DNA of 32,102 nt from Candidatus Aquicultor sp. (lineage in GTDB: Bacteria; Actinomycetota; Aquicultoria; Aquicultorales; Aquicultoraceae), in NCBI GenBank assembly GCA_036504445.1, contig DASXVE010000025.1:377955-410056 (forward strand), written 5' to 3'. Position numbers and translations under genes: made by a program. Under the pieces are notes generated by a model, which did not search any database, had not been told where the DNA came from, and saw only the letters and a program-made list of their open reading frames with translations. This document shows, in pieces, positions 1-32,102 of the stretch. Numbering within the stretch: position 1 is the stretch's first letter; each line of letters opens with the position of its first letter.

Positions 1-138
1 TACTTCTAATGAGTCTTTAAAGTGTTTCTTAATTTTCTCACGGACTCCTTTACGACCGCTCTTTAGGTAATCTTTTTTAGTTGACGAGAGTGTAATTGCA
101 TTGTAAAAATCTTGAAACTCTGAGTGACAATTAGCCAT
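1..138 (-). CDS. CD-NTase-like (SMODS) nucleotidyltransferase, N-terminal fragment
   Basis: Only the first 46 codons lie in the window; the frame stays open to the left edge. The ATG is preceded by AAGGAG nine bases upstream. The peptide opens MANCHSEFQDFYNAITL and continues with a Lys/Arg-rich helix (KSGRKGVREKIKKHF, residues 27-40). This F-x2-F-x3-I then R-x3-R pattern is how many cGAS/DncV-like nucleotidyltransferases of CBASS anti-phage systems begin. In that family the enzyme makes a cyclic oligonucleotide on infection and activates a neighbouring effector. The catalytic GS and DxD motifs would lie outside the window, so the call rests on the N-terminal helix and the adjacent membrane gene. 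It starts 18 bases after the stop of the upstream membrane gene, so the two are probably co-transcribed. Confidence 0.6.
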   Translation of the reverse strand, partial: MANCHSEFQDFYNAITLSSTKKDYLKSGRKGVREKIKKHFKDSLEV

Positions 139-156
139 GATGCATTTCTCCTTCCG

Positions 157-741
157 TTATTCTGGCATCGCACGTTTTATATGAAGACGTTCAGCTTTAT
201 TAACGCTTACCATGTTCTTAGCATTTTTTTCCTGGCCACTCTTCTGTAGCGGGGTTACCCATAACATGAGTAAGATGACCATCGTGATGACGGTAATCCA
301 AACGTAAAGCGACCCAAAATGCGAGCGAAAATAAATCGAGACTCTCTCGAGCCTCGTTTTCTCTTTCTGATGATGTTCTTTAAAGTGTGCATACTCTTCG
401 GGGTATAGCGCCTTATCGCAATAGAGACCATATTCATAACAACCGAGAATTGTTTCGAGCTGTGACATCACCCTTCGATTCTTATGAAACCCGACTTCTA
501 TTGAACGCAAAAAGAAACCGGCCAATACTGCAATAAGCACGGCAAATATCGTAAGAATAATACGCTGTGCTATAATCAGGCCTTTTCCGTTGAGTAAGAT
601 CCATGTTACTGAGACACCAAAACCGAGAATCCATATCGCAAAAGCTTGGCTACGCTCACGCATTTTATGAGATGCGTTATACCGCTCATTTAGCAAATTC
701 AACAGGATGGTCGTCTTATCTTTCTCATCAACCATGTACAT
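157..741 (-). CDS. three-helix membrane protein, possible CBASS effector
   Basis: A 194-residue protein with no family I can name. Hydrophobic segments lie at about 33-51, 56-78 and 145-162. The first two form a tight hairpin; a charged helical stretch (about 80-140, rich in His, Lys and Glu) separates it from the third helix. The N-terminal helix and hairpin recall SLATT-type and SMODS-associated 2TM effectors that kill infected cells by damaging the membrane, but an extra C-terminal helix is present here. The start at 741 has GAGGTG seven bases upstream. The gene sits directly before a nucleotidyltransferase fragment on the same strand, which is the main reason for suggesting an effector role. 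Base composition looks more AT-rich than in the chaperone genes next door, consistent with acquisition. Function is inferred from context. Confidence 0.6.
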   Translation of the reverse strand: MYMVDEKDKTTILLNLLNERYNASHKMRERSQAFAIWILGFGVSVTWILLNGKGLIIAQRIILTIFAVLIAVLAGFFLRSIEVGFHKNRRVMSQLETILGCYEYGLYCDKALYPEEYAHFKEHHQKEKTRLERVSIYFRSHFGSLYVWITVITMVILLMLWVTPLQKSGQEKNAKNMVSVNKAERLHIKRAMPE

Positions 742-871
742 TTGTTCTCACCTCGATTCGTTGATGCATAGAAAATAGCGCTTTTATTATGTGTATAATT
801 CACTATCGAAACATAGTTCATTAAGACAGAGCGAGCGGAAAATCAAATATTGGGGTGTTCTAGCAGCTCTA

Positions 872-898
872 TTAGCAATCATAACATGAGAGTGCTAA
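872..898. promoter_or_regulatory. CIRCE element (HrcA operator)
   Basis: TTAGCAATC, nine bases, then GAGTGCTAA. This is the CIRCE consensus (TTAGCACTC-N9-GAGTGCTAA) with a single mismatch. HrcA binds this element to repress groE and related heat-shock genes. Here it lies after the end of clpB and about 130 bases upstream of the minus-strand membrane gene, with no groES or hrcA in view. Confidence 0.75.
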
Positions 899-922
899 TT
901 TGTAAATAGGTTACTTTATACT

Positions 923-958
923 GCTAGGGGATATTTACAGTACGTAATATCCCCTAGC
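923..958 (-). terminator. hairpin downstream of clpB
   Basis: A perfect 13-bp inverted repeat (923-935 with 946-958, 10-base loop) starts 66 bases beyond the clpB stop. On the minus strand it is not followed by a clear U tract, so it could be a weak or factor-dependent end of the chaperone operon, an mRNA 3'-stabilising hairpin or an operator. The rest of 742-1023 holds the CIRCE element and AT-rich sequence without a supportable gene. Confidence 0.45.
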
Positions 959-1023
959 CTGCTTACTCATATAACAGCTATAACTATGCGCGTGTTCGCT
1001 AATGTCAATTCGGCCTTATTGTA

Positions 1024-3612
1024 TTACACGGCTACCCGTTGCGCCTCAAACCCGATTTTGCCGTCGCGCACGTCGACCACAACCGTATCGCCTTCTTTGA
1101 TGCGACCTTCGAGAATCTTCATCGCCAGACCATCCTGGATTTGCCGTTGGATAACCCGTTTAAGCGGGCGCGCCCCGAAGACCGGGTCGAACCCTTCGTT
1201 GGCGATAAGCTCTTTTGCCGCATCGCTCAACTCCAGCTTGATGCCGTGCTCCGCCACGCGCTTTGCTAATTGCTCGATTTGGATATCGACGATCTTCTTG
1301 ATGTCGGCCAGCGCAAGGCGATTAAAGATGACGACCTCGTCAACGCGGTTTAAGAACTCAGGCCTAAAGTTGGCCTTCATTACTTCCTCAACCTTAGCTT
1401 TAAGCTCCTCTCGGTCGGTAACTTCCTGAATGTAGGAACTGCCGATGTTCGACGTCATAATCACGATCGTGTTCTTAAAATCGACCGTTCTTCCCTTGCC
1501 GTCGGTTAAGCGACCGTCGTCAAGAATTTGCAGGAGCACGTTAAAGACATCGTGGTGCGCTTTTTCGATCTCATCGAGGAGCACCACCGCATACGGGCGG
1601 CGGCGGACCGCTTCGGTTAATTGGCCGCCCTCCTCGTAGCCGACGTAGCCGGGAGGCGCACCGATCAACCGCGAGACGGTGTGTTTTTCCATGTACTCGC
1701 TCATATCGATGCGGATCATCGCCCGCTCGTCATCGAAGAGAAACTCGGCCAATGCCTTAGCGAGTTCGGTCTTGCCGACACCGGTCGGCCCGAGGAAGAT
1801 AAAACTTCCCAAAGGCCGGTTCGGGTCTTGCAGGCCGGCGCGGGCCCGGCGAATCGCGTTCGCCACTGCCGCAAGCGCCTCATCCTGGCCGACAATGCGA
1901 AGCCTCAAGCGGTTCTCCATCATCACCAGCTTGGCGATCTCGCCCTCCAGCATGCGCGACACCGGCACACCGGTCCACTTGGAGACGACTTCGGCGATGT
2001 CCTCCTCATCGACTTCTTCTTTGAGCATCTTCGTATCTTTTTGCAGCTCGAGAAGCCGTTTGTTTCGCTCGTCGACGTCTTTTTCAAAGGTCAGTATGTC
2101 GCCGTAGCGCAGTTTTGCGGCCAGGGCGAGATCACCGGTGCGTTCGGCGTTTGTAGCGTCGACCTTGGCCTGCTCGATGCGCTCCTTGAGCGCGCGAATC
2201 TCCTGGATAACGCTTTTCTCGTTTTCCCAGTGCGCCCGCATGTGAAAGACCTTTTCCTTCAAATCGGCGAGATCTTTTTCAATGCTGGCATGGCGGGCAA
2301 GCGCGGCTTTACTCTTGTCGTTTTTAAACGCCTGCCGCTCGATCTCGAGCTGCTTAATCTTACGCTCGATCTCGTCGATTTCAGTCGGAAGCGAGTCAAT
2401 TTCAATGCGCAACATCGAGGCCGCCTCATCAATCAAATCAATTGCCTTATCAGGCAAGAACCTATCGGTAATATACCGGTTTGAGAGCACTGCGGCGGAA
2501 ACCAGCGCTGAATCGGTGATGCGCACGCCGTGGTGTATCTCGTAGCGTTCTTTTAAGCCGCGAAGAATCGCGATCGTATCCTCCACGCTCGGCTCACCCA
2601 CAACAACCGGCTGGAACCTGCGCTCAAGCGCGGCGTCTTTTTCAATATATTTGCGGTACTCATCGATGGTCGTCGCCCCGACCGCGCGCAGCTCCCCGCG
2701 CGCCAGCGCAGGCTTCAGCAAGTTCGCCGCATCGACTGCGCCTTCGGCGGCGCCGGCCCCGACTAGGGTATGGAGCTCATCGATAAACAGGATGATCTCC
2801 CCGCCTGCGCTCGTAATCTCTTTCAGCAGCGCTTTTAAGCGATCTTCAAACTCGCCGCGGTACTTCGCCCCGGCGATGAGCGCGCCCAAATCGAGCGCGA
2901 CCACCCGTTTATTTTTCAAACCTTCCGGCACGTCGCCGGCGATGATGCGCTGGGCAAGCCCTTCCGCGATCGCGGTTTTGCCCACACCGGGATCACCGAT
3001 TAACACCGGGTTGTTTTTCGTGCGCCGGGACAGTACCTGGATGATACGGCGTATCTCGTCGTCGCGCCCGATAACCGGGTCGAGTTTACCAATCCTTGCA
3101 AGCCTGGTTAAGTCACGGCTGTATTTCTCAAGCGCCTGGTATTTCTCTTCCGGGTTCTGGTCAGCTGCGCGTTGGTTGCCGCGCACATCGACCAATATTT
3201 TCAGCACCATATCTTTGGTAACGCCAAACGAGTGCAGGATTTTGCCCGCGATGCCGTCGCCTGCCGCAATTGCAATGAGCAAATGCTCGGTGCTCACATA
3301 TTCATCTTTAAGATTTTCCGCCTCGACGAAAGCGGTATCTACAACACTTTTCAGCTCTGGTGAAACGTAAGCCGCGGCGCTCGCGCCGGCTACTTTCGGC
3401 CTGCGCCCGAGTTCTTTCTCGATGGCCGTTACTACCGCATCCGGGCTCACGGCAAGCTTTTGCAGGATCGGCACGACCACGCCGTCCGGCTGCCCGATCA
3501 TTGCAAAGAGCAAGTGCTCCGGCTCGACCTGGGCGTGCCCGGCCGCTTCCGCAAGATGCTGAGCTTCGCCCAGCGCTTCCTGAGATTTTATCGTGAATTT
3601 ATCTAATCTCAC
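1024..3612 (-). CDS. clpB: ATP-dependent disaggregase ClpB
   Basis: Hsp100 chaperone that, with DnaK, pulls polypeptides out of aggregates through its hexameric pore. The 862-residue product has the normal family length and order: N-terminal repeat domain (to about 145), first AAA+ domain with Walker A GDPGVGKT near residue 206 and Walker B FIDELH, a long charged coiled-coil middle domain (about 400-535), and a second AAA+ domain with GPTGVGKT near 608 and an LLDEIEKAH Walker B. I chose the GTG at 3612, which gives a start [14 protein letters not shown] typical of ClpB and has AAGGTGG five bases upstream; a GTG nine bases earlier (3621) lacks a spaced ribosome site. It is the last gene of the dnaK operon, separated from hspR by about 140 bases that may hold its own promoter. 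Confidence 0.97.
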
Positions 3613-3697
3613 CTTATCCACCTTCTTTTACCAGTCAAATAAGGCTGGTGGAATATCTGCTAAAGGTTTCTAATACTATCGATTTTATGGTATTAAA

Positions 3698-3726
3698 AGT
3701 CTACTAAGTCTATTGACTTTATAGAC
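3698..3726. promoter_or_regulatory. candidate operator in the hspR-clpB gap
   Basis: AGTCTA occurs twice as a direct repeat (3698-3703 and 3707-3712). The second copy is part of an inverted repeat, GTCTAT, seven bases, ATAGAC (3708-3726). It lies between hspR and clpB and may bind a regulator of clpB. It does not match the published HspR (HAIR) consensus CTTGAGT-N7-ACTCAAG. Confidence 0.3.
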
Positions 3727-3755
3727 ATTTTGCCTGACGTGCATGATTAGCGGAT

Positions 3756-4148
3756 TTAGCGTTGTCTCCTCGCTCTGCGCAGCACAATATGACCGTGCGG
3801 CATCGGGACAAGCGCGTTCTGCTGGATCTTGCTTACCTCGTCCTCGAGCGCGCACTGCAAACCATCGAGTTTTGATTCAAGCTGGCCGATAAGCCCCTGA
3901 AGGCCCTCGATCTCGTCTTGTAGCTCGAAGATTTTGATAACGCCGGCAAGGTTTACCCCCAGCTCCTGGGTGAGCACCTGTATAAGTTTCAAACGATCGA
4001 CATCGCGTTGAGAGTACAGGCGCGTGCTACCCGGGGTGCGTTTCGGGTGGATTAATTTTTTGCGCTCATAAATGCGCAAGGTTTGCGGGTGCATCCCTGC
4101 AAGCTTTGCTGCAACGCTGATCATATAGACCGGCTCGTCGTACATCAT
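3756..4148 (-). CDS. hspR: heat-shock repressor HspR (MerR family)
   Basis: A 130-residue MerR-type regulator. In actinobacteria HspR represses the dnaK operon and clpB by binding HAIR repeats, with DnaK as co-repressor. The N-terminus carries the winged helix-turn-helix signature YMISVAAKLAGMHPQTLRIYERKKLI, whose core matches HspR closely, followed by the wing (GSTRLYSQRDVDRL) and a C-terminal dimerisation helix. The ATG at 4148 is chosen because GGTGGAG lies five bases upstream and known HspR proteins begin MMYDEPVYMISVAA-like; an ATG at 4172 would add nine residues unlike the family. It follows dnaJ after about 50 bases that contain a small GC-rich hairpin (4175-4189). The C-terminus is Arg-rich. 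Confidence 0.95.
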   Translation of the reverse strand: MMYDEPVYMISVAAKLAGMHPQTLRIYERKKLIHPKRTPGSTRLYSQRDVDRLKLIQVLTQELGVNLAGVIKIFELQDEIEGLQGLIGQLESKLDGLQCALEDEVSKIQQNALVPMPHGHIVLRRARRQR

Positions 4149-4199
4149 TCTCACTCCACCTATACCTGGCACCGGTGCGGCCGCCGCACGGACGATGCC

Positions 4200-5345
4200 T
4201 TACTTCTTAAAGATTCGTCGTGGATCGTCTTGCCTGCTATGCGCGAATCTTACCAGCATCTCTTTTTCGTCGTTGGAGAGCTCTTTTGGCACATCGACTC
4301 GCACCGTTACGAGCATATCGCCCTTACTCTCGGTTTTAAGTTTCGGGGCGCCTTTACCCCGCAACCTGAACGTCTGCCTGTTTTGCGTTCCCGGCGGAAT
4401 TTTGAGCGATACCATTCCGTCTACCGTCGGCACTTCGATACTCGCCCCAAGAGCTGCTTCTGTAAAGGTAACCGGCACCTCGAGAAGCACATCGCTTCCC
4501 TTACGCTTAAAGAACGGATGCGGCGCGACTTTGGTGATGATATAGAGGTCGCCTTTCGGGCCGCCGTTAACCCCGGCCTGACCCCGGCCTTTAAACTTCA
4601 ACTTACCGCCGTCAGCTGCGCCCGCCGGAATTTTGATCGTCTCGGTCGCCTTTCGCAAAACCCGGCCGCTGCCCGAGCATACGTTACATGGCTTGTCGAT
4701 AACCGTTCCCGTACCGGCGCACGTCGGACAGGTACGGGTAATTCCAAAGAAACCCTGGTTGTCGGAGATTATCCCGTTACCACCGCATGTGCGGCACACC
4801 GTACGCGACCCGCCGGGGGCGGCTCCGGTGCCTTTACATGTCGAGCATGCCTCTTCACGAGTAATGTGAAACTGCACGGTCTTTCCATGCAGGGCTTCGT
4901 CAAACGCTAAATGCACGTTATATGTAATGTCGGCGCCTTTCGCTCTCGCGTTCGCGCTCCTCGTTCCCGAGGATGCCCCTCCGAAGAGATCGAACAGATC
5001 GCCGAATCCCCCGGCGGAGAAACCGTTCGCACCGGAAAATCCTCCGAAATTACCGTCAAATGTCGAGTAATCGAACCCACCGGCGCCCGGGTTAAACCCC
5101 GCACCCTGACCGCCAACGAAGCGACCTACCTCATCGTACTGCTTGCGCTTTTCAGTATCTTTAAGCACATCATAGGCTTCGCTTATCTCTTTGAACTTCT
5201 CTTCGGTTTCTTTATCGCCGCTGTTGACGTCGGGATGATACTTGCGCGCAAGCTTCCGATACGCCGCTTTAATTTCTTTCTGCGTCGCATTTCGACCTAT
5301 CCCGAGGACTTCATAAAAATCCCTGCGTGCTCTACTGGTATCCAT
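4200..5345 (-). CDS. dnaJ: chaperone DnaJ (Hsp40)
   Basis: Co-chaperone that delivers clients to DnaK and stimulates its ATPase. The J domain comes first ([21 protein letters not shown]) with the essential HPD in KYHPDVN, then a Gly/Phe-rich linker, then four zinc-binding repeats: [24 protein letters not shown] and CNVCSGSG, then the C-terminal substrate-binding domains. At 381 residues it is full length. The ATG at 5345 has GGTGG five bases upstream; the in-frame GTG at 5354 overlaps that ribosome site and is less likely. An intrinsic terminator lies just upstream, between grpE and dnaJ, so expression needs read-through or another promoter. Confidence 0.96.
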
Positions 5346-5365
5346 AGTAACCACCGTGTTTATAT

Positions 5366-5400
5366 AAAAAGGCCAAGTGTCGCACGCGACCTTGGCCTTT
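5366..5400 (-). terminator. intrinsic terminator between grpE and dnaJ
   Basis: A 10-bp outer stem (5368-5377 with 5391-5400) continues, after one bulged base, into a 5-bp inner stem (5379-5383 with 5386-5390) with a 2-base loop. On the minus strand it is followed by TTTTTATATA. It begins two bases after the grpE stop and ends about 20 bases before the dnaJ start, so it should lower transcription of dnaJ-hspR-clpB relative to dnaK-grpE. Confidence 0.8.
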
Positions 5401-5402
5401 CA

Positions 5403-5975
5403 CTATTTTGCAACTTTCACCATCGCCGGGCGAAGCAGTTTACCGTTTAGCTCATAACCCTTCTGCAATACCTCTGCCACAACGTTTTCGCCGTACTCAC
5501 TGCTCTCGACCTGCATAACGGCCTGGTGTGCTTGCGGATCGAATTCCACGCCGCCCGGGTCTATAACCGAGACGCCTTGCTTCCCGAGAATCGTCATGAG
5601 CTGCGAATAAATCAGCTCGACGCCGCCCGCAAGCGTTTCACGCTCAGCGCCGGCACGCGCCGAATCGAGCGCTCGCTCCAAATTATCGATAAGCGGCAGA
5701 AGCTCGGTTACGATACCCTCAGCCGCACACTCAATCACCCGTTCATGCTCTTTCATCATCCGCTTGCGGAAATTATCCATCTCCGCTTGGGTACGCCTGA
5801 GCATATCGAGATACTCGGTGGCTTCGGCTTCCGATTTGGCGAGGCGCTCGTTGAGTTCCTCTAGAGTCTCGGTTCCCGTGTCAGGTGCTTCGGCCGCCAT
5901 ATCACTGCCAGCTTCTGGTGTATCGCCGTGGTGTGCGCTTACGTGGTCGTTCGTAGTTTCATCTTTCGGCACCAT
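5403..5975 (-). CDS. grpE: nucleotide exchange factor GrpE
   Basis: Promotes ADP release from DnaK and acts as a thermosensor in the family. The 190-residue product has an acidic, disordered N-terminus (to about 35), a long coiled-coil dimer helix (about 36-90, with the characteristic AEMDNFRKRMMKEHER), and the C-terminal beta domain ending GYELNGKLLRPAMVKVAK, which carries the conserved G-Y-x-L-x-x-K/R-x-L-R-P-A-x-V-x-V motif. The ATG at 5975 has GAGGTG four bases upstream. It lies 13 bases after dnaK in the same operon. Confidence 0.96.
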   Translation of the reverse strand: MVPKDETTNDHVSAHHGDTPEAGSDMAAEAPDTGTETLEELNERLAKSEAEATEYLDMLRRTQAEMDNFRKRMMKEHERVIECAAEGIVTELLPLIDNLERALDSARAGAERETLAGGVELIYSQLMTILGKQGVSVIDPGGVEFDPQAHQAVMQVESSEYGENVVAEVLQKGYELNGKLLRPAMVKVAK

Positions 5976-5988
5976 TAATCACCTCAAC

Positions 5989-7827
5989 CTACTTCTCTTC
6001 GCCGTCTTCGCTTACAACCTCATAATCGGCGTCAACGACATTGTCGCCCTGGCTTTCGGCCTGCTGGCCATTACCCGCTGCGGCTTCGCCTGCAGCCTGC
6101 TGCCCATAGACAGCTTGACCGATCTTCATCGACTGTTCAAGAAGCGTCTCGTGGGCTTTCTTGATACGCTCAACGTCTGAGCCTTTCAGCGCATCTTTAG
6201 TCTCTTCAATCGCCTTTTCGACCGCTTCCTTATCGGCCGCCGGGATCTTATCGCCCATATCTTTGAGCGTACGCTCTGTCGCATATGCGAGGCTATCGGC
6301 ATTGTTTCGAACCTCGGCTTCCTCGTGGCGCTTGTGGTCCTCATCAGCGTGAGCCTGCGATTCCTTAACCATCCGGTCGATCTCGTCTTTATTAAGTGCG
6401 GTCGCACCGGTGACGGTTATGCGCTGCTCTTTGCCGGTCGCCCTGTCCTTCGCGTGTACGTTAACGATACCGTTGGCATCGATATCGAAGGCAACTTCGA
6501 TTTGCGGTATACCGCGAGGCGCCGGCGGAAGATCGACCAAGTGAAAACGGCCCAGCGTCTTATTATACGCCGCCATCTCGCGCTCGCCCTGAAGGACGTG
6601 AATCTCTACGCTGGTCTGGCCGTCGGCCGCTGTCGTAAAGATCTCGCTCTTTTTCGTCGGGATCGTAGTGTTGCGCTCGATCATCTTGGTGAAGATGCCG
6701 CCCATGGTTTCGATACCCAAGGTGAGCGGGGTGACGTCGAGGAGCAGGATGTCCTTAACCTCGCCCATCAGCACGCCCGCTTGGATCGCGGCGCCGACCG
6801 CCACAACCTCATCAGGATTAACGCCTTTATGCGGGTCTTTTCCGGTAAGCTCTTTTACCATATCTACAACCGCCGGCATTCTGGTCGAACCGCCGACGAG
6901 GATGATGTGGTCGATATCACCAAGACCCACACCCGCATCCTTCATCGCTTGCTCGACTGGTTTACGGCAGCGGTCCAGCAAGTCACCCGTCATTTTCTGA
7001 AACTCGGCGCGCGTGAGCGTCATGTCGAGGTGTTTCGGGCCATTGGCATCCGCCGTTATGAACGGCAGGTTGATGCTTGTGGTCATCGTCGTCGAAAGCT
7101 CCATTTTTGCTTTCTCCGCGGCCTCTTTCAAACGCTGTAACGCCATTTTATCGTTGCGAAGGTCGATACCGTTTTTCGCTTTAAAATCGTCGGCCATCCA
7201 ATCGAGGATAATGCGGTCCCAGTCGTCGCCGCCGAGGTGGTTGTCCCCTGCGGTTGCCCGTACCTCAAACACGCCATCGCCGATATCCAAAATTGAGACG
7301 TCAAACGTGCCGCCGCCTAAATCGAAGATCAGAATGGTCTGGTCGTGCTCCTTGTCGAGGCCGTAGGCCAGTGCGGCCGCAGTCGGCTCGTTGATAATAC
7401 GAAGCACTTCAAGACCGGCGATTTTACCGGCGTCTTTGGTTGCCTGGCGCTGCGCGTCCTCAAAATATGCCGGCACGGTGATAACCGCTTGTGTTATCGG
7501 TTCACCTAGATACGCCTCAGCATCTCGTTTCAGCTTTTGCAAGATAAATGCCGAGATTTGCTGCGGCGTGTAGTCTTTACCGTCTATATCGATCTTCCAG
7601 TTTGTGCCCATGTGACGCTTTACGCTTGCAATCGTGCGATCCGGGTTTGTGATCGCCTGCCTCTTTGCGACATCGCCCATCAGAACTTCGCCGGTCTTAG
7701 AAAATGCAACGACCGACGGGGTAACCCTGCCGCCTTCGGCATTAGCGATAACCTTAGGCTCGCCGACTTCGAGAATCGCCATACATGAATTGGTTGTTCC
7801 CAGGTCAATGCCTAGTGCTTTAGCCAT
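5989..7827 (-). CDS. dnaK: chaperone DnaK (Hsp70)
   Basis: Cytosolic Hsp70. The 612-residue protein starts [20 protein letters not shown] (phosphate-1 loop), contains the phosphate-2 signature [14 protein letters not shown] and the adenosine motif [12 protein letters not shown], then the linker [16 protein letters not shown] and the substrate-binding domain, and ends in the acidic tail [16 protein letters not shown] typical of bacterial DnaK. AAGGAG lies nine bases before the ATG. It is the first gene of the dnaK-grpE-dnaJ-hspR-clpB operon and has a sigma-70-like promoter about 35-60 bases upstream. Confidence 0.98.
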
Positions 7828-7849
7828 TGTGCAACACTCCTTACGCTTT

Positions 7850-7890
7850 TAGTTAAGTATAACTATATAATCTAAGTGTGATATTGTCAA
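7850..7890 (-). promoter_or_regulatory. dnaK promoter with downstream inverted repeat
   Basis: Reading the minus strand: TTGACA (7890-7885), 17 bases, TATAGT (7867-7862). Overlapping the -10 and start region is an inverted repeat, TAGTTA, four bases, TAACTA (7850-7865), which could be an operator. No good HAIR repeat for HspR is visible here. Confidence 0.6.
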
Positions 7891-7989
7891 GTTTTTTAGC
7901 ATATCGGTTGATATATACCGTAACTTTATAGCTTTTTTTTTGCCTAAAAGGCAGGTGCGGTTAGGAGTAATTGTAAGAACTGTAGGTCG

Positions 7990-8021
7990 AAGACGGCTTC
8001 TTAAGTAAAAGAAGCCGTCTT
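7990..8021. other. perfect 13-bp hairpin between dnaK and ferredoxin
   Basis: AAGACGGCTTCTT (7990-8002), a six-base loop, then its exact complement (8009-8021). Neither strand shows a U tract after it and no gene ends here, so it is not an obvious terminator. It sits between the divergent dnaK and ferredoxin promoters and may insulate them or belong to a small RNA. Nothing else stands out in 7891-8090. Confidence 0.5.
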
Positions 8022-8091
8022 AAAAAGCTTATACTATAAACCTTGTTGATTCTAATAATCCATTATTTGTTAAGACCTTCGCGTAAAATTC

Positions 8092-8120
8092 TTTACAATC
8101 GCCAACGAGTCTTGTATAAG
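8092..8120 (+). promoter_or_regulatory. ferredoxin promoter
   Basis: TTTACA (8092-8097), 17 bases, TATAAG (8115-8120). The predicted start near 8127 leaves a short leader that ends in the strong ribosome site AAGGAGGAG before the ATG at 8164. Confidence 0.6.
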
Positions 8121-8163
8121 AGGATTAGTGCAATTCGATGCCGATTCTAAGGAGGAGTTTTTT

Positions 8164-8349
8164 ATGCCTAGACCAGTAGTTAATGCTGATGAGTGCTCAG
8201 GGTGCGGAACCTGTGTGGATAGTTGCCCGAACGGCGTACTTGAGCTCGTCAATGACATTGCGAAAGCTGTTAACGAGGACGATTGCTCGGCGTGCGGCTC
8301 CTGTGCCGAAGAGTGCCCGATGGAAGCTATCGAGGTTGACGAAGATTAA
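8164..8349 (+). CDS. 2[4Fe-4S] ferredoxin
   Basis: Small soluble electron carrier of 61 residues. Two clostridial-type cluster motifs are present: [12 protein letters not shown] (residues about 10-21) and [12 protein letters not shown] (about 40-51), each giving three cysteines to one cluster and the fourth to the other. The protein is acidic (ends EAIEVDED), as usual for these carriers. The ATG at 8164 follows AAGGAGGAG with a six-base T spacer; an upstream in-frame start near 8128 would overlap the predicted transcription start. It is monocistronic, with its own promoter and terminator. Its partners could be hydrogenases or oxidoreductases elsewhere; nothing in the neighbourhood identifies them. 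Confidence 0.95.
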
Positions 8350-8373
8350 TTGAAGTAGAAGATAATAACAGCG

Positions 8374-8400
8374 GCGCCGGCTTTTGCTGGCGCTTTTTTT
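8374..8400 (+). terminator. intrinsic terminator of the ferredoxin gene
   Basis: GCGCCGGC (8374-8381), four-base loop, GCTGGCGC (8386-8393) with one G-U pair, followed by seven T. Confidence 0.9.
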
Positions 8401-8539
8401 GCCTACCCGCTACTGCATTTATACAACCCGGCCCCGGTCTGCAATTTGCATCGCTTTACATGTACGCAATGCACTTTAGCGCGAGAGATACACTTTGCTC
8501 TTGTGCGTTGTATCATGTACACTATATGATATCCCTGTT

Positions 8540-8552
8540 TATACCAGGTATA
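8540..8552. promoter_or_regulatory. palindrome upstream of the KaiC-like gene
   Basis: TATACC, one base, GGTATA: a perfect 13-base palindrome about 100 bases before the KaiC-like gene and just after AT-rich promoter-like sequence (8520-8535). It could be an operator for the cassette, perhaps for its own winged helix protein. The remaining non-coding sequence from 8401 shows nothing else I can name. Confidence 0.35.
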
Positions 8553-8646
8553 GTTTTTATTGTACCGTACGATGCTGCACGCAGATACTCATGCGGCCCG
8601 GAAAGCTGACTGGTATCGACAGAAGTTGCATCTCAATGCATTGGAG

Positions 8647-9435
8647 ATGGGGGCTAGAGTGAGAAAGATATCAAGTGGAATTCCAGGACTAGACGTGCTG
8701 CTCGACGGTGGTCTTTACGAGCGCAGCTCAACCGTCATCGCCGGCCCGCCCGGCACTGGAAAAACGACCTTCGGCGCGCAGTTCATCTATAATGGCGCCG
8801 TGCAGTTTAATGAGCCGGGCATTTTTGTCACATTCGAAGAATTTCCTGAGACTATCTACCGTGACATGCACAACCTTGGCTGGGATCTTAAGAAGTACGA
8901 GGCGGAAGGTAAAATCAAGGTTATCTTTACTTCGCCTGCCGTACTAAAAAGCGAGCTTGAGAAAGAAAGCGGTTTTATCGACCGTATTGTTGCCGACACC
9001 GATGCCAAACGCATAGTTATCGATTCGGTAACATTAATGGAACAGCTCACGAACGACCAGCAAGAATTGCGTCAAGTATTTAACAGCCTTGTCAACGGCT
9101 TAAAACGCTTGGGGTTAACAACGATCCTGACGAGTGAGATGCCGCTTCTCTTTGGGCATGCAAGCTCACTCGAATCAAGTATCGGTTTTGTTGTTGATAA
9201 TATCGTCATCCTGCGCTATGTCGAGATCGAGAGCGAGCTTGATACGGCGCTTACTATCCTTAAGGCACGCGGTAGTAAACATGCTAAAGATATCAGGCAG
9301 TATGAGATAGCAAAGGGTGGTATTAATATTGAAACAAAATTTGCCGGCCACCAGGGCATTTTGACGGGATTTCCGTCCCGCGCGGTAAGCGGGAGGACAC
9401 TTCTTGAAGAAGGGCTAATCCGTAAAAAGAGGTAA
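8647..9435 (+). CDS. single-domain KaiC-like RecA-superfamily ATPase
   Basis: A 262-residue ATPase of the KaiC/GvpD/RAD55 group. The N-terminal signature SSGIPGLDVLLDGGL is followed by Walker A GPPGTGKT (33-40), the paired glutamates of VTFEEFPE, and Walker B RIVIDSVT. There is one KaiC domain, not two as in the circadian clock protein. Such stand-alone ATPases act as nucleotide-dependent switches in signalling; the archaellum motor switch FlaH is a known relative. Start choice is uncertain: ATG 8647 and GTG 8659 both give the usual family N-terminus, while in-frame starts at 8560 and 8572 add about 30 residues without resemblance to the family. It heads a five-gene plus-strand cassette: two small membrane proteins, a winged helix protein and a roadblock protein. 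Confidence 0.88.
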   Translation: MGARVRKISSGIPGLDVLLDGGLYERSSTVIAGPPGTGKTTFGAQFIYNGAVQFNEPGIFVTFEEFPETIYRDMHNLGWDLKKYEAEGKIKVIFTSPAVLKSELEKESGFIDRIVADTDAKRIVIDSVTLMEQLTNDQQELRQVFNSLVNGLKRLGLTTILTSEMPLLFGHASSLESSIGFVVDNIVILRYVEIESELDTALTILKARGSKHAKDIRQYEIAKGGINIETKFAGHQGILTGFPSRAVSGRTLLEEGLIRKKR

Positions 9436-9450
9436 TGCAAGGTAAACAAC

Positions 9451-9762
9451 ATGTATTTTGTGGCGTTTGTAGAGTTGATTAATTTCTTGCTGGCGGCGGC
9501 CGCGGCGGCCGTGTCGTTTGGTATTTTGCGAAAAGTAGCAAGCAATCTTGCGGCGAGTTGGAAATACTCATTCGTCGCTTTTCTAATACTGGCGCTGGCT
9601 ATGCTCTTTACGGCTATAAGTGAGCTTGGGCTGCCCGTACTCGGCGGCTTTGATATGGCGCTACTTGCAAACATTGCCCACTTTATCTTTGTAGCAGTTG
9701 CATTCCTGGGTTTGCTCCGATACTACCAAATTTTGAAAGGGCTCTGTAAGCGAGGGACCTAG
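9451..9762 (+). CDS. small three-helix membrane protein, first paralogue
   Basis: A 103-residue integral membrane protein with hydrophobic segments at about 5-24, 40-58 and 70-92. No known family is recognised. It starts 15 bases after the KaiC-like gene (AAGG eight bases before ATG) and abuts the next gene. It looks like a paralogue of that gene: both have a cytoplasmic-looking loop containing L-A-x-S-W after helix 1 and end helix 3 with G-L-x-R-x-Y. Nearly all residues are membrane or short loop, so it is more likely a sensor or anchor than an enzyme. Presumably it places the KaiC-like ATPase at the membrane; this is inference. Confidence 0.75.
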   Translation: MYFVAFVELINFLLAAAAAAVSFGILRKVASNLAASWKYSFVAFLILALAMLFTAISELGLPVLGGFDMALLANIAHFIFVAVAFLGLLRYYQILKGLCKRGT

Positions 9763-10161
9763 ATGTTATCATCAGTAGATGTAATTGCATTGATTATAGC
9801 GGTTATTGGTATTGCGACTGCTGCCGTCGCACGAAAAACCTGGCTTTTAGTCGAGGGAGACCTCGCGGAGAGCTGGCGATGGTTGTTGCCGAGCGTACCG
9901 GTCTACGCCGTATCGTTTGTCGTTTTGATCGTACACAACTTTTTGGAGCGATATAGTGTTGATAAACCGGTTTTGTCAACGACATTTAACTTTGATATGC
10001 TCGCGCAGCGGCTCGTATTTAATATGCAAGTTTGGAAGCCGATAGTATTGGTACTGAAAAATATTCAAGTATTGGGTGAACTGGCGTTTCTCATACTTGT
10101 ACTTATCGGGCTAGTTAGACAATATCGTCTATTCGAGGAACTGTACAACAAACAGAATTAA
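9763..10161 (+). CDS. small three-helix membrane protein, second paralogue
   Basis: A 132-residue membrane protein with helices at about 5-24, 43-60 and 100-120. The ATG follows the stop of the previous gene with no gap, which suggests translational coupling. The shared features with that neighbour (loop LAESWRW, end of helix 3 GLVRQYRLFEEL) suggest a tandem duplication that then diverged. The loop between helices 2 and 3 is longer here (about 40 residues) and could lie outside the cell or in the membrane surface. No named family is recognised. A heteromeric membrane sensor built from the two proteins is a reasonable guess. Confidence 0.75.
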   Translation: MLSSVDVIALIIAVIGIATAAVARKTWLLVEGDLAESWRWLLPSVPVYAVSFVVLIVHNFLERYSVDKPVLSTTFNFDMLAQRLVFNMQVWKPIVLVLKNIQVLGELAFLILVLIGLVRQYRLFEELYNKQN

Positions 10162-10177
10162 TAGCGGTGGATTATTG

Positions 10178-10558
10178 ATGAACAGGAAACTGGCTAAACT
10201 CGTAAAAAATCTAAATGATGATACAAGGGCGCTCATTATCGACGTGCTGGATTCGCCGATCAAATGGGATCTGATCCACTTCTATCAGGCAAACCCATTT
10301 TCAATACATACGGCGCGCGGCCTCTCAAACATTATCGGCCGGCGTTCAGAACAGGTATTTCAGGAAGCCGAACAGCTCGCCGAGAACGGCGTTTTGAAGA
10401 AGGTTTGTGAGAATGGTGATAGCTCCTCAATCTATGCCTACGAACCGGATACGGAGCGCGAAACAATTCTCAGAACGCTTGCGGAATTGAGCGAAGAAGA
10501 TACGAGTCTTTTAGACGAGCTACACAAGCTGCTTAAAGGTGAAACTGCATTAGCTTAA
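10178..10558 (+). CDS. winged helix DNA-binding-like protein
   Basis: A 126-residue protein. Residues about 15-80 fit a winged helix fold: helices around DDTRALIIDVLDS and WDLIHFYQANPF, a recognition-helix region HTARGLSNIIGRRSEQVFQEAEQLAENGVLKKV, and a wing ending SSIYAYEP. The C-terminus is a short acidic helical tail. Similar domains regulate transcription in archaea and in deep-branching bacteria. The ATG at 10178 has GGTGG seven bases upstream; the preceding in-frame TTG is less suitable. It lies between the membrane pair and the roadblock gene, so it is the likely output or autoregulator of the cassette. Confidence 0.7.
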   Translation: MNRKLAKLVKNLNDDTRALIIDVLDSPIKWDLIHFYQANPFSIHTARGLSNIIGRRSEQVFQEAEQLAENGVLKKVCENGDSSSIYAYEPDTERETILRTLAELSEEDTSLLDELHKLLKGETALA

Positions 10559-10655
10559 CCTATCTATGCTCCTTCTCTCTTGGCAATCCTAATAATTGCC
10601 AGTAAACTAGAGGAAATGGCAAATTTATTTACCCAACAAGTATAGGAGGTCCGCC

Positions 10656-11372
10656 TTGGACGAGCGAGATTTTGCCGAATTGATTTCCGTCTTTTTAAAG
10701 GGTGCCGGGCCCGACAACACACCGGACTCTAATGAACCGGGCGCACATGCGACCGATAATCCGCAGCAAGCACCCAGCGACGCCGAGCTCAGAAAAAACA
10801 TTATCGAGGCGCTTGCGGAGAAGATCAAGGAATCCCAAGAGGTCGAGGAGGTCGCCCTGCAGGAGACTCCCGACGATGAGGCGCTGCAAGAAACCGTAAT
10901 GTTTGACGACACCCGAGCGAATGCGGACGAAGAAGCGCTGCCAGTAGTTGATATCGATGAACAGCTGGTAACAAAAGAAGAGGTCGACAAACTTCTCAAT
11001 AAAGACGAGCCCGCCAACATTATGCCGCTTCAGCAAATCTTACACCGCTTCCTTGATTTGGATGGGGTCATTGCCGCAATGCTCATTACGCGTGACGGCT
11101 TTACCGTCGATTATGCATCAAACATAGAATTCGAGTTTGATATGGTAAGTGCAGTAGCCGCGACGGGTTTTGCCGTGTTTGGAAAAATTGGCGATGAGCT
11201 CGGTAAAGGCGTGCTCGATATCGCCATGCTCGAGTACGATGCCGGGCCGGTTATTATCTCGCCGGTAGTTCACGATGTAGCGCTCGTGGTCGTCGCGTCG
11301 CAATGGGCAACGCTCGGGCGAATTCGCTGGGAGATCAAGAAGCAAGCCAACGATTTGATCACACACCTCTAA
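10656..11372 (+). CDS. roadblock/LC7-domain protein with acidic N-terminal region
   Basis: A 238-residue protein. The C-terminal part (about 125-238) has the roadblock/LC7 pattern: a first helix (MPLQQILHRFLDLDGVIAAM), the strand-turn LITRDGFTVDYAS, a long central helix (MVSAVAATGFAVFGKIGDELG) and final strands and helix. Roadblock proteins bind and regulate small or RecA-like NTPases in motility and polarity. The first 120 residues are acidic and probably disordered, with a repeated Glu/Gln-Glu-x-Val flavour (EVEEVALQETPDDEALQETV). The start is TTG at 10656 with AGGAGGT five bases upstream. About 95 bases separate it from the winged helix gene, including a small GGCAAT/ATTGCC hairpin (10583-10602), so it may be expressed separately. 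It is a natural partner for the KaiC-like ATPase. Confidence 0.82.
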   Translation: MDERDFAELISVFLKGAGPDNTPDSNEPGAHATDNPQQAPSDAELRKNIIEALAEKIKESQEVEEVALQETPDDEALQETVMFDDTRANADEEALPVVDIDEQLVTKEEVDKLLNKDEPANIMPLQQILHRFLDLDGVIAAMLITRDGFTVDYASNIEFEFDMVSAVAATGFAVFGKIGDELGKGVLDIAMLEYDAGPVIISPVVHDVALVVVASQWATLGRIRWEIKKQANDLITHL

Positions 11373-11379
11373 AACGTAT

Positions 11380-11451
11380 GTGCCGGGGTCGCGCTTGCGG
11401 CACAGGTATCAATAAGTATATAAAAAGGTCAGGCTTAAGCCCGGCTTTTTT
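11380..11451 (+). terminator. terminator region of the KaiC-roadblock cassette
   Basis: A first hairpin pairs GTGCCG (11380-11385) with CGGCAC (11398-11403). A second, GTCAGGC (11428-11434), TTAA loop, GCCCGGC (11439-11445), is followed by six T and is a good intrinsic terminator. Confidence 0.8.
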
Positions 11452-11468
11452 ATCGAACTATTGGCTGC

Positions 11469-11579
11469 TTAGACGTTATCTCGCGTCATCTTGGGTTTTA
11501 TGCGAAGCGCCATGCGGTACACGACAAAGCCAAGGCCGGCCAGAATAGCAAAGGGCGTCAGGAAACCGATCAATGCCAA
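11469..11579 (-). CDS. possible 36-residue single-helix membrane peptide
   Basis: Reading the minus strand from a TTG gives MALIGFLTPFAILAGLGFV and then VYRMALRIKPKMTRDNV: one hydrophobic helix followed by a basic tail, as in many small bacterial membrane proteins. The composition is what a real gene would show, but the start is weak: no ribosome site is evident, and an in-frame ATG five codons earlier is cut off by a TAA immediately before the TTG. It may be a small gene, a gene with a nonsense change in its first codons, or chance. No other gene is seen between 11452 and 11687. Confidence 0.25.
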   Translation of the reverse strand: MALIGFLTPFAILAGLGFVVYRMALRIKPKMTRDNV

Positions 11580-11687
11580 TTAGACGGTCCGTTGCATATG
11601 GTGATTCCCCCATAGCATATAGCTGTTTAGTGATATTAATCTGTGCTATGCTGGTTGGCGGATATATCTTTTACCGTGGAAGAAGAA

Positions 11688-12257
11688 ATGGTAGATACGA
11701 ATCGCGATATTGATAGGGCACTTGTTCGACGATACGCTTCCGGTGATACCAGCTCCTTTACCGATCTCGTCGAGCGTTATGAGCGCAGCATCTACAATTT
11801 AGCATATCGCACGACTGCAAACAGTGCAGATGCTGCCGACCTCACACAAGAAATCTTTCTAACCCTGCATCGAAAAATCAGCCAATATCGCGGTGATGCG
11901 GCTTTCTTTACCTGGTTTTACCGTCTTGCCGTAAATTGCGGCAACGACTGGTTGAGGAAAGAAGCACGCCGTACGCAAAGCATCACAATCGAAGAGGTTA
12001 TGCTGCCGGATGGCGGTATGGGGCCGAGTCAGGTTGCCGAGCAAAAAGAGGTTCAGCAGCTCGTGCAAGCGGCAATCTTCTGTCTGCCCGAAGACCAACG
12101 CCTCGTCGTCATCCTGCATGATTTGCAGAGCTACAATTACCAGGAAATTGCCGATATTTTAGGTGTTCCGGTCGGAACCGTAAAGTCGCGGCTGGCGCGC
12201 GCACGGTGCAAATTGGCTGAAAAGCTTGCGCCACATGGAAACATTACGCAAGAATGA
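11688..12257 (+). CDS. ECF-type RNA polymerase sigma factor
   Basis: A 189-residue group 4 sigma factor. Region 2 covers about 22-95 (FTDLVERYERSIYNLAYRTT, then ADLTQEIFLTLHRKISQYRG and FFTWFYRLAVNCGNDWLRK). Region 4 covers about 135-182 (LPEDQRLVVILHDLQSYNYQEIADILGVPVGTVKSRLARAR), including a clear helix-turn-helix. No region 3 is present, as expected for ECF factors. The ATG at 11688 has GGAAG upstream; in-frame codons before it give a poor start. The next gene, 26 bases downstream, is a zinc-type anti-sigma factor, so the pair should respond to an envelope or redox signal. The regulon cannot be read from the window. Confidence 0.95.
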   Translation: MVDTNRDIDRALVRRYASGDTSSFTDLVERYERSIYNLAYRTTANSADAADLTQEIFLTLHRKISQYRGDAAFFTWFYRLAVNCGNDWLRKEARRTQSITIEEVMLPDGGMGPSQVAEQKEVQQLVQAAIFCLPEDQRLVVILHDLQSYNYQEIADILGVPVGTVKSRLARARCKLAEKLAPHGNITQE

Positions 12258-12283
12258 ACGTCTAATTAGATGGATGAGATACT

Positions 12284-13318
12284 ATGAATTGTAACGAGGT
12301 AAAAAAACTACTCAGCGCGTATATTGATAATGAGCTATCGGGCGGCGAATCCCGTGAGGTAGAAACGCACCTTGCGGCGTGTACGAGCTGCCGACATGAG
12401 CTTGCAACCCTGAAGGCCGCGGTATCCTTGGTGCAGGGTCTCGATGAGCTCGATGTGCCAACCGATGTTAGGCGTGCGCTTCGAACTATAGAGGATGAGC
12501 AAGGTGGGCAAAGAGTGGGCCGGGCCGAACACCACGCAGCGCGACGCCACCAGAAGCGCGGTTCAATACTGCCGCCGCTTCGGTATCTCGTCGGTGTTGG
12601 TGCAGTGGCGGCCATTGCCCTCGTCGTTCTGTTATCACAACTTACTAATACTCCAAACGCTCCTGTTGCGACACAAAGCTTGAAAGACACGACGACGTAC
12701 GGCAGTAGGCAACTTCAGCCGGAAAGTGCACAGAAGCATGATATTAATTCGGTAAATGCAACGAAGGATCAAGAAAACGCCACCGTAGGTGGTAGTGCTG
12801 CAACCCTCAGCGCTAAAAGCTCAGAAGAAAGCGTGCAAAGCAACGCTAAACAGGCGTCACCAAGTGGGTCACAAGATGCAACGGCAGTTCAACCGCCGTT
12901 TACAAGCAAGCAAACCGCTATGGCAAAGCAGTTGCCGATCGTTAAAGCTACAAAGAATAATTACAGTGACGCATCAGCCAGCAAGCTGCTCATAGATATT
13001 CAGAAGCAGACCGAGGGTATCTATACCGTTAAGGATGCCCGTACCAAGCGTGCGGCAATGGTCAATGCAATGCTCAACGAAATCAGCCGCCAGGGGGGCG
13101 AAGGCACGCTCGTTAGGGCGCCGATCAATGCACTTCTCGACCAGACAAAGCGCGACGCCTTGCCGGTCTATATTGAAAAGGCGCAGTACAAAAACAAAAA
13201 TTGCCTGGTAATTATAATCCGCTGGGGCTTCGGCAACGAGCAAACCAGCCTCTACAAGGCAAGCGTGTATATTACCGATCTCAGCGGCTGGGATATCCTG
13301 CGTTACGAATCACGCTAA
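12284..13318 (+). CDS. membrane anti-sigma factor with zinc-binding (ZAS-like) domain
   Basis: A 344-residue protein that should hold the adjacent ECF sigma factor inactive at the membrane. The cytoplasmic N-terminus has the ZAS pattern: MNCNEVKKLLSAYIDNELS and then H29-x3-C33-x2-C36. One transmembrane helix lies at about 99-120. Outside it is a low-complexity Ser/Ala/Gln/Lys-rich stretch (about 125-225) and a folded C-terminal domain (about 230-344) that I do not recognise and that may sense the signal. The ATG at 12284 has GGATGAG upstream. The gene converges with dinB: the two stop codons overlap by a few bases at 13315-13318. Confidence 0.9.
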   Translation: MNCNEVKKLLSAYIDNELSGGESREVETHLAACTSCRHELATLKAAVSLVQGLDELDVPTDVRRALRTIEDEQGGQRVGRAEHHAARRHQKRGSILPPLRYLVGVGAVAAIALVVLLSQLTNTPNAPVATQSLKDTTTYGSRQLQPESAQKHDINSVNATKDQENATVGGSAATLSAKSSEESVQSNAKQASPSGSQDATAVQPPFTSKQTAMAKQLPIVKATKNNYSDASASKLLIDIQKQTEGIYTVKDARTKRAAMVNAMLNEISRQGGEGTLVRAPINALLDQTKRDALPVYIEKAQYKNKNCLVIIIRWGFGNEQTSLYKASVYITDLSGWDILRYESR

Positions 13319-14556
13319 AATATCCCTATTTCAGAGCGCGCAACGCCACGGTACTTTCCCCGAAGCCCGAGAAGCGCGCATCGCGTTACCGCTTTATCCC
13401 CATACTTATTTTTCAATGCGTCAATCGTTGCTACAAGATTCGATTCTCTGCCGTTTAAAACATCAAATATTGATTCCTGCCAGCCCGCATCTTCTCTGAT
13501 GAGATTGGTTGCACTCATACCGACCTTGGTAACCGGGTACATCTCAAGGAGCGTGTGTTCCTTGAAGAGTTCTATAAGCAAATTGCGCGCCGCACTATAC
13601 ACCCTGCCGGGCAGATTGGTATGCTCCCCTAAACTTATCCGGCGGCTTGCGCCAAAGAGACGCCCAAAACACATATATAGAGTGACCGTTTTGCCAACGT
13701 AGCCATCTTTTCGCATACGCCTCGTGGCACCATCACAAAGCCCGAGCAAGACATCGCATAGATATTCGACTTCTGTGCTGCCGCTACCGAGCGACATGCT
13801 CTGACCGAAAGACTTTACCTCCATCCCCTTATACGTCGGGACTACCGGGCTATCATCAATGCCATGAGCCGCCCGGTGCAAGATTTCACCGATAATACCG
13901 AATTTTGTTCGCAGCAGCTTAACCGGTAAATCCGCCAGATGGCCTATAGTTATAACACCGGTCGCATTGAGGTGCTTGCGCATGCACCTGCCGACACCGG
14001 GGATACTGTCGACCGGCATCGGGGCGAGAAGCTCGGGCAGATCGTCCGGTCTGATCACCGTTAGCCCACCGGGCTTTCTAAGCTCGGATGCCATCTTTGC
14101 CATAAGCTTGTTTGGAGCAACGCCGACAGAGCAGCTAAGACGCAGCTTGTGATGTATGTCGTTTTGCAGCCGCATGGCGATATCGCGCGCCGAGCCGAAG
14201 AAGCGAGCGGTTTGCGTAATATCTAAGAATGCCTCATCAATGGAGTAGACTTCCAGCGCATCCGAGTACCCCTCGCAGATATTAATGAGCCGCCGGGTAT
14301 TGTAGAGGTATTTATCGTAATTGCCCGAGATGTAGGCTGCGTTTGGTAAGCGCAACTTGGCTTCAAGCACAGACATACCCGACTTAACACCAAATTCTCT
14401 AGCCTCATACGATGACGCCGCAACAACGCCCCGGTATGACGAGAGATCGTCCGAATGGCATACGACAAGCGGCTTGCCACGGTAGATGGGAGCATCGCGC
14501 TGTTCGATTGAGGCAAAGTAGGCATCCATATCCACATGAATAATCGTGCGCTCCAT
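13315..14556 (-). CDS. dinB: DNA polymerase IV (Y family, DinB)
   Basis: Error-prone translesion polymerase of 413 residues. The palm carries the metal-binding HVDMDAYFAS (D9, D11) and YSIDEAFLD (D107, E108); F14 is at the usual steric-gate position. Helix-hairpin-helix sequence SIPGVGRCMRKHL lies near residue 180 and the little-finger domain follows. The ATG at 14556 gives the normal N-terminus MERTIIHVDMDAYF; the upstream in-frame codon at 14592 adds 12 unrelated residues that overlap the preceding gene. It follows a small partner gene by two bases, and the pair lies behind a perfect LexA box, so it is an SOS operon. The C-terminus has no obvious QLxLF-type clamp motif; it ends RSEIGIF. Confidence 0.96.
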   Translation of the reverse strand: MERTIIHVDMDAYFASIEQRDAPIYRGKPLVVCHSDDLSSYRGVVAASSYEAREFGVKSGMSVLEAKLRLPNAAYISGNYDKYLYNTRRLINICEGYSDALEVYSIDEAFLDITQTARFFGSARDIAMRLQNDIHHKLRLSCSVGVAPNKLMAKMASELRKPGGLTVIRPDDLPELLAPMPVDSIPGVGRCMRKHLNATGVITIGHLADLPVKLLRTKFGIIGEILHRAAHGIDDSPVVPTYKGMEVKSFGQSMSLGSGSTEVEYLCDVLLGLCDGATRRMRKDGYVGKTVTLYMCFGRLFGASRRISLGEHTNLPGRVYSAARNLLIELFKEHTLLEMYPVTKVGMSATNLIREDAGWQESIFDVLNGRESNLVATIDALKNKYGDKAVTRCALLGLRGKYRGVARSEIGIF

Positions 14557-14558
14557 AC

Positions 14559-14804
14559 CTACCCCTTCCCATGCACCTTCTCGATGCGCCATATCATATC
14601 TCCGATATTAAGTGAGAGCTCATAAAAGTCGACGTCACAGCGCACCGTATAGCCATAGCACTTTGCCGATCCGGTTAGATACCGGTAAACGCCGGTAATT
14701 TCATCTATCTTGTAGTACCTGCGTTTCCATGCGAATGAGACCGGCTTAAGTCGACCACGAGCAAAGATGGCCGACACCTCGATTACTTCATGTACGTCAA
14801 GCAC
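14559..14804 (-). CDS. small DinB-associated protein (DUF6504-like)
   Basis: An 81-residue protein starting at a GTG with AAGGAG six bases upstream. It ends two bases before the dinB start, so translation is probably coupled. The pattern (P-x-x-F-x-W-K-R-R-Y-Y-K-I near 21-33, then Y-R-Y-L, a C-x-x-D-x-x-F-Y-E-L segment and a final W-R-I-E) resembles the small beta-rich DUF6504 proteins found beside DNA-damage polymerase genes in actinobacteria. That assignment is from memory of the pattern and is moderately sure. Its biochemical role is unknown; the SOS box and operon position point to lesion bypass. Confidence 0.65.
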   Translation of the reverse strand: MLDVHEVIEVSAIFARGRLKPVSFAWKRRYYKIDEITGVYRYLTGSAKCYGYTVRCDVDFYELSLNIGDMIWRIEKVHGKG

Positions 14805-14814
14805 CGTACGCTCC

Positions 14815-14842
14815 TTTATATCGAACGTGTGTTCGATATAAA
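14815..14842. promoter_or_regulatory. LexA (SOS) box of the dinB operon
   Basis: A perfect 28-base palindrome: 12-base arms TTTATATCGAAC and GTTCGATATAAA around GTGT. The core GAAC-N4-GTTC is the LexA site of actinobacteria and Firmicutes. It ends ten bases before the first start codon. Reading the minus strand, a TTGACA -35 lies just upstream (14869-14864), so bound LexA would block the start region. Confidence 0.9.
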
Positions 14843-14910
14843 GCTACTACCTGTGCCCCTTTTTGTCAAGAGCACGGTCGGTAAAACCCACAAGCGATAT
14901 CGAGTGCTTA

Positions 14911-14950
14911 AAAATAAGCTGGAGAACCCCTTATTACAGGTTCTCCAGCT
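14911..14950 (-). terminator. terminator of the rex-like gene
   Basis: A 12-bp perfect stem (14917-14928 with 14939-14950, 10-base loop) followed on the minus strand by TATTTTTAAG. It lies about 65 bases beyond the rex stop. Confidence 0.75.
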
Positions 14951-15013
14951 CCATTAGCGCATCACTGCATTGCTGATGATCTACAATCTATTATTTTGAT
15001 TGCTATATTGTCG

Positions 15014-15679
15014 CTACCCTTGTATTTCTTTTTCCATCATACCTACACGGTGAAAGAGCGATTTTATGTCGCACGGGATTCTGATCTGGGTAACTTGCGT
15101 CCCCTCTGGTGCGCTAATCACCACAGACGGGGTAAGTACCAGGACACCTTTTACCCCTGCTTCAGCCAATAAGTTAATGCTATGCTGGACCCAGCTTGGG
15201 TGAGTCGCCACTACCGCAACCTTTATGCCCAATGACTTAAGCTCCGGCGAGATACCTTCAATGGGCCGGACTTCCTTACCGTTAACCACAACGCCACGGT
15301 CATTTGGATCTTCCGAGAAAAACGCGGTCGACACAAAGCCGTACTTTTCGACAAGGAAAAAGCTGAATAGCGCGTTGATTGCCTTTGCCGACCCTATAAA
15401 AGCAATCGGCGCAAGTGTGGGCAGCGACAAGAAGTCGCTTAGGATATGTCGTAGCCCCTCGATGCTGTAACCGACACCCCGCTTGCTCGGCTTATTATCG
15501 ATAAACGAGAGATCGTTGCGTACCGTTACTTCATTCAGCCCCAGTGCTCCGGCTATTTCCTTCGAAGTTATGGTACCCTTCTTCCCTGCCACCAGCCATT
15601 CGGTTAGAAGGCAATGGTATAAGGCTAAGCGGTTTAGTACGGCCGCCGGTGTTGGTTTCGTATTTGACGAGATATCCAT
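15014..15679 (-). CDS. Rex-like redox-sensing repressor
   Basis: A 221-residue protein of the Rex family, which binds DNA when NAD+/NADH is high and releases it when NADH rises. The winged helix part (about 10-80) is well conserved: TITSKEIAGALGLNEVTVRNDLSFIDNKPSKRGVGYSIEGL matches the Rex signature VRKDLSYFG-x-x-GxRGVGY. The Rossmann domain (about 88-205) is present, but the usual GxGxLGxAL NAD loop reads FIGSAKAINAL here. The C-terminal helix is short. The ATG at 15679 has GAGGTG seven bases upstream; an ATG five codons earlier overlaps that site. It is divergent from the cytochrome cluster, and Rex-like operators are visible in the gap. Whether it still senses NADH is open. Confidence 0.85.
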   Translation of the reverse strand: MDISSNTKPTPAAVLNRLALYHCLLTEWLVAGKKGTITSKEIAGALGLNEVTVRNDLSFIDNKPSKRGVGYSIEGLRHILSDFLSLPTLAPIAFIGSAKAINALFSFFLVEKYGFVSTAFFSEDPNDRGVVVNGKEVRPIEGISPELKSLGIKVAVVATHPSWVQHSINLLAEAGVKGVLVLTPSVVISAPEGTQVTQIRIPCDIKSLFHRVGMMEKEIQG

Positions 15680-15694
15680 AGAGCTACACCTCAT

Positions 15695-15712
15695 TTGTAG
15701 TTAATTTCACAA
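15695..15712. promoter_or_regulatory. candidate Rex operator near the rex-like gene
   Basis: TTGTAGT, four bases, TTCACAA. Compared with the Rex consensus TTGTGAA-N4-TTCACAA, one half-site is exact and the other matches at four of seven positions. It lies 16 bases before the rex start and would fit autoregulation. A separate perfect palindrome, GATAGA-A-TCTATC, is at 15739-15751. Confidence 0.45.
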
Positions 15713-15863
15713 TATTTAGATAATTTTATGTTATCACCGATAGAATCTATCAGCAATAGGTGCGCTTCTAAACATGATAACCTCGCTGAGCTGCGCTATA
15801 TTCGAGTTTATACGAGTTGGTTGCGGCAATAAAAAATGTAAACAAATTAATAACGCTAATTTA

Positions 15864-15892
15864 TTGACAATTACTATCGCTTGGCTTACTAT
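15864..15892 (+). promoter_or_regulatory. promoter of the ligase/cytochrome cluster
   Basis: TTGACA (15864-15869), 17 bases, TACTAT (15887-15892). It is directly overlapped downstream by a Rex-type operator and leads into a terminator-like leader RNA. Confidence 0.75.
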
Positions 15893-15893
15893 T

Positions 15894-15911
15894 TTGTTAA
15901 GATATTAACTA
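15894..15911. promoter_or_regulatory. Rex operator at the cluster start site
   Basis: TTGTTAA, GATA, TTAACTA. This matches the TTGTTAA-N4-TTAACAA form known for clostridial Rex with one mismatch. It begins two bases after the -10 box, so a bound repressor would cover the start site. A second inverted repeat, ATTTTGTA with 11-base spacer and TACAAAAT, follows at 15915-15941. Confidence 0.65.
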
Positions 15912-15954
15912 ACGATTTTGTACGTAAGTTAATTACAAAATTTACGGGGGCACA

Positions 15955-16028
15955 CCAGCCACAAGCTTTTAAATCGAAACCTCCCAAAGTTTCGGCTGTC
16001 AGGAATAGCTTTGTGGCTGGTTTTTTTT
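15955..16028 (+). terminator. leader terminator or attenuator
   Basis: CCAGCCACAAGCT (15955-15967) pairs with AGCTTTGTGGCTGG (16007-16020) with one bulge, followed by eight T. The loop holds a second hairpin (CGAAAC with GTTTCG, 15975-15994) and an unpaired GGCTGTCAGG that could compete for the 5' arm. It lies about 55 bases after the Rex-controlled start and before any gene, so it can stop transcription early. I cannot match it to a known riboswitch. Confidence 0.7.
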
Positions 16029-16093
16029 ACCAATAAACGCAGTTTTCCCTCTTCAGCTATACCTTAGGTTTGCGCAACAAGAGGACTTTTACT

Positions 16094-16122
16094 TTGACAC
16101 CGCGTTCACAATCTGCTAAAAA
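16094..16122 (+). promoter_or_regulatory. second promoter upstream of the cluster
   Basis: TTGACA (16094-16099), 17 bases, TAAAAA (16117-16122), located after the leader terminator. It would give Rex-independent basal expression. A tiny open frame of seven codons after AAAGGAG (16133-16156) is probably chance. Confidence 0.5.
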
Positions 16123-16184
16123 TAAAGGAGCAATGAATAGTTTGGCCTTTATATAAGCAATCATAACTTGGATCCAGCAAACTT

Positions 16185-18248
16185 ATGGCCACGGATTTGT
16201 ATAGGCGTGATATGGTGAACGAAAAAGCAACTCAACCGGTAGTATTATTTGACAATGTGATCCGCTGGACATTGATCACAGCAGTCGCACTCTTACCTCT
16301 CCTGATGTCCCCTGTAAATGTCGATGCTTACGATCTGCCAAAAGCAACGCTTCTGTATGCGCTTGCGTTGATTGCGGGGGCAAGTTATATCAGTCGATCG
16401 TTGTTGGCTGGTAAGTTTGTTGTTAAGAGAAGCCCTCTTAACAAGCCGTTATTTGCATTTGCCGTTATGGCAACTATTGCGACAATCGTCGCACCGGTGC
16501 CGCTTATGAGCATCGTCGGCCAATATACGCGTTACGAAAATCTTCCAACCATCTACAGCCTCGTGCTATTGAGCTTTTTTGCAACCCAGTATCTATCTGA
16601 AAAACAATGGTTTAACCGTACGGTTTCATATTCTTTTATAGCATTTGGAGTAATTAGTATTTACGGGGTCCTGCAAAGTCTGGGCTTTGACATCGTAAAC
16701 TCGGTGCTGAGCGAAAAAACGCTAGCCGCTTTCGGAACCCGGGTTACCTCAACCTTGGGTAACCCCGTTTTCTTTGGTGGCTATCTGGCAATTATGCTGC
16801 CGATTCTTTTCAATTACCTCATCGATGACGAGAACCTTCCGTTTATGCCAAAATCAGTTATAGGCACGTTGATGGTTCTCGGGATAACAGGTCTAGCCAT
16901 CTCTGGAACACGAGGCGCTTGGGCCGCAGCAATTATTGGCATAATCGTTATTACCATACTACGGCGCGATCAGTTGGCCAAAGCGGCCGGCACAGCATTT
17001 GCAATGCTCGTTTTCGGTATTGCTTTTATGCTGCTTGTGTTATCGCTCGCCGGTCCAAATATTGCTCAGAATCAGCTGGCTTCAATCAAGGATAGGTTGG
17101 TAACTTCGGCAGATTTATCGCAGGGCTCGGCAGTAAGCCGGCTAGAAAACTGGAAGTTGGCGGTTAATATGATTTCAATCCGCCCGCTCGGAGGTTATGG
17201 TCCCGATCAGATGCAGCTTTGGTCGGGCGCGTTCATGTCATTAAAGCAAGCGCAACTTGAGCCGAATACGGTACCCGATAGGGCGCATAATATATTTTTA
17301 CAGGCGGCAGTGAATGGTGGCGCTGTTAACCTAATCGTATACCTATGGATCTTTGCCATCATTATCATTTCCCTTGCACGTGCGCTAAAACGCCGGAATG
17401 GTTCACGCGGCTATGTGCTCGGCATCTCAGGCGCGTTTGCAGCGTATATCATACAGGGTTTTAGCGGAATTGATATTATCGGCATTACTCCAATGGTATG
17501 GATAATGGCTGGGGCCGTCGTAGGCATCGCTGCATATGATGCGCCGGAGCGTGTTCTCGTAACGTGGCCGTTTAAACGTTATGTGGAAGCTATCGCGGTT
17601 ACCTTCCTGGTAGCATCAGCGCTCATTGTCTTAGCTGCACGACCGGTAATCGCCGATTCTTACTATTATGATGGTGTGCTCAGCCGCTACTATGGGCATA
17701 CGGACCGAACAATCGCATCATTTACAAATGCGATCAATCTGAACCCATACCGAGGGCAATATCGTGCAGACCTCTCTGCCGTCCTTATGGCTCAAGGCAA
17801 TACGCTCAACAATCCGGCCATTATGGACAAAGCATTAGTACTAGCGGACGAAGGCTTGCGCTATAATCATGAGGACGCCACACTGATGCTCGCAGCGGCC
17901 AGCATATATCGGTTATATGCATCGATGGTAAAAGACGAGGCGATGATAGGGCAAGCGGAGAGCTTTTACAGCTCCGCAATGAACAAGGCACCGTATGATA
18001 TCAATCCAAGAAGAGGTTTGCTTGGTCTACGCATGCTTTTGGAAGCCTATACGGATGCAATAGAGCAAGCAAATACAATTCTTCAAATCGATCCTAACGA
18101 TTCGGACGTCAAATTCCGCCTGGCCCAGGCTTATGAAAAGACAGGTAAAGTCGGGCGCGCTAAACTTATATACCAAGATCTGTTGCAAAAGAATCCTAAC
18201 CAGCAGGATGTTAAAGACGCCCTCAACAACATCGGCAAAAACCAGTAG
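16185..18248 (+). CDS. O-antigen-ligase-like membrane protein with C-terminal TPR
   Basis: A 687-residue polytopic protein with roughly ten to twelve membrane helices (about 25-480) and a C-terminal tetratricopeptide region (about 490-687). Wzy_C-type signatures are visible: TSTLGNPVFFGGYLAIMLP, SGTRGAWAAA, a long outer loop with SRLENWKLAVNMI and GGYGPDQM, and PDRAHNIFLQAAVNGG. The family includes WaaL O-antigen ligases, Wzy polymerases and PglL-type protein glycosyltransferases that move lipid-linked glycan onto an acceptor outside the cytoplasm. The fused TPR is common in environmental members and may bind the acceptor protein. The start (ATG 16185 or 16212) is uncertain, as neither has a strong ribosome site. 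It leads a four-gene plus-strand cluster and has a paralogue at the other end. Glycan transfer to the cytochromes is inference. Confidence 0.85.
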   Translation: MATDLYRRDMVNEKATQPVVLFDNVIRWTLITAVALLPLLMSPVNVDAYDLPKATLLYALALIAGASYISRSLLAGKFVVKRSPLNKPLFAFAVMATIATIVAPVPLMSIVGQYTRYENLPTIYSLVLLSFFATQYLSEKQWFNRTVSYSFIAFGVISIYGVLQSLGFDIVNSVLSEKTLAAFGTRVTSTLGNPVFFGGYLAIMLPILFNYLIDDENLPFMPKSVIGTLMVLGITGLAISGTRGAWAAAIIGIIVITILRRDQLAKAAGTAFAMLVFGIAFMLLVLSLAGPNIAQNQLASIKDRLVTSADLSQGSAVSRLENWKLAVNMISIRPLGGYGPDQMQLWSGAFMSLKQAQLEPNTVPDRAHNIFLQAAVNGGAVNLIVYLWIFAIIIISLARALKRRNGSRGYVLGISGAFAAYIIQGFSGIDIIGITPMVWIMAGAVVGIAAYDAPERVLVTWPFKRYVEAIAVTFLVASALIVLAARPVIADSYYYDGVLSRYYGHTDRTIASFTNAINLNPYRGQYRADLSAVLMAQGNTLNNPAIMDKALVLADEGLRYNHEDATLMLAAASIYRLYASMVKDEAMIGQAESFYSSAMNKAPYDINPRRGLLGLRMLLEAYTDAIEQANTILQIDPNDSDVKFRLAQAYEKTGKVGRAKLIYQDLLQKNPNQQDVKDALNNIGKNQ

Positions 18249-18356
18249 GACCAACCAATTAACAATGCGATGCGATAGCATATCAAGAACGCCAAGCTTG
18301 AGGTTCAGCCTAACATGCATCATAATTGGCTTGGAATAAATATATTAAGGGTTTAA

Positions 18357-19370
18357 ATGGTTAGAGCGAAAACCAAAAGCCATTTTTTTTCAGATATCAG
18401 GGGCCAGGTCACAGCAATAATCGTTCTTGCAATCTCGTTTTTTTTGTTTGCAGGTATTTCAATCCAATTCTTTGCTGAACGGGGCACCCCTTGCACTGCA
18501 TGCCATGCGACCCGACAAGAAACGGCAACATGGAAAACATCTCCGCACCGTAATATCTCGTGTCTTTCCTGTCACCAAGACCCCGGATACTTAGCATTGG
18601 TGCAACTTGAGCTTAAAACGACACAAAACTTCACTTCCTGGCTGTTTAACGCATATCAGGACCCGATCGTCGCCCAGGTAAAAGACCAGAACTGTTTGAA
18701 ATGCCATGACCGGGAAATCCAAGATACAATTATCAGCAAAGGCATCCGCATGAGCCATAAAGAGGTCGCAATATATAAATGCACTTCTTGCCACGCGAGT
18801 GTTGCACATGAGATGTCAAACCGCGTGCGCAACTACCCCGATATGGACAGCTGTGCCAGCTGTCATAACTTCAACCAAGGTGATGTTGCTTGCGAGAAGT
18901 GCCATCCGCAGAAAACACAGGCGGAAGAACTTTATAATAAAGGGCCGTGGAAGGTAACACACGGTCCGGATTGGCAAACCGCACACGGCATGGGCGATCC
19001 CAAAACCTGCCAAACATGCCATGATACAAAATTCTGTATGAGTTGCCATAAAAGTGAAGTACCGCATACCGAGCCCTGGTCGTATTTGCATGGGCAGGCC
19101 GCAAAGGTCAATGTAGATGGTTGCTATCAGTGTCACAGAAAGAGTCTGTGCACGGATTGTCACCGTCTCGATATGCCGCATCCCGCAAATTTTCTGCAAA
19201 AACACGAGTTTGTCGTTAAAGACCACGGCTACGAACTCTGCTGGCGCTGTCACAATCAGCAAGATTGTGTAACGTGCCACTTCAGTGCAGCTCATCCAAA
19301 TACTCCTGGAAGCAGATTTGCGCCTAAAGACTTTAAAGGATACGGCGGCATTGGATCGAGTGGACTATAG
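18357..19370 (+). CDS. membrane-anchored 12-haem c-type cytochrome
   Basis: A 337-residue protein with one N-terminal anchor (about 17-40) and twelve CXXCH motifs in the exported part: CTACH, CLSCH, CLRCH-like CLKCH, CTSCH, CASCH, CEKCH, CQTCH, CMSCH, CYQCH, CTDCH, CWRCH and CVTCH. The first part resembles the NapC/NirT tetrahaem anchor family, which takes electrons from the quinol pool; the last six motifs form three close pairs (for example CQTCH-DTKF-CMSCH). Additional His residues (for example SPHRN, RMSHKE) can be distal ligands. The ATG at 18357 has AAGGG upstream. It lies about 110 bases after the ligase-like gene and 28 before a second cytochrome with the same layout. A role in moving electrons from the membrane outward is likely; the terminal acceptor is not known. 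Confidence 0.93.
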   Translation: MVRAKTKSHFFSDIRGQVTAIIVLAISFFLFAGISIQFFAERGTPCTACHATRQETATWKTSPHRNISCLSCHQDPGYLALVQLELKTTQNFTSWLFNAYQDPIVAQVKDQNCLKCHDREIQDTIISKGIRMSHKEVAIYKCTSCHASVAHEMSNRVRNYPDMDSCASCHNFNQGDVACEKCHPQKTQAEELYNKGPWKVTHGPDWQTAHGMGDPKTCQTCHDTKFCMSCHKSEVPHTEPWSYLHGQAAKVNVDGCYQCHRKSLCTDCHRLDMPHPANFLQKHEFVVKDHGYELCWRCHNQQDCVTCHFSAAHPNTPGSRFAPKDFKGYGGIGSSGL

Positions 19371-19398
19371 GCATGAAAGGTTGCGGTTGATTACGTAA

Positions 19399-20685
19399 AT
19401 GTTAATGGGTCAGTTACAGCTTCTAGCGACAAATCTATATGTTACATATATCGCTGCGGTGTCTGACGATTCGCTCTTTTCGCGCTTGTTTGGCGATTTA
19501 ACTAATTGGCGTCGCAACAAGAAACTGTTGGCTACCGCCCTCGAAAATACTAAAACTTATTTTTCTAATCCACGACGCTACTCGCGCGAAGTTGTCACCA
19601 TCATCGCTGCAATAATTTTAAGCCTGTTAGTTGTTGCGCTGCTTGTTATGGTTTTCCTATCAATAAAGAGACAGTATGCCATACGTAGGGCAGCGAAACG
19701 AGTGCGCAGGAAGCTGTCGAAAGAAGAGATCACGCGTCGAACCGTAACAACCTGTAGTATCTTGGGCATCATTCTCATTTTGCTTACGGTCGGCACAGCG
19801 CAACCTAGTTTATGCGCGCGCTGCCACGAAACCCAGAAAAGCGTATCGGAGTGGGAGACCTCCTCTCACAAGACTGTCGGCTGTCTCAGCTGTCATTATG
19901 AGCCTGGACTTATTGGTTATGCTTTGGGCACCACAAACGGAGTGAGCAATATGCTTACGCATTTCATAGATGCCAACCCTCCGGTGCAAGGAGCGGTAAC
20001 AAACAGCTCTTGCCTGCGATGTCATGACGATATTTTCAACCGCATCGTTGTCGACGAGCGTGAAATTCGTGTACGTCACAAGGATCTAATTACAGGAGGA
20101 CTAGCCTGTACGAGCTGCCATGCGCAAGTTGCGCATAAAACAGAAACCGGCGATACCTTTGCCATGAACATCTGCGTCGGCTGCCATACTAATACCAGCA
20201 AGACCGCAAGCTCAAAATGCTCTACTTGTCATCAACAAGATATTGCCTATAAGCCCGGACGCACACTCGATGACTGGCCGAAACAAAAAGGTCTGGGTGT
20301 AACTTGTACGGGTTGCCATAAGCAAGCAACAACAGCAAGCTGTGTTCGCTGCCATGGGCTTGAACTTCCGCACTCGGCCGAATTTCGGAAGAAACATGCG
20401 ATGCGCGCTGCAGAAACCAAAGGCGAGCTTTGCTTCAAATGTCACTGGAATAGCAAAATGAGCCAAAGAAGAATGTGCGGGTGTCATGACGCCCAAGGCG
20501 AAATCCACCCCGCACCTGAAATCTGGTATTACCAGCACCAATCTGAAGCTAGGATTAACGGCATATCCTGTAACTGCCACGCTACAACCTTCTGCGCAAG
20601 ATGTCATGACGATGCAAAGGCCGTCTATCCGAAGGGTAGCACGGGTGATGACCAGATGCACGGCGGCTGGCAAACCGGCTTCTAA
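19399..20685 (+). CDS. membrane multihaem cytochrome with two CXCH motifs
   Basis: A 428-residue paralogue of the preceding cytochrome. The N-terminus is longer, with two membrane helices (about 64-87 and 113-135) joined by a basic cytoplasmic loop. The exported part has ten CXXCH motifs (CARCH, CLSCH, CLRCH, CTSCH, CVGCH, CSTCH, CTGCH, CVRCH, CFKCH and a final CARCH). Two further sites, where the sister protein has normal motifs, read CGCH (after RRM) and CNCH (after GIS), with a single residue between the cysteines. Codons confirm both (TGC GGG TGT CAT; TGT AAC TGC CAC). So the twelve-site plan is kept but two sites are unusual. The start is weakly supported; ATG 19399 and 19405 are alternatives. 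The next gene is the second ligase-like protein. Confidence 0.92.
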   Translation: MLMGQLQLLATNLYVTYIAAVSDDSLFSRLFGDLTNWRRNKKLLATALENTKTYFSNPRRYSREVVTIIAAIILSLLVVALLVMVFLSIKRQYAIRRAAKRVRRKLSKEEITRRTVTTCSILGIILILLTVGTAQPSLCARCHETQKSVSEWETSSHKTVGCLSCHYEPGLIGYALGTTNGVSNMLTHFIDANPPVQGAVTNSSCLRCHDDIFNRIVVDEREIRVRHKDLITGGLACTSCHAQVAHKTETGDTFAMNICVGCHTNTSKTASSKCSTCHQQDIAYKPGRTLDDWPKQKGLGVTCTGCHKQATTASCVRCHGLELPHSAEFRKKHAMRAAETKGELCFKCHWNSKMSQRRMCGCHDAQGEIHPAPEIWYYQHQSEARINGISCNCHATTFCARCHDDAKAVYPKGSTGDDQMHGGWQTGF

Positions 20686-20727
20686 CTTATACTTTGAATT
20701 GACCTTAGGGGTGAATAGCAATAATAC

Positions 20728-22743
20728 ATGAGTAAAAATGCAAGAAACGCCGGGCGACGAGAATCGGTTTCCAACCCACTATTGCTACCGCTTGCAATAA
20801 CTCTGGCGCTGCTGCCGGTCATCATGTTTCCCTACATGGCGGACACGTATGCGCTTCCAAAGGCTACGTTCCTGTATGTTGCCACCCTTACCTTGTTCTC
20901 TTTATACGTCATACAAGCGTTTCGAGCAGGTGAATTTGTGATTTACCGGTCACCGCTAGATCTCCCGGTTGTTCTCTTCCTTCTTGTGACATTTTTAGCC
21001 GTGCTATTTTCAGGCGCCCCTGTCCTAAGCATACTTGGCAAATACAGAAGATATGAGGGCTTACTCTCGCTGTTATGCTACGGCGCCCTGTATTTTTTCG
21101 CCGTGCAATCGGTACGCACTAAGCAGCATTTTGAGAAACTTGTCTCGGTGCTGGCCATTGGCATGGCACCGGTTGTGTTGTACGGCACGGCCCAGGCTAT
21201 CGGTATCGATTTCCCTTCGGTAGTAAGATTTGAGTCGCGTGTCCACTCCAGCCTGGGCAATCCGATTCTGCTGGGTTCGTACCTCGTAATAATGCTTCCC
21301 TTGCTTATCTCATTTATCCGCAATGTCGAACAAGAGAAATGGAAAGTATTTGCCGGGGCCCTGGTGCTTCTCGGTACCATCAACCTCATTTATACCGAAT
21401 CACGCGGTGCTTGGCTTGGCGTTGTCGCAGCGCTTGCAGGTGCGTTTGCAATCCGTGCGATTCAAAACTTTAGAAGCACCAAGCAACGCCGCAAACGGCA
21501 AAAAAACGTAGAGACAAAAAATAAAACCCTTATCATTGGTGTTATTGGCGTCATCGCCCTAGCGTTTATAATCTCGCTTGTGTTAACCCCAGCCAACCAC
21601 TTCAGCCAGCGGCTGACATCAACGTTTGTCGTCACCGAAGGCTCCGCGGCAACCCGAATAGAGACGTGGAAAGCGGCCACCAGGATGATCGCCGACCGAC
21701 CGGTCCTCGGCTACGGGCCAGAGCAAATCGGGTACTGGTTCCCAACATACAAAACAGCTCGCCATGTGATGCTTGACCCAAACGGCATGGCGGATAGAGC
21801 CCATAATGAGTTCTTACAAATTGCCGTTGATGCCGGCTTACCAGGCCTCTTCTTATACATCTGGTTATTTGCGGTTGCCCTTTGGATAGCAATAAAACGA
21901 GGCGCCTCGAAACAGAAACCATATCTCATGGGAATCTCTGCGGCGCTTATAGGGTATATCGTACAGGCACAAACGGGCATATCCGCTCTATTTATTGCGC
22001 CGCTCGTATGGTCGCTACTCGCAATATCGATCAACTTGAGCGCGCCGCACAATACGCTCAAGAAACTGGCCATACCGATCCCAAAATGGGTCAAAGCTCA
22101 GGTTGTTATTCCGGTTGTATTGCTTGCGAGTTTCGCGCTGGCGGCAATCTCCATTTTGCCGGTTGCCGCCGACCTTGATTCTTATAAAGGCCAACGGCTT
22201 GCCCACACAGGCGCTATAGATGACGCGTCGAAGAAGTTCGAAATGGCAATCAAGCTTTTCCCTTATCAGGCACAGTACGAGAAGGACGCTACCGAATTCT
22301 ACCTTGATTATGCGTCGTACACACAAAATAGTATTTTTGCACGCCGGGCTGCTCTTATTGCCCAGCAAGGTCTCGCCTATAACGCCCGAAATTTTGAGCT
22401 GCTCTATTATGTTGGCGAAACCAATTTGCTTGCCTACCGGCTTACGAGTGATGATATGGCGCTCTCGGATGCCGAGCGTTATTACAATCAAGTGGAAAAT
22501 ATCTGGCCGGGGCAAACTCTGGTCAAACGTAAACTCTTTGATATAGCGCTACTGAGAGACAATCAGAAACGCGCGGAAGAATTGGCGCGGAAGATCGCCG
22601 ATATGGGTCAAGCCGATCCGAATCTTTATTACTCGCTCGCAACATACGCGCAAAAACACGGCGATAGCAAAACTGCTAGCCGGTATTTCCAGAAAGTCCA
22701 GCAACTTGACCCTGAATTCTTGTTAAAAATGCGGAGTAATTAG
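20728..22743 (+). CDS. second O-antigen-ligase-like protein with C-terminal TPR
   Basis: A 671-residue paralogue of the first ligase-like protein. Corresponding motifs are HSSLGNPILLGSYLVIMLP, TESRGAWLGV, TRIETWKAATRMIADRPVLGYGPEQIG and ADRAHNEFLQIAVDAG, in the same order, followed by TPR-like helices (about 490-671; KFEMAIKLFPYQAQYEKDATEFY, ASRYFQKVQQLDPEF). A cytoplasmic loop rich in Arg and Lys (about 245-270) is longer than in the paralogue. The family moves glycans from lipid carriers to acceptors on the outer face of the membrane. It closes the cluster and converges with the GGDEF gene, with three bases between their stops. Two diverged copies around two diverged cytochromes suggest each enzyme may be matched to one cytochrome; this is inference. 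Confidence 0.85.
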   Translation: MSKNARNAGRRESVSNPLLLPLAITLALLPVIMFPYMADTYALPKATFLYVATLTLFSLYVIQAFRAGEFVIYRSPLDLPVVLFLLVTFLAVLFSGAPVLSILGKYRRYEGLLSLLCYGALYFFAVQSVRTKQHFEKLVSVLAIGMAPVVLYGTAQAIGIDFPSVVRFESRVHSSLGNPILLGSYLVIMLPLLISFIRNVEQEKWKVFAGALVLLGTINLIYTESRGAWLGVVAALAGAFAIRAIQNFRSTKQRRKRQKNVETKNKTLIIGVIGVIALAFIISLVLTPANHFSQRLTSTFVVTEGSAATRIETWKAATRMIADRPVLGYGPEQIGYWFPTYKTARHVMLDPNGMADRAHNEFLQIAVDAGLPGLFLYIWLFAVALWIAIKRGASKQKPYLMGISAALIGYIVQAQTGISALFIAPLVWSLLAISINLSAPHNTLKKLAIPIPKWVKAQVVIPVVLLASFALAAISILPVAADLDSYKGQRLAHTGAIDDASKKFEMAIKLFPYQAQYEKDATEFYLDYASYTQNSIFARRAALIAQQGLAYNARNFELLYYVGETNLLAYRLTSDDMALSDAERYYNQVENIWPGQTLVKRKLFDIALLRDNQKRAEELARKIADMGQADPNLYYSLATYAQKHGDSKTASRYFQKVQQLDPEFLLKMRSN

Positions 22744-22746
22744 CGC

Positions 22747-24084
22747 TTATCCACAGGTCTCTTCATAGCAACACACTAAGTTTTTACCGCGCTGCTTGCT
22801 GACGTAAAGGGCTGTGCTAACCGCGTTCATGAGTTCATCTACGTTTTCGCCGAGGCTTGGAAACTCGGCAATGCCAATGCTGACGGAAAGCTGCATTTCC
22901 TTGTCGTCTTTTTCGATAATGGAATCGTTAACGGCACGACGAATCCGGTTGGCCAAAACGGATGCCTGCGTGCAACTGGTGCTTGGCAAGATCAAGACAA
23001 ACTCATCGCCGCCGTACCGCGCTTTGTAATCGGTCAGACGCGAACATGCGGTAATAGTGGTAGCCACCCTTTTGATCGCCCTATCCCCTTCTACGTGACC
23101 GAACCAATCGTTGATACTGTTGAGATTGTCGATGTCCATCAGAACTACGGCGAAATAACCGCCGTACCGCTGCGCCCTGTTTACCTCTAACTCGAGTGCC
23201 GAGAAGAAGTGCTTGATATTAAATAGACCTGTCAGTGGATCGGTTATGGAAAGTTCTTCATTCTTCTCGATAAGAAGCGCTTTTTGAAGCGCAAGCGTAG
23301 CTTGGCTGGAAAATACAGTGAAGCGGTCGATCTCTGCCACAGTAAAATGACGCGGTTTAAAATCGCCGACAAAGAGAAGCCCGATCACTTCACCGCCCTC
23401 ACGCAAAGTCGCCGCTAAAACCGATATCGTTCCCTCGTTCATTACGGGGTTATCAAAGAGCGGCTCGTCATTGATATCAAGGATATGTAGCGGCGCATCA
23501 TTATCTAGTAGCTGTTCGGTGATCCCGCCCGGTTGAAGCTCCCAGACAGTCTCTTCGATTTCCTTCGAATAGCCGATCGCCTCTGCAAGCCTGCATGTTT
23601 CGGTCCGTTCGTTGAATATAATGAGGCTACCGGCGGCGCAATGGGTCACCGCAAGTGCACTATCAACGATGGCATGGTAAATGTCCGCGCTTTTCTTATG
23701 CGTTGAGAATTCGCGGCCGACCGATGCGATGTCGATCGTATTCGCCGCGGCGCTGGCTAAATCATCCGCAAGCGCCCTGATTGTATCCGCGCAAGCATCT
23801 CGAATCACGGTGACGTTCTCCAGCCCCGGGATACCGGAAATGCCGGCGGCGACTTCGGTAAGATCAACGATAACATCCACATCACCTATTGATGGCAGCT
23901 GCTCGATTCGATCAAATACAGGCACGTTAAGGTCCCGGACGCACTCGGATTCTACTCCATTGCGCTGGGGGTCGCATAAACCAACGATGGTGCTTGATGA
24001 GCACACATTAAGTGTTGATGCGAGCTTGACGGCATCACTACCAGTGCCAATTACAGCGATGCGAAGCGAGTTTTTGCCTTTCAT
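22747..24084 (-). CDS. Rossmann-GAF-GGDEF diguanylate cyclase
   Basis: A 445-residue protein. Residues about 6-120 form a Rossmann-like domain (LRIAVIGTGSDAVKLASTLN, then VGLCDP and DVDVIVDLT) like the nucleotide-binding half of Gfo/Idh/MocA dehydrogenases. A GAF domain follows (about 140-275), then a short linker helix and a GGDEF domain (about 280-440) with active motif RYGGDEF and an inhibitory-site RxxD (RLTD) five residues before it. It should therefore make cyclic di-GMP with product inhibition, controlled by a dinucleotide or small ligand. No transmembrane helix is seen. The ATG at 24084 is preceded by a G-rich stretch; a GTG at 24099 is an alternative. Upstream, CTATACC is repeated directly at 24164-24181. 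It converges on the cytochrome cluster. Confidence 0.9.
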   Translation of the reverse strand: MKGKNSLRIAVIGTGSDAVKLASTLNVCSSSTIVGLCDPQRNGVESECVRDLNVPVFDRIEQLPSIGDVDVIVDLTEVAAGISGIPGLENVTVIRDACADTIRALADDLASAAANTIDIASVGREFSTHKKSADIYHAIVDSALAVTHCAAGSLIIFNERTETCRLAEAIGYSKEIEETVWELQPGGITEQLLDNDAPLHILDINDEPLFDNPVMNEGTISVLAATLREGGEVIGLLFVGDFKPRHFTVAEIDRFTVFSSQATLALQKALLIEKNEELSITDPLTGLFNIKHFFSALELEVNRAQRYGGYFAVVLMDIDNLNSINDWFGHVEGDRAIKRVATTITACSRLTDYKARYGGDEFVLILPSTSCTQASVLANRIRRAVNDSIIEKDDKEMQLSVSIGIAEFPSLGENVDELMNAVSTALYVSKQRGKNLVCCYEETCG

Positions 24085-24260
24085 AGTATGTACCCCCACT
24101 GGTTTCCGTAATATCTGCCTTAAGGAAAAGTATCGTCTTTTTCTATAGAAATATTTAGCACTACTATACCAATCCTATACCATGAACACCAGGAGAAGTG
24201 GTCAAAGGGCAAGCACCGGTATTTATATGACGGTTACCGCTTACTGGGGGGCCGTCTTAT

Positions 24261-24419
24261 TCATCGTGTGAGCTTGCAACCCGCACATCCGCCGCTGCAG
24301 AGCTTCGCCGCAGGCAGGCTTCGTGCACATCGAGGACACATGGTTATAAATATATTATTAGTGGTAAAGCCGCATGTTTCACATGCGCGCAGCTCGTTCT
24401 TTTTACTGTCGCATTTCAT
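24261..24419 (-). CDS. 52-residue Cys-rich zinc-ribbon-like protein downstream of feoB
   Basis: The feoB stop codon is followed with no gap by ATG AAA TGC. The 52-residue product has eight cysteines: C3, a CETC knuckle (13-16), a CPRC knuckle (28-31) and C41-x3-C45-x2-C48 near the basic C-terminus (KLTR). Two CX2C knuckles 11 residues apart fit a zinc ribbon or rubredoxin-like fold. Many feo operons end with a small protein (FeoC or a Cys-rich FeoB-associated protein) that may sense iron or an iron-sulphur cluster; this one could play that part, but it does not look like classical FeoC with its winged helix. The coupling to feoB and the Cys spacing support a real gene. Downstream, 24085-24260 holds only the GGDEF promoter region and a weak GACGG/CCGTC repeat. 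Confidence 0.7.
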   Translation of the reverse strand: MKCDSKKNELRACETCGFTTNNIFITMCPRCARSLPAAKLCSGGCAGCKLTR

Positions 24420-26309
24420 TTACATCAGCCTCGCTAGAACCTGGGCAAGCGCGCCGCCTAAACCAAACGCAAGCACCCAGCTCCCGAACCAGATAGGAAC
24501 CGCCTGTTTGGCACCGCGCTCCTTAAAGAGAATCATCAGCGACGCGATACACGGTACAAAAAGCGTAATGGTAACCAGCGCAACCACGGTCTGCACCGCA
24601 CTTAAACGCATTGTATACAGCCCGGCAGCCCCGAAATCCCTGCGAACGAGACCCATAACGAAGGCGGTTGCCGTCTCCCGCGGCAATTCTAGCCAACCGG
24701 TTGTTATGGGTGCCCATAGCGTTTCCCAAATTTTTAAGAATCCTGAAACCTGCATGACTGAGACTATAAGCGCGCCGGCAAAAAACCAGGGCGTGGCTTC
24801 TTTCATAAAGGCATAAGAGCGCAAAACCGCTTTTTTGACCACGTTATCCAGTCTCGGCAAGCGAAGCGGTGGCAAATCGATAAGCAGCGGTGATGTTTCG
24901 CCGGGAAGACTCCGTGAAAGTATCGTGCCGATTGCAACCAGAATTATGAAAATCGCACCCATATAGAGTGCAATATAGCCGGGGCCAAGCGCCGCCAACA
25001 GCACCGTGATGACACCGAGCTGCGCGGAACACGGGATCGCCCATTGCAGGATAGCGGTAGCAATTGTCTTTTCTCGCTCTGTTCCTAAGAGGCGCGTCGT
25101 TATAGTCGCCATAGTGACGCAACCGAATCCGAGGATAAGCGGCACAACCGCACGACCGTTTAACCCGATGCCGTTGAGCGCCCTATCGACGAGCGTCGCC
25201 AACCTCGGTAAGTACCCTGAATCTTCCATCAACGCCAGCGCCAGATAAAACCCAAGAACCAGCGGCAATAATAACCCGAGCAAGTAGGTAGGAGTCATCG
25301 TCAAAAGGCCGAACTCCCCGATGAGAATTTTACCGAGCACTCCACTTTGTGACGTCAATGGATTCACCACGCTTGTAATAAACGGCTCCCAGTAGCCCTG
25401 CATGATCGTGCCCTCGGTAACACCGACTATCATCTGTGCGACCAGTACACCGACGAGTTCATAGAGGCCGTAGAGAATAATTACGAAGATCGGCAGGCCT
25501 GTTATCGGATTAAGAACCATCCTCCCAAGCTGCTGACGAATTGTCTCCGTCGTGCGGGTTTCACGAACGACGTGCCCGATGATATCGTTAACTCTCTCGC
25601 GGCGACTCACGTAAATCGCTTCGCGCTCGAGCCCCGGCTCAATACCGTGTCGAGCCGCAACGTAAGGGTCGCCCTCAAGAACTATAAGCGCCTCCGGCTG
25701 TGATCCGACACGCGAGAGCATCTCATGTAGCTTCTTATGAAGTGATGGGCTCTGATGGCCTTCCCGCGCTTCCCCGATCGCCGTTTCAACGTCTTCTAAG
25801 CCTTGCCGTTTTACAGCCACTGTAGGGATGACCGGTACGCCCAGAAGGTCTGACAACAAGTCTATATCGATCACCAGGCCATGCTGTTCTACCTCGTCCA
25901 TGAAGTTTAGTGCGACGATAACCGGCAAGCCCATATCGATAAGCTGCAGAGTTAGGAAGAGATCTCTCTCAATATGAACAGCATCGACAACATTGATGAC
26001 CGTATCGGCGCTTAAGATAATGTCGCGCGCAACCGCTTCCTCGTCATTAAACGAAGAGACACCGTAGATACCGGGAGTATCGATAATAAGGTTATCCCCA
26101 TAGCGCGCCTGGCTGATTTCAACGGTTGTCCCAGGATAATTCGACACATCAACGTAGAGCCCGGAAAAGTAGTTGAAGAATACCGATTTACCCACATTCG
26201 GGTTGCCGACCAAAACGATCTTTTGGCAATCGTGCGGTACATCGATCGCTAGCGATCCGCTGTGACAGTGCCCGCCATGCGTGGTTTTGACCTCGATATT
26301 ATCTTCCAT
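24420..26309 (-). CDS. feoB: ferrous iron transporter FeoB
   Basis: Inner-membrane Fe(II) transporter of 629 residues. The N-terminal G domain has G1 GNPNVGKS (35-42), G2 around YPGTTVE, G3 DTPGIYG and G4 NFMDE, followed by a helical spacer domain and the polytopic core with two Gate regions and conserved cysteines (LILGFGCVTMATITTR, AIPCSAQLGV, FVPCIAS). Before the G domain is a His/Cys-rich segment, HGGHCHSG (11-18), which may bind metal. The start overlaps the end of feoA by 11 bases and has AAGGA upstream. The order on the minus strand is fur, feoA, feoB, Cys-rich gene. It supplies iron that the many haem proteins encoded nearby would need. Confidence 0.96.
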   Translation of the reverse strand: MEDNIEVKTTHGGHCHSGSLAIDVPHDCQKIVLVGNPNVGKSVFFNYFSGLYVDVSNYPGTTVEISQARYGDNLIIDTPGIYGVSSFNDEEAVARDIILSADTVINVVDAVHIERDLFLTLQLIDMGLPVIVALNFMDEVEQHGLVIDIDLLSDLLGVPVIPTVAVKRQGLEDVETAIGEAREGHQSPSLHKKLHEMLSRVGSQPEALIVLEGDPYVAARHGIEPGLEREAIYVSRRERVNDIIGHVVRETRTTETIRQQLGRMVLNPITGLPIFVIILYGLYELVGVLVAQMIVGVTEGTIMQGYWEPFITSVVNPLTSQSGVLGKILIGEFGLLTMTPTYLLGLLLPLVLGFYLALALMEDSGYLPRLATLVDRALNGIGLNGRAVVPLILGFGCVTMATITTRLLGTEREKTIATAILQWAIPCSAQLGVITVLLAALGPGYIALYMGAIFIILVAIGTILSRSLPGETSPLLIDLPPLRLPRLDNVVKKAVLRSYAFMKEATPWFFAGALIVSVMQVSGFLKIWETLWAPITTGWLELPRETATAFVMGLVRRDFGAAGLYTMRLSAVQTVVALVTITLFVPCIASLMILFKERGAKQAVPIWFGSWVLAFGLGGALAQVLARLM

Positions 26310-26529
26310 TGTTGCTTTTCCTTACCGTAATCGTGCGCGCGAGCGCACGTCCTACCGCGATTTCCTGGCGGTTTTTTCGCAGCACAACGGGTCCAAAAGG
26401 AATTTTGCTGTGACAGATTACCGCACTTCCTTCTCCGATGCCAAATCTAATAAGCTGGGTTTTTGCCGTACCCTCAGGAATTTCGGTAATGATGACTTCC
26501 TCGCCGGTTTTTATTTGATCAAGACACAT
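26299..26529 (-). CDS. feoA: FeoA, SH3-like partner of FeoB
   Basis: A 76-residue cytoplasmic protein with the FeoA fold pattern: TGEEVIITEIPEGTAKTQLIRFGIGEGSAV, then VVLRKNRQEIAVGRALARTI. FeoA is required for FeoB activity in several bacteria. GGGAG lies six bases before the ATG. Its 3' end overlaps feoB by 11 bases, so the two are translationally coupled. A palindromic operator lies 19 bases upstream of the start. Confidence 0.93.
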   Translation of the reverse strand: MCLDQIKTGEEVIITEIPEGTAKTQLIRFGIGEGSAVICHSKIPFGPVVLRKNRQEIAVGRALARTITVRKSNNGR

Positions 26530-26547
26530 GTGTTTCTCCCTGTTTTC

Positions 26548-26571
26548 ATCTCAAATACCATCATTTGAGAT
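26548..26571. promoter_or_regulatory. iron-responsive operator candidate before feoA
   Basis: ATCTCAAAT, six bases, ATTTGAGAT: perfect 9-base arms. The half-site TTGAGAT also occurs in the palindrome before fur. A further imperfect half-site, TCTCAG, follows at 26582-26587. Regulation by the adjacent Fur protein is the simplest reading. Confidence 0.65.
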
Positions 26572-26621
26572 TGCGACTCCGTCTCAGCACATACCAAAAA
26601 AATATTGCCTCTCGTGCCTCT

Positions 26622-27047
26622 TTATCTGCACTTTTCACAGTAACCATAAATGCTTAAGTTATGTGCGGTGGGCTTAAAGTTCGCCTTTTCGCACGCCCAC
26701 TCCTGGAGTTGTTCTATGAGCGGCTCCTCAAACTCCTGAACCGCCCCGCACGATAGACAGATTAGATGGTCGTGATGCGGGTGGCCGGCTGTATGTTCAT
26801 ACGCCGCACGCCCTTCCCCAAGATCGATCTTTTCAACCAAACCGCTCTCGACAAGAAGTTCGAGCGACCGGTATACAGTTGCTCTCGATGTCTTGCTCCC
26901 CTTGTCTCTTAAGAACTGCAGAAGTTCTTCGGCATCAAAATGCTTGTGCCACGCGAATACTTCATCCGCTATGCACTGACGCTCCGGTGTAAAAAAGAGG
27001 CCTCTTGATTCGATATATCGCTTAAACTGAAGCGTTTCCGATTTCAT
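26622..27047 (-). CDS. fur: Fur-family metalloregulator
   Basis: A 141-residue Fur-family repressor. The winged helix lies at about 10-80 with recognition helix SKTSRATVYRSLELLVESGLV. The dimerisation domain has the His-rich HPHHDH (89-94), a CLSC pair (97-100) and a CEKC pair (137-140) for structural zinc. It is followed on the same strand by feoAB, so iron is the likely metal, though Zur or PerR function cannot be excluded from sequence alone. The ATG at 27047 has AGGGTG four bases upstream. A 21-base palindrome 13 bases before the start suggests autoregulation. Confidence 0.9.
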   Translation of the reverse strand: MKSETLQFKRYIESRGLFFTPERQCIADEVFAWHKHFDAEELLQFLRDKGSKTSRATVYRSLELLVESGLVEKIDLGEGRAAYEHTAGHPHHDHLICLSCGAVQEFEEPLIEQLQEWACEKANFKPTAHNLSIYGYCEKCR

Positions 27048-27059
27048 ACTTCACCCTCG

Positions 27060-27080
27060 GATTGAGATTCTATCTCAATC
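27060..27080. promoter_or_regulatory. Fur-box-like palindrome before fur
   Basis: GATTGAGAT, TCT, ATCTCAATC: perfect 9-base arms around three bases. It overlaps the region where transcription of fur would start and shares the TTGAGAT half-site with the feoA operator. Confidence 0.7.
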
Positions 27081-27118
27081 TTAGTGCACACCGAGCCTTA
27101 TGTCAAACAAATTCTGCT

Positions 27119-27145
27119 ATAAAAAAGGCCGGGCTGAACCCGGCC
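27119..27145 (-). terminator. terminator of the cyclophilin gene
   Basis: GGCCGGG (27127-27133), five-base loop, CCCGGCC (27139-27145); on the minus strand the stem is followed by six T and more A/T. It ends about 40 bases beyond the cyclophilin stop. Confidence 0.88.
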
Positions 27146-27185
27146 GCTCCTTGCCTCTTAAAATACTTCGCTATCTTAAATGGCG

Positions 27186-27911
27186 CTATTTCCGCGTATC
27201 GACTAGCGGTTTCTCTATAATATAGACTTTGTTCATTACATCGTAGTACTGAATTTTATCAACAACGTCCATGCCTTCGGTTACCTTACCGATTACGGTA
27301 TATTTACCATCAAGCTGCGACTCATCGTTGAGACAGATATAGAACTGGCTGCCGCCGGAATTGACATCCTTTGCATTATGCGCCATACCGACCGTCCCGC
27401 GCAGATGCGGTACGTCGTTGAGTTCCAGCTTTATGGTGTAGCCCGGGTTCCCCAAACCATCGTCATTCGGATCGTTGTTTTTGCTTAGTGGATCGCCGGT
27501 TTGAGCGACAAAGCCCGGTTCAATTCTGTGCCACTTAATACCGTTATAAAAACCTGAATTAATTAATTTAACAACACTATCAACAGTCTTCGGCGCTTTG
27601 TGCGGGAAAAGCTGTATCACGATCTTTCCCCTATTTGTCTCGATAACCGCGAAAATCTGCTTGTTCGGCACAGCGGTTTGCGGCGGTTGCTCGGCTGGCT
27701 GCAGCGCGTCTTGGCCGTTCTGTTGCGCTAGCGTATCTCTCGTATAGTTTGTTGCATCCTGCACCGCAACTGTTGTCGTGCTACGTGCCTTCTTGGTGCC
27801 CGAATCACCACCGGAACCGAGTTGCTTCAAAGACCCACAGCCCGACACCGTTAACAGCGCCGCAAGAGCTGTGATGATCAGCACTATAAAACTATGACCA
27901 ATGCGTTTCAT
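27186..27911 (-). CDS. cyclophilin-type peptidyl-prolyl isomerase lipoprotein
   Basis: A 241-residue exported foldase. The N-terminus is a lipoprotein signal (MKRIGHSFIVLIITALAALL then TVSGC, lipid-bearing Cys at 25). A Ser/Thr/Gln-rich linker (about 30-90) leads to a cyclophilin domain: ETNRGKIVIQLFPHKAPKTVDSV, GFYNGIKWHRIEPGFVAQTGD, MAHNAKDVNSGGSQFYICL and LDGKYTVIGKV, which retain the catalytic Arg of FHR-like WHRIEPGF and the GSQFYI core. It should assist folding of proteins outside the membrane, possibly the exported cytochromes. ATG 27911 has GGAGG five bases upstream; the codons before it are not needed. Confidence 0.93.
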   Translation of the reverse strand: MKRIGHSFIVLIITALAALLTVSGCGSLKQLGSGGDSGTKKARSTTTVAVQDATNYTRDTLAQQNGQDALQPAEQPPQTAVPNKQIFAVIETNRGKIVIQLFPHKAPKTVDSVVKLINSGFYNGIKWHRIEPGFVAQTGDPLSKNNDPNDDGLGNPGYTIKLELNDVPHLRGTVGMAHNAKDVNSGGSQFYICLNDESQLDGKYTVIGKVTEGMDVVDKIQYYDVMNKVYIIEKPLVDTRK

Positions 27912-27990
27912 TAGGACCTCCATACAATGCGAGGGTATGTACAATCATATCCATAATATCATAGAAACTCCTCTCTATCCTTCGTTAGCA

Positions 27991-28018
27991 ATTATATAGT
28001 ATCTATGTAAGTGTTAAA
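27991..28018 (-). promoter_or_regulatory. cyclophilin gene promoter
   Basis: On the minus strand, TTTAAC (28018-28013), 16 bases, TATAAT (27996-27991). The leader is about 80 bases. Confidence 0.5.
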
Positions 28019-28024
28019 TGCATG

Positions 28025-28108
28025 TTTACAGGCCGGAGCAGGTGTTATAATAGGCGCCGTATTACAGCAGGGCCGCTGCTTTAGCAAGCGCACGGATAGA
28101 CGGCGCTT
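28025..28108 (+). promoter_or_regulatory. divergent promoter with long inverted repeat
   Basis: TTTACA (28025-28030), 15 bases, TATAAT (28046-28051) on the plus strand. Right after the -10 box, GCGCCGT (28054-28060) is complementary to ACGGCGC (28100-28106), enclosing a small hairpin AGCAG/CTGCT (28066-28080). The repeat may be an RNA fold in the leader or an operator. Another TATAAT lies at 28152-28157, closer to the TPR gene. No gene is seen from 27945 to 28300. Confidence 0.45.
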
Positions 28109-28300
28109 CGAACAGTGTTTTTTGTACTAGTATTTAGTGTTTTCCCAGGTTATAATCCTTACGGAATAACATGGCAACCTTGCCTATGCAAGCCCCGTGT
28201 GCTATCATTTGAATCGGCGTCGAAATCGTCATTTTTTTAGTTCGCCCTTGTGAAAAGGGTCACCATATATAAAACCGTAAGTCTGAAAGGAATTTATAGT

Positions 28301-28999
28301 ATGGAAGGCAACTTCAGAAAAATTTTGGTCTACGTGACGATCTTCTTGACGGTCGCAATTATCGCAATCCTCGCAATTATGCTAAAGCAAGTTTTCTCCA
28401 GTCAAAGTGTCCCGCAAAACCCAGCAGATCAAGCGTACATCGTCGCAAAAGCGTTAACGACCAAGAATCCTAAAGATGCGGATGGATGGTTCAGATTGGC
28501 AAAAGCTGAAGCCGACATGGGGCGTACCGGTGACGCGGTCAGCCACTTCAAAAAAGCGATCGAGCTTAAGCCGGCCGCACCGATGCTCCACTACACACTC
28601 GGTCTCGTCCTTGAAGATTCAGGCAAAGAAGAAGAGGCCATTAAGGAGTATCAGAACGAGCTGAGGGTAACCGAAGGCAAAAATGAGCTTGCGCTGTACG
28701 AACTCGGCCGCATTGCGAACAAGCGCAAACAATTTACTCAAGCCGTTGCGTATCTGCAACAAGCACTCGTTAGGATGGCGGGCGGCGCTGACGCTCATTA
28801 CGAACTCGGTAAAGCATACGTAGGGCTGGGTAAAGACGATCTCGCAATGAAGGAATTTAACGAGACGCTGCGCTATATCCCGGACCATACAGATGCGCAA
28901 ATTGCGATTCAGCAATTGCAGATGAAAAAAGTAGGCGCTACTGGAACTACTGGAACTAACGGAAAGACGACAACCACGACCGTACCTAATAAGAAGTAA
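28301..28999 (+). CDS. membrane-anchored TPR protein
   Basis: A 232-residue protein with one N-terminal helix (about 7-28) and four to five TPR units (about 55-210): NPKDADGWFRLAKAEADMGR, AVSHFKKAIELKPAAPMLHY, EEEAIKEYQNELRVTEGKNELALYELGRI-type repeats and AMKEFNETLRYIPDHTDAQ. The C-terminus is a Gly/Thr-rich tail ending TTTTTVPNKK. TPR proteins are scaffolds for complex assembly. ATG 28301 has AAAGGA ten bases upstream; a GTG at 28250 would add 17 residues. It is followed 34 bases later by the NHL-repeat gene and then, after a long leader, by a secreted cytochrome, so an assembly role for an exported cytochrome complex is plausible. Confidence 0.85.
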   Translation: MEGNFRKILVYVTIFLTVAIIAILAIMLKQVFSSQSVPQNPADQAYIVAKALTTKNPKDADGWFRLAKAEADMGRTGDAVSHFKKAIELKPAAPMLHYTLGLVLEDSGKEEEAIKEYQNELRVTEGKNELALYELGRIANKRKQFTQAVAYLQQALVRMAGGADAHYELGKAYVGLGKDDLAMKEFNETLRYIPDHTDAQIAIQQLQMKKVGATGTTGTNGKTTTTTVPNKK

Positions 29000-29033
29000 G
29001 TGTTTGCCCGAATGTAATTAGGAGGCATGTAAG

Positions 29034-30527
29034 TTGGTTAGAACGAGGACTCTGATAATTTTAACATTGATATTGCTCCTTACGCTGGGGGCGCTCGCGT
29101 ACTTCTACTTCTACGTACTCAACAACCCCAATGATAAGGTTCAGAGCGAAGGTATGACGCACCTATTTAGTATTTACGGATGGGGCGACAGACCGGACCA
29201 GCTCTTAAAGCGACCGCACGGTGTCGCATCTGATGGAAGTGGCAATATCTACGTAACTCTGCCGACCAGGGGTAAAGTGGTCGTATTTGACAACAATGGT
29301 AATTTCCTCTATCAATTTGGCTCAAAAGGCGTTAACCCGGGCTCGCTCATGGGGCCGCTGGGTATCGCGATCGACTCACAACGTGGCCGCATCTACGTTG
29401 CAGACCGCGAACGCTTTCGTCTTATTATTTATAACTTGCAAGGCAAGTTCCAAAAAGAAACGACATTGCTCTCGCCGGTAACGCCGGCAGTGGGCAAAGA
29501 CAGGGTGTACTTATCAACGTTCGGCCCGCTCGTCACATTGAGCTTAGACGGCCGCATTCTTGATACCTGGGGCGGTCGTAGCCGCGCCATCGGTGGTTTC
29601 GACTTTCCGCATGGAGTGGGTGTCGATAGCCGTGGCAACATCTTTGTGTCCGACACTAACAACACAAGACTTACCGCACTAAACAAGAAAGGCGACGTGC
29701 TTTGGACGCGCGGTCGTCCACCGGAAGGTATCATGGACCCGAAGAAAGGCCTTAACCTGCCGGCAGGTCTCTGTATGGACGACAAAGAACGCATCTACGT
29801 CGTCGACGCGTTCGACTATGGAATTAAAGTGTTTAACACCAGAGGCACGCAGGTAGCTACCTTTGGTGGCAGCTCTGGTAACCTTGAGGGCCAGTTCAAT
29901 ATGCCGGACGGCATTGCGTATCTAGGCAACCGCATGTTTGCCATCGCTGATAAATTTAACGACCGCGTACAGGTCGTCAGGTTAACCATCCCCGGCGAAG
30001 AGAGCCCGTTTGATAACTTCCCGTGGTGGATATTGTTGCTCATACCGCTTCTCATGCTCCTGCTGAGGCGTAAGAAGTTCATCGCCAACGAGGACTTCAT
30101 GGAACTCGTTGTGCAGGATCAGAAGCTCAGGCTCCTTACCCAGGTGGCAAAACGCATACATGTAAGCCAGGAAGCGTTTGATAGGTTCTCTGAGTATGAG
30201 GAAGATGCGTTGAAGTTCGCCGATATAGCATCGGTGCGCCCATACTCCAAAGAAGAGATCCAGGAGCTTATGGAGAAGCATGACGTCGAGGAGAAAACTG
30301 CTACTTTCTTGGCGCTCTCACGGAAGAAGTTTACTGAGAAGCTCATGTTAAATCGTTTTACCCTCGCATTTGAGGACGAGAAGGTCAAGGAGCTTCTTGA
30401 GGAGAACCCGAAGAAGAAGCCGCCTAAGATGATCAATTATAAAGAGTTCATCGAGAAATATGATGTCGAGGTAGAGGACGAAGAGCCGGAGCCGGTTGCA
30501 GAGCCGAGCGATCCGGGGGTAGAGTAA
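29034..30527 (+). CDS. NHL beta-propeller membrane protein with cytoplasmic tail
   Basis: A 497-residue protein starting at TTG with AGGAGG eight bases upstream. A signal anchor (about 6-28) is followed by five to six NHL repeats (about 45-315; for example RPHGVASDGSGNIYV, GPLGIAIDSQRGRIYVAD, FPHGVGVDSRGNIFVSD, LPAGLCMDDKERIYVVD and MPDGIAYLGNRMFAIAD), a second helix (about 327-345, WWILLLIPLLMLLLRRKK) and a charged, helical tail of about 150 residues. The propeller is probably outside and the tail inside. The tail has no recognised domain. NHL propellers bind proteins or glycans. Similar genes sit next to multihaem cytochrome genes in anaerobes, and this one precedes such a gene, so a role in assembling or anchoring it is likely but unproven. 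Confidence 0.85.
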   Translation: MVRTRTLIILTLILLLTLGALAYFYFYVLNNPNDKVQSEGMTHLFSIYGWGDRPDQLLKRPHGVASDGSGNIYVTLPTRGKVVVFDNNGNFLYQFGSKGVNPGSLMGPLGIAIDSQRGRIYVADRERFRLIIYNLQGKFQKETTLLSPVTPAVGKDRVYLSTFGPLVTLSLDGRILDTWGGRSRAIGGFDFPHGVGVDSRGNIFVSDTNNTRLTALNKKGDVLWTRGRPPEGIMDPKKGLNLPAGLCMDDKERIYVVDAFDYGIKVFNTRGTQVATFGGSSGNLEGQFNMPDGIAYLGNRMFAIADKFNDRVQVVRLTIPGEESPFDNFPWWILLLIPLLMLLLRRKKFIANEDFMELVVQDQKLRLLTQVAKRIHVSQEAFDRFSEYEEDALKFADIASVRPYSKEEIQELMEKHDVEEKTATFLALSRKKFTEKLMLNRFTLAFEDEKVKELLEENPKKKPPKMINYKEFIEKYDVEVEDEEPEPVAEPSDPGVE

Positions 30528-30557
30528 CTATAAGGCACTAACGCATACATATGGCAC

Positions 30558-30621
30558 CCTTAGCCGAAGCCGTATGCTAAGGCAGAAGAGTAAAAGGCGG
30601 ATCCTTGGATCCGCCTTTTTT
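30558..30621 (+). terminator. double hairpin and terminator after the NHL gene
   Basis: A first hairpin pairs CCTTAGC (30558-30564) with GCTAAGG (30576-30582). The second, GGCGGATCC (30596-30604), two-base loop, GGATCCGCC (30607-30615), is followed by six T and preceded by four A, so it can work in both directions. It separates the TPR-NHL operon from the cytochrome downstream. Confidence 0.9.
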
Positions 30622-30805
30622 ATGCCCTGTTTCGGTATGCTAATAGCGCTCTGTACTGCTATACTGTTAACAATACTACTGGTATCGGTTGTTTGCAGAG
30701 CTATATACCGGCATGGAGTATGCACATATGGCCTATGCAGCGCCTTCTCAGTGCGGCTTTACATAATAAATAACAGAGAAATCCTTCCAATTTTCCAGAA
30801 AACGC

Positions 30806-30834
30806 TTGACTGTTACCCAAATAATGGGTATATT
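30806..30834 (+). promoter_or_regulatory. promoter of the secreted cytochrome, with internal repeat
   Basis: TTGACT (30806-30811), 17 bases, TATATT (30829-30834). Between the boxes lies TACCC, seven bases, GGGTA (30814-30830), a possible operator. Transcription would begin near 30841, giving a leader of about 570-610 bases. Confidence 0.7.
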
Positions 30835-30840
30835 TAGATT

Positions 30841-31239
30841 GTGAACGGTGTAGCAAACATCCACCGCATGTGGCGCGACACCAAGGAATCTGTTGGTAAG
30901 GTAAGGATTTAACGACGTAAGTTATGTTTACATGCAGGCTTAGTGAGTCCCAGCAGAAAAGTAATATATCCCAATCAAAGCAGTTTCATGCTGACAAATC
31001 ACGCCGCTTCATAGTTATCAATGCCCTATTCCATAATAACTGTGCACCTAACACTTTTTCTACCAAAGCACGATACCTTTAAGCCTTAAGCATAATATGT
31101 AGCTTGAACCTTGAGATCTCATATAGGCGATTAAGCCGGGTACACCCCGCGAAGAGTAGTCCTGTAAAGCGACAAAAATTTTTCGCTCAGGCAATACCTA
31201 TCCGGGTGAGGTAAAAACACGGCGCCTATATAGATATAT
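30841..31239 (+). other. structured 5' leader of the secreted cytochrome
   Basis: No gene of normal length is present. At the 5' end GGTGT (30847-30851) can pair with ACACC (30878-30882) around a CCAC/GTGG hairpin; this stretch is also a 23-codon frame starting with GTG at the predicted start site. Further on, ATATAGGCG (31121-31129) pairs with CGCCTATAT (31223-31231), closing a domain that holds a nested hairpin (CCTG and AGCGA with TCGCT and CAGG, 31160-31191). This could be a regulatory RNA. It lacks the GEMM (c-di-GMP) riboswitch core and I cannot assign a class. Confidence 0.45.
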
Positions 31240-31240
31240 A

Positions 31241-31326
31241 GCTTGCGAATGCAAGCGTATGCTCTTTGATAACTACATAGTGGAACACCTAGACTAAGAC
31301 TCTTAAACGCACTACAGGGTGTTCAC
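31241..31326 (+). promoter_or_regulatory. rrn-like boxB-boxA antitermination signal
   Basis: A boxB-like hairpin, GCTTGC (31241-31246), loop GAAT, GCAAGC (31251-31256), is followed by TGCTCTTTGATAA (31260-31272), close to the rRNA boxA consensus TGCTCTTTAACA. The bases after it (CTACATAGTGG) resemble the segment that follows boxA in Gram-positive rRNA leaders and spacers. A further stem pairs 31280-31289 with 31318-31326. No rRNA gene is present. The likely role is to let polymerase pass the long leader. Confidence 0.45.
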
Positions 31327-31454
31327 CTCTCCTTATAACTGGTTAGTTATTCACCTTTCTGTGGATTATAGATATTACATCATATGAAAGGAGGTGAATT
31401 TTTAAAGTGAAACAAATAACCAACAACCATTTCACTCATAAGGAGGTGAAACAC

Positions 31455-32102
31455 ATGAAAAAAGGCTTAGTCATTTTAATGGCTATCGCGATGCTCTTTG
31501 CGATGTCCAGCTTAGCTCTAGCTAAACAAGAGCTCAACTCAGACCCAAGCAGCACGTTCGTTATCGGTGCAAAAGGTAACATCGTTGCCAACACCTATAC
31601 CCCAGTTGCTAGTGATACTGCAAATCCGTTAAGCGTAAAGGATTATCGGTACTATGAGCAGGGTAAGGTCGTAACCGCAGCTGGGACGGAGAATCCGTTT
31701 ATGGCTGACAGCACCCACGTATACGGCACCTGGAACAGCCCGTACACCATGGGTATCGATGGTTACAACTACAACGATGCTCAGGACTATGTTGAGACCG
31801 GCAAGCAAGCCGCACAGATGGGCGATGCAACAGAGCTTCCGATCAACCCAGCGTTCTTAAGCGCAGTTCAGACCATGATGGCTCCATTTATGCCAGCAAT
31901 GACGGCATACGGCATCACAATGGGCACTGGAGCAGCGGGTGGTAAGTATCCTGGCCAAGCGGTCATCAATACTCACCTCGCTGGTAACTTCCAGTCAGGC
32001 CCACACGGCGGCTACCTCACCTCGACACACCGTTGCCGTGAGTGCCACGCAGTCCACCGTGCAGCAGGTAAGTTCAAATTGTTGCGTTCAGACACAAGGT
32101 TT
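31455..32102 (+). CDS. secreted multihaem c-type cytochrome, N-terminal part
   Basis: The first 216 codons; the frame is open at the window end. A Sec signal (MKKGLVILMAIAMLFAMSSL, cleavage likely after ALA at 23) shows export. Residues 24-190 are Tyr/Asn/Gly/Ala-rich without haem motifs, and the first motif is CRECH (194-198) in THRCRECHAVHRAAGKFKLL, the C-x2-CH-x2-H pattern seen in multihaem surface cytochromes. More motifs are expected downstream. AGGAGGTG lies seven bases before the ATG. A second in-frame start, GTG at 31407, also has a strong ribosome site (GGAGGTGA) and would add 16 residues. The gene has a very long leader and its own promoter. It may be the main extracellular electron carrier or filament subunit, which the window does not let me decide. 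Confidence 0.85.
   Translation, partial: MKKGLVILMAIAMLFAMSSLALAKQELNSDPSSTFVIGAKGNIVANTYTPVASDTANPLSVKDYRYYEQGKVVTAAGTENPFMADSTHVYGTWNSPYTMGIDGYNYNDAQDYVETGKQAAQMGDATELPINPAFLSAVQTMMAPFMPAMTAYGITMGTGAAGGKYPGQAVINTHLAGNFQSGPHGGYLTSTHRCRECHAVHRAAGKFKLLRSDTRF

Follow-up and report, generated by a model that had tools for sequence, protein, structure and literature searches.

A Wzy_C-TPR and multihaem cytochrome gene cluster in Aquicultoria and its possible role in glycosylating exported cytochromes

The window (the whole 32,102-nucleotide stretch of DNA that we studied) comes from a member of the class Aquicultoria, Actinomycetota, and contains four plus-strand genes in the order A-B-B′-A′. The outer genes, A (16185-18248, 687 amino acids) and A′ (20728-22743, 671 amino acids), encode proteins with Wzy_C and TPR domains in Pfam, while the inner genes, B (18357-19370, 337 amino acids) and B′ (19399-20685, 428 amino acids), encode proteins matching Pfam multihaem cytochrome and NapC/NirT families. 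The spacers A/B, B/B′, and B′/A′ measure only 108, 28, and 42 bases. B carries 12 CXXCH haem motifs, and B′ carries 10 CXXCH plus 2 CXCH. The open reading frames, Pfam matches, and haem motif counts thus bear out the one-strand cluster described in the initial annotation, as does pairwise comparison its view that each pair is paralogous yet diverged (A versus A′, E = 8.7e-92, 32% identity; B versus B′, E = 7.9e-28, 34% identity). That annotation was right about these four genes but omitted the rest of the island, which extends to position 32102 and includes genes for Rex, peptidyl-prolyl isomerase (PPIase), TPR, NHL, and secreted cytochrome proteins.

Divergent from A is a minus-strand gene for a Rex-like redox repressor (15014..15694; PF06971 and CoA_binding in Pfam), whose product matches the NCBIfam Rex models with an E value of 1.5e-30, below their cut-off. 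Rex-type genes adjoin these ligases at many loci across the phylum. A search for the Rex operator TTGTG-N8-TCACAA gave 73 matches versus 71.7 expected, i.e., no signal. On the other side of the cluster, also on the minus strand, are genes for a GAF-GGDEF protein whose N terminus is Rossmann-like (22747..24099; Pfam) and the ferrous-iron transporter FeoB (24420..26309; NCBIfam TIGR00437, E = 3.5e-110, above cut-off). Both are conserved beside A′ orthologues in other genomes and are possibly outside the system. A minus-strand gene for a secreted cyclophilin-type PPIase (27186..27944; PF00160 in Pfam) is conserved in the island and lies immediately after B′ in genomes of genus g4 (loci L111, L112, L114, and L116). 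Three plus-strand genes complete the island: one for a TPR protein that is anchored in the membrane and belongs to the nanowire module (28250..28999; Pfam TPR), one for a six-bladed NHL beta-propeller protein (29034..30527; Pfam NHL, E = 5.8e-25), and the N-terminal part of one that, from its sequence, encodes a large secreted multihaem cytochrome of the PHGGY..CRECHAVH type (31455..32102; truncated by the contig end at C25:410056). The order TPR-NHL-secreted cytochrome is conserved in relatives. No glycan-synthesis genes lie beside A or A′ in the window; a Bac_transf/GT4 gene copy of the same genome is found at C25:112-132 kb.

The Wzy_C matches of A (E = 2.3e-22, 79.8 bits) and A′ (E = 9.6e-24, 84.3 bits) are both above the curated Pfam cut-off of 31.7 bits, and the domain was matched in 34/34 relatives. 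AlphaFold2 gave a model of A with a pLDDT of 90 and a pTM of 0.90, and the structure closest to this model is that of the O-antigen ligase WaaL (7tpg; Z = 21.6, residues 19-451, 361 residues matched). WaaL was also the sole PDB match in a profile search with the membrane part. R243, R319, and H368 of A align with R191, R265, and the second histidine of the HAHN motif (H313 by our own count) in 7tpg, and their counterparts in E. coli WaaL are R215, R288, and H338. Both A and A′ retain all three residues to which catalysis has been assigned in E. coli WaaL and Neisseria PglL; across 34 diverse members, the two arginines (R243 and R319) never vary, and H368 almost never does. At E ≤ 0.01, neither A nor A′ nor any other sequence of ligase alignment A3 matched a Pfam domain particular to PglL. 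A and A′ are members of the Wzy_C/WaaL-PglL superfamily, with a WaaL fold as predicted by modeling. From hydropathy and the positive-inside rule, we infer that the C-terminal TPR domain of A is extracellular, on the same side of the membrane as the active site.

The N-terminal haem region of B (residues 37-153) matches NrfH (2j7a, E = 5.2e-5), but B scores 54.8 bits on the NCBIfam NrfH equivalog model, which has a cut-off of 134.2, and is therefore a relative of NrfH rather than NrfH itself. Judged by its motifs and these matches, B is a membrane-anchored 12-haem cytochrome with an NrfH/NapC-like N-terminal region. B′ has two predicted transmembrane segments at its N terminus. In the cytochrome tree, B and B′ form separate ancient clades, and they usually occur as a pair; orthologue comparison revealed some B-B′ pairs without a nearby ligase.

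The cytochrome at the end of the window belongs to a family that matches the profile of the linked secreted cytochromes; when searched against the PDB, this profile has as its top two matches the nanowire cytochromes OmcS (1.3e-10) and OmcE (6.6e-8), scores that are possibly inflated by CXXCH composition. Only the family profile gave these matches, as PDB searches with single secreted cytochrome sequences gave none, and the AlphaFold2 model of a secreted 6-haem cytochrome had a pLDDT of 40, too low for fold comparison. A plasmid search with a nanowire-type cytochrome found no match. Serine and threonine make up 18.6% of the linked secreted cytochromes versus 11.8% of the 12-haem cytochromes, and the OmcS and OmcE wires of Geobacter have been reported to be glycosylated (PMC9473688). 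The Ser/Thr-rich secreted cytochrome would seem a likelier glycan acceptor than B or B′. The window-end cytochrome has relatives at L111, L112, and L116. As a separate observation, relatives of this cytochrome have a conserved in-frame TGA accompanied by a SECIS-like hairpin, and are probable selenocysteine cytochromes, the predicted residue lying in the context RH-U-xR.

The linkage of ligase and cytochrome genes extends well beyond this locus. Of 110 ligase genes in relatives, 73 have an open reading frame with at least 4 haem motifs no more than 5 kb away, 48 of them directly adjacent. The comparison values, from twenty control stretches of 20 kb, were 8.2% of positions and 3 of 406 genes. 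The loci include some that were picked via cytochrome matches, and related genomes are not independent. Likewise, 29 genomes of the phylum gave a strong ligase match over the full length (E ≤ 1e-100), and 28 of these have B-type cytochromes, versus 10 of 267 others; the alignment behind this profile was built in part from ligases linked to cytochromes, and these genomes, too, are related to one another. At 31 named loci, mostly outside the class, a multihaem gene occurs within 10 kb in 21 and a Bac_transf gene in 25. Outside Aquicultoria, the ligase is part of a conserved operon that also encodes a glycan-initiating sugar-phosphate transferase and a GT4 glycosyltransferase, together with Rex, a TPR protein, an NHL propeller, and multihaem cytochromes, which frequently belong to the OmcS/OmcE nanowire type; the order GT4-Bac_transf-ligase-Rex-TPR-NHL-cytochrome recurs in other Actinomycetota, and the window out to 32102 holds many parts of this operon. 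The association is thus far from chance and is not a local accident. The link proposed in the initial annotation emerges as real, deep, and functional-looking, given both the proximity counts and the operons shared with glycan-initiation genes. The arrangements taken there as telling against it, ligases in polysaccharide clusters or apart from cytochromes, occur for some paralogues only (L101-type, L104-type, and L137).

Drawing on the domains, predicted fold, catalytic residues, linkage, nanowire-family profile membership, and Ser/Thr richness, we lean toward the view that A and A′ are protein O-oligosaccharyltransferases of the WaaL/PglL fold dedicated to exported cytochromes. Genes for PglL-type O-oligosaccharyltransferases are known to adjoin those of their acceptors (PMC3643930), and a paralogue in the same genome adjoins a type IV prepilin gene within a pil cluster, which provides an internal precedent for such adjacency. 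Topology, catalysis, acceptor identity, and electron path would then be as follows. A Bac_transf-type transferase would put the first sugar phosphate onto undecaprenyl phosphate, a GT4 enzyme would lengthen the lipid-linked glycan, and the glycan would be flipped across the membrane. The outward TPR domain of A would grip the acceptor while the R243/R319/H368 site transfers the glycan to Ser/Thr residues of a secreted OmcS/OmcE-type cytochrome, the folding or assembly of which may be aided by the TPR, NHL, and PPIase proteins. B and B′ would draw electrons from quinol and hand them on to the exported cytochrome. Telling against this view are the lack of glycan-synthesis genes beside A and A′ in the window, the negative result for PglL-specific domains, the B-B′ pairs with no ligase nearby, and the paralogues whose operons hold glycan genes but not cytochromes.

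The main rival is that the Wzy_C-TPR proteins are co-regulated polysaccharide ligases, polymerizing or ligating a wall glycan or exopolysaccharide by which exported cytochromes are anchored noncovalently, with the genes clustered because matrix and cytochromes are needed simultaneously. We consider this less probable, though a serious contender. Wzy_C spans both polymerases and ligases, the Bac_transf and GT4 genes of the ancestral operon are also a hallmark of polysaccharide synthesis, and the Geobacter xap polysaccharide is required for holding cytochromes. Moreover, some ligase paralogues (L101, L130, L132, and L138) share operons with glycan genes but lack cytochromes, and a polysaccharide role of the fold is therefore real. 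Nevertheless, a non-systematic look at the operon noted no Wzx- or Wzz-like gene, the window island has cytochromes without glycan genes, and both the outward TPR domain and the prepilin-adjacent paralogue suit a protein acceptor. It is improbable, by comparison, that the protein works through its TPR part, as an assembly or maturation factor for exported cytochromes in which Wzy_C is a membrane platform without glycan transfer: the TPR part is similar to CcmH/CycH-type TPR in 12 of 34 members, and the linkage to TPR, PPIase, and NHL genes points to assembly, but the conservation of the three active-site residues and the co-occurring glycan-initiation genes argue against it.

The initial annotation further proposed that each ligase-like protein serves one particular cytochrome, and named matching duplications in the two gene trees as a check. 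The trees disagree in age: the B/B′ split predates the divergence of Aquicultoria and Coriobacteriia, whereas A and A′, together with a third, FeoB-linked Wzy_C-TPR paralogue, stem from a recent duplication within the family. Both gene trees thus rule out a matched duplication, one ligase per cytochrome is unsupported, and the mirror order is incidental. That A acts on B and A′ on B′ is accordingly most improbable, for although the A-B-B′-A′ order is held in three other genomes of the family (G005, G009, and G004), four genomes of another genus (g4) retain A-B-B′ with A′ elsewhere, adjoining FeoB, and the 12-haem class as a whole is not Ser/Thr-rich.

Returning to O-oligosaccharyltransferases acting on exported cytochromes, the recurrence of ligase-type enzymes beside electron-export haem proteins in this deep branch of Actinomycetota makes them good candidates for wire-glycosylating enzymes. 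In the open-access literature searched, we found no paper that names an enzyme glycosylating OmcS or OmcE or that ties O-antigen-ligase-type proteins to cytochrome wires. More tentatively, many multihaem-bearing Actinomycetota might possess a dedicated glycosylation/assembly operon for nanowires (Wzy_C-TPR, sugar-phosphate transferase, GT4, Rex, TPR, and NHL), which would be the first known such system, with one cytochrome branch containing selenocysteine. Extracellular electron transfer is little studied in this phylum. The conserved operon offers a testable enzyme, a glycan-initiation partner, and a likely acceptor, and through it the role of the sugar coat in insulation, anchoring, or filament assembly becomes genetically testable.

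Four known systems come closest to these proteins. Like A and A′, the PglL/PilO-type O-oligosaccharyltransferases (Neisseria PglL, Acinetobacter PglL-ComP) have a Wzy_C domain with R/R/H catalytic residues and a gene adjoining that of a presumed acceptor, often a polymerizing extracellular protein; A and A′ differ in their fused outward TPR domain, the lack of a PglL-specific Pfam domain, a presumed acceptor that is a multihaem cytochrome, and their occurrence in Actinomycetota. A shares with WaaL (7tpg) the membrane fold over 361 residues and the active-site residues, but has an additional transmembrane helix and the TPR domain, and its gene context is cytochromes, not lipopolysaccharide. The linked secreted cytochromes, with 6 to 7 haems, resemble Geobacter OmcS/OmcE nanowires in profile but are from Actinomycetota, and the window copy is truncated. 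Finally, B resembles the NrfH/NapC quinol dehydrogenases in the region that matches NrfH and departs from them in having 12 haems and in being paired with B′.

The island extends beyond the four genes described in the initial annotation, which were confirmed. Two ligase-like membrane proteins carrying Wzy_C and TPR domains, A (16185-18248) and A' (20728-22743), flank two membrane multihaem cytochromes, B (18357-19370, 12 CXXCH) and B' (19399-20685, 10 CXXCH and 2 CXCH), and sequence matches establish A with A' and B with B' as paralogous pairs. The CXCH motifs of B' (residues ~352-405) lie where CXXCH stands in most distant homologues, and both are kept in 8/8 family orthologues and in the Anaerosomatales-type locus L192; haem may be attached there with an unusual spacing, or these haem sites may have been lost.

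A Rex-like gene is oriented divergently to A, and the downstream region holds GAF-GGDEF, FeoB, and Fur genes, a secreted cyclophilin, a TPR protein, an NHL propeller, and the N-terminal start of a large secreted cytochrome (31455-32102), cut off at 32102 because the window is the terminal stretch of its contig (genome size, 2.57 Mb). In another genus (L111, L112, L114, and L116) the genes are packed closely, running Rex, A, B, B', PPIase, TPR, NHL, secreted cytochrome. Its A' orthologues are flanked by GGDEF and FeoB genes (L115, L128, L143, and L150). The GAF-GGDEF protein in the window (22747-24099, minus strand) has an N-terminal Rossmann-like region with a weak GFO_IDH_MocA match, and its orthologues remain beside A' and FeoB. 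Close relatives among named records include Candidatus Aquicultor, the others also being Actinomycetota of Aquicultoria type, a class name that is an interpretation.

Linkage of ligases and cytochromes was studied within Actinomycetota. Across 40 related genomes, which are not independent, a multihaem ORF (≥4 CXXCH) lies within 5 kb of 73/110 ligase genes and directly adjacent to 48. In control stretches (twenty of 20 kb, 18 from the window genome, positions picked blind to content), 8.2% of bases fall within 5 kb of such an ORF, and 3/406 genes are multihaem. Among 296 genomes of the phylum, B-type cytochromes occur in 28 of the 29 with a strong full-length ligase match (E ≤ 1e-100) versus 10 of the 267 others; here too related genomes are not independent, and some of the ligases behind the profile were themselves linked to cytochromes. 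Named genomes of Coriobacteriia, Anaerosomatales, and further Actinomycetota repeatedly show what is taken as the ancestral operon, with genes (domains assigned by Pfam) arranged as GT4, Bac_transf, ligase, Rex, TPR, NHL, cytochromes. Within 10 kb of 31 ligases from these groups, a set including a few distant matches, Bac_transf was found for 25, a multihaem gene for 21, and a nanowire-type cytochrome for 13; several ligases lacking these neighbors are cut by contig ends. The B-B' pair is also present at L192 and L203. Oleimmundimicrobium-type genomes (L068, L074, L081, and L086) keep a module of Bac_transf, ligase, 7-haem, 19-haem, and 9-haem cytochromes, and Rex. At L117 (G016:C21), the first ORF, which is two genes from a ligase, encodes a single product of ~2900 residues and 30 CXXCH; several nanowire-type cytochromes lie in that region.

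The mirror order is not evidence that each ligase is matched to a cytochrome of its own, as had been proposed. In the cytochrome tree, first-position (B) and second-position (B') proteins of paired loci form separate groups (SH-aLRT 95 on the B' side, weaker inside), and because each contains Coriobacteriia-type members, the B/B' split is old. In the ligase tree, 8 rows of A and 10 of A' join a third, FeoB-linked paralogue in a single group with good support; apart from L117, a row from the same class, every member belongs to the family, which makes the A/A' split recent. The duplications expected to match thus differ in age, and the symmetric order is incidental.

A likelier acceptor is the exported cytochrome. 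The profile of the ligase-linked secreted 6-7 haem cytochromes has its best PDB matches to OmcS (1.3e-10) and OmcE (6.6e-8), filaments for which glycosylation has been reported (PMC9473688), and their mean Ser+Thr content is 18.6%, against 11.8% for the 12-haem proteins and 11.4% for other proteins. The N-terminal region of B matches NrfH, which suggests quinol oxidation by B. Taken together, these observations led us to propose that B-B' would feed electrons onward and that the ligase would modify the exported cytochrome. Polysaccharide ligation or polymerization by the ligase-like proteins is a serious rival to cytochrome modification.

Some relatives of the large secreted multihaem cytochrome probably contain selenocysteine. 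Among relatives of the window copy, which ends before the site, 15 distinct sequences carry an in-frame TGA, with no TAA or TAG among them, at a position that is Cys in 11 homologues (GHDxxxRH-U/C-xRxM-FNPED), and tRNA-Sec was found in relatives' genomes. A hairpin 23 bases 3' of the TGA (stem ATCC/GGAT, loop GGA) is exact in 15/15 TGA forms versus 1/11 Cys forms, most of which encode the same residues there. The hairpin is SECIS-like and conserved at synonymous sites, and compensatory changes occur in 3/8 pairs. TGA-bearing copies occur at L111, L112, L115, L116, L128, L240, L244, L246, L247, L248, L249, and L252; at L111 (10064-12505, plus strand), translation through the TGA would yield 813 residues, one of them selenocysteine. 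Cytochromes go unmentioned in one 2006 survey of bacterial selenoproteins.

The AF2 model of A (pLDDT 90, pTM 0.90) has WaaL (7tpg) as its top structural match (Z 21.6, residues 19-451), followed by TPR proteins, and 7tpg is the sole PDB match of the transmembrane-part profile (E = 2e-14). Charge distribution fits 13 transmembrane segments and an external TPR domain, located on the same side as the catalytic loop. In the profile alignment, R243 and R319 of A correspond to R191 and R265 of this WaaL, and H368 to the second His of HAHN; these are the counterparts of the two Arg and the His of E. coli WaaL (R215, R288, and H338) and Neisseria PglL (R224, R298, and H349) (PMC3643930). A Wzy_C-TPR paralogue in the window genome (L104, G000:C12, ~59.3-61.6 kb) lies directly 3' of a type IV prepilin in a pil cluster (T2SSE, T2SSF, N_methyl, Wzy_C) and is likely a pilin glycosyltransferase. 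This ligase-by-pilin layout is the one by which PglL-type O-OTases were recognized, pilin genes lying beside 21 of 31 candidates (PMC3643930).
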